NCBI GenBank assembly: GCA_011389745.1
Contig: JAABTQ010000020.1
Coordinates: forward strand, 1-54,791
Source: Desulfobacteraceae bacterium
GTDB taxonomy: Bacteria; Desulfobacterota; Desulfobacteria; Desulfobacterales; SKZT01
Direction: 5' to 3'
Length of the DNA: 54,791 nt
Shown one piece after another: positions 1 to 54,791 of the stretch (position 1 is its first letter; every line of letters starts with the position of its first letter). Made by a program: the position numbers and the translations under genes. The notes beneath the pieces were generated by a model. That model was not told the DNA's origin, did no database searches, and saw only the letters and a program-made list of their open reading frames with translations.

Positions 1-3000
1 TCCATCGGCTTCGTATGGGATTTTCCATCCATTGATCAGGGGAGGGCGCACACGCTATTTCCGCCGCCATGGATTTGGGTGTACAGCTGAATATTTTTTT
101 TATTCCCTGAAGTTGTACTCCATGAAAAAGTATTTGTTCATAAATTTCGCGGATGTTTTTGGAATATCCTTTGGCTGAGATATAAACGGACTTGTCGAAA
201 TCGGGAGCTTCAAGAAGATTATCAGCCAGAATAGCTTTTGCACGGGAATGAATCACTTCTATGCCGTCTTTGAAACCATCGCGGATTTCCACATCCACTT
301 CGAAAGTACTTCCTTTTTTTCGGGCTTTGCCGGCCATAAGTCGTATCGTTTTTTTGTCCTGCTCTAATTTGATACCATTTAACACATGAAGCTTATCCAG
401 TCCCTGAAGAACCAGACCTGGATTTTCATGCAGCGCACCGCATCCCAGCCACTCGGTCATCAGGGCAAAGGGAACAACCGGTTTCCCATCAAGAATATGG
501 GATCCTAAAACAGGGCATCTTTTCAGGTCAAGTTCCCGCTTGAAGGTCAACGACAGCCTATGTTCATTGGATTCGGGTTTGTTCGTTGATAAACCATTCT
601 CAATAGTACTATGTTGCTCATTTAAAATCGGAGCGCCGATCACCACTTCAGCAGGTGCGCAGGGCATCGCCCTCATCTCTTGCACCATAAAACGTCCTCC
701 ATCCACCATTGGAATGAGAGGAACATTTCTTCTGATGAATTCCTTTTTAAGGGTCTCATTTACCATCCCACCATCCCAGGGGCCCCAATTGATTGAAACC
801 ACGCGACAATCAGGACGGGAAACGGTTTCTGATTGTGCGATTTTATTCAAAACTTCGTTGGACATGGCATAATCCGCCTGACCGCTGTTGCCGAATCTGG
901 CGCTGACCGAAGAAAAGATGACCAGGTATTTCAACCCATCCGGGATTGCTTTCAGAAGATTTTTAAGCCCATTAACCTTGGTGTTAAAAACCCTGACAAA
1001 CTGCTCCGGCGTCTTGTCTTTAATCAGCCGATCTTCAAGTACGCCGGCCCCGTGAATGATGGCCCTTATCGTTCCGTATTCCGAGCGAACATTTTTTAAA
1101 ACTTTTGAAATATTATTCAAATCACATACGTCGGTGGTTATGTAACGGACAGTTGCCCCTTTTTGTTGAATTTTTGCTATATTTTCCCTTATTTCCCGGT
1201 AAGCCATATGGTTTTTGAAAACCTGTTCAACCTGAACCGGGGTAGGTACCATGTTTTTAAATTCATTTTCAATGATCGCCTCCTTAATTGCATGAACTTT
1301 GAAAATGTTTTTGATCCAGGCCGGCTCCGTTTCAGGCAATGAGGTTCTTCCAATAAGGATAAAAGTCGCGGGAACTTCTTCTGCCAGGGCGAGAATGGCC
1401 TGGGCAGTTATCCCACGCGCTCCTCCGGTTACCACCACAACATCTTCCCCATCGAGTCTCACCGGGTTATCGTGAATCGGTGCGGAAATCAGAGAGGGCA
1501 TCAGGCGACTTTTTTTACCCAGACCAATTTCAATGCAATGATCCGGGCTGCTTTGCAAAAGCTCAGAAACAATTTGACAAGATGCCTGGAAGGTATCCAT
1601 CTCAGGGGCCATGTCCAAAGCGCGACAGGTCACACGAGGCCATTCAATGGATGCGGTTTTTGCAAGTCCTGCCAGTCCGCCCTGGTCAGGATTTGAAAGA
1701 CCTTCCTGTTTGAAACCAAAAGCACCGTCAAGAAATGAAACAGTCGCAAAAAGAGCACAGCCCTCCAAAGCCGAATCCTGAAGATCCCCGGTCAGGTTTT
1801 TAGCCAACATCAGAGCATCGAGTAAAAATGACTCATCAATACCCCTATCCCCAAGAATGACCAGCCCGGAAGCCTTGGGTAACTTTTCCAGGTTTTTGTA
1901 AGCATCCATGGGAATCAATTCAGCGGCGATATTTTGTTGGATAAACTGTTTAACCACAAAGTTTGACAGGTTTTCATCGAATCCTGCGACCAGTATTTTT
2001 TTTCCGGATGGAAATTTCAGAGTCTGTTGAGAAGGAAAAGGGGCATCCACCAGGGTGATTATTTTCCGATCGATCGGATGGGTTGTTATGGATAAAACAT
2101 CAGAGGGCGGGTTAGGTTCATCCTTATAAGCCACCAGGTTTTCAGGATATGAAGCTTTTTGATCCTGCCCAATATCCGAGTTTCCTTCTGAAAGATAATC
2201 CACAATTTGCCCCAAAGTTTTCATTTTTCCCATTTTTTCGGGAGTCACCTGGGGAATGTTTGCAATTTTCTGTTCTAATGCCGAAAGAATCTCAACCCGT
2301 TTTATGGAATCAATACCCAAATCAGACTCAATGTCCATATGCAGACCAAGCATTTCCTCAGGGTATCCGGTAAGCTCGCTGACGACAGTGAGAAGAGAAG
2401 ACTTGAGTACGCTTTTAGTTTCATCAGGCATTAATTCAATTGTTTTGAGAGATCGGTCGGTTTTTGAATTTTGCGGTCCTGAACCGGTTTGAGACAAATG
2501 ATCTACAATTTGCCCCAATGTTTTCATTTTTCCCATCATCTCGGGTGATACATGAGGAATGCCGGGGACTCTCTCTTCTAATGCAGAAAGAATCTCCACC
2601 CTCTTGATGGAATCGATGCCCAGGTCCGACTCGATATCCATTTCCAGACCAAGCATTTCAGCCGGATATCCTGTCAACTCGCTGACAATGGATAGAAGCT
2701 TGTCGGCTGCCTGGTTTTGATCATTATTTTGGGAAATTTTCTCAACAACAAGCCCTGGATCCTGAACAGGTGTCTCCATGTCACTGACCCCGCCGATCAG
2801 GAGCTCCAAAACCTGTCCGAGGGTTTTAAGCCGTCCCATATTTTCGGGAGAAACATGGGGGAGACCCGGCATTTTTTCCTCAAGAGAAGATAAAATCTCA
2901 ACCCTTTTGATGGAATCAATACCAAGATCCGACTCAATATCCATATCCAGCCCGAGCATATCAGCAGGATAACCCGTAAGATTACTGACTACGGATAAGA

Positions 3001-6000
3001 GCGTTTTTTCCAGACGGTTGTTTTTCGGTTCCGTGGAAGATATATTTTCAGCAACGGCAACAGTAATAGTTTCCGTCGATGTCTCGATCGAATCGGATAT
3101 GGGTTGCCTTAAAATGTCAACCTGTTTTTGATGGGGCTTTTCTTTTACAGGCAAAGGGTTGTGACCGATTCCCATGGCAGCTTCCGCCAGCCGCTGAGTG
3201 TGAGCCATCATTTGCTGGAGCATACGACCGGTTTCAGTCTGGGTTTCAAGAAATTTCTTATGTGTTTCAGCAGTCTGCATTTGCAGAGTCTGCATGGATT
3301 TCATTCCGTCCCGTACGACTTGTAAGGCACCTTGAATCTGCTCAGAGACGTTTTTATTCTGCTTGTTCATTTTATTCTGTTGATTATTTAATAAGTTATC
3401 CGAAAAAAGGTCTGGTTTATCAACTTGTTTTGAAACCAAAAAATTGTCGTGTGATGGATTTCTGCTCGGTTCAAAAGTGTTTTGTTTTTCTTTTGAATTG
3501 TTGGGAGACCCGATCTTTTGAGTTTGTTTTGGCTTTTTGGTTGAAACACGGATATTGGCTCCGGAAACAGCAATGCTCATCCGCTGCTTTCGCATGTTAT
3601 TTTCCTGAGGGTGTTCCCATTGATCAAGTTGGACCGGATATCCCAGTGCTGCAAGGTAACACAGGGTTTGGGCTAAATCTTCAAGGCCGTCACCTTTGCC
3701 GCCGGAACCGTCTACAGATAATGCATGGAATGAACGTCCTTTTAAGATCGATTGAACCAGTCCTGTAAGAATATTTTTGGGGCCTGCCTCAAGGAAGGTA
3801 CGAACCCCGAAATCATACATATTTTCAATTTCTTTGGCAAAGTCGACCGGAAATAACATATGGTCCGCCATTAGCTTGCGGGCATCTTTTTCAGTTTCCG
3901 GATAAATTTTTCCAGTGGTGTTTGAAAAAATAGAAATTTCGGTTGTATTAATAAAACGAATATCGGAAAGAACTTTCTGGAAAGCATCACGAGCGTTTTT
4001 CATCATGGAGGTGTGAAACGCCCCTGACACAGGAAGCCTCCGGTAAACAAAACCATTATCCCGGCAGATGGATTCGGCTTTTAGCATGTTTTGTTCCATA
4101 CCCGACAACACACCTTGCTCATTTGAGTTTTTATTGGCCAAAACAACCCCGGTTCTCGATTGTTCCATGATCTTTTCAAGCTCATCCAGAGGGGCTTTCA
4201 CCGCCGTCATGACCCCCCGGCCATTCGATTCCCGTAACATAACCTGACCGCGCCGGACACTGATCGTTAAAAAGTCCCTGTCGGAAATTCGACCGGCTGC
4301 CCAGAGTGCGGTCAGTTCCCCGAAACTATGACCGCATACGGCTTCGGGCAGTATTCCAAATCTTTTAAGAATATTAAAAATACACAGACTGATCGTGCCG
4401 ATGGCAGGTTGTGCGATATGGGTTTGTCGCAGTTGATGGTCATGATCGTCCTGCAAGCCTGTGTTTAGGCTGTGACCTTTTGGATAGATATATTCTCTTA
4501 ATGGAGAAAGGTCCGCGATCTGCTCAAATATGTTATCAGCATTTTCCAATGACTCCAAAGCTTCGGGAAATGTGCAAAGCAAATCGCGTCCCATGTTTAG
4601 ATATTGGCTTCCCTGACCCGGAAACATAAAAGCCAGTTTTCCCGCAGCCTGGTGGCCCCCGAAATAAAAACCCCGGCTTTTTCTGAAATCGCCATGACCG
4701 CATTTAGAAAACTCATTGATGACCCTGTTTATTTGATCCGAAAAGGAGATTTCCGGGTTAAAAATAAAAAGAAGACGATAGGAATCTTTACAGGAAAATT
4801 CTGCCCGGCTTTTTGCCGCCGCACGCACGATATCGCCATGGGAATGATTCTTTTCGGCATGGCGTTTCAGTTCGAGCAGCTTATTTTCGAGGTTTTCACG
4901 ATTGGAAGATGACAACGAAAAAATATCGACCGCTCCGTGCCATGATGGTAATGCTTTGGTATCATCATATTCTTCCAAAACCATGTGAAAATTGCTTCCA
5001 CCAAAGCCGAATGCACTGACGCCGGCTCTGCGAGGATGTTTAGCATTTTTTAACCACGGGCGGCTTTGGGTATTCAAATAAAAAGGGCTTTCATGGATAT
5101 TTAAATCAGGGTCAGGCGTGTTTGCTTTTAAAGTGGGAGGCAGGACTTTATGATGCAGGGCGAGGGCGGCCTTGATAATGCCGGCGGCACCGGCCGCAGC
5201 TTTGGTGTGCCCGATATTTGACTTTACCGAACCCAATGCACAGTTGTTTTTTGGGGTATTTTCAAAAATCTTTGTTAAGGCTTGAAATTCGACACGGTCC
5301 CCCACCCTTGTCCCGGTTCCGTGAGCTTCTACCAGTTCAACTGTGTCCGGCTTTATGCCGGCTTGTGCGTAAGCATCCTGTAAAGCCTTCATTTGACCTT
5401 CCGCCCTGGGTGCATAGATGCTATTGGATTTACCATCACTGGAGCTTCCAATACCTTTTATGACTGCATAAATTCGGTCTCCATCTTTTTCGGCATCGAC
5501 AAGGCGTTTCAGGATAATGATCCCGATTCCTTCCCCAAGAACGGTACCATCAGCATTTTTAGAAAACGGGCGGGCATCTCCGGTAGGTGACAAAATCCGT
5601 GTTTTAGCAAAACACATATGCATGAAAATGTCGTTAAGCGTATCAACTCCCCCGGTGATTACCAGGTCACTTTTTCCTGTAAAAAGCTCCAGCAAGGCAA
5701 GATGAACAGCGCTCATAGAACTTGCGCAGGCGGCATCCACCGCGCAGTTGGTTCCTCCCAGGTTTAGTCGGTTACAGATTCTTCCGGCAATAACATTTCC
5801 CAATAGACCTGGAAACGAATTTTCCTGCCAGGGTACATAGGATTCGGATATCTTAAGAATAATTTCATCGGCTTTTGGACCGGATATGCCGTTGGCTTTC
5901 AGGGCTTTTCTCCACTTAGGATGTCCCAGCCGTGAGCCTAAAGGGATTACCAGTTCCTGGGTTCCGGTAGCGCCCAGTATAACAGAGACTCTTGAACGGT

Positions 6001-6343
6001 CAAATTCTCTGCTATCAGGATAACCTGCATTTTCAAGCGCTGTTTTAGCTGCAACCAGCCCTAACAATTGGGATGTATCCGTTGCCTCAAGGGAAGCCGG
6101 CGGAATCCCGAATTCCGTAGGATCGAAGGACACATGGGAAAGGAAACCACCTCGCTTGCAATATACATGATCCGGCGTGTCAGGATTTTCATGGAAATAA
6201 TCCTCTGTTGACCAGTGTGTTGACGGGACTTCGGTAATAGCATCCTCGCCTCTGAACAATAAACGCCAGTATTGCTTTATTCCCAATGATTTCGGGAAAA
6301 AACATCCCATGCCGATAATGGCCACAGGAACATTTTTTGTCAT
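1..6343 (-). CDS. pfaA: PfaA-like multidomain lipid/polyketide synthase, 3' part cut by the window edge
   Basis: Iterative type I synthase of the polyunsaturated fatty-acid synthase (PfaA) family. About 2,114 codons are visible from an ATG at 6341-6343 and the frame is still open at base 1. Domain order: ketosynthase with DAACASS (Cys206, bases 5726-5728); acyltransferase with GHSFG (Ser673, bases 4325-4327); a charged, Gln-rich linker; three acyl-carrier domains, each with DLGIDSIKRVEIL (Ser1144, 1245, 1346); ketoreductase with TGGARGI near 1640 and GQADYAMSN (Tyr1825); then a hot-dog dehydratase beginning with His1949 in HILDGKPVVP, truncated at PIRSRW. Canonical marine PfaA proteins carry more ACPs (commonly five or more), so three is low. 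It follows pfaD by 52 bp on the same strand. The product (PUFA or another secondary lipid) cannot be fixed from sequence. The family call is firm; the exact subfamily is inference. Confidence 0.9.
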   Translation of the reverse strand, partial: MTKNVPVAIIGMGCFFPKSLGIKQYWRLLFRGEDAITEVPSTHWSTEDYFHENPDTPDHVYCKRGGFLSHVSFDPTEFGIPPASLEATDTSQLLGLVAAKTALENAGYPDSREFDRSRVSVILGATGTQELVIPLGSRLGHPKWRKALKANGISGPKADEIILKISESYVPWQENSFPGLLGNVIAGRICNRLNLGGTNCAVDAACASSMSAVHLALLELFTGKSDLVITGGVDTLNDIFMHMCFAKTRILSPTGDARPFSKNADGTVLGEGIGIIILKRLVDAEKDGDRIYAVIKGIGSSSDGKSNSIYAPRAEGQMKALQDAYAQAGIKPDTVELVEAHGTGTRVGDRVEFQALTKIFENTPKNNCALGSVKSNIGHTKAAAGAAGIIKAALALHHKVLPPTLKANTPDPDLNIHESPFYLNTQSRPWLKNAKHPRRAGVSAFGFGGSNFHMVLEEYDDTKALPSWHGAVDIFSLSSSNRENLENKLLELKRHAEKNHSHGDIVRAAAKSRAEFSCKDSYRLLFIFNPEISFSDQINRVINEFSKCGHGDFRKSRGFYFGGHQAAGKLAFMFPGQGSQYLNMGRDLLCTFPEALESLENADNIFEQIADLSPLREYIYPKGHSLNTGLQDDHDHQLRQTHIAQPAIGTISLCIFNILKRFGILPEAVCGHSFGELTALWAAGRISDRDFLTISVRRGQVMLRESNGRGVMTAVKAPLDELEKIMEQSRTGVVLANKNSNEQGVLSGMEQNMLKAESICRDNGFVYRRLPVSGAFHTSMMKNARDAFQKVLSDIRFINTTEISIFSNTTGKIYPETEKDARKLMADHMLFPVDFAKEIENMYDFGVRTFLEAGPKNILTGLVQSILKGRSFHALSVDGSGGKGDGLEDLAQTLCYLAALGYPVQLDQWEHPQENNMRKQRMSIAVSGANIRVSTKKPKQTQKIGSPNNSKEKQNTFEPSRNPSHDNFLVSKQVDKPDLFSDNLLNNQQNKMNKQNKNVSEQIQGALQVVRDGMKSMQTLQMQTAETHKKFLETQTETGRMLQQMMAHTQRLAEAAMGIGHNPLPVKEKPHQKQVDILRQPISDSIETSTETITVAVAENISSTEPKNNRLEKTLLSVVSNLTGYPADMLGLDMDIESDLGIDSIKRVEILSSLEEKMPGLPHVSPENMGRLKTLGQVLELLIGGVSDMETPVQDPGLVVEKISQNNDQNQAADKLLSIVSELTGYPAEMLGLEMDIESDLGIDSIKRVEILSALEERVPGIPHVSPEMMGKMKTLGQIVDHLSQTGSGPQNSKTDRSLKTIELMPDETKSVLKSSLLTVVSELTGYPEEMLGLHMDIESDLGIDSIKRVEILSALEQKIANIPQVTPEKMGKMKTLGQIVDYLSEGNSDIGQDQKASYPENLVAYKDEPNPPSDVLSITTHPIDRKIITLVDAPFPSQQTLKFPSGKKILVAGFDENLSNFVVKQFIQQNIAAELIPMDAYKNLEKLPKASGLVILGDRGIDESFLLDALMLAKNLTGDLQDSALEGCALFATVSFLDGAFGFKQEGLSNPDQGGLAGLAKTASIEWPRVTCRALDMAPEMDTFQASCQIVSELLQSSPDHCIEIGLGKKSRLMPSLISAPIHDNPVRLDGEDVVVVTGGARGITAQAILALAEEVPATFILIGRTSLPETEPAWIKNIFKVHAIKEAIIENEFKNMVPTPVQVEQVFKNHMAYREIRENIAKIQQKGATVRYITTDVCDLNNISKVLKNVRSEYGTIRAIIHGAGVLEDRLIKDKTPEQFVRVFNTKVNGLKNLLKAIPDGLKYLVIFSSVSARFGNSGQADYAMSNEVLNKIAQSETVSRPDCRVVSINWGPWDGGMVNETLKKEFIRRNVPLIPMVDGGRFMVQEMRAMPCAPAEVVIGAPILNEQHSTIENGLSTNKPESNEHRLSLTFKRELDLKRCPVLGSHILDGKPVVPFALMTEWLGCGALHENPGLVLQGLDKLHVLNGIKLEQDKKTIRLMAGKARKKGSTFEVDVEIRDGFKDGIEVIHSRAKAILADNLLEAPDFDKSVYISAKGYSKNIREIYEQILFHGVQLQGIKKIFSCTPKSMAAEIACAPSPDQWMENPIRSRW
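2200..3000 (-). repeat. Three tandem acyl-carrier-protein modules with a 303-bp period
   Basis: Inside the synthase gene, three near-identical ACP segments repeat. The phosphopantetheine-accepting serine codons lie at 2306-2308, 2609-2611 and 2912-2914, exactly 303 bp (101 codons) apart each time. Each copy shares a TGYPxxMLG stretch, MDIESDLGIDSIKRVEIL and a downstream P-x-V-(S/T)-PE-x-MG(K/R)-(M/L)-KTLGQ block. Equal spacing including linkers suggests duplication of a whole module plus linker. Confidence 0.9.
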
Positions 6344-6395
6344 TACAAAAAGCCTTTTTTGCTATGGGTTGTTGATGTTTCGCAATTCTTCCACA

Positions 6396-8045
6396 TTATT
6401 CCGATAACAGCCTCGATATGCTGTCATCGGTCATGGGAGAAAAATTCCCGGTACCGGGTGGAAGTGCCACCCCCTGGCATCGGAGCCAGGTAACACGTGT
6501 GGCCAGGGCTGCTCCGAATAATAGATTCATGGCGACTGTAGCGGTTTTCCTGTTTTCGGGCTTTTCCAAAAAAGAGCCTCGTACCCATTCATTAAATGCA
6601 CCCATTGAAGGGCCACACCATATCTGATAGTCGATTTTCCTGTCCGGTTCGCCGGTGACAGCCCATTTGGATGATTGACCGAGGTATGATCGAAAAATCA
6701 GCGCCATCTTATGCTTGGAGTCTTTTTCCGCCAAAAGAATCTGTCTGGAATCCTGTTTTTGAAAAAAATCTTTAGTCTGATCCCAGGCATATTGAAACCC
6801 GCATTTGAAATAGTCACGCTCCAACATATCCTTTTGTTTTTGTGGGATATCCTCCATACAATCATAGGCTGAATAAAGCTCATAGAGTTTTGCGGCTCTG
6901 AAGGCAAACATGGTCCCGCGTTTAAGTACCTGTACCTTGATACCCATTTCAAACATGTCAGCCGCAGGAGCCATGGTGACATCGGCCTGGCAGGTTTCCG
7001 CGAGCATACATCTGACCGTTTCAGAAGTTCCCGCTTCCACACAGGATTGATTCACTGAACCAGTAAGCACATAAGCCGCACCCATGGCAAAAGCAGCGGC
7101 TGCTGAGGCCGGAGTGGCGATACCTCCGGCTAGTCCGACACATATGGGATTTTGAAAATTAAATTTTGACACCATCTCATCCCGAAGTGCCAGCATAGTT
7201 GGAAGCAGAGATATGGCGGGTTGATTATCAGTATGTCCTCCCGAGTCAGCCTCAGCAGTAATATCGTCCGCCACCGGGACATGGGCTGCAAGGGACGCTT
7301 CCTGGTGGGTGATCATTTTTCTTTCCACCAACTGTCCTAAAATTTTTTCAGGAGGAGGTGACATAAACCTTCGGGCAACCTCGATTCTGGAAACTTTTCC
7401 GATTACTTTGTTGGGACAGATAACATTTCCATGATGGTCACTGTAGATACCTTTGACGCGGTAGTAAATGAGAGGAAGCGTTAGATTCAAATAGGCAGAA
7501 GCACTCACAAGCCGCATGCCATGCTTTAAATAAAGCCGGACCGTCGCCATTTCATGCGCCGGATCTCCGGGGCTGTGGATAAGATTTGAGCCGAAGGGAC
7601 GATTTTCAAGAATTTGCCGTAATTTTAGGATAGCACCTTCAATTTGGGTAATGGACAGACCTGCGGCTCCGAATATGCCAAGCATTCCGGCATCGCTTGC
7701 TGCCTGAACCATTTCCACGGAAGTGATTCCATTGGCCATGGCTCCTGCAACATAGGCATAGGTGATGCCATGTCTTTGTTTAAACAGCGGCTCCCCTAAA
7801 TTTTTCGGATGAATTGCCGGAGCATAAGAAAGGACAGGTAACGCGCCTTTTTTTTCTAATCCATTGGGATTAAAACTCATCATCCCGTCATATCCGACAG
7901 CCATTTGGCCATCAACATCGAGCAAAAAAAAAGGACGATTCAATCTTAAAATTGCCTTTTTTACGGCTTCAATCCCCACTCCAGTGGGGTGGGAACCGTT
8001 TAACCACCAGGCAGCAGGGATCTTGTTGATTGATCCAGTTTGCAA
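6396..8045 (-). CDS. pfaD: PfaD-family enoyl reductase (nitronate-monooxygenase-like TIM barrel)
   Basis: 549-residue trans-acting enoyl reductase of PUFA/polyketide synthases; a flavin-dependent TIM barrel predicted to reduce the enoyl intermediate made by the partner synthase. Recognisable segments are SYAPAIHPKNLGEPLF, a glycine-rich GIFGAAGLS, GHTDNQPAISLLPTM and CVGLAGGIATPASAAAAFAMGA (flavin-phosphate region), matching the PfaD family and its normal length. The start is TTG at 8043-8045: an in-frame TAG lies 15 bases upstream, an AAGGGAG Shine-Dalgarno sits 6 bases before the TTG, and the next ATG is about 48 codons in. It is first in the visible operon, 52 bp ahead of pfaA. In the best-known pfaABCD clusters pfaD is last, so this order differs. 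Confidence 0.88.
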   Translation of the reverse strand: MQTGSINKIPAAWWLNGSHPTGVGIEAVKKAILRLNRPFFLLDVDGQMAVGYDGMMSFNPNGLEKKGALPVLSYAPAIHPKNLGEPLFKQRHGITYAYVAGAMANGITSVEMVQAASDAGMLGIFGAAGLSITQIEGAILKLRQILENRPFGSNLIHSPGDPAHEMATVRLYLKHGMRLVSASAYLNLTLPLIYYRVKGIYSDHHGNVICPNKVIGKVSRIEVARRFMSPPPEKILGQLVERKMITHQEASLAAHVPVADDITAEADSGGHTDNQPAISLLPTMLALRDEMVSKFNFQNPICVGLAGGIATPASAAAAFAMGAAYVLTGSVNQSCVEAGTSETVRCMLAETCQADVTMAPAADMFEMGIKVQVLKRGTMFAFRAAKLYELYSAYDCMEDIPQKQKDMLERDYFKCGFQYAWDQTKDFFQKQDSRQILLAEKDSKHKMALIFRSYLGQSSKWAVTGEPDRKIDYQIWCGPSMGAFNEWVRGSFLEKPENRKTATVAMNLLFGAALATRVTWLRCQGVALPPGTGNFSPMTDDSISRLLSE

Positions 8046-8060
8046 AGATTCTCCCTTCTA

Positions 8061-8210
8061 ACAAGTAACTTCCCACAAGTCCCCCTTTGAAAAGGGGGAT
8101 TTAGGGGATTTTAAAATGGCATCAGTTGTCAAATCCCCCCCGGCCCCCCTTTTTCAAAGGGGGGAGCAGTTATTTGCAGGTTTGGGCTCGGCACGCCGGG
8201 TGGGGAGCTT
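8061..8210. repeat. ~150-bp interspersed palindromic repeat, copy A
   Basis: Contains ACAAGTCCCCCTTTGAAAAG, GGATTTAGGGGATTTT, AAAATGGCATC, then CCCCCCTTTTTCAAAGGGGG, and ends in a GGTTTGGGCTCGGCACGCC block. It is the reverse complement of the copy at 25031-25180 and of the partial copy at 54681-54791. The two G/C-run arms can each form a hairpin and can also pair with each other. It lies in the divergent region between pfaD and the MBOAT gene. No coding capacity. Confidence 0.85.
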
Positions 8211-8487
8211 CTAACAGACTAATTTGAAAAAGTGAGAAATATAAGCTATATTTGTATAAAATCTAATAAGTTTTGTCAAGTCCTGATAAAAGGATTTATA
8301 ACGCAAAAAAATCATAAATTATCGACAATAAATTGCGTCATTTTCTAATATTAAGTTCCTGAGTAACGGCTGAAGGAAAACTTCGCTTGCCTATGGGATG
8401 ATCATTATGTACACATGGTACATGCTATGAGCACGGTCAAAACCTCGAAAAACCCTGAAAAAAGTATGGGCATAACAGGCATGGTAT
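8211..8487. other. Divergent intergenic region, AT-rich
   Basis: No gene is seen between the repeat and the MBOAT start. The segment is AT-rich (for example near 8230-8350) and should contain promoters for the plus-strand MBOAT pair, and possibly for pfaD, but I cannot fix clear -35/-10 boxes. Confidence 0.4.
8407..8423. promoter_or_regulatory. Perfect 6-bp inverted repeat ahead of the MBOAT gene
   Basis: ATGTAC, five bases, GTACAT. This short dyad is 65 bp upstream of the MBOAT start and could be a repressor or activator site. That role is inferred from position and symmetry only. Confidence 0.25.
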
Positions 8488-9903
8488 ATGGTATTTAATT
8501 CAATTATTTTTTTTGCTTTTTTTGCCATGGTGTTGTTCATTTATTACTTGCCGCTTCCCTGGAAAGCTAAAAAAACCCATCTTTGGATTTCCAGCTATCT
8601 TTTTTATGCCGCCTGGAACCCTCCGTTCGTTTTGCTGTTATGGATTTCTACGATTGTTGATTGGTTTGTTGGAAAGGCCATTGCAGATACCAAAAAACTC
8701 ATGAAAAAGCGGTCGCTTCTGATATTTAGCCTTAGCGTAAATTTAGGCTTGCTGGCCTACTTTAAATACGGAGAATTTTTACTCGATTCCTTTATTGTTG
8801 CTTTAAAAGCATTAAATATTGCTTTTCACCCGGCTGCCCCTGATGTTGTGCTTCCAGTGGGTATCTCTTTTTATACCTTCCAATCGCTTTCCTATACTTT
8901 TGATATCTATCGGGGGAAAATGCGCCCCTGGAAGTCTTTTTCCGATTTTGCGCTTTTTGTGACCTTTTTTCCTCAGCTGGTGGCCGGGCCTATTGTTCGG
9001 GCCGCTGATTTTCTTCCCCAACTCAAAAGCCCCAGAAAGACATCAGCCGATCAATTGGGATGGGGTTTTTGTTTGTTGACCATGGGGTTGTTTCAAAAAG
9101 TAATTCTGGCGGACAGTCTGATGGGACCGATAGCGGACAAGGTTTATTCACAGGCAGGTGTTGCCGGTTTTAGTGATGCGTGGATCGGGACACTCGCATT
9201 TTCAGGGCAGATTTTTTTTGATTTTTCAGGATATTCCAATTGCGCTATCGGAGCTGCCCTTTGCCTGGGTTTTGTACTTCCGGATAATTTTCGATTTCCG
9301 TATGCCTCCATCGGGTTTACCGAATTCTGGAAGCGCTGGCATATATCCCTTTCTACCTGGCTGAGAGATTATTTATATATCTCCCTTGGAGGGAACCGCA
9401 AAGGAAAGGCTCGGACTCCGGTAAATATCATGATCACCATGCTACTGGGCGGATTGTGGCACGGGGCTTCCTGGCGTTTTATATTATGGGGTGGTTTGCA
9501 CGGAATTTACCTTGTGGTTGAGCGGGGGTTGCGTCATATATTCAAAGATGCTGATTTTTTTCAGCAAACCGGTATGCGTTTAGTCCTGGTGTTGATCACT
9601 TATTTTTTTCTCTGCATCACCTGGGTGTTTTTCAGGGCCGAGGATTTTGCTTCGGCCTTTGCCCTGATTTCGACCATGTTTTATCCCGGGGAGGGAAACC
9701 TGGTTGATCAGGGAGAAATTTATCAGGTATTGATAATCAGCTTTCTCTTATTATGGGTTCACTGGAAATTGCGGGAATCCAGCCTTGAGGCTTTTATGGG
9801 AAATCTGCCATGGTGGATTCGGGGAGTCGCGATATCTTTTATATTAATTTTACTTGCTTTGGCGCCTTCGGATGAACGTGCTTTTATCTACTTCCAATTC
9901 TAA
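8488..9903 (+). CDS. MBOAT-family membrane O-acyltransferase (AlgI/PatB-like)
   Basis: 471-residue polytopic membrane protein that probably moves acyl (often acetyl) groups across the inner membrane onto a polysaccharide or other envelope acceptor. Family signatures are the N-terminal YYLPLPWKAKKTHLW region, YFKYGEF, PVGISFYTFQSLSYTFDIYRG, FFPQLVAGPIVRA, EFWKRWHISLSTWLRDY, SLGGNRKG, and the catalytic-histidine segment GGLWHGASW with His325 (codon 9460-9462). Length matches AlgI. ATG at 8488 is chosen; the ATG at 8481 is out of frame and stops at once. It overlaps the next gene, which encodes an SGNH-like protein, the usual partner type for MBOAT O-acetylation systems. The acceptor is unknown. 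Confidence 0.9.
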   Translation: MVFNSIIFFAFFAMVLFIYYLPLPWKAKKTHLWISSYLFYAAWNPPFVLLLWISTIVDWFVGKAIADTKKLMKKRSLLIFSLSVNLGLLAYFKYGEFLLDSFIVALKALNIAFHPAAPDVVLPVGISFYTFQSLSYTFDIYRGKMRPWKSFSDFALFVTFFPQLVAGPIVRAADFLPQLKSPRKTSADQLGWGFCLLTMGLFQKVILADSLMGPIADKVYSQAGVAGFSDAWIGTLAFSGQIFFDFSGYSNCAIGAALCLGFVLPDNFRFPYASIGFTEFWKRWHISLSTWLRDYLYISLGGNRKGKARTPVNIMITMLLGGLWHGASWRFILWGGLHGIYLVVERGLRHIFKDADFFQQTGMRLVLVLITYFFLCITWVFFRAEDFASAFALISTMFYPGEGNLVDQGEIYQVLIISFLLLWVHWKLRESSLEAFMGNLPWWIRGVAISFILILLALAPSDERAFIYFQF

Positions 9904-10900
9904 TGAACGTATGCGTTTAAGGGACTGGGGGCGGGTCTGGCTGATAGGCTTGCTCACCACTGTTATTTTCTTAGGCTGCTGGGAAATTTTTTGGCGCACC
10001 CGGGGATTTCAACCGACAATCCAGGACGACTGGGGTATATGGGCGAAAGTGAGGCGACAGGCTGTCAGCCAGGGAGAACGTGCAATTATCCTGGTGGGAG
10101 CATCACGCATTCAGACAGGTCTGCATCCGGATATATTTGAAGAGGTGACCGGAAAACGCCCACTGGTTCTGGCTATCGACGGCAGCAGTCCCATTCCGGT
10201 GCTGGAAAACCTGGCCGAAGATGATCGTATTGCGGGAACTGTCATTTGTTCGCTTAATCCTATGTTTTTGGGCGAGGATTCAGACGATTTTGGAAGGTCC
10301 AAAAAGTGGATACGCAGATATAATGAACAGAAATGGTCTTCCCGCATTGAAACCCAACTTTCCATCTTTGTTGAACAGGCTTTTGTATTTCGTTATACCG
10401 GCTTACAGCCTAATCAATTGTGGCAAAATTTGGTTGACAAACAATGGCCTCGTCCGTTTTATGCTCCCATGAGACCCGATCGCTACCGGACCATGGATTT
10501 TTCCCTGATTGATGTGGAAAGAATTCTCAGGGGACGTATAAAAAGAGAGCTGGATTTTCAAAAATCAGCAGGACCGTTATCACATGAACAATTCATAGAT
10601 AAGGTGGCTCGAATCGACCGGTTAATCCAAAAAATCGAAAACAGAGGGGGTAGGGTAATGTTTATCCGCTTCCCTTCCACCGGAGTGGTTAGACAACTTG
10701 AGGGCCAGACATGGCCCCGGAAAAAATATTGGGATATATTGGTTACCAATGCCGGGGCGAAAGCGATTCATTTTGAAGATTACCCAACATTATCCGGATT
10801 TGATTGCCCTGATGGGTCTCATTTGGATGTTCGTGATGCAGAAATTTTCACCCGGTCACTGGCTGAAATTTTATTGGAGAAAAAATGGATTATACGTTAA
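9872..10900 (+). CDS. Membrane-anchored SGNH-like protein, MBOAT partner
   Basis: About 342 residues: an N-terminal signal anchor (VWLIGLLTTVIFLGCWEIFW), then an extracytoplasmic domain. An SGNH-hydrolase-like layout is visible: GASRIQTGL supplies a block-I serine and the C-terminal DGSHLD supplies Asp/His of block V. This resembles AlgX/AlgJ- or DltD-like partners that finish the acyl transfer begun by an MBOAT protein. The start is uncertain: the frame opens with TTG at 9854, ATG 9872 overlaps the MBOAT gene by 32 bp, and ATG 9911 lies just after its stop. Either ATG keeps the anchor. The overlap supports translation from the same mRNA. Fold assignment is by motif and context, not full alignment. 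Confidence 0.72.
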   Translation: MNVLLSTSNSNERMRLRDWGRVWLIGLLTTVIFLGCWEIFWRTRGFQPTIQDDWGIWAKVRRQAVSQGERAIILVGASRIQTGLHPDIFEEVTGKRPLVLAIDGSSPIPVLENLAEDDRIAGTVICSLNPMFLGEDSDDFGRSKKWIRRYNEQKWSSRIETQLSIFVEQAFVFRYTGLQPNQLWQNLVDKQWPRPFYAPMRPDRYRTMDFSLIDVERILRGRIKRELDFQKSAGPLSHEQFIDKVARIDRLIQKIENRGGRVMFIRFPSTGVVRQLEGQTWPRKKYWDILVTNAGAKAIHFEDYPTLSGFDCPDGSHLDVRDAEIFTRSLAEILLEKKWIIR

Positions 10901-10945
10901 TATGAAAAAAAAAAGGCTTGAATGGTTTTCACTAATTATTTATCC

Positions 10946-11041
10946 TTGACAAAAAACAAAAGCAAAATCTACTCACGAAGCTTGTTCCAGGTTGATGATC
11001 AAAATAATGGATGTTGAGCTTAATTTGGTTAATTCAGAGGA
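10946..11041 (+). promoter_or_regulatory. Candidate -35 element and strong RBS ahead of the pnt genes
   Basis: The 150-bp gap before pntAA contains TTGACA at 10946-10951 but only a weak -10 (TACTCA around 10970). An AGAGGA Shine-Dalgarno at 11036-11041 lies 9 bases before the pntAA ATG. The promoter is tentative; the ribosome-binding site is clear. Confidence 0.3.
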
Positions 11042-11050
11042 AAATGACTT

Positions 11051-12217
11051 ATGATTATCGGTGTCGCCAGGGAAATATGCCCTGATGATCGTCGGGTGGC
11101 AATGGTGCCCATGCTGGTGCCTTCATTGACCAAAGCAGGGCACCAGGTGGTGATTGAGCAAGGGGCCGGTTTGACATCAGGTTATCGTGATGATGAATAT
11201 TTACTTGCCGGTGCAAGAATCGAACAGAACCGTTCACAGTTATTTGAACAGGCAGAAATACTTTTCATGGTGCGAGGACCTGGAGCCGATCCTGTGAGCT
11301 GCACAGAAGATATGGCGCTTTTAGGACCCGGCCATGTTCTGATAGCATTTCTTAATCCGCTGATGTTTCCCCTGTCCGCCCGACATCTAGCAGCTACAGG
11401 TGTGACGGCATTTGCGTTGGATCTGATTCCACGTATTTTTCGTGCTCAGAGCATGGATGCGTTATCGTCCATGGGCAGTCTGGCAGGATATAAGGGAGTA
11501 TTAATGGCCGCCAATGCATTGTCCAAAATATTTCCGTTGATGATGACTGCTGCCGGCTCACTGATGCCGGCAAAGGTATTTGTTATCGGTGCGGGGGTGG
11601 CCGGTTTGCAGGCGTGTGCAACGGCTAAGCGCATGGGTGCATTGGTATCGGCTTATGATGTTCGACCGGCTGTCAAAGAGCAGGTTGAAAGTGTAGGGGC
11701 GGAATTTGTGGAATTTGACCTGGATTCTCAGGATGCTGAAGACAACCGGGGATATGCCAAAGCCCAGAGCGAGGAATTTTACCGCAGACAGCGCGAGGCA
11801 ATGACCAAAGTTCTGGCTGAAAGCGACGTGGTTATTAGCACGGCTGGTGTGCCCGGAAAAAAAGCGCCCGTGCTCATTACCCAAGAGATGGTATCCCATA
11901 TGAAGGCCGGTTCGGTGATCGTGGATATCATGGCCGAATTAGGCGGAAACTGCGCATTGACGCAACCAGGAAAATCTGTCGACAAAGACGGTGTTATTAT
12001 TTTAGGCCCGGAAAACATTGCGTCATCCGTGGCGTATCATGCCAGTCAGATGCTTGCCAAAAACATCATGGCATTATTTGATCATTTGGTGGATATGGAT
12101 GGCCGGCTGGTGATCAACCCAAAAGAAGAGATCACATGGAACACGCTTTTGTGCAAAGATGGAAGGGTAACCAACGAACGTGTTCTTGAGCTATTGTCGG
12201 AAATGCCGCAATCATAA
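11051..12217 (+). CDS. pntAA: NAD(P) transhydrogenase, alpha subunit part 1 (NAD-binding domain dI)
   Basis: 388-residue soluble dI subunit of proton-translocating transhydrogenase, which couples hydride transfer between NAD(H) and NADP(H) to the proton gradient. It starts like alanine dehydrogenase/PntA (GVAREICPDDRRVAMVP), has the Rossmann loop GAGVAGLQACATAKRMGA, the RQREAMTKVLAESDVVISTAG helix and the VIVDIMAELGGNCALT strand. The split into PntAA and PntAB is the common three-subunit form, also seen in Rhodospirillum-type enzymes. It is followed after 31 bp by pntAB and then pntB, all on the same strand. Confidence 0.95.
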   Translation: MIIGVAREICPDDRRVAMVPMLVPSLTKAGHQVVIEQGAGLTSGYRDDEYLLAGARIEQNRSQLFEQAEILFMVRGPGADPVSCTEDMALLGPGHVLIAFLNPLMFPLSARHLAATGVTAFALDLIPRIFRAQSMDALSSMGSLAGYKGVLMAANALSKIFPLMMTAAGSLMPAKVFVIGAGVAGLQACATAKRMGALVSAYDVRPAVKEQVESVGAEFVEFDLDSQDAEDNRGYAKAQSEEFYRRQREAMTKVLAESDVVISTAGVPGKKAPVLITQEMVSHMKAGSVIVDIMAELGGNCALTQPGKSVDKDGVIILGPENIASSVAYHASQMLAKNIMALFDHLVDMDGRLVINPKEEITWNTLLCKDGRVTNERVLELLSEMPQS

Positions 12218-12248
12218 TTCCCGTCAGGATGGAAAAAGGAGACCGAGC

Positions 12249-12527
12249 ATGGATATTGCCCTTCTGTTGACCATTTTTATTTTAGCTTTTTTTGTAGGAG
12301 CTGAGATCATTACAAAGATTCCACCGACATTGCATACTCCGCTGATGAGCGGCACCAATGCCATCAGTGGCATCACCCTGATCGGTGCATTGATTTCAAC
12401 AAAATTAAACAGCCCGTCATTGGCCATTGTTTTAGGCGTTTTATCTATTGTGCTTGCCACTATCAATGTGGTCGGAGGGTTTGTCGTCACCAATCGTATG
12501 CTGCACATGTTCCGCAAAAAGGATTAG
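12249..12527 (+). CDS. pntAB: NAD(P) transhydrogenase, alpha subunit part 2 (small membrane subunit)
   Basis: 92-residue membrane subunit with three hydrophobic helices that joins PntB to make the dII proton channel. The segment TLHTPLMSGTNAISGITLIG is the family hallmark. The start is ATG 12249, preceded by AAAAGGAG; the longer open frame back to 12180 lies inside pntAA and is not expected to be used. It ends 5 bp before pntB. Confidence 0.93.
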   Translation: MDIALLLTIFILAFFVGAEIITKIPPTLHTPLMSGTNAISGITLIGALISTKLNSPSLAIVLGVLSIVLATINVVGGFVVTNRMLHMFRKKD

Positions 12528-12532
12528 CCAAT

Positions 12533-13924
12533 ATGCCTTCGGACTTTGCCCAATTTTTCTATTTGATTGCATCAGTTCTTTTCATTATCGGCCTTAAAGG
12601 CCTGACCCGTCCCCGGACTGCACCGCGAGGAAACATATTGAGTGCGGCCGGTATGCTACTGGCGGTCATCACGGCACTGGTCAGTGAAACAAACCTCAAT
12701 TGGGGATACATTATATTTGGCCTGGCATCAGGCGCAGTGATCGGTTTGTGGCTGGCCTATAAAACGCAAATGGCATCAATGCCTCAATTGGTGGCCCTTT
12801 TCAATGGTTTCGGTGGCGGCGCCTCGCTGCTGGTGGCCACGGTGGCAATTTTGTCCACACAACGGAGCGAAGTTGCCCTTTTGGATGGCGGAGTGTTTTC
12901 ATATATTGCCGCAGCTGTTTCCATCATCATAGGCACAATTACTTTTTTCGGTAGTATGCTGGCTTTTGCCAAATTGCAGGGTATCTCCCGGCAACCGTTG
13001 AATTTTAAGGGGTTGCAGATAGTTAAAGGATTGTTTTTTGGATGCATGCTTTTATGCGCAGTGGTAATGGTTACTTTTCCGGGAAAGCTTATCTGGCTCA
13101 TCGCACTGATTGCATTATCGGCCTTGTTCGGGATTATGCTGGTAGCACCCATCGGAGGAGCAAACATGCCGGTAGTAATTGCCGTCCTAAACTCCTACTC
13201 CGGGCTGGCCGCCGGCGCAACCGGTTTTGTGCTCGATAACACCATGTTAATTATTGCAGGCTCACTGGTGGGCGCGTCGGGTATGCTGCTTACCCGGGTA
13301 ATGTGCAAGGCCATGAATCGTTCTTTGACCCATGTTCTTTTGGGAAAACCCATGGCCAAGATGACTGGTTTGCACCAAGAAGAAGTTTACGCCGGAAAGA
13401 TCAAGTCCACCTCAGCAGAAGAAGTGGCCATGGTATTGGAATCCACACGGCGGGTGGTGATTGTGCCGGGATTCGGCATGGCGGTTTCCCAAGCCCAATT
13501 TGCTGTCCGGGACCTGACCCAACTTCTTGAAAGACGCAACATTGAAGTGCTGTTTGGTATTCATCCGGTGGCCGGACGTATGCCGGGGCACATGAATGTA
13601 TTGTTGGCTGAGGCTGATATCAGCTACGACAAGCTGAAAGATATGGACAGTATCAATCCCATCTTTGATCAAACCGATGTATCACTGGTGATCGGCGCCA
13701 ATGATGTGGTTAATCCGGATGCCCGCCAAAATCCTGATAGCCCTATTGCCGGGATGCCGATATTGAATGTGGATCGCTCTAAAACCGTGGTGGTGATTAA
13801 ACGCAGTCTCAGTCCGGGATTTGCCGGTATACCCAATACTCTTTTTGTCGCCGATAACACACTGATGCTTTTTGATGACGGAAAAGCAGCCATAAATGCC
13901 ATCATTGCCGCCCTGAAAAGTTGA
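12533..13924 (+). CDS. pntB: NAD(P) transhydrogenase, beta subunit (membrane dII plus NADP-binding dIII)
   Basis: 463 residues, the normal length. About 260 N-terminal residues are membrane helices, including ALFNGFGGGASLLVA and PIGGANMPVVIAVLNSYSG. The C-terminal NADP domain has VIVPGFGMAVSQAQ, FGIHPVAGRMPGHMNVLLAEA, VIGANDVVNPDA and KRSLSPGFAGIPN. It completes the pntAA-pntAB-pntB unit. hgcA starts only 30 bp downstream on the same strand, so read-through is plausible. Confidence 0.96.
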   Translation: MPSDFAQFFYLIASVLFIIGLKGLTRPRTAPRGNILSAAGMLLAVITALVSETNLNWGYIIFGLASGAVIGLWLAYKTQMASMPQLVALFNGFGGGASLLVATVAILSTQRSEVALLDGGVFSYIAAAVSIIIGTITFFGSMLAFAKLQGISRQPLNFKGLQIVKGLFFGCMLLCAVVMVTFPGKLIWLIALIALSALFGIMLVAPIGGANMPVVIAVLNSYSGLAAGATGFVLDNTMLIIAGSLVGASGMLLTRVMCKAMNRSLTHVLLGKPMAKMTGLHQEEVYAGKIKSTSAEEVAMVLESTRRVVIVPGFGMAVSQAQFAVRDLTQLLERRNIEVLFGIHPVAGRMPGHMNVLLAEADISYDKLKDMDSINPIFDQTDVSLVIGANDVVNPDARQNPDSPIAGMPILNVDRSKTVVVIKRSLSPGFAGIPNTLFVADNTLMLFDDGKAAINAIIAALKS

Positions 13925-13926
13925 CA

Positions 13927-13939
13927 TGTTCCAGGAACA
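13927..13939. promoter_or_regulatory. Perfect 13-bp dyad (TGTTCC-A-GGAACA) between pntB and hgcA
   Basis: The palindrome starts two bases after the pntB stop codon and ends 15 bases before the hgcA ATG. It could be an operator acting on hgcAB; symmetry and position are seen, function is inference. Its AGGA is too far from the ATG to be a convincing Shine-Dalgarno. Confidence 0.35.
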
Positions 13940-13954
13940 ACATATTTTAATTTT

Positions 13955-15127
13955 ATGAAGCCTTTTGCTGTTAACACGCCCAAAAACGTGGACTGCTGCA
14001 CTTTGTCCGCAAAAGTTTCATCCGATGCCGGCACAGCTTGTTGCGGACCTCCCGCAGGCCCGAAATCCGATACCCATGAAAGACCCGGCTATCGGATTTG
14101 TGGTTTTGTCCAGCGATTTGAAAATACCGCGGCAGGCAATGTTCCGGTTGTATCAACAAATCTAGGGATAAAAGATCATGTGGGGGCATTTCTTGTCCGG
14201 GTCGGCATCGGAAGAAACAATTATGAGATTGCACCCGGCCTTTACGGGGTTGGAAATCCCGGAAATGATTCACCGGTTTTGGTTACCGCCAATTATAAGC
14301 TTACCTTTGATACGTTAAGAAAAGAATTGAGAGGAATCGATGTGTGGTTGCTGGTGTTGGACACCAGGGGTATCAATGTCTGGTGCGCGGCCGGCAAAAA
14401 GACTTTTTCCACCGAGGAACTGGTCGGCAGGGTCAGACTTACCCAACTGGAAAAAATTGTAGGACACCGCGAGTTAATTGTTCCTCAGCTCGGCGCAACA
14501 GGCGTTGCAGGCTATCGTGTGAAAAAAGCCTGCGGATTTAAGGTCGTGTGGGGTCCGATTAAAGCCGGGGACATTCGATCTTTTTTGGAAAATGGAAAAA
14601 ATGCGACCCAGGCCATGAGACAAGTAACCTTTACCATGGGAGAAAGGCTTGTGCTGATCCCGGTGGAACTTTCCGAATTGATCAAACCTACATTCTGGGC
14701 ATTGGTTTTGGCTTTTGTGATCTCCGGCATCGGATCGGATATCTTTTCATTATCAGCGGCCTGGCATCGGGGATTATTAATGGTCATGGCCTATGTTGCC
14801 GGCATATTGGGTGGTGCCGTCGCGGTGCCGGCGTTTCTTCCGTGGCTTCCGGGAAAAGCTTTTTCAATTAAAGGAATATGGACCGGTATTGTAACGGGTA
14901 TAGTCATGCTCCTTTTATTTCACGGACAGGTAAGCGTGCTGGAATCTTTTTCACTCATGTTGATCAGTGTTGCTGTGAGCAGTCTGTTTGCCATGAATTT
15001 TACCGGAGCAACGCCTTTTACATCGCCTTCAGGGGTTGAAAAGGAAATGCGAAAAGCCATACCGATTCAGGCGTCAGCCCTGCTTGTCGCTATGGCGATA
15101 TGGATAGGAACAGGTTTTATCATATGA
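13955..15127 (+). CDS. hgcA: HgcA, corrinoid protein of mercury methylation
   Basis: 390 residues. HgcA carries a methyl-corrinoid and transfers the methyl group to Hg(II), giving methylmercury; HgcB is its reducing partner. The diagnostic cap-helix motif NVWCAAGK lies at residues 141-148, with Cys144 as the predicted lower cobalt ligand. The N-terminal part has the family-typical CCGPPAGPKSDTHERPGYRI. The C-terminal ~170 residues contain about five hydrophobic helices, as expected for the membrane-anchored form. It overlaps hgcB by ATGA. Confusion with the acetyl-CoA-pathway corrinoid protein CdhD/AcsC is ruled out by the WCAAGK motif, the membrane tail and the hgcB neighbour. No clear Shine-Dalgarno precedes ATG 13955, so coupling to pntB translation is possible. 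Activity on mercury is inferred from family knowledge. Confidence 0.96.
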   Translation: MKPFAVNTPKNVDCCTLSAKVSSDAGTACCGPPAGPKSDTHERPGYRICGFVQRFENTAAGNVPVVSTNLGIKDHVGAFLVRVGIGRNNYEIAPGLYGVGNPGNDSPVLVTANYKLTFDTLRKELRGIDVWLLVLDTRGINVWCAAGKKTFSTEELVGRVRLTQLEKIVGHRELIVPQLGATGVAGYRVKKACGFKVVWGPIKAGDIRSFLENGKNATQAMRQVTFTMGERLVLIPVELSELIKPTFWALVLAFVISGIGSDIFSLSAAWHRGLLMVMAYVAGILGGAVAVPAFLPWLPGKAFSIKGIWTGIVTGIVMLLLFHGQVSVLESFSLMLISVAVSSLFAMNFTGATPFTSPSGVEKEMRKAIPIQASALLVAMAIWIGTGFII

Positions 15128-15411
15128 AGACTTTCAGATATTTACCCGGTGTGACGACATTAAATCTTGATATAAACGCATGCGTTGGATGCGGTATCTG
15201 TGCACAGGTATGTCCTCACCAGGTACTTGAAATTGTTGAGAAAAAAGCGGCGATTGTGGATATTGATGGTTGCATGGAATGCGGAGCCTGCGCAAACAAT
15301 TGTCCGGTGGAAGCCATTACCGTCGAACCGGGTGTGGGGTGTGCCTCATACATCATCCAGAGCTGGATTAAAGGCAAAGAGGCGGCAAGTTGCGGCCCTT
15401 CCTGTTGCTAA
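15124..15411 (+). CDS. hgcB: HgcB, 2[4Fe-4S] ferredoxin partner of HgcA
   Basis: 95-residue ferredoxin required with HgcA for mercury methylation, thought to reduce the corrinoid and help deliver Hg(II). Two clusters are complete: C20-C23-C26-C30P and C50-C53-C56-C60P. HgcB-specific features are the CMECGACANNC box, the GVGC motif (Cys73) and the terminal CGPSCC with a Cys94-Cys95 pair. The start is ATG 15124, overlapping the hgcA stop (ATGA), rather than ATG 15100. The TAA shares bases with the stop of the convergent methyltransferase gene. Confidence 0.96.
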   Translation: MKTFRYLPGVTTLNLDINACVGCGICAQVCPHQVLEIVEKKAAIVDIDGCMECGACANNCPVEAITVEPGVGCASYIIQSWIKGKEAASCGPSCC

Positions 15412-15986
15412 GGTTTTACAGCCACTAGAGAAGCCATCCATGGGGGCGATTCAGGTTCTTTGGCCTCAAACTCCCGGTAGTATCTGACCGTTAGTGATAA
15501 AAAACCATGCAGAAGCTCATTTTCGCGAAACAGATAATCCCGGCACGAAGGCTGATAGTTTTCTTTACTCCGGGGTTTATCTTTTATCTTTAAAGGTCTT
15601 TCCATGAAGGATTCGAAAATCAAAACACCTCCGGACACGAGCCCTTCCTTAATATAGGGAAAAAGACGGCGGTTGAGATACCGGATATTGACAATGAGAT
15701 CATAGCGGTTTGGAGCAATGTCGAAGTGGTCAAGGTCGGCACAGACAGGCCGAATTCGCCGGTGTTTGTCCTTGAATTTTTTAATGCCCACATCGGAAAT
15801 ATCCACGGCGTCCACGGTAAAACCTTGCTGAGCCAGATATATGGTGTTTCGCCCTGTGCCACAGGCAATGTCCAGAGCCTGCCCGGTTTTAGCCATTTTA
15901 CAAAACTCCATGACAATTTTGGAGGACTTATCCATTTCCGGCCGGTTGTGGTGCTTGATGTTCCATTTAGAGCGGTCTTTATCCAC
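15408..15986 (-). CDS. Class I SAM-dependent methyltransferase (TehB-like)
   Basis: 192 residues with the SAM-binding motif I ALDIACGTGRNTIYLAQQG, motif II-like VDAVDISD, and a YDLIVNIRYLNRRLFPYI segment as in TehB/UbiE-like small-molecule methyltransferases. The start is GTG at 15984-15986, preceded by AAGGTGA. It converges on hgcB, and the two genes overlap by 4 bp at their stop codons. It probably belongs to the minus-strand group that starts at 21626. The substrate is unknown; the position next to hgcAB does not by itself link it to mercury. Confidence 0.82.
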   Translation of the reverse strand: MDKDRSKWNIKHHNRPEMDKSSKIVMEFCKMAKTGQALDIACGTGRNTIYLAQQGFTVDAVDISDVGIKKFKDKHRRIRPVCADLDHFDIAPNRYDLIVNIRYLNRRLFPYIKEGLVSGGVLIFESFMERPLKIKDKPRSKENYQPSCRDYLFRENELLHGFLSLTVRYYREFEAKEPESPPWMASLVAVKP

Positions 15987-16020
15987 GGGGTCACCTTATT
16001 CGATTAAACCGGAGGAGTAT

Positions 16021-16467
16021 CTATTCTGAGAAGAACCCGAATCCTGACTTCAAAACGTTTAAAGTTCTCGGATTGACCCCCAGATTTTTCAATTCCCTGG
16101 ATGAAACCCAGCGGACTTCATCGGCATCATCACCAGGCAGAGGCTGTCCGGAAATATAATCGGCAATTAAATCAACGATAACATAGTGGAAACAGATTCG
16201 GTTCTTTTCATCTTTTTCAATGACATCAAAAGTATAAACAGGCTCTTTTGCCAGAATCGTAATACCGGTTTCTTCAAGAATTTCCCGTTCTGCCGCATGT
16301 TGAAGTGTTTCACCGAGTTCAACACTCCCTCCCGGTATAGCCCAGAGTCCCTGTGCGGGAGGTTTTGCACGTTTAACCAACAATACCTTGTTGTCTTTAA
16401 AAACCACAGCACCGACAGCCACCCTGGGCAGATCCGGAAAAGCACCGCTTATTGTTATTTGATCCAT
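16021..16467 (-). CDS. NUDIX hydrolase
   Basis: 148 residues with a complete Nudix box running from GGSVELGETLQHAAEREI to LEETGI (G-x5-E-x7-REuxEExGu), so it should cleave a nucleoside-diphosphate-linked compound using Mg2+ or Mn2+. The N-terminal VAVGAVVFKDNKVLLVKRAKPP is typical of ADP-ribose pyrophosphatase/MutT-like members. The start is ATG 16467, 13 bp after the upstream aldo/keto reductase gene on the same strand. Substrate not determinable. Confidence 0.9.
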   Translation of the reverse strand: MDQITISGAFPDLPRVAVGAVVFKDNKVLLVKRAKPPAQGLWAIPGGSVELGETLQHAAEREILEETGITILAKEPVYTFDVIEKDEKNRICFHYVIVDLIADYISGQPLPGDDADEVRWVSSRELKNLGVNPRTLNVLKSGFGFFSE

Positions 16468-16480
16468 CAGGCCACTACAA

Positions 16481-17701
16481 CTATACCAGCTCCAGGGATG
16501 CTTCCTTCATAAGTTTTCCTATGGCAAGATGTCTCGGACATCTTTTTTCAGCTCTGGTATAATCGGCTTTAAAAATTTGCTGTCTTATTTCTGATGGTAT
16601 TTTTTGAAACAGGTTTATGGCCAATTCTTTGTCACCATAATTTCTGGCATACATGAGATATCGCATAACATCGCAAACCGGAATCGAATGCGAAAAAGCG
16701 GACTCGCATAAATGAGCGCACCCGGCACAATAATCGGATGCGGTTTCCTTGTCGAAATCCTGAAAAAGCCGGAAATCAGAAGTTGTCAGGTTTTCACGTT
16801 TCATGGCGGCAGCGGCATTCGCGGCAAGAAGGTTCATACTGGGCATTTGGGAGCATATATTGGCGATGGCCGGGTTTTCCCAGACTGCCATGAGTTTTGC
16901 TTGCTCTGGTGTAAAACCTTTTTGGACAAAACGGCCGGCGATTTTTAGTTCCAATTCCGAGTCGGTTTTCACCGGGCCTCCTCCCTGGGTTTTCATTGCC
17001 GTAAGTCCAATTCCGGCATTATGGCAGGCATCTACCGCTTTTTGCATAGCATCACTGTGCATAATCCTGAAGTTGTAGGTCATCATAATACCATCTATCC
17101 AGCCAAGCTTTGAAGCATCCAGAAGGCAATTTTCCATATTGCTGTGAGTGCTGAATCCGAAAAAGCGAATTTTTCCCTTTGACTTGGCATCTTCAGCCCA
17201 GGCACGGGTTTTGTTGTCTATATCACTGATTCGCCGGATACCATGGACAAAATACAGATCCACATAAGAGGTGTTCATACGCTCAAGTGAGGTATCCAGC
17301 TTTTTGCTCATTTCGGAAGGATCCCGTTCCCCTGATTTGGTGACCAGGAACACATGGTTTCGGGCATCAGGGTTGCCTTGAAAAAATCTTCCGATGCCTT
17401 TTTCGCTTTGACCGTAACCATATGAGTTGGCTGTGTCCCAGTGAGTGACACCCAGCCTGATTGCCTGTTTAAGAATGATCTGGTTGGAGGGTATATCAAA
17501 CATGCCCCCCAGGCTCAAAATGGACACATCCACACCGGTTTTTCCAAAAGGTCTGGTGGGCACTTTGGTGGATGCGTTAACCTCGGAAGCTTTCAACGAT
17601 GATACTCCCCCAAGATATGGGGCCAGTACGGAGCCGATCCCGGCCGCGCCTGCGGTTTTAAAAAAATCTCTGCGTGAAAAGCCTTTATTATTATGTGTCA
17701 T
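16481..17701 (-). CDS. Tat-signal aldo/keto reductase with a C-terminal Cys-rich segment
   Basis: 406 residues. The N-terminus SRRDFFKTAGAAGIGSVLAP is a twin-arginine signal, so the protein is probably exported folded. An aldo/keto reductase barrel follows with Asp/Tyr in THWDTANSYGYGQSE, Lys in LVTKSGERD and His in YFVHGI, the usual catalytic tetrad. Near the C-terminus CAGCAHLCE and a later Cys suggest an Fe-S site, as in the ferredoxin-tailed AKR subgroup. Export of a pyridine-nucleotide enzyme is unusual and suggests another donor, perhaps the neighbouring NapH/NapG-like protein. An AAGGAG Shine-Dalgarno precedes the ATG. It lies 11 bp after the 4Fe-4S gene. Confidence 0.87.
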   Translation of the reverse strand: MTHNNKGFSRRDFFKTAGAAGIGSVLAPYLGGVSSLKASEVNASTKVPTRPFGKTGVDVSILSLGGMFDIPSNQIILKQAIRLGVTHWDTANSYGYGQSEKGIGRFFQGNPDARNHVFLVTKSGERDPSEMSKKLDTSLERMNTSYVDLYFVHGIRRISDIDNKTRAWAEDAKSKGKIRFFGFSTHSNMENCLLDASKLGWIDGIMMTYNFRIMHSDAMQKAVDACHNAGIGLTAMKTQGGGPVKTDSELELKIAGRFVQKGFTPEQAKLMAVWENPAIANICSQMPSMNLLAANAAAAMKRENLTTSDFRLFQDFDKETASDYCAGCAHLCESAFSHSIPVCDVMRYLMYARNYGDKELAINLFQKIPSEIRQQIFKADYTRAEKRCPRHLAIGKLMKEASLELV

Positions 17702-17712
17702 TTCAATTCTCC

Positions 17713-19500
17713 TTATCGTGAAAGTAAAAACGAATGTTTCCGATTTCTGGACTCGTTTTCAGCGGTAATTCTGATGGCCCGCTTTCCCTTGACAGGGCAT
17801 TCGTGCTGGCAAATCCCGCATCCGATGCATTTTTCAGGGTCTACATAAGGCTGTTGAAGCAAGATCAGAATATCCGCACGGTTGCCGAAATATAATTCTT
17901 CATCCAATATATCGGAACTGATAAATTCGATCCTGTTTTCAGTATTCCCGGTAATAAGCAAGGGCGATAAGTCAGGCATATCTGAAACTTTCAGAAAATA
18001 ATCGCCCGTGGCAAAACGATCCATTTCGAGGGTTTTGCTTGTTGTTTCTGCAATATTATTTTCAAGCATTCTGATTTGAATGCCATTGTGGTCCCGTACA
18101 GTTTGAAAAATTTCCCTGGTAAAGATGGCTTTGGGGCTTACCGGGCAGTTTTCCTGGCATACGATACAGGGTAAATCCATGGCCCATGGAAGGCATCGTC
18201 CATGATCCACAAACGCCATACCGATTCGAATGGGTCCCTGGCTTTCATAGGAACCGGTTCCCATCCGTTCTTCAAGGGTTATGGGCCGAATAGCTGCAGT
18301 GGGGCAAATATTGCCGCAGGCGATACAGTTGTGCTGGCATCCGCTGGTCCCCACCCGAAAATTGAGTGATGGTGTCCAGAGCGCCTCAAAACCGGTTTCA
18401 AGTCCCGTCGGATGAATGACGTTAGTGGGGCAGATACGCATGCACTGGCCGCATTTGATGCATCGTTTTAAAAATTCACCTTCAATGATTGATCCCGGCG
18501 GTCTCACCAGGCCTGCCTGCCAGTTAAGGGATGTCGCACCACTCAGTTTGAACATTGGTGGGATCAGGGCACCGGATGCAAGCGTCAAAACAAGGCCCCG
18601 GCGTGTCATGTCCGGTGATACGGTTTCTCCGGCCTCCGAAGGATACATCCGATATGACATCATATTATGGCAGCAATCTTTTATGCAATTCATACAAAGG
18701 ACGCACTCATTAATCCTGATCCGGGATGTTGGAGAACAAGCACCCTCACAATTTTTTTCACAAATTTCACAGTTGATACAGTCGGGTTTGTTTTTACCGA
18801 TTCTGAAAATCGAAAACCGGCTCAAAATTCCGAATAAGGCTCCAAGAGGGCAAATATACCGACAGTAAAACCGGGGTCTTAAAAAATTTAAAGTAATTGC
18901 GGCAATAAAAATAATACCGATGACCCAGGCGCCATCATAAAAACGAACCGATGACGAAAGGTGGACAACCGATCCATCCAGCAGTGGAAGCAGCGCCAGG
19001 TTAATGGATCGATAGAGCAAAGGAATCGGGTCCAAAAGGCCGATCTGAAGAGATCCTGCTATCAGAGGATTTTCAGGGACTAAAATTTCAAAAAAGTCCA
19101 TGAATGCGGCTGCCAGGAAAAAGAATAAAAGAAAATATTTAAGAGACTGCCATTGACTGTATCGATTTACGGAAATCTTGTTTTTCAGCGGTTTTTTGTA
19201 TTTTCCGCAAAACCCCATAAACTGATGGATTGCTCCGAAAGGACATACCCATCCGCAAAAAAACCGCCCCAGGACTATCGTCAATACAATCGTCAGCAGC
19301 CCCCACAAAAGACCGGCATAAAGCGTTCCCGTGGCCAAAAGGGTTCCCAGCCCCACCAACGGGTCAAGCTGAATAATCCAATTGACAGGCCATCCGCGAA
19401 GCTGCCACCATTTGTCTCCCATGACGGTTGTTACACAAAACCATAAAAACAGGATTACAAAAAATATCTGGCTTATTTTTCGAGCAGTGGTAATTTTCAT
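17713..19500 (-). CDS. NapH-NapG-like fused membrane 4Fe-4S protein
   Basis: 595 residues. Residues 1-290 look like NapH: about five membrane helices, CGWVCPFGA (82-90), CRYICPLGA (213-221) and two cytoplasmic 4Fe-4S motifs around 241-277. At 298-315 a second twin-arginine-like hydrophobic stretch appears (TRRGLVLTLASGALIPP). Residues 340-575 look like NapG, with about four clusters beginning at CIKCGQCMRICP and ending at CIGCGICQHECP. It is predicted to move electrons between the quinol pool and periplasmic partners; the AKR and DUF362 genes next door are candidates. Fusion of the two halves is seen directly; the electron route is inference. Confidence 0.87.
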   Translation of the reverse strand: MKITTARKISQIFFVILFLWFCVTTVMGDKWWQLRGWPVNWIIQLDPLVGLGTLLATGTLYAGLLWGLLTIVLTIVLGRFFCGWVCPFGAIHQFMGFCGKYKKPLKNKISVNRYSQWQSLKYFLLFFFLAAAFMDFFEILVPENPLIAGSLQIGLLDPIPLLYRSINLALLPLLDGSVVHLSSSVRFYDGAWVIGIIFIAAITLNFLRPRFYCRYICPLGALFGILSRFSIFRIGKNKPDCINCEICEKNCEGACSPTSRIRINECVLCMNCIKDCCHNMMSYRMYPSEAGETVSPDMTRRGLVLTLASGALIPPMFKLSGATSLNWQAGLVRPPGSIIEGEFLKRCIKCGQCMRICPTNVIHPTGLETGFEALWTPSLNFRVGTSGCQHNCIACGNICPTAAIRPITLEERMGTGSYESQGPIRIGMAFVDHGRCLPWAMDLPCIVCQENCPVSPKAIFTREIFQTVRDHNGIQIRMLENNIAETTSKTLEMDRFATGDYFLKVSDMPDLSPLLITGNTENRIEFISSDILDEELYFGNRADILILLQQPYVDPEKCIGCGICQHECPVKGKRAIRITAENESRNRKHSFLLSR

Positions 19501-19524
19501 TATTTCAATTTTTCCTAAAACGTC

Positions 19525-19544
19525 ATTCCGGCGAAGGCCGGAAT
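19525..19544. repeat. REP-like hairpin, copy 1
   Basis: ATTCCGGC-GAAG-GCCGGAAT: a perfect 8-bp stem with a 4-base loop inside the 88-bp gap between the DUF362 and NapH-NapG genes. The flanking CGT(C/T) and CCAG are shared with the copy at 32467-32486. It could limit read-through or protect mRNA ends. Confidence 0.8.
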
Positions 19545-19588
19545 CCAGGAAGCAGAGCCACTGGGATGTTAATTTTCATAAGGTAAAC

Positions 19589-20617
19589 TTATCCCGCATT
19601 TATCCGGATGGGATTTATGGAGTTAAAATCAGCGGTTCCGATCCCCTGGGCCTCGGCTTTTAAAATATGGGGAAGATTTTCCGGGGATTTTCCCAGAAGA
19701 GTCGCCCCATATGAATCCGCCGCCACCTGATCCGTGCTGACTATCATGGTGTGGGTCTGTTTCAGATCGGACAGGGAACCCCCTGTAGGACCGTTGCTCA
19801 TCATGGTCCATGTGCCGTCAAGAATGACAAGGGTAGGGGAGACCATCATGGCAAGTTCTTCGATAACGCCATGAACATCCTGGTGAAAAATATTTCTGCG
19901 TCCGCCCAGAAGGCCATACCAGTTTTTCATGGTCATGGAAGCCCCACTTCGATGATGGTCCTTAATGGGAGCCAGGCCAATCAGCTTGGTGATACCATCA
20001 AATGGACCATATAACAGGGGCCAGTTTCGAATGAGTTTTGCACCGGTTACTGTTGTGGGTTTAAAAAGGGCTTCACGGGGAAGAATCACACGGCCGCCCT
20101 GGGAAAGAGCGGCTTTTTCAATCCCGGTAAGGTAAAAGCAGGTTGCCGGATCATTGATGGGATTGTCCGTGACTACAACTGACAAAGCTCCTGCTGAATA
20201 ACACAGACGAACTGTTTCGGAAACCAGGTCCGGATGAGTGGTGGCCGAAAGAGAAGGTGGAGATGCAAAGGCTGCGTTGACTTTTATAAGGACTTTATCG
20301 CCTTTTTTTATAAAGGTTTCCATCCCTCCCATGGCTTTAATTGCCATATCCAGGGATTTATTGCGGTCCCCGGTTCCACGAACGATTGCCATGACAGGAC
20401 TTTTATCGGATAAGGAAAAATCCGGTAATGAGACAAGGGTTTCTTGTTGGGAAAAAGCCCCGGGACCTTCCGGATCATAAAAATAATACCCCACGGAAGA
20501 AGCAGCTGCCATACAAAGCCCTGCTTTGGCGGCCCGGATCAAAAATTCCCGCCGTTTCATCCCAGGCTTTTTTTCAATTTCTTCAGGGACCTTATTATTC
20601 TGTTCCAAGTTTTTCAT
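19589..20617 (-). CDS. DUF362-family protein with Tat signal
   Basis: About 342 residues. After a short charged leader, MKRREFLIRAAKAGLCMAAA is a twin-arginine signal, then the DUF362 core: VLIKVNAAFASPPSLSATTH, VVVTDNPINDP, LIGLAPIKDHHRSGASMTMKNWYGLLGG and a C-terminal STDQVAADSYGATLL. Family function is not established; members often sit beside Fe-S proteins. The start is taken as ATG 20617, overlapping the upstream gene by 23 bp. The longer frame to 20737 lies inside that gene and is unlikely. The Tat-only start (20560) is an alternative. No Fe-S cysteines are seen in this member. Confidence 0.85.
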   Translation of the reverse strand: MKNLEQNNKVPEEIEKKPGMKRREFLIRAAKAGLCMAAASSVGYYFYDPEGPGAFSQQETLVSLPDFSLSDKSPVMAIVRGTGDRNKSLDMAIKAMGGMETFIKKGDKVLIKVNAAFASPPSLSATTHPDLVSETVRLCYSAGALSVVVTDNPINDPATCFYLTGIEKAALSQGGRVILPREALFKPTTVTGAKLIRNWPLLYGPFDGITKLIGLAPIKDHHRSGASMTMKNWYGLLGGRRNIFHQDVHGVIEELAMMVSPTLVILDGTWTMMSNGPTGGSLSDLKQTHTMIVSTDQVAADSYGATLLGKSPENLPHILKAEAQGIGTADFNSINPIRINAG

Positions 20618-21626
20618 AAAGTAATTGAACCATCGTAGTTGCGACCTCGGGACTGGAAGCTTCATGCACGCCGGCCAGGTAAGGACCGATAGTCGAAACG
20701 GCATCAAATGTACCAAAAAACTCCACCACTTGGGCATTCATGTCGCCTGAATCCAAAGAAACTTCCTTACCTCCATAGGTAATTAAAAACTGAACAAATT
20801 CTTCCGCTTTTTCAATGGCCTCCTCATCGGAATTTCTCCTGGAAATGAATGCGGTAAATTCTACATTGTCAAACCGATACCTTGCTGAAAAAACACGGTC
20901 CAGACCTTCAAATCCAAAAGCATTGGCCGGTATGAAGGTAATACTATGTTCCACCATATTTTCTTTTGGAAAAAATCCGATTTCTTCAATGGATTGAGCA
21001 GATATGGGGTTCTGGCTGTTAAAAGATTCTGCAAGATCAAGAAGGTGCCGGAGAGTATTGTCCGATACTTCAGAAGCAATAATCTCTATGTAGTAAGAAC
21101 CATGGACCCAGAATAGGGCGTTTTCAGCACTGTACGCAAACTCTGCAAAAGATTCGGGTTCGGCATTATCACGCCTCTGGGCGCTGTAGACCGAAAAGGC
21201 ATTGAGCATGGTTCCCATGTCGTAAATAAACAACTCATACCACACATCAGGTGAATCCAAAGGTTTTAACCGCTGGGCAAACAGACTTTTAAATCCTGCA
21301 GGAAGATATAATTCAGCTTTACCGTCAATTTTATCCGACAGGGTCATGTGATCGAAAGTCTCCGGGGGTGAAAACACGGAAAATTTTTCTGGCGGACTCA
21401 AGGGCATATCCGGTTTTTGATTTTGAAGCGGAGTTTGCATTTCCGGTGTTTTTCGAAGTTGCTCCAAAGACAGAACAGCAGGGTTGAATTTAAAATGGTA
21501 CCGGTATATTCCAAATGCGATCAGGCATAAAATGCCGATAATCAGATAACTTAAAACCGATTCATAAACCGCGGTTGTCTCCGAATTATCGGTGGAAGAT
21601 TCAATTATTTTTTTTTGTGTGGTCAT
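20595..21626 (-). CDS. Membrane-anchored protein of the redox cluster (DUF6599-like)
   Basis: 343 residues: a cytoplasmic leader of about 25 residues, one membrane helix (SYLIIGILCLIAFGIYRYHF), a Pro-rich stretch, then a soluble extracytoplasmic domain with no cysteines or catalytic motif I can name. It resembles the uncharacterised DUF6599 group found with Tat/DUF362 redox genes; that match is from memory. It is the first gene of the minus-strand set, overlaps the DUF362 gene by 23 bp, and is likely a structural or accessory part of the same complex. Confidence 0.65.
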   Translation of the reverse strand: MTTQKKIIESSTDNSETTAVYESVLSYLIIGILCLIAFGIYRYHFKFNPAVLSLEQLRKTPEMQTPLQNQKPDMPLSPPEKFSVFSPPETFDHMTLSDKIDGKAELYLPAGFKSLFAQRLKPLDSPDVWYELFIYDMGTMLNAFSVYSAQRRDNAEPESFAEFAYSAENALFWVHGSYYIEIIASEVSDNTLRHLLDLAESFNSQNPISAQSIEEIGFFPKENMVEHSITFIPANAFGFEGLDRVFSARYRFDNVEFTAFISRRNSDEEAIEKAEEFVQFLITYGGKEVSLDSGDMNAQVVEFFGTFDAVSTIGPYLAGVHEASSPEVATTMVQLLYEKLGTE

Positions 21627-21902
21627 AAAAAATACCGAGTGAACAAATTATTTGGTTTCTTATACCATATTTTTAAGCGGCCGTCATGATTTTTAGAAAC
21701 AGCTTGTCGTTGACACATGATTTCCTTTTATATATAGCATTAAAAAAGGTAACAGTAAGTTGTAAACAGAGAACAGGGAATCGGTTTTTTTTTGAAGTAT
21801 GGCTTTTCTGGTAGCCCGGCACTTCCTTCTGTTCACTGCTTTCTGTTCACTGCTCATTATCATCCATGAATTTTCAAACTTTTGACATAAGGAGCTGATT
21901 GC
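21627..21902. other. Divergent intergenic region
   Basis: The region separates the minus-strand redox cluster from the small plus-strand gene at 21903. It holds a tandem 14-bp repeat (21827-21854) and an AAGGAG ribosome-binding site just before 21903. No gene is supported here: an open frame across 21693-21986 on the minus strand has no family resemblance and covers the start of the plus-strand gene. Confidence 0.5.
21827..21854. repeat. Two perfect tandem copies of a 14-bp unit
   Basis: TTCTGTTCACTGCT occurs twice back to back (21827-21840 and 21841-21854), about 50 bp upstream of the gene at 21903. It may be simple slippage or a binding-site array. Confidence 0.85.
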
Positions 21903-22196
21903 ATGAGTTCTGATCTTAAAGAGGATCAATGGGTCTGGGTAGTTATCCAGGACCCTGAAAAAAATCCCCAGTATCTGGGTCAACATGATGAAACAAAGGA
22001 TGTTTCATACATCCCTGTTTTCATGGAAAAAGATCACGCACTGCAATGCATGAATCTTTTGAAAAAAGACAAATCCTTAAAATACGAACCCCAGGCTGTT
22101 TTTTTTGGAGATGTGATCAAAGATGCAAAAGAAAACGAATTTCTGATTCTGATTCTTGACGGCGAGGGAAAAATGGTGGAGTGGATCCAGCCGTAA
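21903..22196 (+). CDS. Small conserved-looking hypothetical protein
   Basis: 97 residues, acidic, single globular domain by composition: QWVWVVIQDPEKNPQYLGQ, then FMEKDHALQCMNLL and ILILDGEGKMVEWIQP at the end. There is no signal peptide or membrane helix. The layout (a value read-out strand, a FMEKDHA helix, a C-terminal DGEG strand) recalls small SseB-like domains, but I do not recognise the family with confidence. ATG 21903 has AAGGAG upstream, which supports real translation. Confidence 0.72.
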   Translation: MSSDLKEDQWVWVVIQDPEKNPQYLGQHDETKDVSYIPVFMEKDHALQCMNLLKKDKSLKYEPQAVFFGDVIKDAKENEFLILILDGEGKMVEWIQP

Positions 22197-22287
22197 TTTG
22201 TTTACTCATATGATTAAATTCTCCAGCCACGCCGTTTTTTTTTGCTTCTGCACTTAAGCTACAAAAAAACAAGCAAGAACCTGACAT

Positions 22288-22575
22288 ATGTCATTAAAAT
22301 TTATATGGAATCCAAACAAAGCTAAAAAGAATATTGAAAAACATGGAGTTCCATTTGATGAAGCTGCCACAGTGTTTTCCGATCCATTGTCAATGACGTA
22401 TGATGATCCTGACCATTCTTTAGGTGAGAATAGATATATAATTATCGGCTTGTCTCATCTTGGTAATTTACTTTTTGTTTCCCATATGGAAAAAGATGAT
22501 ATTATAAGGATTATAAGTGCAAGGCAATTGACACGAAAAGAAAGGAAGCAATATGAGCAGCAAAAAAATATATGA
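22288..22575 (+). CDS. brnT: BrnT-family ribonuclease toxin
   Basis: 95 residues. BrnT toxins are RelE-fold ribonucleases that halt translation and are neutralised by a co-transcribed antitoxin. The family pattern is complete: FIWNPNKAKKNIEKHGVPFDEAATVFSDP near the start (shared in parts), a central NRYIIIGLS, and the C-terminal IIRIISARQLTRKERKQYE. The length is typical. It overlaps the next small gene by 23 bp, the arrangement of a toxin-first toxin-antitoxin operon. Confidence 0.9.
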   Translation: MSLKFIWNPNKAKKNIEKHGVPFDEAATVFSDPLSMTYDDPDHSLGENRYIIIGLSHLGNLLFVSHMEKDDIIRIISARQLTRKERKQYEQQKNI

Positions 22576-22798
22576 CGAAATGAATGATGAGCTTCGGCCC
22601 GAATATGATTTATCAAAATTAAAATGTGGCGTTAAAGGAAAATATACCTCTAAATATAAAGAAGGAACTAACTTGATTTTATTAGCACCTGATGTGGCGG
22701 AGGTTTTTAAGGATAATGAATCAGTAAACGAAGCATTGAGATTATTAATAAAAATCGCAGGTGAAAAATTTGCAAAGACCGCCCAGCAACCGCATTGA
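22553..22798 (+). CDS. Probable antitoxin of the BrnT toxin (not classical BrnA)
   Basis: 81 residues: an N-terminal RPEYDLSKLKCGVKGKY, then EGTNLILLAPDVAEVF, and a C-terminal SVNEALRLLIKIA helix. A polar N-terminus with a compact DNA-binding-like C-terminus is common for antitoxins, and the (R/L)-x-EYD-x-SKLK…GKY pattern occurs in small partners of RelE-type toxins. It lacks the usual BrnA DIDYSD-type motif. GGAAG precedes the ATG, which lies inside brnT. The antitoxin role is inferred from operon structure. Confidence 0.75.
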   Translation: MSSKKIYDEMNDELRPEYDLSKLKCGVKGKYTSKYKEGTNLILLAPDVAEVFKDNESVNEALRLLIKIAGEKFAKTAQQPH

Positions 22799-22862
22799 GA
22801 CTGACTTGAACCACTGCATTTCACTTAGCGGTTTTTCAAGCAGCTTAAACTGGAAAAAAGAA

Positions 22863-23087
22863 TTGAGTGTAACCTGTTTGTGTTAAAAGACTTGTGCTCA
22901 ATTGTAGGTGCGAATTCATTCGCACAATGTGAACCCCGTTGTCCATTATACAGTCTATGCGGTTCCCCCAGAAAAAATGTTGCTGGGGGCCTTTAAAGAA
23001 TTTTCTGTAAATCCGTTCCGGATTTTAAGTGCGAATGAATTCGCACCTACAGAAAAATCGGATTTCACACAAACAGGTTACACTCAA
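22863..23087. mobile_element. MITE-like element with terminal inverted repeats and 5-bp target duplication
   Basis: Perfect 20-bp terminal inverted repeats lie at 22863-22882 (TTGAGTGTAACCTGTTTGTG) and 23068-23087. The bases AAGAA flank both ends (22858-22862 and 23088-23092), as expected for a 5-bp target-site duplication. Inside is a second perfect 22-bp inverted repeat at 22904-22925 and 23029-23050, plus a C5AG/CTG5 hairpin near 22966-22990. The element is 225 bp with no coding capacity, so it would need a transposase in trans. It fills most of the 365-bp gap between the antitoxin gene and comF. Confidence 0.87.
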
Positions 23088-23163
23088 AAGAATTCGGCAT
23101 AATAAAATGAGCGAAACCCAAGTTATTGGATATTTTGTTGCTTTTTATTCTGGAACATCCGTA

Positions 23164-23997
23164 CTATATGATATGCCTTTCGGTATGGGCCAGAGTGAGC
23201 ACATCGATATTTCCGGCACCGTTTTTTAAAAGTGTCTTGGCGCACTCATTTGCTGTAGCACCAGTGGTGAGAACATCATCGATCAGCAGTATATTTTTAC
23301 TGGCGATTTTTGCACGATTTCTGACTTCAAAGACACCTTTAATATTCGCTATTCTTTCTTTTTGCCCCATGCCGACTTGCGCCTTTGTTTTTCTTTTTCT
23401 GAACAATATGTCCTGATCGATCATGACATGGAAGCTATCAAGCCCTGATTCTTTTAACCATTCAGGCCAGTTTTTTATCAACTGAAAGGTTTGATTGAAG
23501 CCTCGTTTTTTTAATCTTCCGTTATGAAGTGGTGTCGGAATAATGACATGGATATCTTCCGGTTTCCAGTTATTGATAAAAGTTGAAAATAGTAACAACC
23601 CCAAAGGCTCGGCAAGGTATGTTTTCTGATGATATTTAAGTCGATGGATCGATGTTCTCAAAGCTCGGTCATAAAGACCGTACGCTCTTGCTTTACGATA
23701 TTTCAAAGGGTTTTTAATGCATTTCCCACATACATGGTCTTCTCCCTGACGGCTTTTAAACATAAATCCGCAAACAGTGCACTTGGGTGATTCAACTTTT
23801 GAAAAGTTGTGTAAACAGTCCGGGCATAAAAAACGACCCATAACTTCATGGAAAGATATTTTTGTCAAATCTGTTTTTTCAATCCGAAACAGGTCCGGAA
23901 AGCGATCACCATTAAAAAAAGATCTGCATATGATGCATCGGGAAGGAAATATCACATCGAGAAAAATTTTATAAACATGCTTAAAAGACAATTTCAT
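23164..23997 (-). CDS. comF: ComF-family phosphoribosyltransferase-like protein
   Basis: 277 residues. ComF proteins aid DNA uptake and recombination in naturally transformable bacteria. An N-terminal zinc-finger-like region has CIICRSFF, CPDCLHNF, CTVCGFMF and CGKC; a double-zinc-ribbon arrangement is usual. The C-terminal phosphoribosyltransferase domain has PTPLHNGRLKKRGFNQTFQL and the PRPP loop ILLIDDVLTTGATANECA. The start is taken as ATG 23997; the frame also allows TTG 24024. It is alone on its strand here. The other competence genes are not in the window. Confidence 0.92.
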   Translation of the reverse strand: MKLSFKHVYKIFLDVIFPSRCIICRSFFNGDRFPDLFRIEKTDLTKISFHEVMGRFLCPDCLHNFSKVESPKCTVCGFMFKSRQGEDHVCGKCIKNPLKYRKARAYGLYDRALRTSIHRLKYHQKTYLAEPLGLLLFSTFINNWKPEDIHVIIPTPLHNGRLKKRGFNQTFQLIKNWPEWLKESGLDSFHVMIDQDILFRKRKTKAQVGMGQKERIANIKGVFEVRNRAKIASKNILLIDDVLTTGATANECAKTLLKNGAGNIDVLTLAHTERHII

Positions 23998-24024
23998 TTT
24001 TACAAATTTAAAAATTCCCTGCAA

Positions 24025-24476
24025 AAAATATTTTATTTATGATCATATCGAGCAAATCCGCATGATGCAATGCAATAAAAAACACTCATTCACGCTTAAT
24101 GCAAGACCGTCTTTGTTTTTAATTCATTGTTTTTGATTGATAAAACTTCAAGCCAATTATCAATTTTGTCAAGAAGATTCATTTTAATTCTTCTCATAAA
24201 CAGTCATATCCGGATAATCGGGTTAATTTACTTACTGTTAGTAAAAAGATATAATGCATTGCAATATAATAACCTCATATAAAGATTGGTGCAAGGCTTT
24301 TCCACAAGCCAATCCGTTAATTTTCAACCTAATAAAGCTTGACGTTAAACATCAAATTTTGCATAAAGGTACTAGATAATTACCATGAATATTGTTGTGG
24401 ATAATTTTTTCATGATGAGATCACCTGTGTAATAAATTGATGGGCTGCCAGAAAAAATAAATTCAGTGGAAAAAAA
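24025..24476. other. Long AT-rich intergenic region between comF and the acetyltransferase gene
   Basis: About 450 bp with no supported gene. The two flanking genes point outward, so promoters for both are expected here. A short hairpin-capable stretch (GGCTT-TTCCAC-AAGCC) is near 24295-24310. No tRNA or known riboswitch fold is recognised. Confidence 0.5.
24339..24367 (+). promoter_or_regulatory. Candidate sigma-70 promoter for the GNAT gene
   Basis: TTGACG at 24339-24344, a 17-base spacer, then CATAAA at 24362-24367, about 110 bp before the ATG at 24477. The -10 matches 4 of 6 consensus positions. Confidence 0.35.
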
Positions 24477-25016
24477 ATGAACCCAAATGATTTTCCAAAA
24501 ACCGTTAAATTGAAAGACGGAACCCAGCTGGTCATCAGGCCATTGCTCAAAGAAGATGAAAAAAAGCTCTGTGAATATTTTTTGAGACTTCCGGCAAAAG
24601 AAGTATCTCGCTTAAAGGATGATATCTCCAATCCTAAAGTTGTTGAAAAAATGATTTATGATCTTGATTACGATGTGGCTTTTCCACTGATTGCTTTTGA
24701 TGAAGATCTAATCGTAGGCAGCGCCACAATAAAATTCAACCCTATTGGATGGACAAAACACCAGGCGGAAATTCGCGGCACCGTGCACCCGGACTATAGG
24801 GAAAAGGGACTTTCCACATGCATTATCGATATGATTGTTGAAATATCCAAATCCATGGGAATCGTTCAACTCACAGCCGAAGTGTCTCCGGCTCTGGATG
24901 AAGCCTATTTTTTATGCGAAAAAGTGGGGTTCAAGGAAGCTGCGGTTTTAAAAAATTTCATAAAAGATCAGGAAGGAAATTATGAAGATCTGGTAATCAT
25001 GATCAAAGAATTGTGA
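24477..25016 (+). CDS. GNAT-family N-acetyltransferase
   Basis: 179 residues, predicted to transfer an acetyl group from acetyl-CoA to an amine. The acetyl-CoA-binding motif region is EIRGTVHPDYREKGLSTCIIDMIVE, with a REKGLS version of the R-x-x-G-x-(G/A) loop. N-terminal IRPLLKEDEKKLCEYFLRLP resembles the acetyltransferase domain seen in Pat-type protein acetylases, but the cyclic-nucleotide or ADP-forming domains of those proteins are absent. Target unknown. It converges with ilvD across repeat copy B. Confidence 0.85.
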   Translation: MNPNDFPKTVKLKDGTQLVIRPLLKEDEKKLCEYFLRLPAKEVSRLKDDISNPKVVEKMIYDLDYDVAFPLIAFDEDLIVGSATIKFNPIGWTKHQAEIRGTVHPDYREKGLSTCIIDMIVEISKSMGIVQLTAEVSPALDEAYFLCEKVGFKEAAVLKNFIKDQEGNYEDLVIMIKEL

Positions 25017-25030
25017 TATTTTGTAAGCAT

Positions 25031-25180
25031 CCCAACCCGGCTGCGCCGGGCCCAAACCAATAAGTAACTGCTCCCCCCTTTGAAAAAGGGGGGCCGGGGG
25101 GGATTTAACAAACCGATGCCATTTTAAAAATCCCCCTAAATCCCCCTTTTTCAAAGGGGGACTTGTGAGGAGTTACTTGT
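25031..25180. repeat. ~150-bp interspersed palindromic repeat, copy B
   Basis: Full-length copy, opposite in orientation to copy A: a GGGCCCAAACC block, TAAGTAACTGCTCC, CCCCCTTTGAAAAAGGGGGG, a central GATGCCATTTTAAAAATCC, then CCCCCTTTTTCAAAGGGGGA and GAGTTACTTG. The ends AAGTAACT…AGTTACTT are inverted. It lies tail-to-tail between the GNAT and ilvD genes and could act as a two-way terminator. Confidence 0.87.
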
Positions 25181-25189
25181 AAGCACTTA

Positions 25190-25288
25190 TGTCCGACGAA
25201 AAATCTTTCACTCCTGCCGTCACGATGTTCCATTTGCCGTCTCCCAATTCGAGCATTAAACCGGCGCAAGTCGCTTCCTCAGAATGAC
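25190..25288. repeat. Short dispersed repeat related to 33514-33618
   Basis: CCGACGAAAAATCTTT (near 25193) and GCGCAAGTCGCTTCCTCAGAATGAC (ending 25288) both have close relatives, in inverse order and strand, near 33514-33530 and 33592-33618. It is just downstream of the ilvD stop. Confidence 0.55.
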
Positions 25289-25295
25289 AAAAAAA

Positions 25296-26939
25296 TTACC
25301 CTTTCTTTCCGTAACAGTTAAAACCCGTATAAGACTGTCGGTAGGTTTTTAAAAAATTTGTGAGGGTTCTTTCCGGAACTTTTACCAATGAGAGCCTTTG
25401 TTTGATTTGGTTATCCGTTAATTGAACGTTGAGACCGCGGTCCGGAATATTGATGTCGATAATATCCCCATCCTGAATGGCACCAATGGGCCCTCCGTTG
25501 TATGCTTCCATTTCCACATGTCCGATACAGGGGCCGACGGTGGCACCCGAAAATCGACCGTCGGTGATCAGAGCCACTTTTTTGTATCCCGCTCCTTTAA
25601 TGGCATCGGTGGGTGTCAGCATTTCGGGCATACCGGGTGCTCCGGCCGGCCCCTGAAAAGGTAGAACCACCACGTCGCCTTCGGCAATCTTTTTGGCTTC
25701 GATGGCATCCAGTAGTTCCTGTTCGCTATAAAAGACTTTGGCAGGCCCGCTGTGAACTCTCATTTCAGGATCCAGGGCAGTTTGTTTAATAATACCACTG
25801 GAAGCGATATTTCCCTTTAATACTGCAATGCCGCCTTCTTTGTGAATCGGGTTGTCGAGGTCCCGAATCAAATCAGGACCGATCACTTTTCCATTTCGGG
25901 CAATATCGAGTATGGAATTGCCGTTTATGGTTTTACTGTCTTTGAGCATTTGTTTCAGGCGATTTAAGACCGCAGGGATTCCACCGGCCTCATCAATATC
26001 TGCCATTTCATTGGGTCCGGCCGGTATGATTGAGCACAAGTTCGGGGTTTCCCTGGATATTCGGTCGAATTGGTCCACATCGATCTCAATTCCGGCTTCC
26101 TTTGCAACGGCCGGAATATGCAAAACCGTATTTGTGGAACCTCCCATGGCCATATCCACACGAATTGCGTTTTCAAAGGCTTCAGATGTCATTATTTGTC
26201 GTGGTTGAACACCTTCTTTGACTAGCGAAACGATTCTTTTGCCTGTCTCATAGGCCTGCTTTTTTTTGAGGTCTGATATGGCAAGAGTTGTAGCACACCG
26301 GGTTACAGACATACCCAGTACTTCGGTAACCACTGCCATGGTGTTGGCGGTATACAGTCCGACACAGGAGCCGGCTCCGCAGGCAAGACACGGAAGCATG
26401 TCGTTGGCTTCTTCAGGGGTCATTTTACCTGCTTTGACTCGCCCCACCATGCTGAACCCAAGAATCGGATGACTTTTTTTGCCATCGATAGTATTGGCTT
26501 TCATCGGGCCACCTGTAAGAATTGCTGCCGGTAAGTCAAGCCTTCCTGCTGCCATGAGCATTCCAGGAGTGATTTTATCACAATTGGTCACGCCGACCCA
26601 TCCATCAAGAGAATGGGAAAGCACCATAATTTCGATATTGTCGGCAATATGTTCACGGCTTGGAAGGCTTAGTCGCATTTCGGCAAACATGGCGATACCG
26701 TCACAAACTCCGGGTACTCCCCATACAAAAGGAACACCGCCTGCATCACGGATACCTCTTTTGACCTCCAGGGTCAACTCATTGAGATGAATATGCCCTG
26801 GAATCAGATCATTATAGCTATTGGCAATGCCTATAAAAGGCTTGCCGGAAACAATGTCTTCCCTGGAAACACCGGCCGACATAAGCAATGCCCGATGGGG
26901 AAGTGTTTCCACCTTTTTTTTTAATATGTCTGAACGCAT
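25296..26939 (-). CDS. ilvD: Dihydroxy-acid dehydratase
   Basis: 547 residues, normal for the family. It dehydrates 2,3-dihydroxy-isovalerate and -methylvalerate in branched-chain amino-acid synthesis, using an Fe-S cluster. Conserved parts seen are GVCDGIAM, NCDKITPGMLMAAGRLDLPA (cluster Cys), CGAGSCVGLYTANTM, MGGSTNTVLHIPA and the C-terminal LITDGRFSGATVGPCIGHV. ATG 26939 has a strong GGAGG site. No other ilv gene is adjacent, so it seems to be a single-gene unit. Confidence 0.97.
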   Translation of the reverse strand: MRSDILKKKVETLPHRALLMSAGVSREDIVSGKPFIGIANSYNDLIPGHIHLNELTLEVKRGIRDAGGVPFVWGVPGVCDGIAMFAEMRLSLPSREHIADNIEIMVLSHSLDGWVGVTNCDKITPGMLMAAGRLDLPAAILTGGPMKANTIDGKKSHPILGFSMVGRVKAGKMTPEEANDMLPCLACGAGSCVGLYTANTMAVVTEVLGMSVTRCATTLAISDLKKKQAYETGKRIVSLVKEGVQPRQIMTSEAFENAIRVDMAMGGSTNTVLHIPAVAKEAGIEIDVDQFDRISRETPNLCSIIPAGPNEMADIDEAGGIPAVLNRLKQMLKDSKTINGNSILDIARNGKVIGPDLIRDLDNPIHKEGGIAVLKGNIASSGIIKQTALDPEMRVHSGPAKVFYSEQELLDAIEAKKIAEGDVVVLPFQGPAGAPGMPEMLTPTDAIKGAGYKKVALITDGRFSGATVGPCIGHVEMEAYNGGPIGAIQDGDIIDINIPDRGLNVQLTDNQIKQRLSLVKVPERTLTNFLKTYRQSYTGFNCYGKKG

Positions 26940-27062
26940 GATAAATCCTCCGGTAAAATCCTTGCAGAAAGTTGCAAGAGCATTTTGAAAAATGGGACAG
27001 GATAGGCATCCTAATCAACTTTTTTTGAGGTGTCAAAACGTTTTTTACCAAGAAATAATGCC

Positions 27063-27091
27063 TTGACCATCCTTAAAGCCTTTTGTATGCT
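27063..27091 (+). promoter_or_regulatory. Candidate sigma-70 promoter of the ABC-importer operon
   Basis: TTGACC at 27063-27068, a 17-base spacer and TATGCT at 27086-27091, about 48 bp before the first ATG. It lies in the divergent gap between ilvD and the importer genes. Confidence 0.4.
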
Positions 27092-27138
27092 TTCCCAAAG
27101 TTGTTACCTGAACTCCAATTTTTTTAAAAAGAGGGTAC

Positions 27139-29259
27139 ATGAAAAGAGTCCTGGTCTGGACCCCGATTTTGTTTATATTGTTTCTTGTTCAATCCTATTT
27201 CTGGGTGCCCACATACGAACAACAGACCCGGGGCAATCCGGATCGGCTATACGAATATATTACCGCCTCTATTGGTGATGCCCAGATATTAAATCCGATT
27301 CTTTCGGCTGATTCCGCCAGTTCCGATATCAACCAAAGGGTTTTTGAAGGACTTCTGGACCGGGATAAGGACCTGAGCTTTCGCGGGCGTCTGGCAACCC
27401 ATTGGGAAATATACGAAGAAGCATATTTTTATGTCAACGAGAGCGCTAATTTGCCCGGTATGGACCCAAACTCCCCTCAGGACGTGGTCAGGCTTATCCT
27501 CTCAGCAAAAGAAAAATATCAGGGTACCGATGATCCTGTATTTGCTTCTTTGGAAAATATCCGTGATATCCGAGTAATTTTGCCGGAAAAATTTGAAATC
27601 ACTTATACAATAACGCAGGGTGATGAAGAATCTTTCCCGGTTTCTCTGAGTGTTTCAGCGCCTTCTCGTATCCGTCTGACACTGAAAAATGTGGATCAGG
27701 ACCTGTTTTCAAGCCTGGCCCAAATTCTGGGTGAAGATTATTTTGCAAAATTTGATTCCTCCCGATATGTCTCGGGATTGCCCGGAATGCTTCCAGAGAA
27801 GCAAAAACAAATTGCTGGTGATATTCTCCCCGCTGTTGAACATAACCCGGTCATCGTGTTTCATTTACGTCCTGGAGTTAAGTTTCATGACGGTGAACCA
27901 CTTGATGCCGGAGATGTCAAATTTACTTTCGATGCCATCATGGACCCGAAAAATTTATCTCCCAGAGTATCCGACTATGAACCTGTCAAATCTGTTGATA
28001 TATTGGATTCCATGACTGTTCGTATTGTCTATAAGCGTCTGTTTTCTCCGGCCCTGGGCACATGGTCGATGGGGATACTTCCTTCACACCTGCTAAATGA
28101 AAAAGCACTTGCCGGTGAGGCCATGGAGCTAAGGATGGACCCTGACACATTCACCATGCGTCAGAGCCGATTCAACCGTAATCCTGTCGGATCCGGCCCT
28201 TTTGTGTTTCGAGAATGGAAAAGCGATCAGTATATAGCCCTGGATCGCTTTGAAGATTATTGGGAAGGCCCACCCAACTATCGAAAATTTACCTATCGGA
28301 TCATTCCCGACCAGTTGACACAAGAGATGGAATTTTACGCCGGTACGGTGGATGACTACGGGGTGAAACCGCACCAGGTTGAAAGGCTCGGAATTGATCC
28401 AAGGTTTCAAAACTTTTCAGGTTTGTCATTTGCCTACAGCTATATCGGGTACAATATGCGCCGGGAAATATTTAAAGATCGGCGTGTGCGAACGGCCCTG
28501 GGCATGGCCCTGGATGTCGATAAAATTATCCGGTATGTTCTTTATGACCAGGCTGAAAAAATCACAGGCCCATTTCTAAAGCAGACCGATTTCTATAATG
28601 CCGGCATAACGCCGCTTTCTTATGATCCGCAACAGGCATTGGCGCTTCTGGAGGAAGCAGGATACCGAAGAGGAAGCACCGGTATTCTTGAAAAAGACGG
28701 CAAACCTCTACGATTTACATTGATCACCAATCAGGGAAACGATATTCGTCAGGCAATTATCGCCATTGCCCAGGATTCCTGGAGAAAGATCGGTGTGGAT
28801 GTCCGAACCGATGTTCTGGAATGGGCAGTGTTTATTCAGGAACGGGTCAACAAACTGGATTTTGATGCTCTTGTGCTCGGATGGAGTATGGGAATAGACC
28901 CGGATCTTTATCAGATCTGGCATTCGAGCCAGACCAACCCCAACCAGTTAAATTTTGTCAATTTCAGTGATGATGAAGCCGACCGGTTGATTATCGAGAT
29001 CAGGCAAGAATACAATCACGACCGGCAGGTGGAACTTTGCCAAAGGCTTCATGAAATCATTGCTCGGGAACAACCCTATACCTTTTTATTTGTATCAAAA
29101 TGGACTGCGGTTTTGGATAAACGTATCGTGATCAAAGAAGAAGGTGAGCTTGGAAATGTGGATTATCGTCCAATAGAGCCCACCCAAACGGATAACTATA
29201 CATTTGATTTTAATAAATGGATCAAACTTTCCGAACAGCCGCAATTTCTAACGGAGTAA
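27139..29259 (+). CDS. Peptide-type ABC transporter substrate-binding protein (SBP family 5)
   Basis: 706 residues, longer than the ~530 usual for DppA/OppA. An N-terminal hydrophobic anchor (VLVWTPILFILFLVQSYF) is followed by the family-5 lobes: SIGDAQILNPILSADSASSDI near the start, FHLRPGVKFHDGEPLDAGDVKFTFDAIMDPK in the middle, then NPVGSGPFVFREW, RRVRTALGMALD-like RRVRTALGMALDVDKI, and a C-terminal YNHDRQVELCQRLHEIIAREQPYTF. The extra length lies mostly in residues ~90-250, between the first lobe segment and the FHLRPGVKF block. It heads a five-gene operon. Substrate (dipeptide, oligopeptide or other) cannot be told from sequence. Confidence 0.9.
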   Translation: MKRVLVWTPILFILFLVQSYFWVPTYEQQTRGNPDRLYEYITASIGDAQILNPILSADSASSDINQRVFEGLLDRDKDLSFRGRLATHWEIYEEAYFYVNESANLPGMDPNSPQDVVRLILSAKEKYQGTDDPVFASLENIRDIRVILPEKFEITYTITQGDEESFPVSLSVSAPSRIRLTLKNVDQDLFSSLAQILGEDYFAKFDSSRYVSGLPGMLPEKQKQIAGDILPAVEHNPVIVFHLRPGVKFHDGEPLDAGDVKFTFDAIMDPKNLSPRVSDYEPVKSVDILDSMTVRIVYKRLFSPALGTWSMGILPSHLLNEKALAGEAMELRMDPDTFTMRQSRFNRNPVGSGPFVFREWKSDQYIALDRFEDYWEGPPNYRKFTYRIIPDQLTQEMEFYAGTVDDYGVKPHQVERLGIDPRFQNFSGLSFAYSYIGYNMRREIFKDRRVRTALGMALDVDKIIRYVLYDQAEKITGPFLKQTDFYNAGITPLSYDPQQALALLEEAGYRRGSTGILEKDGKPLRFTLITNQGNDIRQAIIAIAQDSWRKIGVDVRTDVLEWAVFIQERVNKLDFDALVLGWSMGIDPDLYQIWHSSQTNPNQLNFVNFSDDEADRLIIEIRQEYNHDRQVELCQRLHEIIAREQPYTFLFVSKWTAVLDKRIVIKEEGELGNVDYRPIEPTQTDNYTFDFNKWIKLSEQPQFLTE

Positions 29260-29265
29260 GAACGT

Positions 29266-30225
29266 ATGATTTCCTTTATTGCCCGAAATGCCGTTCGAAA
29301 AAGCATAACCCTTTTTTTCGTATCGGTCATATCCTTTTTGATCATATATCTTGCTCCAGGCGAACCCAGCCAGATCGACCCTTTAAATCCCATGTTCACC
29401 AAGGAGGTTCTGGAAAGATTCAGAAAAGAGTTTCACCTGGATAAGCCTCTTCATATCCAATACCTGTACTTTTACCGGGATCTGTTTACGGGTAAAAGTG
29501 TGTCATGGAAAGACAACCGCCCTGTGCTCGGCAAAATATGGGAACGTTTTTTAAACAGTCTTCCTCTGTTTATCCTTGGAACTTTGATTACCTGGACATT
29601 GTCCTTTCCGGTAGGAATTCGGGCGGCCATTTCACGAGGAAGTTTTTACGATCGGAGCACGACTTTTCTTGCCTATTTTCTTATATCCATACCTGGTTTC
29701 TTTTTTGCCTATATACTGATTATCCTTGTAGTAACACAGCTTCACGTTCCGGTCATCGGTATGCAGACATTCGGCCTGTCTTCGGCAAATTCATGGACGC
29801 TGCTGATGGATCGCCTGTGGCACCTTTTTTTACCATCGGTTCTTGGAGCAGCCGGCGGTGTGGCTATATTATCCAGGTATGTCCGAAATCAGATGCTGGA
29901 AGTGGAAAGTCAGGATTACGTTAGAACCGCAAAGGCTAAAGGGTTGCCTTCGGACCAGGTTCACTATAAGCATGCCCTGCGAAATGCGTTGCTTCCTTTT
30001 GTGACCATGTTCGGACTGGTTCTTCCGGGGCTTATCGGAGGATCGGTTATCATAGAGTCCATTTTTTCATGGCCGGGAATGGGGCGGATGGCCTACGAGG
30101 CAATTCTGGCAAGAGATTATCCGGTTATTTTAACGGTTAATTTTGTATCTGCCATACTGGTTCTGGCAGGGACTTTTCTGTCTGACTTGCTTTATATGGT
30201 GGTGGATCCGAGGATTCGTTTATGA
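29266..30225 (+). CDS. dppB: ABC importer permease, DppB/OppB type
   Basis: 319 residues with six predicted helices. The N-terminal LIIYLAPGEPSQIDPLNP and the EAA loop (YVRTAKAKGLPSDQVHYKHA) contact the ATPases; the C-terminal VDPRIRL is family-typical. GGAG precedes the ATG at 29266, and its stop overlaps the next gene by ATGA. Together with the next gene it forms the membrane channel of the importer. Confidence 0.95.
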   Translation: MISFIARNAVRKSITLFFVSVISFLIIYLAPGEPSQIDPLNPMFTKEVLERFRKEFHLDKPLHIQYLYFYRDLFTGKSVSWKDNRPVLGKIWERFLNSLPLFILGTLITWTLSFPVGIRAAISRGSFYDRSTTFLAYFLISIPGFFFAYILIILVVTQLHVPVIGMQTFGLSSANSWTLLMDRLWHLFLPSVLGAAGGVAILSRYVRNQMLEVESQDYVRTAKAKGLPSDQVHYKHALRNALLPFVTMFGLVLPGLIGGSVIIESIFSWPGMGRMAYEAILARDYPVILTVNFVSAILVLAGTFLSDLLYMVVDPRIRL

Positions 30226-31385
30226 AAGATTTTGAGAAAACGATTTCGACTCCTGGCGGCGGTGTATTGGAAGCGCCAAAAAGAAGCATGTTTTACATGT
30301 TCTGGCGCTTATTCAGGAAAAATCGGACTGCAGTGGCAGGAATGCTGATTTTTTTTGTTTTTTTCGTTGTTGCTATTGCCGGGGTCCTGCTGACAACAGG
30401 AAGCGAACCTATTCTTGATCCATCACTGGTAAGACTTCAGGAAAAACTTCGTCCTCCCTTTTCCAAACCGTTATATGAGAATTTAAGACCTTATGAAATT
30501 CCAAGGATGGGAATTTATATTCTGGGCACTGACGAACTGGGACGGGATGTTTTTGCCAGAATGCTACAGGGGGCATGGGTATCACTAACGGTGGGCTTTG
30601 TTGCGGTGGGTATTTCCGTAATCATCGGCGTGATTCTTGGCGGTTGGGCAGGTTACTATGGCAGTAACAAAATTATTGCAGGGCATGTTCTGGGGATTTT
30701 TCTGATCGTTCTGGGCACGGTTTGGCTTTTTACGGATCAAATGGTGTCAGGAGTAGTACTTTTTTTGATCGGCATTTTTCTGACAGGCTTTGTTGGAAAA
30801 ATAAATCAACAAAGCGGAAAAAATTATTCAGGAAAAGGCTTTCTTTTGTTTCCGGTATTATCTATCGACGGTCTGATCACAGGACTTATCGATATCATGC
30901 TTTGTTTTCCGAGTTTCTTTCTGATTTTGACCGTAGTGGCGCTTCTTCCTTCAAGTATTTACAACATTATGATCATTATCGGGCTGACCAGTTGGATGGG
31001 TGCTGCCAGATTTGTGCGGGCGGAGTTTCTTTCTTTACGCGAAATGGATTTTATCACTGCAAGCCGGGCTTTGGGTGTGAATGACGGACGGATCATATTT
31101 TTACACATGATTCCAAACGCCATTGCACCGGTTCTGGTATCGGCTACCATCGGTATTGCTACGGCTATTCTGACCGAGGCAGGCTTGAGTTTTCTCGGGT
31201 TCGGGGTGCCGCCGCCTTATGCCACATGGGGCAATATTTTATCCAATGGCAAAAATTTTCTATTCGATGCACCCTGGCTGACCTTTGTGCCCGGGATTGC
31301 TATTTTGATCGTTGTACTGGCCTTCAACCTATTCGGTGAGGGTTTGCGGGATGCCTTAAATCCGAAGCTGCGGGAGCGGTTATAA
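30222..31385 (+). CDS. dppC: ABC importer permease, DppC/OppC type, with an inserted ~70-residue segment
   Basis: 387 residues against about 300 usually. The core is standard: LGTDELGRDVFARMLQGAWVSL, the EAA loop (FITASRALGVNDGRIIFLHM) and PPPYATWGNIL. However, after GWAGYYG (residue 147) about 70 residues appear, with two extra hydrophobic helices (VLGIFLIVLGTVWLF and VSGVVLFLIGIFLTGFV) and a loop, before the usual DIMLCFPSFFLIL resumes near 224. In ordinary DppC proteins GYYGG is directly followed by that helix. The frame is intact, so this is an in-frame insertion, not a sequencing break. Confidence 0.93.
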   Translation: MKDFEKTISTPGGGVLEAPKRSMFYMFWRLFRKNRTAVAGMLIFFVFFVVAIAGVLLTTGSEPILDPSLVRLQEKLRPPFSKPLYENLRPYEIPRMGIYILGTDELGRDVFARMLQGAWVSLTVGFVAVGISVIIGVILGGWAGYYGSNKIIAGHVLGIFLIVLGTVWLFTDQMVSGVVLFLIGIFLTGFVGKINQQSGKNYSGKGFLLFPVLSIDGLITGLIDIMLCFPSFFLILTVVALLPSSIYNIMIIIGLTSWMGAARFVRAEFLSLREMDFITASRALGVNDGRIIFLHMIPNAIAPVLVSATIGIATAILTEAGLSFLGFGVPPPYATWGNILSNGKNFLFDAPWLTFVPGIAILIVVLAFNLFGEGLRDALNPKLRERL

Positions 31386-31392
31386 GAAAAAA

Positions 31393-32439
31393 ATGGAAAA
31401 AGACCTTTTACTTTCGGTAAATAATTTGAAAGTGTATTTTCATGGCGAAGAAACCATATCAAAGGCTGTGGACGGGATCAGCTACGAAGTGGCAAAGGGC
31501 CAGATTGTCAGCCTGGTGGGAGAATCCGGATGTGGAAAAACCGTATCCGCTTTAACTCTTCTTGGTTTGGTTCCATGTCCGCCGGGTAAAATTGAGGACG
31601 GTGAAATCCTGTTCAGGGGGAAAAACCTTTTGAATTTTAGCGAACAGCAGATGCAAAAGGTGCGTGGCCGCGAGATATCCATGGTTTTTCAGGAACCCAT
31701 GACGTCATTAAATCCGGTCTTTACCATTGGTGACCAGATTCAGGAAGTTATTCTGAATCATGAGAATGTCGGCAAGGAAATCGCTTTGAAAAGGACAATC
31801 ACGCTTTTAAAAGATGTGGGCATACCATCGCCCGAGGAAAGAGTGAACGACTATCCTCATCTGTTAAGCGGCGGACAGCGACAGCGTGTGATGATCGCCA
31901 TGGCCCTTGCCTGTGGGCCGGATCTGGTAATTGCCGATGAACCCACAACCGCTCTGGATGTCACCGTACAGGCGCAGATTTTACAACTCTTTCGGGAACT
32001 TCAACAGAAGCGAAATATGGCTGTTTTGCTGATTACGCACAATCTCGGTGTGGTGGCCGAAATCGTGGATCGCATTTATGTCATGTATGCTGGTATCATA
32101 GTGGAAACCGGTACAGTGAAAGAAGTTTTCAAAGATCCTTTTCATCCATACACCATGGGGCTCCTGGCAGCTATTCCCGGCAGTTCAAAAAAAGGAAAAC
32201 CATTATACAGTATACCCGGAAGCGTGCCTGATTCGGCTTATAAACCCGAAGGGTGCCCTTTTAATCCCAGATGTCCCTATGTCCAGGATGAATGCAAAAT
32301 CAAGTTTCCTGAAATGGTTAATTTTAAAGCCGGGCACCAGGCCAGATGTCCGATTACTTACAGGTTATGGGAAAATCAGGAACTTCCCAAAAATCGGCAT
32401 TTCGGTTTTGAAAATGTCAAAAGGGCAGGGCAGGCATGA
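31393..32439 (+). CDS. dppD: ABC importer ATP-binding protein, DppD/OppD type
   Basis: 348 residues with Walker [10 protein letters not shown]-loop [10 protein letters not shown], signature LSGGQRQR, Walker [15 protein letters not shown] and the His-switch LITHNLG. The C-terminal extension has the CPFNPRCPY…C cysteine pattern that binds a 4Fe-4S cluster in this subfamily. It starts 7 bp after dppC. A REP-like hairpin separates it from the second ATPase. Confidence 0.96.
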
Positions 32440-32466
32440 CACAGGAATAGTCGAACCAACCTCGTT

Positions 32467-32486
32467 ATTCCGGTGAAGGCCGGAAT
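32467..32486. repeat. REP-like hairpin, copy 2, inside the importer operon
   Basis: ATTCCGGT-GAAG-GCCGGAAT, the same 20-bp unit as 19525-19544 with one T for C (still G-U pairable), plus shared CGTT/CGTC and CCAG flanks. It sits in the 70-bp gap between dppD and dppF. AAAAGG(G)CAGG-type sequence occurs on both sides (from about 32420 and 32490), which may be a duplicated target. Confidence 0.8.
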
Positions 32487-32509
32487 CCAGAAAAGGCAGG
32501 ACAGGCAAG

Positions 32510-33493
32510 ATGCAGAGATCACTTGAGCCAACTCCATTATTAAAAGCTGATGGCATAAAAAAATATTTTCCGGTCAAGCGAGGTTTTCTTCAAAAAACCG
32601 CTGGTTGGATCAAGGCCGTGGACGGTGTTGATATTAAAATCGGGAAGGGAAAAATATTAGGTCTCGTAGGTGAAAGCGGTTGCGGTAAGACTACGCTGGG
32701 TCGTCTGATTCTCAAACTCTTGGAACCGGATGACGGCCGGATTTTTTTCAATGGTGATGATTTGACGGATCTGACCCACAAAGAAATGAAGTCCTATCGA
32801 ATGCAAATGCAGATCATTTTTCAGGACCCATATGGCTCGTTAAATCCCAGAATGACTGTTGGAAATACGATCGATGAAGGGGTTCGGTTATTGAAAAAAA
32901 ACGGGCGAGCACACAGAAAAGAGCGTATCAAAGAGTTGCTGAGCATGGTGGGCTTACCGGGGAATGTGGCGGATCGTTATCCTCATGAGTTTAGCGGCGG
33001 GCAGCGCCAGCGAATCGGAATTGCGCGGGCGTTAAGTGTGGAACCGGAACTGATTGTCTGTGATGAGCCGGTGTCGGCCCTGGATGTCTCTATTCAGGCT
33101 CAGATCATCAATCTTTTGCTGAAACTTCGGGATGAATTACATCTGACCTATTTATTTATCGCTCATGATCTGAATGTGGTGCATTTCATCAGCGATGACC
33201 TTGCAGTGATGTATTTGGGCCATATCATGGAGTATGGACCGTCAGATACCATTTATGCAAGCCCGCTTCACCCCTATACAAAGATCCTTATGGCAGCAAT
33301 TCCCATACCGGAACCTGGAGCCGGAAAAGCATTCAATCCTCCCGAAGGAGATGTACCCACCCCATATAACCCGCCTCCCGGATGCAAATTCCAGGGACGT
33401 TGTCCTCTAGTGGAAGATCGCTGCAGACAGCATGAAATCGATTTTTATCCGACAAGCGACGGCAGATATGTCCGTTGTTGGAAGGTCATTTGA
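32510..33493 (+). CDS. dppF: ABC importer ATP-binding protein, DppF/OppF type
   Basis: 327 residues. Complete ATPase motifs: [52 protein letters not shown] and FIAHDLNVV. The C-terminal CKFQGRCPLVEDRC has the cluster-binding cysteines. It pairs with DppD to energise the importer. The Shine-Dalgarno is AGGA, 8 bases before the ATG. Confidence 0.96.
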   Translation: MQRSLEPTPLLKADGIKKYFPVKRGFLQKTAGWIKAVDGVDIKIGKGKILGLVGESGCGKTTLGRLILKLLEPDDGRIFFNGDDLTDLTHKEMKSYRMQMQIIFQDPYGSLNPRMTVGNTIDEGVRLLKKNGRAHRKERIKELLSMVGLPGNVADRYPHEFSGGQRQRIGIARALSVEPELIVCDEPVSALDVSIQAQIINLLLKLRDELHLTYLFIAHDLNVVHFISDDLAVMYLGHIMEYGPSDTIYASPLHPYTKILMAAIPIPEPGAGKAFNPPEGDVPTPYNPPPGCKFQGRCPLVEDRCRQHEIDFYPTSDGRYVRCWKVI

Positions 33494-33565
33494 TCCTGGG
33501 TGTAAATAAAGATTCTTCGTCGGCCAACTTTTCTGTATTAACTGATCAACTTTAGTGTTGGCCTT

Positions 33566-33602
33566 CTCAGAATGACAGTGTTGGGGTATCCGTCATTCTG
33601 AG
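33566..33602. terminator. Hairpin between convergent dppF and bTHX genes
   Basis: CTCAGAATGAC (33566-33576) pairs with GTCATTCTGAG (33592-33602): an 11-bp perfect stem with a 15-base loop. It lies 73 bp after dppF and 18 bp after the minus-strand bTHX stop, so it could serve both. There is no clear T-run. The arm sequence is also present at 25278-25288. Confidence 0.5.
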
Positions 33603-33619
33603 GGAGCGACTCGCAACGG

Positions 33620-33739
33620 TTACTCGACCTGTTCAGAAGTCTCCTTTTTTTTATCCTTTTTCGCGAATTTTGGCCTGGTCTTTCCGTTAGACCCTCTCCA
33701 GATTTTACCTCTTTTTGTTTTTCTGTCTCCTTTTCCCAT
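33620..33739 (-). CDS. Small-subunit ribosomal protein bTHX
   Basis: A 39-codon gene. The translation begins MGKGDRKTKRGKIWRGSNGK and continues TRPKFAKKDKKKETSEQVE before TAA. The GKGD(R/K)KT(K/R)RGKI(W/F)RG(S/T)xGK-(S/T)RP pattern is that of the small basic 30S protein bTHX (Thx), which sits in a cleft at the top of the 30S head and stabilises the rRNA. AAGGAG lies 9 bases before the ATG (33737-33739). It stands alone, antisense to the genes either side, and converges with dppF. Its shortness makes it easy to miss. Confidence 0.92.
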   Translation of the reverse strand: MGKGDRKTKRGKIWRGSNGKTRPKFAKKDKKKETSEQVE

Positions 33740-34088
33740 GAATAATCTCTCCTTTATTTTGTAGTTTTTAATGTTTTCAATTATCAATCCACAGACTTCT
33801 TAACATTTATGACTGAAAGGCGCAAGCCTGTTGAAAAGTTTCATCAGTGATAAAATTCAAATTTTCTGCGACAGTAGAAAAATCAAAAATATAGATCAAT
33901 AACCAAATCCTAACATAACAAAAACGCTACCTGAATATTCCGACTTTAATTTAGCACATAAAAATAAACCTTTTCGAAATTCCGGCTAAAACCGGATTCC
34001 GGAAAAGAACTGAATGCCGGATCAAGTCCTGCATGAAATACAAATTATGAATTGTCGGCATGACAGAAGATATTGAAAAAGGAAACAA
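33740..34088. other. Intergenic region upstream of pstC
   Basis: About 350 bp, AT-rich, between the divergent bTHX and pst genes. A degenerate CCGG palindrome (AATTCCGG…CCGGATT, near 33974-33996) resembles the REP-like units at 19525 and 32467. A phosphate-responsive promoter is expected here, but I find no convincing Pho box. Confidence 0.4.
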
Positions 34089-35477
34089 ATGTCCCCTTTG
34101 ATGTTGCTCATTATACTGCTTGGCTTGTCCACGCTTGCTTATCAGATCGGTAAAAAGAAAGCCTTTGCCGTGGGAAAACAGGCAGGTGGTACCCGGCAAC
34201 TTCACTCTCGCCCGACTTATTACGGAGCGCTTACAGCTCTCTGGGCCGGAATTCCCGCCCTGCTGATTTATGGTTTCTGGATTGCCTTTGAACCCAGCGT
34301 GATCACCAAAATAGTTATTTCAGGGCTTCCTGATGAAATCAGAAATATTCCGGCGGACAGGCTCAACCTGGTTGTAAATGATATTAAAAACCTTGTCACT
34401 GGTAATATTTTGTCTGGACAAGTAAGTCCAGCCATACAAGCAGCTGCTGATCATTATCGGAGTCTGAAATTTATCAGCAGCGCTGCCCTCGCGGTGGTCT
34501 CCCTTTCCCTGGCAATCCTGGGAATTATCATTGTCCTAAAACTGATTAAACCGACTCTCAGGGCAAGAAATCAGGTTGAACGGGTTTTGAGGATCATGAT
34601 CATCACCTGCTCATGTATTGCAATTCTGACCACGATCGGTATTGTTTTTTCAGTTCTTTACGAAGCGATTCGATTTTTTAAGGTCATACCGGTTTCGGAA
34701 TTTCTGTTTGGTCTCAAATGGAGTCCTCAGATGGCGATCCGGGCAGAACAGGTCGGATCTTCAGGTGCTTTTGGAGCAGTCCCGGTTTTTTTGGGCACTA
34801 TGCTGATATCGGCCATTGCAATGATGGTGGCTGTTCCTATCGGACTTATGTCTGCTATCTACCTTTCCGAATATGCCAATAAACGATTTAGGGATATTGC
34901 AAAACCTTTAATGGAAATTCTGGCGGGAATTCCGACGGTCGTTTACGGTTTTTTCGCAGCCCTTACCGTTGCCCCGCTTATAAGAAATTCGGGTTCCCTT
35001 ATTGGCCTGGATGTATCCTCGGAAAGCGCTTTGGCTGCAGGTCTGGTCATGGGGATAATGATTATCCCTTTTGTGTCTTCCCTGTCTGACGATGTCATTA
35101 ATGCGGTGCCTCAATCTTTAAGAGATGGCGCATATGGTTTGGGCGCTACCAAATCGGAAACCATCAGACAGGTGGTCATACCTGCGGCACTTCCTGGTAT
35201 TGTCGGCAGTATTCTGTTGGCGGTATCCAGGGCTATCGGTGAAACCATGATCGTTGTCATGGCGGCAGGACTTGCAGCCAATTTAACATTAAACCCGTTA
35301 AAAACGGTCACAACGGTTACGGTTCAGATTGTAACTCTTCTGGTAGGAGATCAGGAGTTCGACAGCCCCAAAACCATGGCGGCATTTGCTTTGGGACTTG
35401 TACTTTTTCTGGTGACATTGTGTTTAAATGTCATAGCCCTGCATGTCGTGCGTAAATACAGAGAGCAATATGAATAG
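34089..35477 (+). CDS. pstC: Phosphate ABC transporter permease PstC (long form)
   Basis: 462 residues, some 150 longer than the E. coli protein. An N-terminal domain (residues 1-170) with an extra helix (LLIILLGLSTLAY), a second helix (ALWAGIPALLIYGFWIA) and a periplasmic stretch precedes the core permease. Core signatures are FLFGLKWSPQ, GAFGAVPVFLGTMLISAIAMM, AIYLSEYANKRFRD, EILAGIPTVVYGFFAA and the EAA loop (GAYGLGATKSETIRQVVIPA). This long architecture is known from alphaproteobacterial-type Pst systems. It heads pstC-A-S-B-phoU and overlaps pstA by 8 bp. Confidence 0.95.
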   Translation: MSPLMLLIILLGLSTLAYQIGKKKAFAVGKQAGGTRQLHSRPTYYGALTALWAGIPALLIYGFWIAFEPSVITKIVISGLPDEIRNIPADRLNLVVNDIKNLVTGNILSGQVSPAIQAAADHYRSLKFISSAALAVVSLSLAILGIIIVLKLIKPTLRARNQVERVLRIMIITCSCIAILTTIGIVFSVLYEAIRFFKVIPVSEFLFGLKWSPQMAIRAEQVGSSGAFGAVPVFLGTMLISAIAMMVAVPIGLMSAIYLSEYANKRFRDIAKPLMEILAGIPTVVYGFFAALTVAPLIRNSGSLIGLDVSSESALAAGLVMGIMIIPFVSSLSDDVINAVPQSLRDGAYGLGATKSETIRQVVIPAALPGIVGSILLAVSRAIGETMIVVMAAGLAANLTLNPLKTVTTVTVQIVTLLVGDQEFDSPKTMAAFALGLVLFLVTLCLNVIALHVVRKYREQYE

Positions 35478-36771
35478 AAAAATTGAAACAGAATCCGATG
35501 TTGTGATTTATCCGAAAAAAACAATGGATATTGTCAAACGTGGGCTTGCCCGACGGTACAGGTCGGAACGTCGTTTTAAGTTTTTGGGGCTTTCGGCAAT
35601 TGTAGCAAGCCTTGTGTTCTTGACACTTCTTTTTGCCAGCATCATAGGAAACGGTTATACCGCTTTTTGGCAAACTTTTATCAGGTTAGACATTTATTTT
35701 GATCCTCATATTCTTACCAAGGACAATCTCTCAAGGGCCAATTACCCCGGACTTGTTAAAAGCTCTTTGCACAGTTTGTTTCCCGATGTCAGCGGTCGCC
35801 GAAACCTAAGGGCGTTGGATGGGTTGGTCAGCAAAGGCGCTGCATTTGAATTGCGCAAAATGGTATTAAATGATCCGGAATTGATCGGAACAACCCAATC
35901 CATATGGGTCACCGCTGATGATGATCTGGATATGCTGGTCAAAGGTCATATCGATCGGAGTGTACCCGAAATAGCCCGTCGTATAAGTAATTTGCAGCTT
36001 TCATGGATCGATACGTTATCTGACCAGGGAAGAATCAGAAAGCAATTTAACACCGCCTTTTTCACTAATGGTGATTCTCGTGAACCGGAACTGGCAGGTA
36101 TCCGGGGCGCAGCGGTGGGATCATTTTATACCCTTATTGTGACCCTGCTGCTTTCATTTCCTATTGGCGTGGCATCGGCGGTGTATCTGGAGGAATTTGC
36201 ACCGAAAAATCGACTGACGGATATAATTGAGGTAAACATCAACAATTTGGCCGCAGTACCATCTATTGTATTTGGACTGCTTGGACTTGCGGTGTTTCTC
36301 AATTTTGCCGGATTGCCTCGCTCGGCACCTCTCGTAGGCGGTTTAGTGCTCACCCTGATGACTCTTCCTACAATCATTATTTCGGGACGTGCAGCACTGA
36401 AATCAGTACCGCCGTCCATTCGTGAGGGAGCATTGGGAATCGGTGCATCAAAAACCCAGATGGTCATGCACCATGTTCTTCCCCTGGCGCTTCCGGGAAT
36501 GCTTACCGGTACAATTATCGGAATGGCTCAAGCGCTGGGAGAAACCGCTCCATTGCTTATGATAGGCATGGTAGCTTTTATTGTAGACGTGCCCGGGGGC
36601 TTTACCGACCCGTCCACGGTTTTACCTGTTCAGATCTTTCTTTGGGCGGACAGCCCGGAAAGAGCCTTTGTGGAAAGGACCTCAGCAGCAATTATTGTAT
36701 TGCTGGGGTTTTTAATCGTCATGAATGCAACGGCAGTTTTTCTGCGGAAGCGTTTTGAAAGACGATGGTAA
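35470..36771 (+). CDS. pstA: Phosphate ABC transporter permease PstA (long form with periplasmic insertion)
   Basis: 433 residues from ATG 35470 (overlapping the pstC stop); the alternative start at 35443 is inside pstC. One N-terminal helix is followed by about 170 soluble residues, then the permease core: GAAVGSFYTLIVTLLLSFPIG, YLEEFAPKNRLTDIIEVNI, LAAVPSIVFGLLGLAVF, EAA loop GALGIGASKTQMVMHHVLPL and ALGETAPLLMIGM. The large first loop resembles the DUF3333 domain of alphaproteobacterial PstA. It works with PstC as the phosphate channel. Confidence 0.95.
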   Translation: MNRKIETESDVVIYPKKTMDIVKRGLARRYRSERRFKFLGLSAIVASLVFLTLLFASIIGNGYTAFWQTFIRLDIYFDPHILTKDNLSRANYPGLVKSSLHSLFPDVSGRRNLRALDGLVSKGAAFELRKMVLNDPELIGTTQSIWVTADDDLDMLVKGHIDRSVPEIARRISNLQLSWIDTLSDQGRIRKQFNTAFFTNGDSREPELAGIRGAAVGSFYTLIVTLLLSFPIGVASAVYLEEFAPKNRLTDIIEVNINNLAAVPSIVFGLLGLAVFLNFAGLPRSAPLVGGLVLTLMTLPTIIISGRAALKSVPPSIREGALGIGASKTQMVMHHVLPLALPGMLTGTIIGMAQALGETAPLLMIGMVAFIVDVPGGFTDPSTVLPVQIFLWADSPERAFVERTSAAIIVLLGFLIVMNATAVFLRKRFERRW

Positions 36772-36807
36772 TATTAAATTAGGGAACTTAAATCAAAAGG
36801 AGGAAAA

Positions 36808-37863
36808 ATGTTCAAAAAAGTAGCAATTGTTGCCGCTGGTGTGTTTTTACTTACATCAGCCCAGATGACTTCGGCTCAAAGTGCAAGGGATTATATCAGC
36901 ATCGTGGGGTCATCCACGGTTTATCCTTTTGCGACAGTGGTTGCCGAGCAGTTCGGTAAAACAACAGATTATAAAACACCCAAAATCGAATCAACAGGTT
37001 CAGGTGGCGGGTATAAGCTTTTTTGTGCCGGTGTGGGCGTTGAACATCCCGACATCACCAACGCTTCCAGACGCATCAAGAGCACGGAACTTGAACAGTG
37101 TCAGGCAAATGGAGTCCAGGATGTGGTGGAAGTAAAAATCGGCTATGACGGAATTGTGTTTGCCAACAGCACAAAGGCTGACTCGATGAATATTTCCCGG
37201 AAGGATATATTCCTGGCTTTGGCTAAGGAAGTTCCCGATCCCAATGGCGGGGAGAACACCGTTCCAAATCCTTACAAGACCTGGAAAGATGTTAATGAAT
37301 CTCTTCCGGACAAAAAGATCGAGGTTTTAGGACCTCCTCCCACTTCTGGAACGCGGGATGCTTTCGTTGAGATGGTTATGGAAGAAGGTGGCAACAGTTT
37401 TGACTGGATTAAAGCCCTCAGTAAGAGTGACAGCTCCAAATACAAAGCCATTGCTCATACAGTCCGTGAAGATGGCGCATATATTGAAGCCGGTGAAAAC
37501 GACAATCTGATCGTACAAAAACTGGATTCCAACCCGGATGCTTTCGGGATTTTCGGTTTCAGTTTCCTGGATCAGAATACGGATAAAATTCAGGGTGCAC
37601 CCATTGATGGCGTGGAACCGACTTTTGACGCCATTGCCGATGGTTCATATCCTGTATCCCGGCCGCTTTACTTTTATGTTAAAAAAGCCCATGTCGATGT
37701 TATACCCGGTATGAAGGAGTATTTAAATGAATTCACCAGCGAAATGGCCTGGGGTCCGGATGGCTACCTTGTGGATAAAGGAATGATTCCCATGCCTGAC
37801 GCTGAGAGGAATCAGTTTGGCGCGGATGTAAAAGACCTAAAAACCCTTGAGTCCGTGGATTAG
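36808..37863 (+). CDS. pstS: Periplasmic phosphate-binding protein PstS
   Basis: 351 residues. A Sec signal peptide (MFKKVAIVAAGVFLLTSA, cleavage near AQS-A) is followed by the phosphate-binding signature: SIVGSSTVYPFA, ESTGSGGGYKLFCAG and PPTSGTRDAFVEMV. A very strong AAGGAGG site precedes ATG 36808. It lies third in the operon, after the two permeases, instead of first as in E. coli. A 14-bp hairpin follows, before pstB. Confidence 0.96.
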   Translation: MFKKVAIVAAGVFLLTSAQMTSAQSARDYISIVGSSTVYPFATVVAEQFGKTTDYKTPKIESTGSGGGYKLFCAGVGVEHPDITNASRRIKSTELEQCQANGVQDVVEVKIGYDGIVFANSTKADSMNISRKDIFLALAKEVPDPNGGENTVPNPYKTWKDVNESLPDKKIEVLGPPPTSGTRDAFVEMVMEEGGNSFDWIKALSKSDSSKYKAIAHTVREDGAYIEAGENDNLIVQKLDSNPDAFGIFGFSFLDQNTDKIQGAPIDGVEPTFDAIADGSYPVSRPLYFYVKKAHVDVIPGMKEYLNEFTSEMAWGPDGYLVDKGMIPMPDAERNQFGADVKDLKTLESVD

Positions 37864-37871
37864 GTTTAATG

Positions 37872-37912
37872 TAAGTCCCACTTTGAAAATGGGGGATTTA
37901 GAGGAATTTTAA
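37872..37912. repeat. Degenerate fragment of the ~150-bp repeat family
   Basis: GTAAGTCCCACTTTGAAAAT, GGGGGATTTAGAGGAATTTTA matches one arm of copies A-C with several substitutions that break the G/C runs. It begins 9 bp after the pstS stop. Confidence 0.6.
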
Positions 37913-37960
37913 GACAACCTTGGACTCTTCAACTTTTATAAAAAACAGTTGAAACGATAA

Positions 37961-37996
37961 AAACAAGCAGGTCGATGGTTAGCGACCTGCTTGTTT
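37961..37996 (+). terminator. Strong hairpin between pstS and pstB
   Basis: AAACAAGCAGGTCG pairs perfectly with CGACCTGCTTGTTT: a 14-bp stem with an 8-base loop (37975-37982) and a T-rich end. It is 98 bp after pstS. It may be a partial terminator that makes pstS more abundant than pstB-phoU, or an mRNA-stabilising end. Confidence 0.75.
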
Positions 37997-38031
37997 GTCT
38001 GAGTCAATATTAGGATTGTAAGCGTGAAAAG

Positions 38032-38886
38032 ATGACTGAACCACAAAGTCTGAAACCAAAGTTAAAACCTACGGCAGATGGCCGTGTCAGCCGGGATAAT
38101 CGGCAAACCGTTGGGGATCAATTTATTGATAATCCCCGGATGACATGCCGGGATGTCAATGTTTACTACGCAGACAAACAAGCTATCAACAACGTTTCTC
38201 TGGATATCGGAAGCAATGAGGTCATTTCCATGATCGGTCCGTCAGGATGCGGCAAATCTACATTTTTGAGATGTCTAAACCGTATGAACGATACCATCGA
38301 TACTTGCCGGGTAACCGGAGAAATTAAGATGGACGGTCACAATATTTATTCAAATGAAATCGATGTAGTCGCACTCCGGGCTCAGGTGGGAATTGTTTTT
38401 CAAAAACCGAATCCGTTTCCAAAGTCGATATATGAAAACATTGCTTATGGCCCCAGAATTCATGGGCTGGTGGAAAACAAAACCGAAATGGATGAGATTG
38501 TTGAAACATCTATTAAAAGGGCGGGACTCTGGGAAGAGGTTAAAGATCGGCTTGATCAGCCGGGCACCGGGCTTTCAGGAGGGCAGCAGCAACGCCTTTG
38601 TATTGCCAGAACCATTGCGGTCGGCCCTGAGGTCATTCTAATGGATGAGCCCTGTTCCGCCTTGGATCCCATTGCCACAGCTATCATAGAGGATCTGATC
38701 GATGAATTGCGTCAACATTTTTCTATTGCCATTGTTACCCATTCCATGCAGCAGGCTTCGAGAGTTTCACAACGCACTGCATATTTTCATTTGGGTGATC
38801 TTATTGAGGTTGGGCCGACCTCCCGGATTTTTACCAGTCCACGACATGAGTTAACAGAGGATTATATTACGGGACGATTTGGTTAA
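38032..38886 (+). CDS. pstB: Phosphate ABC transporter ATP-binding protein PstB
   Basis: 284 residues. After an N-terminal extension of about 35 polar residues come Walker [21 protein letters not shown]-loop [19 protein letters not shown], signature [16 protein letters not shown], Walker [17 protein letters not shown] and [12 protein letters not shown], all diagnostic of PstB. It energises PstC/PstA. The next gene is phoU, as usual. Confidence 0.97.
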
Positions 38887-38997
38887 GTCAGGATTAAGGT
38901 CGAACTAAATTTATAAAACCTGTAAAAGTTTATTTGGCCAAAGGGAAATGTTAACCTTCAACTTAAAACTTAAAACCATATTACTTGTAAGGGCATT

Positions 38998-39669
38998 ATG
39001 GCAAAAAATCATATTGTTAAATCATATGACCATGAATTAAAAAACCTCAAGCTTAAAATTCTTGAAATGGGAACAGCTTGTGGTCATCAGCTTTCTGAAG
39101 CGGTAAAGTCCTTAAAAAACCGGGACCAGGAGCTTACGGAAAAAATCATTGCCGAAGACGCAAAAGTAAACGCGCTTCAACATGAAGTGGAACAAATGAC
39201 GATCAATTTATTGGCCATGCGTCAGCCCCTGGCCATTGATCTCAGAAATGTTGTTGCAAACCTTAAAATAGCATCCGACCTGGAACGTATTGCAGACTAT
39301 GCCGCTAATATGGCCAGGCATGTAAATGAGCTAAACAGTATGCCACTTAGTGATTCCATTAATATCATTTTTGATATGGCGGACCAAGCTTTAGGAATGT
39401 TAAATGATGTATTGGGAGCCTATCAGGAACTAAATATCGAACAAGCCGCTCATGTATGGAGGCTTGACAGTGAAATCAACCGTGGATATGAAGAGCTGAT
39501 CGAATCTTTGAGAACTATGATGACTGAGCAAACCGGCAAAATCCGTGGGGCTACTGCATTGCTTTTTATTGGAAGATCCTGTGAGCGAATCGGTGATCAT
39601 ATCAAAAATATCGCGGAGCATATTCACTACATCGTTACCGGCAACTCTGATATCAGGAAAAGTATCTAA
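38998..39669 (+). CDS. phoU: Phosphate signalling protein PhoU
   Basis: 223 residues, all-helical, with two PhoU repeats; the metal-binding ends are seen as LKIASDLERIADYAANMARH and LLFIGRSCERIGDHIKNIAEH. PhoU links Pst transporter activity to the PhoR-PhoB two-component system, which is not in this window. It closes the pst operon. Confidence 0.96.
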   Translation: MAKNHIVKSYDHELKNLKLKILEMGTACGHQLSEAVKSLKNRDQELTEKIIAEDAKVNALQHEVEQMTINLLAMRQPLAIDLRNVVANLKIASDLERIADYAANMARHVNELNSMPLSDSINIIFDMADQALGMLNDVLGAYQELNIEQAAHVWRLDSEINRGYEELIESLRTMMTEQTGKIRGATALLFIGRSCERIGDHIKNIAEHIHYIVTGNSDIRKSI

Positions 39670-39833
39670 CCTGATGCAATAAATTTGTTAATTCTTTTTC
39701 GAATTTAAGTTTTTAAAATCATATCTTTACCTGCTTTTATTTTCCCCTCCTGCCTGCAATTTTTTTGACAAAATATCAAAAAAGGTATACCAAGATTTAA
39801 TATCATTAAATCAAATTACCTTTAGGAAAAAAA

Positions 39834-40445
39834 ATGGATACACCTAAAATACTCGAATTGTTTTGCGATATTTGCACAAAAAAACGAGGGATTAACTTAT
39901 TTACTCTTGAGTCAGTGATTTTGCTTGCCGTGGAAATTGCACGTGAGGGTCGGGAAGGCCGAAAAATCGGCACAATGTTTGTGGTAGCTGACCATGAAAA
40001 TGTCTTAAACCTTTCTCGAAATATGATTCTTGACCCGCTTTTAGGACATTCACCGGAAAAGAAACACATTGATGATCCCAATGTGCGGGAAACGTTAAAA
40101 GAACTGGCGCAACTGGATGGTGCTTTTATCGTTTCAGACCATGGTGTTGTTGTTTCAGCATGTCGATATATATTCGCGGTTTCCGAGGGAATAGATTTGC
40201 CCCTGGGGTTGGGAAGCCGGCATATAGCTGGTGCATCCATAAGCAGAGCAACAAAAGCTATCGCGGTTGTCGTTTCCGAAAGTTCAGTGGTTCGCATATT
40301 TGATAATGGTGAAATGATCGGAGAAATACTCCCCGAGCTTTGGCTTCTGAAACGATATGGATTACATTTGGGTGAACCCTATTTGTTAAGAAAAAAAGGT
40401 GATATAGCAGTGGTGACAAAGGATGACAAGCTATCGGATTGTTAG
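39834..40445 (+). CDS. Stand-alone diadenylate cyclase (DisA_N/DAC domain)
   Basis: 203 residues containing one DAC domain, predicted to join two ATP to cyclic di-AMP. The catalytic DGA is at 95-97 (LDGAFIVSDHGVVV) and the nucleotide-binding RH motif at 129-130 (GLGSRHIAGASISRATKAIAVVVSE). The usual RHRAA is here RHIAGA, a change at the third residue. It has no DNA-binding DisA C-terminus and no CdaA-type membrane helices. No neighbouring c-di-AMP phosphodiesterase is seen. It is separated from phoU by 164 bp with a TTGACA near 39765, so it is probably its own unit. Confidence 0.88.
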   Translation: MDTPKILELFCDICTKKRGINLFTLESVILLAVEIAREGREGRKIGTMFVVADHENVLNLSRNMILDPLLGHSPEKKHIDDPNVRETLKELAQLDGAFIVSDHGVVVSACRYIFAVSEGIDLPLGLGSRHIAGASISRATKAIAVVVSESSVVRIFDNGEMIGEILPELWLLKRYGLHLGEPYLLRKKGDIAVVTKDDKLSDC

Positions 40446-40500
40446 TGTTTGAACGGACACTTTTCTCGCATCCGGGAGGGGTTTGGGGAAGAAAAATTAT

Positions 40501-40546
40501 GGTATTGCATGATAATACCCGATAATGTTAACCTGAAAATATTAAC
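40501..40546. promoter_or_regulatory. Two adjacent dyads upstream of the type II secretion operon
   Basis: GGTATT-(7)-AATACC at 40501-40519 and GTTAA-(10)-TTAAC at 40527-40546, 27 to 72 bp ahead of gspE. These could be operators for the gsp genes. Symmetry is seen; function is inference. Confidence 0.3.
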
Positions 40547-40572
40547 ACCTTTGGTTAAAATTAGGATTTCAA

Positions 40573-42099
40573 ATGAATAATATGGGAAAATTAACATATC
40601 ATGAATATCCAAAAGAGCCGATAGTGATCGATAATTTGAGTATAAAATTCATGAAACAATCGCGGTTCGTGCCGCTGGAAATTGTGGATAATACCTTAAA
40701 GATCGCCATGGCCGAACCTGATGATTTTAATACCGTCGATGCATTGAAGCTGGCTTATGGCATGGATATCGAAGTTTACGAAGGTTCCGGTGAGGATATC
40801 TTTGAAACCATTGAACGGCTTTACGGGGCTGGAAGCCAGTCTCTGGAAACCATTATTGAAGAGGCCGGGAAGGATATTTATGAAATCGACATGACAGGTA
40901 GTGACGATGTCGATCATTTAAGAGATCTTGCCTCTGAGGCCCCCATTATTCGCCTTGTCAATCGTTTAATCTTAAATGCTGTCGAGATTCGCGCCAGTGA
41001 TATCCATTTTGAGCCCTTTGAGCATGAATTTGTTGTCAGGTACCGCATTGACGGAATTTTGCACGAAGTGGACTCACCCCCCCATCGGCTTCATGCCGCC
41101 ATTATATCGAGGGTCAAAATCATGGCCAAGCTCGATATTGCTGAAAGGCGACTTCCGCAAGATGGAAGAATCAAGCTTAAAATTTCGGATAAGGAAATCG
41201 ATTTCCGGGTATCAACGGTTCCGACGGTCTTTGGTGAAAGCCTTGTCATGAGAATCCTGGACAGGGATACACTGGTTCTTGATCTGGAAAAATTAGGATT
41301 TCCGGAACAAATTCTGAAAAAGTATCATGAGTTAATCTCTCAGCCTTATGGGATGATTCTTGTCACCGGTCCTACGGGAAGCGGCAAAACATCAACCCTT
41401 TATACAACCCTTGCAAAAATCAATTCACCCGAATTTAAAATTATTACGCTGGAAGATCCTGTGGAATATCAGTTAAACGGGATTAATCAAATTCAGGTGA
41501 ACCCTAAGATCGGCTTGAAATTCACCAGCGGGCTTCGTGCAATTGTGCGCCAGGATCCGGACATTATTCTCGTGGGTGAAATTCGTGACAAAGAAACTGC
41601 TGATATCGCTATTCAGTCTGCCCTTACGGGGCATTTGCTTTTCAGTACCCTTCACACGAACGATTCTTGCGGCGCTATCTCACGACTTTTAGATATGGGA
41701 GTCGAAAACTTTCTTTTAAGTTCCACGCTTCTCGGGGTATTGGCTCAGCGCCTGGTTCGGGTCATTTGCCCTTTCTGCAAGGAACAGACTTTACCCGAGG
41801 AACGGCTGATCAAGTCGATGGGTATTGACAAGGACCAAGCAGACCGACTACGTTTTTATCAGGGCAAAGGTTGTGAAGAATGTCGGCATACCGGGTTTAG
41901 AGGCAGGATTGCCATTTTCGAATTTCTACAGATCGATGAAGAAATTCGAAAGGAAATTATCAACCGGTCCAGTACGGAAACCATTAAAAAGACAGCCTTG
42001 AAAAAAGGATTGTTCACGTTAAGACAAGACGGATGGGAAAAAGTTAAGCTGGGTCAGACAACAATATCAGAAGTACTTAGAGTCACACTTGAAGAATAA
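40573..42099 (+). CDS. gspE: Type II secretion ATPase GspE
   Basis: 508 residues; the cytoplasmic hexameric ATPase that drives pseudopilus assembly. N-terminal GspE_N domain (res 1-90), catalytic part with Walker A GPTGSGKTST (266-275), Asp box ITLEDPVEYQL, Walker B DPDIILVGEIRD (327-338) and His box LFSTLHTNDS. A zinc site C398-C401…C433-C436 is typical for GspE. It is first of eleven gsp genes; gspF follows after one base. Confidence 0.97.
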   Translation: MNNMGKLTYHEYPKEPIVIDNLSIKFMKQSRFVPLEIVDNTLKIAMAEPDDFNTVDALKLAYGMDIEVYEGSGEDIFETIERLYGAGSQSLETIIEEAGKDIYEIDMTGSDDVDHLRDLASEAPIIRLVNRLILNAVEIRASDIHFEPFEHEFVVRYRIDGILHEVDSPPHRLHAAIISRVKIMAKLDIAERRLPQDGRIKLKISDKEIDFRVSTVPTVFGESLVMRILDRDTLVLDLEKLGFPEQILKKYHELISQPYGMILVTGPTGSGKTSTLYTTLAKINSPEFKIITLEDPVEYQLNGINQIQVNPKIGLKFTSGLRAIVRQDPDIILVGEIRDKETADIAIQSALTGHLLFSTLHTNDSCGAISRLLDMGVENFLLSSTLLGVLAQRLVRVICPFCKEQTLPEERLIKSMGIDKDQADRLRFYQGKGCEECRHTGFRGRIAIFEFLQIDEEIRKEIINRSSTETIKKTALKKGLFTLRQDGWEKVKLGQTTISEVLRVTLEE

Positions 42100-42100
42100 T

Positions 42101-43330
42101 ATGGCGATTTTTTCATATAAAGCAACCGATTACAACGGCAAAATTGTTAAAGGTTTTCTGGAAGCCACTGATGATAAAGGTGTGGTCGCCAAGCTGGATT
42201 CCATGGGCTATATTCCTATTCGAATCACCCTGGCTGGAAAAGAGAAACACAAATACCAACTGGATGTTTCCGATGTGTTCTCAAATATTTTCAAAAGGGT
42301 CTCAGGCAAGGATGTCATGCTCTTTACACAGGATCTGGCGACTTTATTGGAGGCCGGTCTTCCTGTGGACAAGTCTTTAGCCATTCTGGCCGAAGTCAGC
42401 GAAAAAGATAAATTCAAGCACATCATTAAGGATATTTTGAAAACAGTTCAGGGCGGGAGTTATTTGTCTGATGCCCTGAGCAAATATCCACGAATCTTTT
42501 CTAAATTTTATGTAAACATGGTACGGGCAGGAGAGGCCGGGGGTATTCTTGAACCTGTTCTTGTCCGATTGGGCATGTTTCTGGAGACTTCCCAGGATTT
42601 AAAAGATTATATAATCTCGGCAATGGTTTATCCCATTTTTCTTGTTCTGGTGGGTGGTGTTTCCATTATCATATTATTGACATTTGTCATACCTAAGTTT
42701 TCCCTTATTTTTGCGGATTTAGGCGCTGCCATTCCGTTTTCCACACAGCTTCTTTTGGGACTGAGCAGTTTTATCCGCAGCTACTGGTGGGCCATGGCGA
42801 TGTCGATATTTCTATTATATTATCTTTTTTGGAGGTACAGCCGAACGCCGGAGGGAAAGCTGAATATTGACAAACAAAAAATTCGGCTGCCCATTCTTGG
42901 AAACTTGATAAAAAAAGTTGAAGCCGCTCGGTTTACAAGAACCTTAGGCACCTTGATTCGAAGCGGTGTTCCAATTCTTCAGTCGCTTGCCCTGGTCAAG
43001 GACATTATTGGCAATCGTGTCATAGCCGCTTCAATGGATGATATTCGGGAAAAAGTCCAAAAGGGTGACAGGTTGTCAAAACCTTTGGACAGTAGTGGTT
43101 ATTTTCCTTCTTTGGCTATCCAGATGATTACTGTAGGAGAGGAAACCGGTCGATTGGATGAAATGCTTCTGAAGGTTGCCGAACATTATGAAAAGATTGT
43201 AAGATCATCGGTCAAGCGTTTTATAGGGCTACTGGAACCCGCCATGATTCTGGTTATGGGAATTCTTGTGGGGTTTATTGTCATTTCAATGCTTATGGCC
43301 ATCTTCAGCATCAATGAAATACCTTTTTAG
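42101..43330 (+). CDS. gspF: Type II secretion inner-membrane platform protein GspF
   Basis: 409 residues from ATG 42101 (one base after the gspE stop). It has two T2SSF repeats: LFTQDLATLLEAGLPVDKSLAIL and FTRTLGTLIRSGVPILQSLALV, with three membrane helices. It anchors GspE to the membrane with GspL and GspM. The length is normal. Confidence 0.97.
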   Translation: MAIFSYKATDYNGKIVKGFLEATDDKGVVAKLDSMGYIPIRITLAGKEKHKYQLDVSDVFSNIFKRVSGKDVMLFTQDLATLLEAGLPVDKSLAILAEVSEKDKFKHIIKDILKTVQGGSYLSDALSKYPRIFSKFYVNMVRAGEAGGILEPVLVRLGMFLETSQDLKDYIISAMVYPIFLVLVGGVSIIILLTFVIPKFSLIFADLGAAIPFSTQLLLGLSSFIRSYWWAMAMSIFLLYYLFWRYSRTPEGKLNIDKQKIRLPILGNLIKKVEAARFTRTLGTLIRSGVPILQSLALVKDIIGNRVIAASMDDIREKVQKGDRLSKPLDSSGYFPSLAIQMITVGEETGRLDEMLLKVAEHYEKIVRSSVKRFIGLLEPAMILVMGILVGFIVISMLMAIFSINEIPF

Positions 43331-43343
43331 CAGAGGGAATAAT

Positions 43344-43754
43344 ATGGATAGAAAACAACGGGGGTTTACCCTCATCGAAGTTTTAATTGTCATGGTTATC
43401 CTGGGGCTTTTAGCGGCCCTCGTGGGGCCGCGTATGTTCGGTAAGGTTGGACAATCAAAGCAAAACGCGGCTCAGGCTCAAATTTCGCTGATAGGAACAG
43501 CTTTGGACACTTATCGTCTTGACATAGGCAGATATCCGGCAAGCGATCAGGGACTCGAAGCTCTCAGAGTGCAGCCTCATGATGTGACAAAATGGGATGG
43601 TCCTTATTTGCCCAAAGATGTTCCTTTGGATCCATGGGGAAATCCTTATCAATACAGATCTCCCGGTGAATATGGAGATTATGATCTGTTTTCGCTGGGC
43701 GCTGATGGAGCTTTAGGCGGTGAAAAAGAGGATGCGGATATTGTCAGCTGGTAA
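43344..43754 (+). CDS. gspG: Major pseudopilin GspG
   Basis: 136 residues from ATG 43344. A short leader MDRKQRG is cut before FTLIEVLIVMVILGLLAALV by a prepilin peptidase. The globular part shows the GspG pattern YRLDIGRYPASDQGLEAL, WGNPYQYRSPGEYGDYDLFSLGADG (calcium-binding C-terminus). It forms the shaft of the pseudopilus. AGAGG lies ahead of the ATG. Confidence 0.97.
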   Translation: MDRKQRGFTLIEVLIVMVILGLLAALVGPRMFGKVGQSKQNAAQAQISLIGTALDTYRLDIGRYPASDQGLEALRVQPHDVTKWDGPYLPKDVPLDPWGNPYQYRSPGEYGDYDLFSLGADGALGGEKEDADIVSW

Positions 43755-44328
43755 AATATCGGCAATTAAATACATTTATGTTTTAAAACCGACCATGGGC
43801 TCAAGGGGGTTTACTCTTCTTGAACTTATTGTGGTTCTTCTCATAATCGGCCTGATGACGGCACTGGTTACTCCCCGGTTGGTAGGTTCACTCACCAAGA
43901 TGAACCTGAAAACCTCTGCTCAGAAAATAAGCTCTTCACTTCGCTATGCGCGAAGCCAGGCTGTTTCCGGGCAAATCATATTTTATGCCGTTTTAGACTT
44001 TGAAAGAAACGGCATGTTTATTAAAGCCGAAAAACCCCAGGATGATGAAGATTTATATTTAAAAGATGAAATCGAAGCCACGGAAACAGATAATACAAAA
44101 GATAGGGAGTACAGGACTGAATCTTACTTTCTTCCCGATGGTGTCAGGATTGAAAAAGCCATGACCTCCAATGACGAAATTGATTCCGGTTTATTCAACA
44201 TTCTGTTTTATCCGGCTGGAAACAGTAGCGGAGGAACCGTAGTTCTGATCGATGAAAAAGAACGCAGATTTCAAATCACTGTGGATTTTATCACAGGTAT
44301 TGTTAACCTTACGGAGCCTGATGATTAA
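43732..44328 (+). CDS. gspH: Minor pseudopilin GspH
   Basis: 198 residues from ATG 43732, with a class III leader ending MGSRG before FTLLELIVVLLIIGLMTAL; ATG 43795 would give a shorter, more usual leader of five residues. C-terminal GspH-like features include SLRYARSQAVSG and the FYPAGNSSGGTVVLID strand. It overlaps gspG by 23 bp if the longer start is used. It belongs to the pseudopilus tip group. Confidence 0.87.
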   Translation: MRILSAGKISAIKYIYVLKPTMGSRGFTLLELIVVLLIIGLMTALVTPRLVGSLTKMNLKTSAQKISSSLRYARSQAVSGQIIFYAVLDFERNGMFIKAEKPQDDEDLYLKDEIEATETDNTKDREYRTESYFLPDGVRIEKAMTSNDEIDSGLFNILFYPAGNSSGGTVVLIDEKERRFQITVDFITGIVNLTEPDD

Positions 44329-44791
44329 AGGCTTTTACAGGAAGAAAAATATTTTTCGCCGACTCAAATCACCCTGCGGTTTTACATTGATGGAAACGCT
44401 CGTAGCCATGATGATGCTGGCAATATCGCTTGTGGCGATTCTTCAGCTTTTTTCCGGCGGGCTAAAATCCGGCAAAATGGCTGACGATTATACTCGCGCA
44501 ATCTTTCATGCCAGGGAAAAAATGGAAGAGTACCTTTTGATAGAAAATTTTGAAGAGGGTACTTTTGAAGGAACATTCGATAATAATTACAGATGGCAAG
44601 TGGACATTATATTTGTTGAACCGGAAGATGAAGATGAAGAAGAAATTTCGCTGGTTGATCTTGTTTATCTGGATGTCTCAGTTTTCTGGCCGGTGGGAGG
44701 AAAAGAAAAGAAGTTTCAGATCCAGACCTTAAAGGTTACCGAAAAAAGACCGGACGAATCCGGTCTTTTCCTAAATCCCTTTAAACAATAA
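44321..44791 (+). CDS. gspI: Minor pseudopilin GspI
   Basis: 156 residues from ATG 44321, which overlaps the gspH stop by 8 bp and has GGAG close upstream. The leader ends PCG before FTLMETLVAMMMLAISLVAIL (Met4, Glu5). The rest is an acidic domain including a run of Glu/Asp at about residues 103-112. It probably forms the tip complex with GspJ and GspK. Confidence 0.88.
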   Translation: MIKGFYRKKNIFRRLKSPCGFTLMETLVAMMMLAISLVAILQLFSGGLKSGKMADDYTRAIFHAREKMEEYLLIENFEEGTFEGTFDNNYRWQVDIIFVEPEDEDEEEISLVDLVYLDVSVFWPVGGKEKKFQIQTLKVTEKRPDESGLFLNPFKQ

Positions 44792-44810
44792 TGATAGCTT
44801 GATATGATCT

Positions 44811-45563
44811 TTGAAAAAGTGTAAGGTACCTGCATATTTTTCTATTGAACTGGGTGATGGAGTGTGGCAAATACTGAGAAGAGAAAACAGCTTGAAGGTG
44901 AGCCGGAATGGAAAAATATTTTTCATCTTGAAAAACCGACAGGCATTTACACTGATCGAGTTAATTATATCCCTGACCATTATTGCGATAATTCTGGTCA
45001 TCATTTTTGGAGCTTTCAGAATCGGTATCCGTGCATGGGAGAAGGGTGAAAAGGATATTGATAAACAGCAACGCTACCGCATAGTTCTGGATCTTATCCA
45101 TCGACAGATAACATCCATAACTTATAAAAAAGCAAATATAGACGATAAAGAACAGCTTATCCTGAAGGGAGACTCTAAATCCTTTGAGTTTGCATCTCAT
45201 GTATCCCTGAAACCTGAAAATAAATTCGGGGTTGCTTATGTTAAGTATTTAGTAGTCGAGGGTGAAAACCAAAGAGAGAGACTTATCGCATATGAAAAAA
45301 ACATGGTCTTGTTCGATAAGGATTTTAAATTTAACGATATTGACCCTGATGCCTTTTTTGAGCTGATTCCCAATGCGTCATCCATTTCATTTGAGTATTT
45401 AAAACCACCGGAGTTGGGTTTGGAGGAAGATCCTGAATGGCAGGACACATGGGACCCTGAAAATGATCAGGGGTTGCCCCTGGCAGTCAAACTGAGCGTA
45501 ATTGATGAACCCGAAGCTACACCATTGTTAGTTATAGCACCTTTTTATCAGCAGGAGGAATAA
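44811..45563 (+). CDS. gspJ: Minor pseudopilin GspJ
   Basis: The pseudopilin signature is NRQAFTLIELIISLTIIAIILVIIFGAF, followed by the GspJ-type globular domain (RYRIVLDLIHRQI…, and PLAVKLSVID near the end). The start is unclear: the frame opens with TTG 44811; GTG 44862 and GTG 44898 give shorter leaders. No good Shine-Dalgarno decides. GspJ caps the pseudopilus with GspI and GspK. Confidence 0.87.
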   Translation: MKKCKVPAYFSIELGDGVWQILRRENSLKVSRNGKIFFILKNRQAFTLIELIISLTIIAIILVIIFGAFRIGIRAWEKGEKDIDKQQRYRIVLDLIHRQITSITYKKANIDDKEQLILKGDSKSFEFASHVSLKPENKFGVAYVKYLVVEGENQRERLIAYEKNMVLFDKDFKFNDIDPDAFFELIPNASSISFEYLKPPELGLEEDPEWQDTWDPENDQGLPLAVKLSVIDEPEATPLLVIAPFYQQEE

Positions 45564-45583
45564 AACTGAAACGCCTTCAGGTA

Positions 45584-46702
45584 TTGCATGTTCAAAGCCG
45601 TTCCACGCCATCCTCTGTCTTCCAAAGCAGAGTGTCAACGCCCCTGCTTTGGCAAAAATGGCCGAAGGGGAATTCGCTCAATGAGCACGGAGTCGCATTG
45701 TTGTTGACTATTTGGGTACTGGCACTTTTGTCTGTAATTGTCGGTGAATTTTGCCATGCAATGCGAACCGAGGTCAACATTACCCGGAACTTTAAAGAAA
45801 AAACAGAAGCCTATTATGTCGCCAGGGCTGGTCTAATGCAGGCAGTCTCCGAATTAATCAGGATTGAAACCACACCGCCTTTATTGGTATCTGTCGAAGA
45901 AACCCAAACATCAGATGATGAAGAAAAAATTGAATGGAGAATTAATGTTCCAATCAGCGATATTGCTTTTGGAACAGGTTCTTTTTCAGTAAAGATCGAA
46001 AATGAAGCCGGAAAAATCAACATAAACAGAGCTGACCAAAACCTTCTGCGAATGATGTTAAACGGTTTTGAGCTTGATGACAACGATAAAGAAATCATTG
46101 TGGATTCTATTTTGGATTGGCGGGATAAAGATGATCTTCGTCGTATGCATGGAGCTGAAGATGAATATTATCAATCCCTTGCCGAACCTTATTATGCCAA
46201 AAACGATGACTTTGAATCCGTAGAAGAATTATTGCTGGTAAGAGGGATCACACCGGAAATTTTTCATGATGGACTCAAGGATATTGTTACGGTTTATGCG
46301 GAAAAAATGGGTGGCACGCCTGTTCAAACTCGAAGACAACGGGTAGCCAGACGCAAGAGCGGTTTTTCATACGACAAAATCAATATTAACTATGCTTCAC
46401 CGGCCATGCTCAGGGCTCTTCCTCAAATGACCGAAGATCTGGTACGGGAGATCATGATATTCAGAAAAGAAAAAGACTTGATTATGCCGGATGTTCTCGA
46501 AATAGTCGGCGCTGGAGCATATACTGAAATGGCTCCGTTTATAACCACTTCAAGGGAATCTAAATCTCCTTTTTTTACAATTAGTTCGGAGGGTAAATCC
46601 CAACAAGAAGGCCTTGTAACCCATCGCATTGATGTCATATTAAAAATAGAGACCCGTTCTGGAAAAAAATATAAGATCTTAAAATGGAACGATCTGGGAT
46701 AA
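45584..46702 (+). CDS. gspK: Minor pseudopilin GspK
   Basis: 372 residues. A hydrophobic stretch (GVALLLTIWVLALLSVIVGEF) is preceded by an unusually long leader; the family domain has VARAGLMQAV, NEAGKININRADQ and VDSILDWRDKDDLRRMHGAEDEYY, with a later helix-hairpin-helix-like ININYASPAMLRALP. The first listed start is TTG 45584, but the strong GGAGG at 45554-45558 is 8 bases ahead of an in-frame CTG at 45566, so CTG may be used. It lies just after gspJ. Confidence 0.91.
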   Translation: MHVQSRSTPSSVFQSRVSTPLLWQKWPKGNSLNEHGVALLLTIWVLALLSVIVGEFCHAMRTEVNITRNFKEKTEAYYVARAGLMQAVSELIRIETTPPLLVSVEETQTSDDEEKIEWRINVPISDIAFGTGSFSVKIENEAGKININRADQNLLRMMLNGFELDDNDKEIIVDSILDWRDKDDLRRMHGAEDEYYQSLAEPYYAKNDDFESVEELLLVRGITPEIFHDGLKDIVTVYAEKMGGTPVQTRRQRVARRKSGFSYDKININYASPAMLRALPQMTEDLVREIMIFRKEKDLIMPDVLEIVGAGAYTEMAPFITTSRESKSPFFTISSEGKSQQEGLVTHRIDVILKIETRSGKKYKILKWNDLG

Positions 46703-46726
46703 TATAGTACGGAGGTATTAACAACA

Positions 46727-48118
46727 TTGCTTTTTCAATCCGGTTTAGGAATATTTATTCATGAGGATCGCCTTTCAGTTGTTTATTTGAAAAGTTCATT
46801 CAACACCATTAAGGTTGAAAATCAGGCCGATTATTCTCTTGATTCCAATAAGCCTTTCAAAGAAAGAATGCTTATTTGTGCTGATTTGATCCATAATTTC
46901 ATCAAATCAAATAATGTAGAATCATCGGATATATTTCTCGGAATACCTCGGGAATCGGTAATTTTAAAGGATCTTGAACTTCCATTGGCCGTAAAGGAAA
47001 ACTTAAGATCAACTTTGGAGTATAAAATAGAAACCTATGTACCCCTGAAAGTTGAGAATATATACTTTGATTATCAGATCATTGAAGAGGATAAGCAGCA
47101 CAATCATCTGAAAATATTGTTGGTGGTTGTGCAAAAGGATATCCTGGACGTCTATTTCAGGGTAAAAGATCGATTGGGAATAGGACTTACAGGAATCAGC
47201 ATCGACTCTACCGCATATGTTAATTATCTGGCCTATCATCCCGTTACATCCCAGGAGTCCAATTATGTTTTTGTTTATGAAACAGGTCGAAGAATCGGCT
47301 CAATGCTTCATTTTGGGGTCGTCATAAACAAAATGCTGCAATATTCACGTTCGGTTTCTATTTCCGGAGAAAACGATATTGCCGGGGCTCTTTCAAAAGA
47401 GTTAAGACCTGTAAAGGAATTTTTTGCCAATAATCCGGATACTGTTAAACTTTTTTACATGTCTGATTCCGATGAGAAAACGTTTTTATCTCACCTGGAG
47501 GTCCATGAGGAATTTCAAATCCAAATTCCGGATCCGGTCCTGGTAGGAATTGCTAACTCATCAATGATACCCGCCATGGGCCTGGCATTGGAAAGTGTCA
47601 AAAAAGTCCCCATGCAGATCAATCTTCTTCCGGTCCCCCTTCGAAAAAGGCCTAGTCGAAAAGTATATTACATAATGTTTGCCTTGATCGGTCTCTTTAT
47701 CATTTCAGGCATTACCTGGGGGGGAAGCAAAATCATGCGTCAAAGCATGGTTTTAAATCACCTGAATGCTGAAACCGAACGATTGGCCGCTGAGGTTAAG
47801 GATATTGACAGCATCAAAAACAATATCAAAGATCTCGAGATTCGAATTGAATACCTGGACAAGATGGGGCGGGGGCGTGTTCCTCTTATCGAAGTATTAA
47901 AGGAAGTTACCGAAAGAATACCCGAAACAGCCTGGCTTCAGGATTTCAATTATGATGAAAAAGGTGTTCAAATTTATGGTTATGCCGATTCTGCTTCTGA
48001 TTTGATCTCGCTGTTGGAGGCCTCCCCACTTTTGAGTGAAGTGGTTTTTTTGGCTACCATAACCAGAGGCCAGGATGGTAAAGAGAGGTTTCGAATAGGG
48101 TTTAAAATTAATACTTAA
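46727..48118 (+). CDS. gspL: Type II secretion platform protein GspL (PilM/PilN-like)
   Basis: 463 residues, TTG start 11 bases after a GGAGG. The N-terminal 300 residues look like an actin-like PilM/GspL cytoplasmic domain (GLGIFIHEDRLSVVYLK, ILKDLELPLAVKENLRSTLEYKIETYVPL); one helix (VYYIMFALIGLFIISGITW) follows, then a PilN-like periplasmic region (VPLIEVLKEVTERIPETAWLQDF). The protein links GspE to GspM and the pseudopilus base. Confidence 0.9.
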   Translation: MLFQSGLGIFIHEDRLSVVYLKSSFNTIKVENQADYSLDSNKPFKERMLICADLIHNFIKSNNVESSDIFLGIPRESVILKDLELPLAVKENLRSTLEYKIETYVPLKVENIYFDYQIIEEDKQHNHLKILLVVVQKDILDVYFRVKDRLGIGLTGISIDSTAYVNYLAYHPVTSQESNYVFVYETGRRIGSMLHFGVVINKMLQYSRSVSISGENDIAGALSKELRPVKEFFANNPDTVKLFYMSDSDEKTFLSHLEVHEEFQIQIPDPVLVGIANSSMIPAMGLALESVKKVPMQINLLPVPLRKRPSRKVYYIMFALIGLFIISGITWGGSKIMRQSMVLNHLNAETERLAAEVKDIDSIKNNIKDLEIRIEYLDKMGRGRVPLIEVLKEVTERIPETAWLQDFNYDEKGVQIYGYADSASDLISLLEASPLLSEVVFLATITRGQDGKERFRIGFKINT

Positions 48119-48136
48119 TGGCATTTACTGAGTAAT

Positions 48137-48706
48137 ATGGTACCATTTTCAATTAGATTGAACAGACAAAAAAAAATATTACTGGTGATCGGCGCTGTTA
48201 TTCTTTTTATCGGCGTTATTTATCGTTTTTTTCCTTTTTTAGAAAATATTGAATCTTTGGAAAATGAAATTTTACTGAAGGAAAAAAATTTAACCAAATA
48301 TCACCAGATGGTCCGAGAACGAAATAATCTGGAAGCCAAACTGGAATCCTTGAACCAAATCATTGAAAATGCCGAAAGCGGATTGCTTGAGGGAAAAACT
48401 CCGGCACTAGCAGCGGTCGATGTTCAAAATATACTTAAGGAGATTACCGACAAAAGTGATATGGAAGTTTTGACCATGCGTGTAATGAAGCCGGAGGATA
48501 AAGAAGAAGATGTATATATTATTATTCCGGTGCAAATTACCATTCGATGCTCAGTTCGGCAGCTTAAGGAAGTTATATACCAGATAGAATCTTCCTCAAG
48601 GTTGTTAAAGGTTAGTGATTGCAGAGTCAGAGTGATACGTGGCAGAGTGGAAGGCCAGGTGCAGGCAACACTGACTGTCCAGGGTTTTATGAACAAATAT
48701 GACTGA
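48137..48706 (+). CDS. gspM: Type II secretion protein GspM (PilO-like)
   Basis: 189 residues: a short cytoplasmic tail, one helix (ILLVIGAVILFIGVIYRFF), a coiled-coil (ESLENEILLKEKNLTKYHQM and on) and a ferredoxin-like periplasmic domain (VQITIRCSVRQLKEVIYQIE). It fits GspM/PilO in position and layout and probably pairs with GspL. Confidence 0.86.
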   Translation: MVPFSIRLNRQKKILLVIGAVILFIGVIYRFFPFLENIESLENEILLKEKNLTKYHQMVRERNNLEAKLESLNQIIENAESGLLEGKTPALAAVDVQNILKEITDKSDMEVLTMRVMKPEDKEEDVYIIIPVQITIRCSVRQLKEVIYQIESSSRLLKVSDCRVRVIRGRVEGQVQATLTVQGFMNKYD

Positions 48707-48718
48707 TGGTGATAATAT

Positions 48719-49525
48719 ATGTTATCGAAATTATGGTTTATTAATATCTTATTAGTGGCAGGTGTTATCTTTTTTGCCGTTAAAACCTTTGATGTATGGG
48801 TTAAGCAGCAAAAACAATACCCCGAACCGATTCCTCATACAAGACAAGAGATTCAGCAGGAAAAACAGTTTGCAAAACGGAGTGTTCCTCCGGAGTCTTC
48901 TTACCGGACAATTGCTGATAAAAATCTTTTTTCGGAAGATAGAAAAGAATATCTTCCACTTACCATAGACCCTGAACTTGAGTCGACATTAGAACATGAA
49001 ACCGAGATTAAACCCTTTGATGGTTTTGGAAAAAATGTCACGTTATATGGAGTAATGATATGGGATGATATCAAAAAAGCTTTAATCACCAACCCCGATA
49101 GAAAAACCGGAGAGCCCCAGGACATCTGGGTCCAGAAAGGTGACACCCTGTTAGAAATCAGGAGACAGAACAGAGTTGCAACTTTAAAAGTAGATGAAAT
49201 TTTAAATGATCGTATTTTAGTCAGGGATGAATCTTCTAAATATGAAATTCTTCTTTATGATAAAGAAAAAGCCAGGAAAAGAGAGATGATCAAAATGGAT
49301 GAAGCCCCAGAAGTGATTACTCCCAGTGATATACCCAGTGCAGCCTCACGAACAAGGCAGGTCCGGCCTCAAAAGAGAGGGGTTCCACCAAACACACCAG
49401 ATACACCATTTACACCAGATACACCAAACAACATGGCTCCGGAATCGCAAAATGAAGAGACCGAAGAGCCTCAGTATGAAATTATTAATACTCCATTTGG
49501 TGAGATCAAGCGGAGGATAAATTAA
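48719..49525 (+). CDS. gspC: Type II secretion protein GspC-like
   Basis: 268 residues: one N-terminal helix (LWFINILLVAGVIFFAVKTF), a linker, and a homology-region domain (NVTLYGVMIWDDIKKALI…VQKGDTLLEIRR…ILNDRILV) as in GspC, which bridges the inner-membrane platform to the secretin. No PDZ domain is seen; instead a Pro/Thr/Asp-rich tail with an 18-bp repeat. Position directly before gspD agrees. Confidence 0.86.
   Translation: MLSKLWFINILLVAGVIFFAVKTFDVWVKQQKQYPEPIPHTRQEIQQEKQFAKRSVPPESSYRTIADKNLFSEDRKEYLPLTIDPELESTLEHETEIKPFDGFGKNVTLYGVMIWDDIKKALITNPDRKTGEPQDIWVQKGDTLLEIRRQNRVATLKVDEILNDRILVRDESSKYEILLYDKEKARKREMIKMDEAPEVITPSDIPSAASRTRQVRPQKRGVPPNTPDTPFTPDTPNNMAPESQNEETEEPQYEIINTPFGEIKRRIN
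49394..49426 (+). repeat. 15-bp direct repeat in the gspC tail
   Basis: ACACCAGATACACCA occurs at 49394-49408 and 49412-49426 (18-bp period), encoding repeated TPDTP units in the C-terminal linker. Length variation between strains is likely. Confidence 0.85.
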
Positions 49526-49529
49526 CGCC

Positions 49530-51857
49530 ATGAAACGTAGCCGCATAATTCACAGTCCTATTTGCATTTTCCTGTTTTTTTTCTTATTTGTACAGTTCGG
49601 ATGCGCATCCGGAAAACCCATTGTTCAGGAGGTAGCCACAAATGGACCAGTTGGGCCGAAAGCAAATACTGTTCCTGAAGACTATCCCATTGAAGCTTCC
49701 GAGGTTGTATCTCAGGAGGATTTAATTTCCTCACCGTTTGGAAACATTCCCATCAAAAAGAGCACCGAATCTCTTACAGAGTCATCGGCTTTCAAAATTC
49801 CTGAAACTCCGGTTCCTGAAAAACCTGTCAAAATGCAGTCAGAATGGAACATTAACGAACACAGTACCCATGCTCAGGCAACTCAGGGCTTTTCTAATCC
49901 CATTGTCCCCCAAACAATTGAGCAACAACCACCTTTGGAATCCCTTGAAAAAAATAATCCCGATAAAAATGAGTCTTCCTCGAATCGAGGCGATGTCGTT
50001 TTAAACTTTGATAACGCAGATCTCTATGAAGTTATTCGAACAATAGGAGAAATTTTACAGCTAAACTATATCGTAGATCCTAATGTCAGAGGGCGTGTGA
50101 CCATAAATACCGCGGGTCGATTAAGCAGGGATGAGCTTTTTCCCGTATTTTTTCAAATCCTTGAAGCAAACGGACTAACTGCCGTAAAAGAGGGAAATTT
50201 ATATAAAATCATCAGAATGAAGGAAGCCACACAATTTCCACTGTCAACCCGCATGGGGGGGCAGGGTACCGTAGTCCCGCCCGGAGAAAGAATGGTGATT
50301 CAGATCATTCCGTTGCGTTATATATCCAGCCAGGAAATGACCAGGCTTATTACCCCTTTTGTAACTGCCGGCGGAACTATCGTTTCCCATATAGACTCCA
50401 ATACCCTTCTGGTGGTGGATAAAGCGTCAAATATTGAAAAGATTTTAAGGTTGACCGATGTTTTCGATATCGATTTATTTAAAAATACCGGTCACCGATT
50501 TTTCAGGTTACGGTACGTGGATGCGGAAGAGGCCGGCAAAAGCGTCAATGAAATCATCGCTTCTTATGCCGGCACGGCAAAGGAAGATATCAAGCTGATT
50601 CCTTTAAAAAGAATAAACTCTTTGCTTCTCATCAGCAAACAACCCAATATATTTTCATTGGTGCAGTCGTTTGTGCGGGAATTGGATGTTCCTATTGAAG
50701 ACGACCAACCGAGAATCTACGTTTATGCCGTGAAAAATGGAACTGCGGCTGAGCTTTCAACACTATTGAATTCTATTTTTTCCGAAACTTCCACCGACAA
50801 AACTAAGAAACCGGTTGTTGAAGAACCGGAACGACCTGGATACAGGACCACAGCTGCACCGGAACTTTTTCCTGAAACGACATCAAGACAGGAAAAAGTA
50901 ACAGCCATACCGGGTGAACGCATATCTGCCGAGGGATCAGGAACCCTGAAGGGTGATATCAAGATTACACCTGATGAAATCCGAAATTCATTGATTATCG
51001 AATCCACTCCCAGGGATTACAGAATTATTGAAATGATTCTCAGCAGTATCGATGTACTCCCCAGGCAGGTATTAATTGAGGTAACCATTGCCGAAATCGC
51101 TTTGGATTCTTCCACCGCACTTGGTATTGAATGGCGATTTGACAGGGGAACTGACTTTGTTTCGGGACTCCAAACCGGTGCTACTTTAGGAAGCACGGGA
51201 ATAAATTTTTCATACGCCATTTTGGATGAGGCCAAAAGATGGATGGGAACCGTTTCCGCCCTGGCTGAAAAGGGAAAGGTTAATATTTTGTCGTCTCCGT
51301 CTGTTTTGGCTTCAGACAGCAAAGAAGCAAGAATTGATGTTACAACAGAAGTGCCTGTCGCCACCTCGATTTATACCTATGACGGTGACAGAACTGATAA
51401 TCTTCTGGAGACAAGCATTCAATACCGCAATACCGGAGTCATTTTGTCAGTAACTCCTCACATCAATGAATTCGGCCTTGTCAGCATGGATGTGAACCAG
51501 GAAGTCAGCGAGCAGGCCGGACTTGTAAACGTAGGCCTTGTAGAACAGCGACCCTCCTTTTTTAAAAGAAGTGTCAATACCACCCTGACGGTTAAAAACG
51601 GGCAGACTATTGTTATCGGGGGGTTGATTCGTGAAACCACAGAGGACCGCTCCTCCGGTATTCCTTGTATCGGTGATGTGCCGGTACTTTCATATGTTTT
51701 CGGGACAAAATCACAGGGCACGGAGAAGACGGAGTTGATTATTTTTATTACACCCAAAGTGATTGCTTCACTTGAGGATGTGGACATTGTTTCCGAAGAA
51801 TTTAGAAACAGGATCGGATATGATTTAGAAAATTTTAAAAGCCCCGGGTCACGGTAA
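49530..51857 (+). CDS. gspD: Type II secretion secretin GspD
   Basis: 775 residues; the outer-membrane channel. A lipoprotein signal with lipobox VQFGC (Cys about 25) is followed by a Pro-rich linker, an N0 domain (VVLNFDNADLYEVIRTIGEIL), N1-N3 repeats (VIQIIPLRYISSQEMTRLI…, HRFFRLRYVDAEEAGKSV…) and the secretin core (VLIEVTIAEIALDSS, VNILSSPSVLASDSKEARI, TVKNGQTIVIGGLIRETT, FGTKSQGTEKTELIIFITPKVI). It ends the gsp operon. A lipoprotein secretin may not need a separate GspS pilotin. Confidence 0.97.
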   Translation: MKRSRIIHSPICIFLFFFLFVQFGCASGKPIVQEVATNGPVGPKANTVPEDYPIEASEVVSQEDLISSPFGNIPIKKSTESLTESSAFKIPETPVPEKPVKMQSEWNINEHSTHAQATQGFSNPIVPQTIEQQPPLESLEKNNPDKNESSSNRGDVVLNFDNADLYEVIRTIGEILQLNYIVDPNVRGRVTINTAGRLSRDELFPVFFQILEANGLTAVKEGNLYKIIRMKEATQFPLSTRMGGQGTVVPPGERMVIQIIPLRYISSQEMTRLITPFVTAGGTIVSHIDSNTLLVVDKASNIEKILRLTDVFDIDLFKNTGHRFFRLRYVDAEEAGKSVNEIIASYAGTAKEDIKLIPLKRINSLLLISKQPNIFSLVQSFVRELDVPIEDDQPRIYVYAVKNGTAAELSTLLNSIFSETSTDKTKKPVVEEPERPGYRTTAAPELFPETTSRQEKVTAIPGERISAEGSGTLKGDIKITPDEIRNSLIIESTPRDYRIIEMILSSIDVLPRQVLIEVTIAEIALDSSTALGIEWRFDRGTDFVSGLQTGATLGSTGINFSYAILDEAKRWMGTVSALAEKGKVNILSSPSVLASDSKEARIDVTTEVPVATSIYTYDGDRTDNLLETSIQYRNTGVILSVTPHINEFGLVSMDVNQEVSEQAGLVNVGLVEQRPSFFKRSVNTTLTVKNGQTIVIGGLIRETTEDRSSGIPCIGDVPVLSYVFGTKSQGTEKTELIIFITPKVIASLEDVDIVSEEFRNRIGYDLENFKSPGSR

Positions 51858-51875
51858 ATTTAAGTAAAAGAGGAA

Positions 51876-54641
51876 ATGATGATCGATCTGACAACTGAAT
51901 TTATCAGAAAAAAAGTGGCTTTCTCGGATATTATATACAACAGGGGACGTAATCTTTATGAAAACGGCTCCTATATGTGTGCAGAGTCCGATTTTGACAA
52001 AGGTTGGTTTGTCTATGATGTGGATGGCAACTATGGTGATTATACCACTAAAGTGCAGTTGTTGCCCGAGGGAGTCAATTCCGCCTGTGACTGTCCCTAT
52101 CCCGGAAAGGGGTGTAAGCATACCGTTGCGGTTCTGTTGGATATTTATGACCGGATGACCGGGTGGAATGATGCTGTCAATAAGACAGTCCTTTCCAAAG
52201 AGGAAACACCCGAAACCGCAACAGTTGAGGAGGAACAATGCCTGACTTTTGAAGAAATAAGGCAGCAAGCCTTAGAAGACAGAAAACTTAGGGCAAGGCA
52301 GGAGGAGTTCAAGGTCACCTTGGGGGAAATGTATAAGGGGGAGCATTTGATCGAAACCCCCAAAGGCCGCCAGTATGTGGTTACTCTGCACGATCCTGTG
52401 GATGGCCGGGGCCATTGCAGTTGTCCTGACTTTGCCACAAACAGGCTAAATACCTGCAAGCATCTGATGTATCTGACCAACTTTATAAAAAAACAAAAAA
52501 ATTTTAAAAGTCGCGTGGAAATGGAGCGGTTTCCGTTCCTGGATATCTACTGGGACTCCACCAAAGATTCACTGAAACTCTTTTGCGAACGTCCTGAATC
52601 GGAACTTTCTGAAATTACAAGAGTTTTATCCGATTATTTTGATTCCAAGGGTGTGTTTAACAGGGACAAAATGTCGGAGTTTCCCACATTTCTGGCGCGC
52701 CTGAACGGCAACAAACGGGTGCGTATCCAGGAGAATACCCTCAAACGGATAGATGACCAAATTCAAAAAGAACAGCTTGTCGGACTGGCTAATTCGGACA
52801 TCCTGCCCATGTCTATGATCAAGACCCGGCTCTACCCATACCAGGAGGAAGGGGTCAAATTTTCCTTGTTCAAGCGTGGAGCCCTGATCGGCGATGAGAT
52901 GGGGCTTGGCAAGACACTTCAGGCCATAGTGCTGGCAATCTTGAAAAAAGAAATGTTCGGATTTAATAAAGTCGTAGTCATCACCATGGCTTCCCTTAAA
53001 GAGCAATGGAAAAGGGAGATCGAGCGTTTTACCGGCGAAAAGGCGATTGTCATAGCCGGTACTCAGCAACAGCGTGAAAACGGTTACAGAGATAGCGCCT
53101 TTTTTAAAATTACTAATTATGAAGCAGTATTGAGGGATGTGAGTGTCCTTTCCAGGTTCAAACCCGACCTGGTTATCCTGGATGAAGCCCAGCGGATCAA
53201 AAATTTTGCCACTAAGACAGCCGACGCGGTAAAAAGCATTCCCCGCAATCACTCCCTGGTGCTTACCGGCACGCCTCTGGAAAATAAACTTGAAGATGTC
53301 TACTCTATTGTGCAGTTTCTTGATCCGCAGTTGCTGGCCCCTTTGTGGAAATTTGCCGCCGACCATTTTATGCTGAGCCGCAGCAAAAAAGGACGAATCC
53401 TGGGCTACCGCAACCTGGATATTCTGAAGGAGAGATTGAAACCCATTGTTATTCGTCGCCGAAAAGAGGAAGTACTAAAGGAACTTCCGGATGAACTGGT
53501 CAACAACTATTACCTGGATCTTTCCGAAAAGCAGGAGAAAATGCATCAGGGATTTCTCAGCATGCTGCTGCCGCTAATCAACAAGAAATACCTGACTCCC
53601 ATGGATATCCGCAGAATGCAGGAACTCCTTCTGAACATGAGAAGGGTTTGTGATTCCACCTATCTGATTGATCGAAAGACCAATATTTCACCCAAGTTAA
53701 AGGAACTGGCGGGAATCATCGATGAACTGGTGCTCCAGAATGATCGCAAAGTAGTGATTTTCAGTGAATGGACCACCATGACTTATTTGATCGGCAAGCA
53801 ATTATCCAATACGGGCATCCCTTTTGTGGAACTTACCGGTAAGGTTCCGGTTAAAAAACGCCAGACCCTTATTGATGAATTTACCAACAACCCGCAGTGC
53901 AAGGTATTTCTTTCCACTGACGCAGGAGGGACAGGGCTGAATCTGCAGGCGGCGGACTGCGTTATAAACTTCGAGCTTCCGTGGAACCCTTCCCGCATGA
54001 ACCAGCGTATCGGCCGGGTCAGCCGGATTGGTCAAACCAGTCGGTGCATCAATGTGGTCAACCTGATCTGCAAAAGAAGTATTGAAGAAAAAATACTGGC
54101 AGGCATCCGGATGAAGACCGACCTGTTCCAGGGGGTTTTTGATGATGGCCCGGATATTGTTGAATTTTCAAGGGAAAAGCGCACCGAATTGATCAACAAG
54201 TTGCGGGAAATGATGGGTGAGGAACCGGAGCCGATATCCAGGGAGCCTCGCCCCCAACAAGAAATACCCGAGGACACCCCCCACTTTTTGAACCCGAAGG
54301 TATTGCAGGAGCAAGAGAATCCGGATAAAGAGCAGTTGGTTGCATATGAGGCTGAAGAGCAAATAGCTGAGGCTCGGACTGACACCCAATCCTTAGAAAT
54401 AGTTGATGAATCCGGAACCCATTCAGACACAGGCGCTTTTGAATCGCCGGGAGCCTTTCTTGCCGGCCAGAGTCCCGATAAGATCGAAAATGTTCTCAAT
54501 TCAGGCATGCAATTTTTAAACGGCCTGATGGAAATGGCAACCGGCCAAAAAATTATTGATTCGTCCGATGATTCCCGGATGATCCAAATCGACCGGGAAA
54601 GCGGAGAAGTCACCATGAAATTCAAACTGCCGGGATTTTAA
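51876..54641 (+). CDS. SNF2-family helicase-like ATPase with two SWIM zinc fingers
   Basis: 921 residues. Two SWIM motifs lie at the N-terminus: C71-x-C73…C80-x-H82 and C181-x-C183…C194-x-H196. The SNF2 motor has motif I GDEMGLGKT (339-347), DEAQ box (436-439), VLTGTPLENKLED, and C-terminal VELTGKVPVKKRQ, FLSTDAGGTGLNLQAADCVI and QRIGRVSRIGQTSR. A variable acidic C-terminal tail of ~130 residues follows. Bacterial SNF2-SWIM proteins are thought to remodel DNA-protein complexes or act in transcription recycling or defence; the job here is unknown. It starts 18 bp after gspD but is functionally unrelated. Confidence 0.94.
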   Translation: MMIDLTTEFIRKKVAFSDIIYNRGRNLYENGSYMCAESDFDKGWFVYDVDGNYGDYTTKVQLLPEGVNSACDCPYPGKGCKHTVAVLLDIYDRMTGWNDAVNKTVLSKEETPETATVEEEQCLTFEEIRQQALEDRKLRARQEEFKVTLGEMYKGEHLIETPKGRQYVVTLHDPVDGRGHCSCPDFATNRLNTCKHLMYLTNFIKKQKNFKSRVEMERFPFLDIYWDSTKDSLKLFCERPESELSEITRVLSDYFDSKGVFNRDKMSEFPTFLARLNGNKRVRIQENTLKRIDDQIQKEQLVGLANSDILPMSMIKTRLYPYQEEGVKFSLFKRGALIGDEMGLGKTLQAIVLAILKKEMFGFNKVVVITMASLKEQWKREIERFTGEKAIVIAGTQQQRENGYRDSAFFKITNYEAVLRDVSVLSRFKPDLVILDEAQRIKNFATKTADAVKSIPRNHSLVLTGTPLENKLEDVYSIVQFLDPQLLAPLWKFAADHFMLSRSKKGRILGYRNLDILKERLKPIVIRRRKEEVLKELPDELVNNYYLDLSEKQEKMHQGFLSMLLPLINKKYLTPMDIRRMQELLLNMRRVCDSTYLIDRKTNISPKLKELAGIIDELVLQNDRKVVIFSEWTTMTYLIGKQLSNTGIPFVELTGKVPVKKRQTLIDEFTNNPQCKVFLSTDAGGTGLNLQAADCVINFELPWNPSRMNQRIGRVSRIGQTSRCINVVNLICKRSIEEKILAGIRMKTDLFQGVFDDGPDIVEFSREKRTELINKLREMMGEEPEPISREPRPQQEIPEDTPHFLNPKVLQEQENPDKEQLVAYEAEEQIAEARTDTQSLEIVDESGTHSDTGAFESPGAFLAGQSPDKIENVLNSGMQFLNGLMEMATGQKIIDSSDDSRMIQIDRESGEVTMKFKLPGF

Positions 54642-54680
54642 ATTGTCTTTAATTCCCTCTCTCATCGGGGGAGGGTCAGG

Positions 54681-54791
54681 GTGGGGCCGAGCCCAAACCG
54701 ACAAGAAACTGCTCCCTCCTTTGAAAAAGGGGGGCCGAGGGGGATTTGACAAGCTGATGCCATTTTAAAAATCCCCCTAAATCCCCCTTTT
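54681..54791. repeat. ~150-bp interspersed palindromic repeat, copy C (cut by the window edge)
   Basis: GGGGCCGAGCCCAAACC, AAGAAACTGCTCC, CTCCTTTGAAAAAGGGGGGC, CTGATGCCATTTTAAAAATC, CCCCCTTTT. Same orientation as copy B; the second arm runs past the window end. It lies directly downstream of the SNF2 gene. Confidence 0.85.

Follow-up and report, generated by a model that had tools for sequence, protein, structure and literature searches.

A contig of 54,791 nt (JAABTQ010000020.1, referred to here as the window) from the 3.6-Mb draft genome of a sediment-dwelling Desulfobacteraceae bacterium (GCA_011389745.1; G000) contains a short segment in which one pair of inverted repeats encloses another, raising the question of whether this is one mobile element or two, and what moves it. 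We consider it likely that there are two nested parasites, an outer non-autonomous element (MITE) that relies on a DDE transposase of Mutator type supplied in trans, probably of the IS256 family, and within it a REPIN of the type moved by RAYTs.

Inverted-repeat detection identifies outer arms of 25 nt (22863–22887 and 23063–23087; 96% identity) and inner arms of 23 nt (22903–22925 and 23029–23051; 100%), and the nesting described in the original prediction is real, although the ends were placed out of phase. Alignment of the ends of all sibling copies sets the boundaries at GAGTG (22865) and CACTC (23085; Table 1), with terminal inverted repeats (TIRs) of 23 bp (GAGTGTAACCTGTTTGTGTKAAA) that are complementary at 22 of 23 positions, the single mismatch being TTAAA in the left end versus TGAAA. 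The same phasing rules out the 5-bp AAGAA duplication proposed to lie beside TTGAG ends; AAGAA is the middle of a perfect 9-bp duplication that flanks GAGTG...CACTC. Two matches to the end are present in the window where 0.01 are expected by chance, and two inner palindromes where 0.07 are expected. There is no plausible gene within the 221 bp. The element is thus a MITE, being short, without a transposase gene, bounded by TIRs and a 9-bp duplication of fixed length, and dispersed as copies at non-orthologous sites.

Table 1. Features of the nested element in the window.
Feature	Position	Strand	Comment
Complete non-autonomous element (MITE)	22865..23085	.	221 bp; no coding capacity
Left 9-bp target-site duplication AAAAGAATT	22856..22864	.	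Same phase as the 9-bp duplications of sibling copies in G000 and G002
Right 9-bp target-site duplication AAAAGAATT	23086..23094	.	Perfect match to left copy
Left terminal inverted repeat GAGTGTAACCTGTTTGTGTTAAA	22865..22887	+	End search and sibling alignment
Right terminal inverted repeat GAGTGTAACCTGTTTGTGTGAAA	23063..23085	-	End search and sibling alignment
Inner GTAG-type REP GTAGGTGCGAATTCATTCGCAC	22904..22925	+	Inverted-repeat and pattern search
Second inner REP, inverted	23029..23050	-	Inverted-repeat and pattern search
REPIN module (two inverted GTAG REPs and spacer)	22904..23050	.	147 bp; free copy in G002

The prediction is borne out that the element is non-autonomous, that its target was duplicated on insertion and that further copies are numerous in the genome. 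There are about 19 near-full-length and eight truncated copies in G000, where a search for the ends with up to two mismatches returns 43 matches (none with a reversed control pattern), and more than 30 near-full-length copies in the congener Desulfobacteraceae bacterium MAG CSSed162cmB_348 (G002; contigs SKZT01). Of the intact copies that could be tested, 11 of 15 in G000 and 10 of 27 in G002 have exact 9-bp duplications at their flanks; as a control, pairing the left flank of one copy with the right flank of another gave an exact match in 2 of 1722 cases. Insertions favour a target of roughly AAATNATTT. Neither of the two outcomes named beforehand as arguing against an insertion, a lack of other copies or relatives with the same sequence and no duplication, was encountered. 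Most G000 copies differ from the family consensus by 1–5% (with one outlier at 12%) and those in G002 by 5–13%. The window copy was thought to be recent and its duplication is indeed intact, but it lies 3.2% from the consensus, a greater distance than for most G000 copies. The G000 copies compared and the fetched G002 copies have no insertion locus in common, and the window locus in G002 is without the element, although the intergenic DNA there is too diverged to align and does not provide a base-perfect empty site.

In the genome contigs searched, the exact 23-bp end was found only in elements of this MITE kind and in no insertion sequence, all of them in the genus except for one contig of an archaeal bin. 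An order-wide end search of 389 genomes allowing three mismatches returned only the same genus and single weak matches without partners, and there was no match to the element in the viral contigs, phages and plasmids searched, nor in Rfam. The archaeal-bin contig (PWHV01000007, binned as Methanomassiliicoccaceae) carries a 381-bp copy (L129, 3652–4032) that contains an additional palindrome as an insert and is flanked by a perfect 9-bp duplication. The exact end is on this one contig only in the bin and the neighbouring genes resemble bacterial polysaccharide genes, from which mis-binning, while not proven, is more likely than a true archaeal copy. We note three other arrangements. A sister MITE subfamily in G002 (L168, 501–688, contig C292) has the same TIR and a different interior with hairpins; this interior has about 40 matches in G002, and G000 has end matches only. 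One G000 copy (L080, ~630–800, contig C19) itself contains an inserted repeat of the CCCCCTTTGAAAAAGGGGGATTTAGGGGG type, so that nesting there reaches a third level. In contig C5 of G000 a large imperfect inverted repeat (L084, 2930–3450; GGCCTAAAAGGCCGTTACATATCCCAGGGCGACGCCC and its partner) adjoins a solitary MITE end and looks like another repeat family.

What moves the outer element is indicated by its ends and target duplication. Prokaryotic Mutator-type elements, including IS256, have ends of 18–39 bp that start with G and make duplications of 8–9 bp (PMC3942029), and the MITE has both the terminal G and a duplication of this length. Its end aligns with those of two IS256 elements from the same order (L183 in G025 and L184 in G023, the latter with its transposase gene at 1414–2655), sharing AGTGT...TTGTGTRAAA, with p values from <0.0002 to 0.016 (5000 shuffles each) for a comparison that was picked post hoc and is uncorrected for the search; the G023 protein is assigned to IS256 by NCBIfam (E 3.5e-100). 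Duplication length, terminal G and similarity to IS256 ends from the same order together make an IS256/Mutator-type transposase the most likely mobiliser. It was predicted to come from elsewhere, and a search of G000 gave no candidate with matching ends. No IS256 transposase (PF00872) is present in the G000 or G002 assemblies and no MULE domain (PF10551) in G000, G001 or G002, the three family genomes searched, and the mobiliser was not seen for this reason; the two assemblies of G000 and G002 are fragmented and may have lost repeat-borne genes, and the transposase is either lost, missing from the assemblies, or borrowed. The proposed search for full-size insertion sequences with the same ends (GAGTGTAACCTGTTTGTGT type) returned none in G000 or G002. 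Three single-ended copies (one in C5 and two in C12) were considered as full-size insertion sequences, and all are truncated or have unrelated interiors.

The element is like other IS256-type MITEs (Mutator superfamily, p-MULT 1) in its lack of coding capacity, its 23-bp TIRs starting from G, its A+T-rich 9-bp duplication and its multiple copies, but differs in that no parent insertion sequence with identical ends was found; MITEs usually, though not in every case, have such an autonomous relative. The absence of an IS256 gene from either host genome would fit a different mobiliser, either a Mutator-type transposase outside IS256 (ISH6 or ISAzba1/ISMich2/ISKra4) or another DDE family making 9-bp duplications; an ISH6-type insertion sequence occurs in an uncultured Desulfobacterium, and duplications of 8–9 bp are general to Mutator-type prokaryotic elements (PMC3942029). 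We regard this as unlikely, although the best of the alternatives, given that the MITE ends, which were compared with those of IS256, show similarity to elements of that family within the order, and that no MULE-domain gene is present in the three family genomes searched.

The inner pair had been noted to resemble scattered repeats, and this proves correct: the two palindromes are GTAG-type REPs, and together with their spacer they constitute a REPIN as these have been defined (PMC3733652, PMC3116915). The REP pair is present in essentially every ~222-bp copy of the family, and the nesting is therefore ancestral to it. The suggestion that one element had inserted into or been captured by another is thus upheld in part, since the inner module occurs free in the sister genome, but the nesting arose once in the ancestor of the family; a private insertion in the window copy is ruled out by the REP pairs in nearly all the others. 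In G000, 42 of 47 perfect REP matches are within MITE copies (counted by hand), and no Y1 transposase (Y1_Tnp) gene or RAYT was detected; genomes with REPINs usually have a RAYT, but it may be lost. G002 has one Y1_Tnp gene (L179, 1273–1815, minus strand), a RAYT according to NCBIfam REP_Tyr_transpos (87.1 bits, with a cut-off of 80), although this gene is not flanked by the inner REP of the MITE. There are 196 REP matches in G002, many of them free, mostly as inverted pairs of ~105 bp with other spacers.

These free REPs bear directly on whether a second element was ever involved. That nearly every copy has the REP pair would also be expected if there were just one MITE, with subterminal palindromes that belong to its own structure and only look like REPs. 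The sister subfamily with the same TIR (L168, L223 and L225) has subterminal hairpins too, suggesting that inner palindromes are old in the lineage, and no version lacking the REPIN was found: a search for TIR pairs 20–50 bp apart gave none, and the state before capture is consequently unproven. However, the free REPs that are widespread in G002 share an identical GTAGGTGCGAATTCATTCGCAC core and have unrelated spacers, and the inner module alone occurs free, ending exactly at GTAG and CTAC. We consider a single MITE improbable, somewhat more so than a mobiliser outside IS256.

The free module is a single instance, the only one found, of 148 bp in G002 (contig C188, 3908–4055), with exact GTAG and CTAC ends, no TIR around it, and 96% identity to the interiors of subfamily-B MITEs. 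A tree of the inner modules puts it within a G002 subfamily that has support of 100/100, and support for its exact position among the members is weak (90/72). Most simply, this REPIN would have left a MITE in G002 through the action of the RAYT. The main alternative for this module is gene conversion between REPINs, into an older REPIN site, and it could also have arisen by loss of the outer ends.

The window element is intergenic, lying between a brnT operon and a convergently oriented comF-like gene. The operon encodes a BrnT-type ribonuclease toxin (22288–22575; PF04365, E 1.4e-27) and a small gene that overlaps it (22553–22798), probably the antitoxin, which has no Pfam match and directly adjoins the element; this toxin and small gene region is absent from the same locus in G002. 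The intergenic placement between convergent transcription units and the very strong folding of both strands (z of -10.8 and -12.7) could suggest that the repeats persist chiefly because they serve the host, as transcript-ending or mRNA-stabilising hairpins, rather than as selfish DNA. This is very unlikely: the congener lacks the element at this locus, the G000 copies compared all occupy sites other than those of the fetched G002 copies, and no terminator-like site was found where one was looked for at the window element.

Our preferred explanation, a REPIN carried within a MITE, thus combines elements each of which is of a known kind. The inner part is like described REPINs and GTAG-type REP dimers (PMC3116915, PMC3733652) in its two inverted palindromes with GTAG facing outwards, its short spacer, its many copies and the RAYT of the sister genome. 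It differs in that the dimer is inside a MITE with TIRs and a flanking duplication and, in G000, in that nearly all REPs are MITE cargo with no RAYT detected. There is a described parallel in the long palindromes of Anabaena variabilis, where GTAG-15 dimers are regularly inside a larger inverted repeat (PMC3733652). No target palindromes without REPs were found in that study, whereas in the present case a 9-bp target duplication flanks the outer repeat and the inner module has a free copy. What is new is that the nest bears a 9-bp signature of transposition, that genomes with and without a detected RAYT stand in contrast, and that a free inner module represents an apparent escape.

We propose that a DDE transposase of Mutator type, with IS256 as the most likely family, would act in trans on the gene-less element, cutting at GAGTG...CACTC and inserting it with a 9-bp stagger into A+T-rich intergenic DNA. 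The REPIN would be another element, likewise non-autonomous and ordinarily dependent on a RAYT tyrosine transposase for its movement, that entered an ancestor of the MITE before the copies diverged and has since been copied along with it. In G000, where no RAYT was detected, the REPIN would spread almost only as MITE cargo, and in G002, with its RAYT, it apparently also moved out alone. More tentatively, DDE (IS256-type) and tyrosine (RAYT) transposases may both act on one nested unit, such that the MITE would be a vehicle for REPINs in a lineage that has lost its RAYT, from which they could re-emerge when a RAYT is present; we view this as possible, if somewhat short of an even chance. For the persistence or spread of REPs where a RAYT is absent, carriage in a MITE moved by another enzyme offers a concrete route, one that the pair of genomes with and without a detected RAYT makes testable through more strains of the genus. 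It would illustrate how one genomic parasite can be carried by another.
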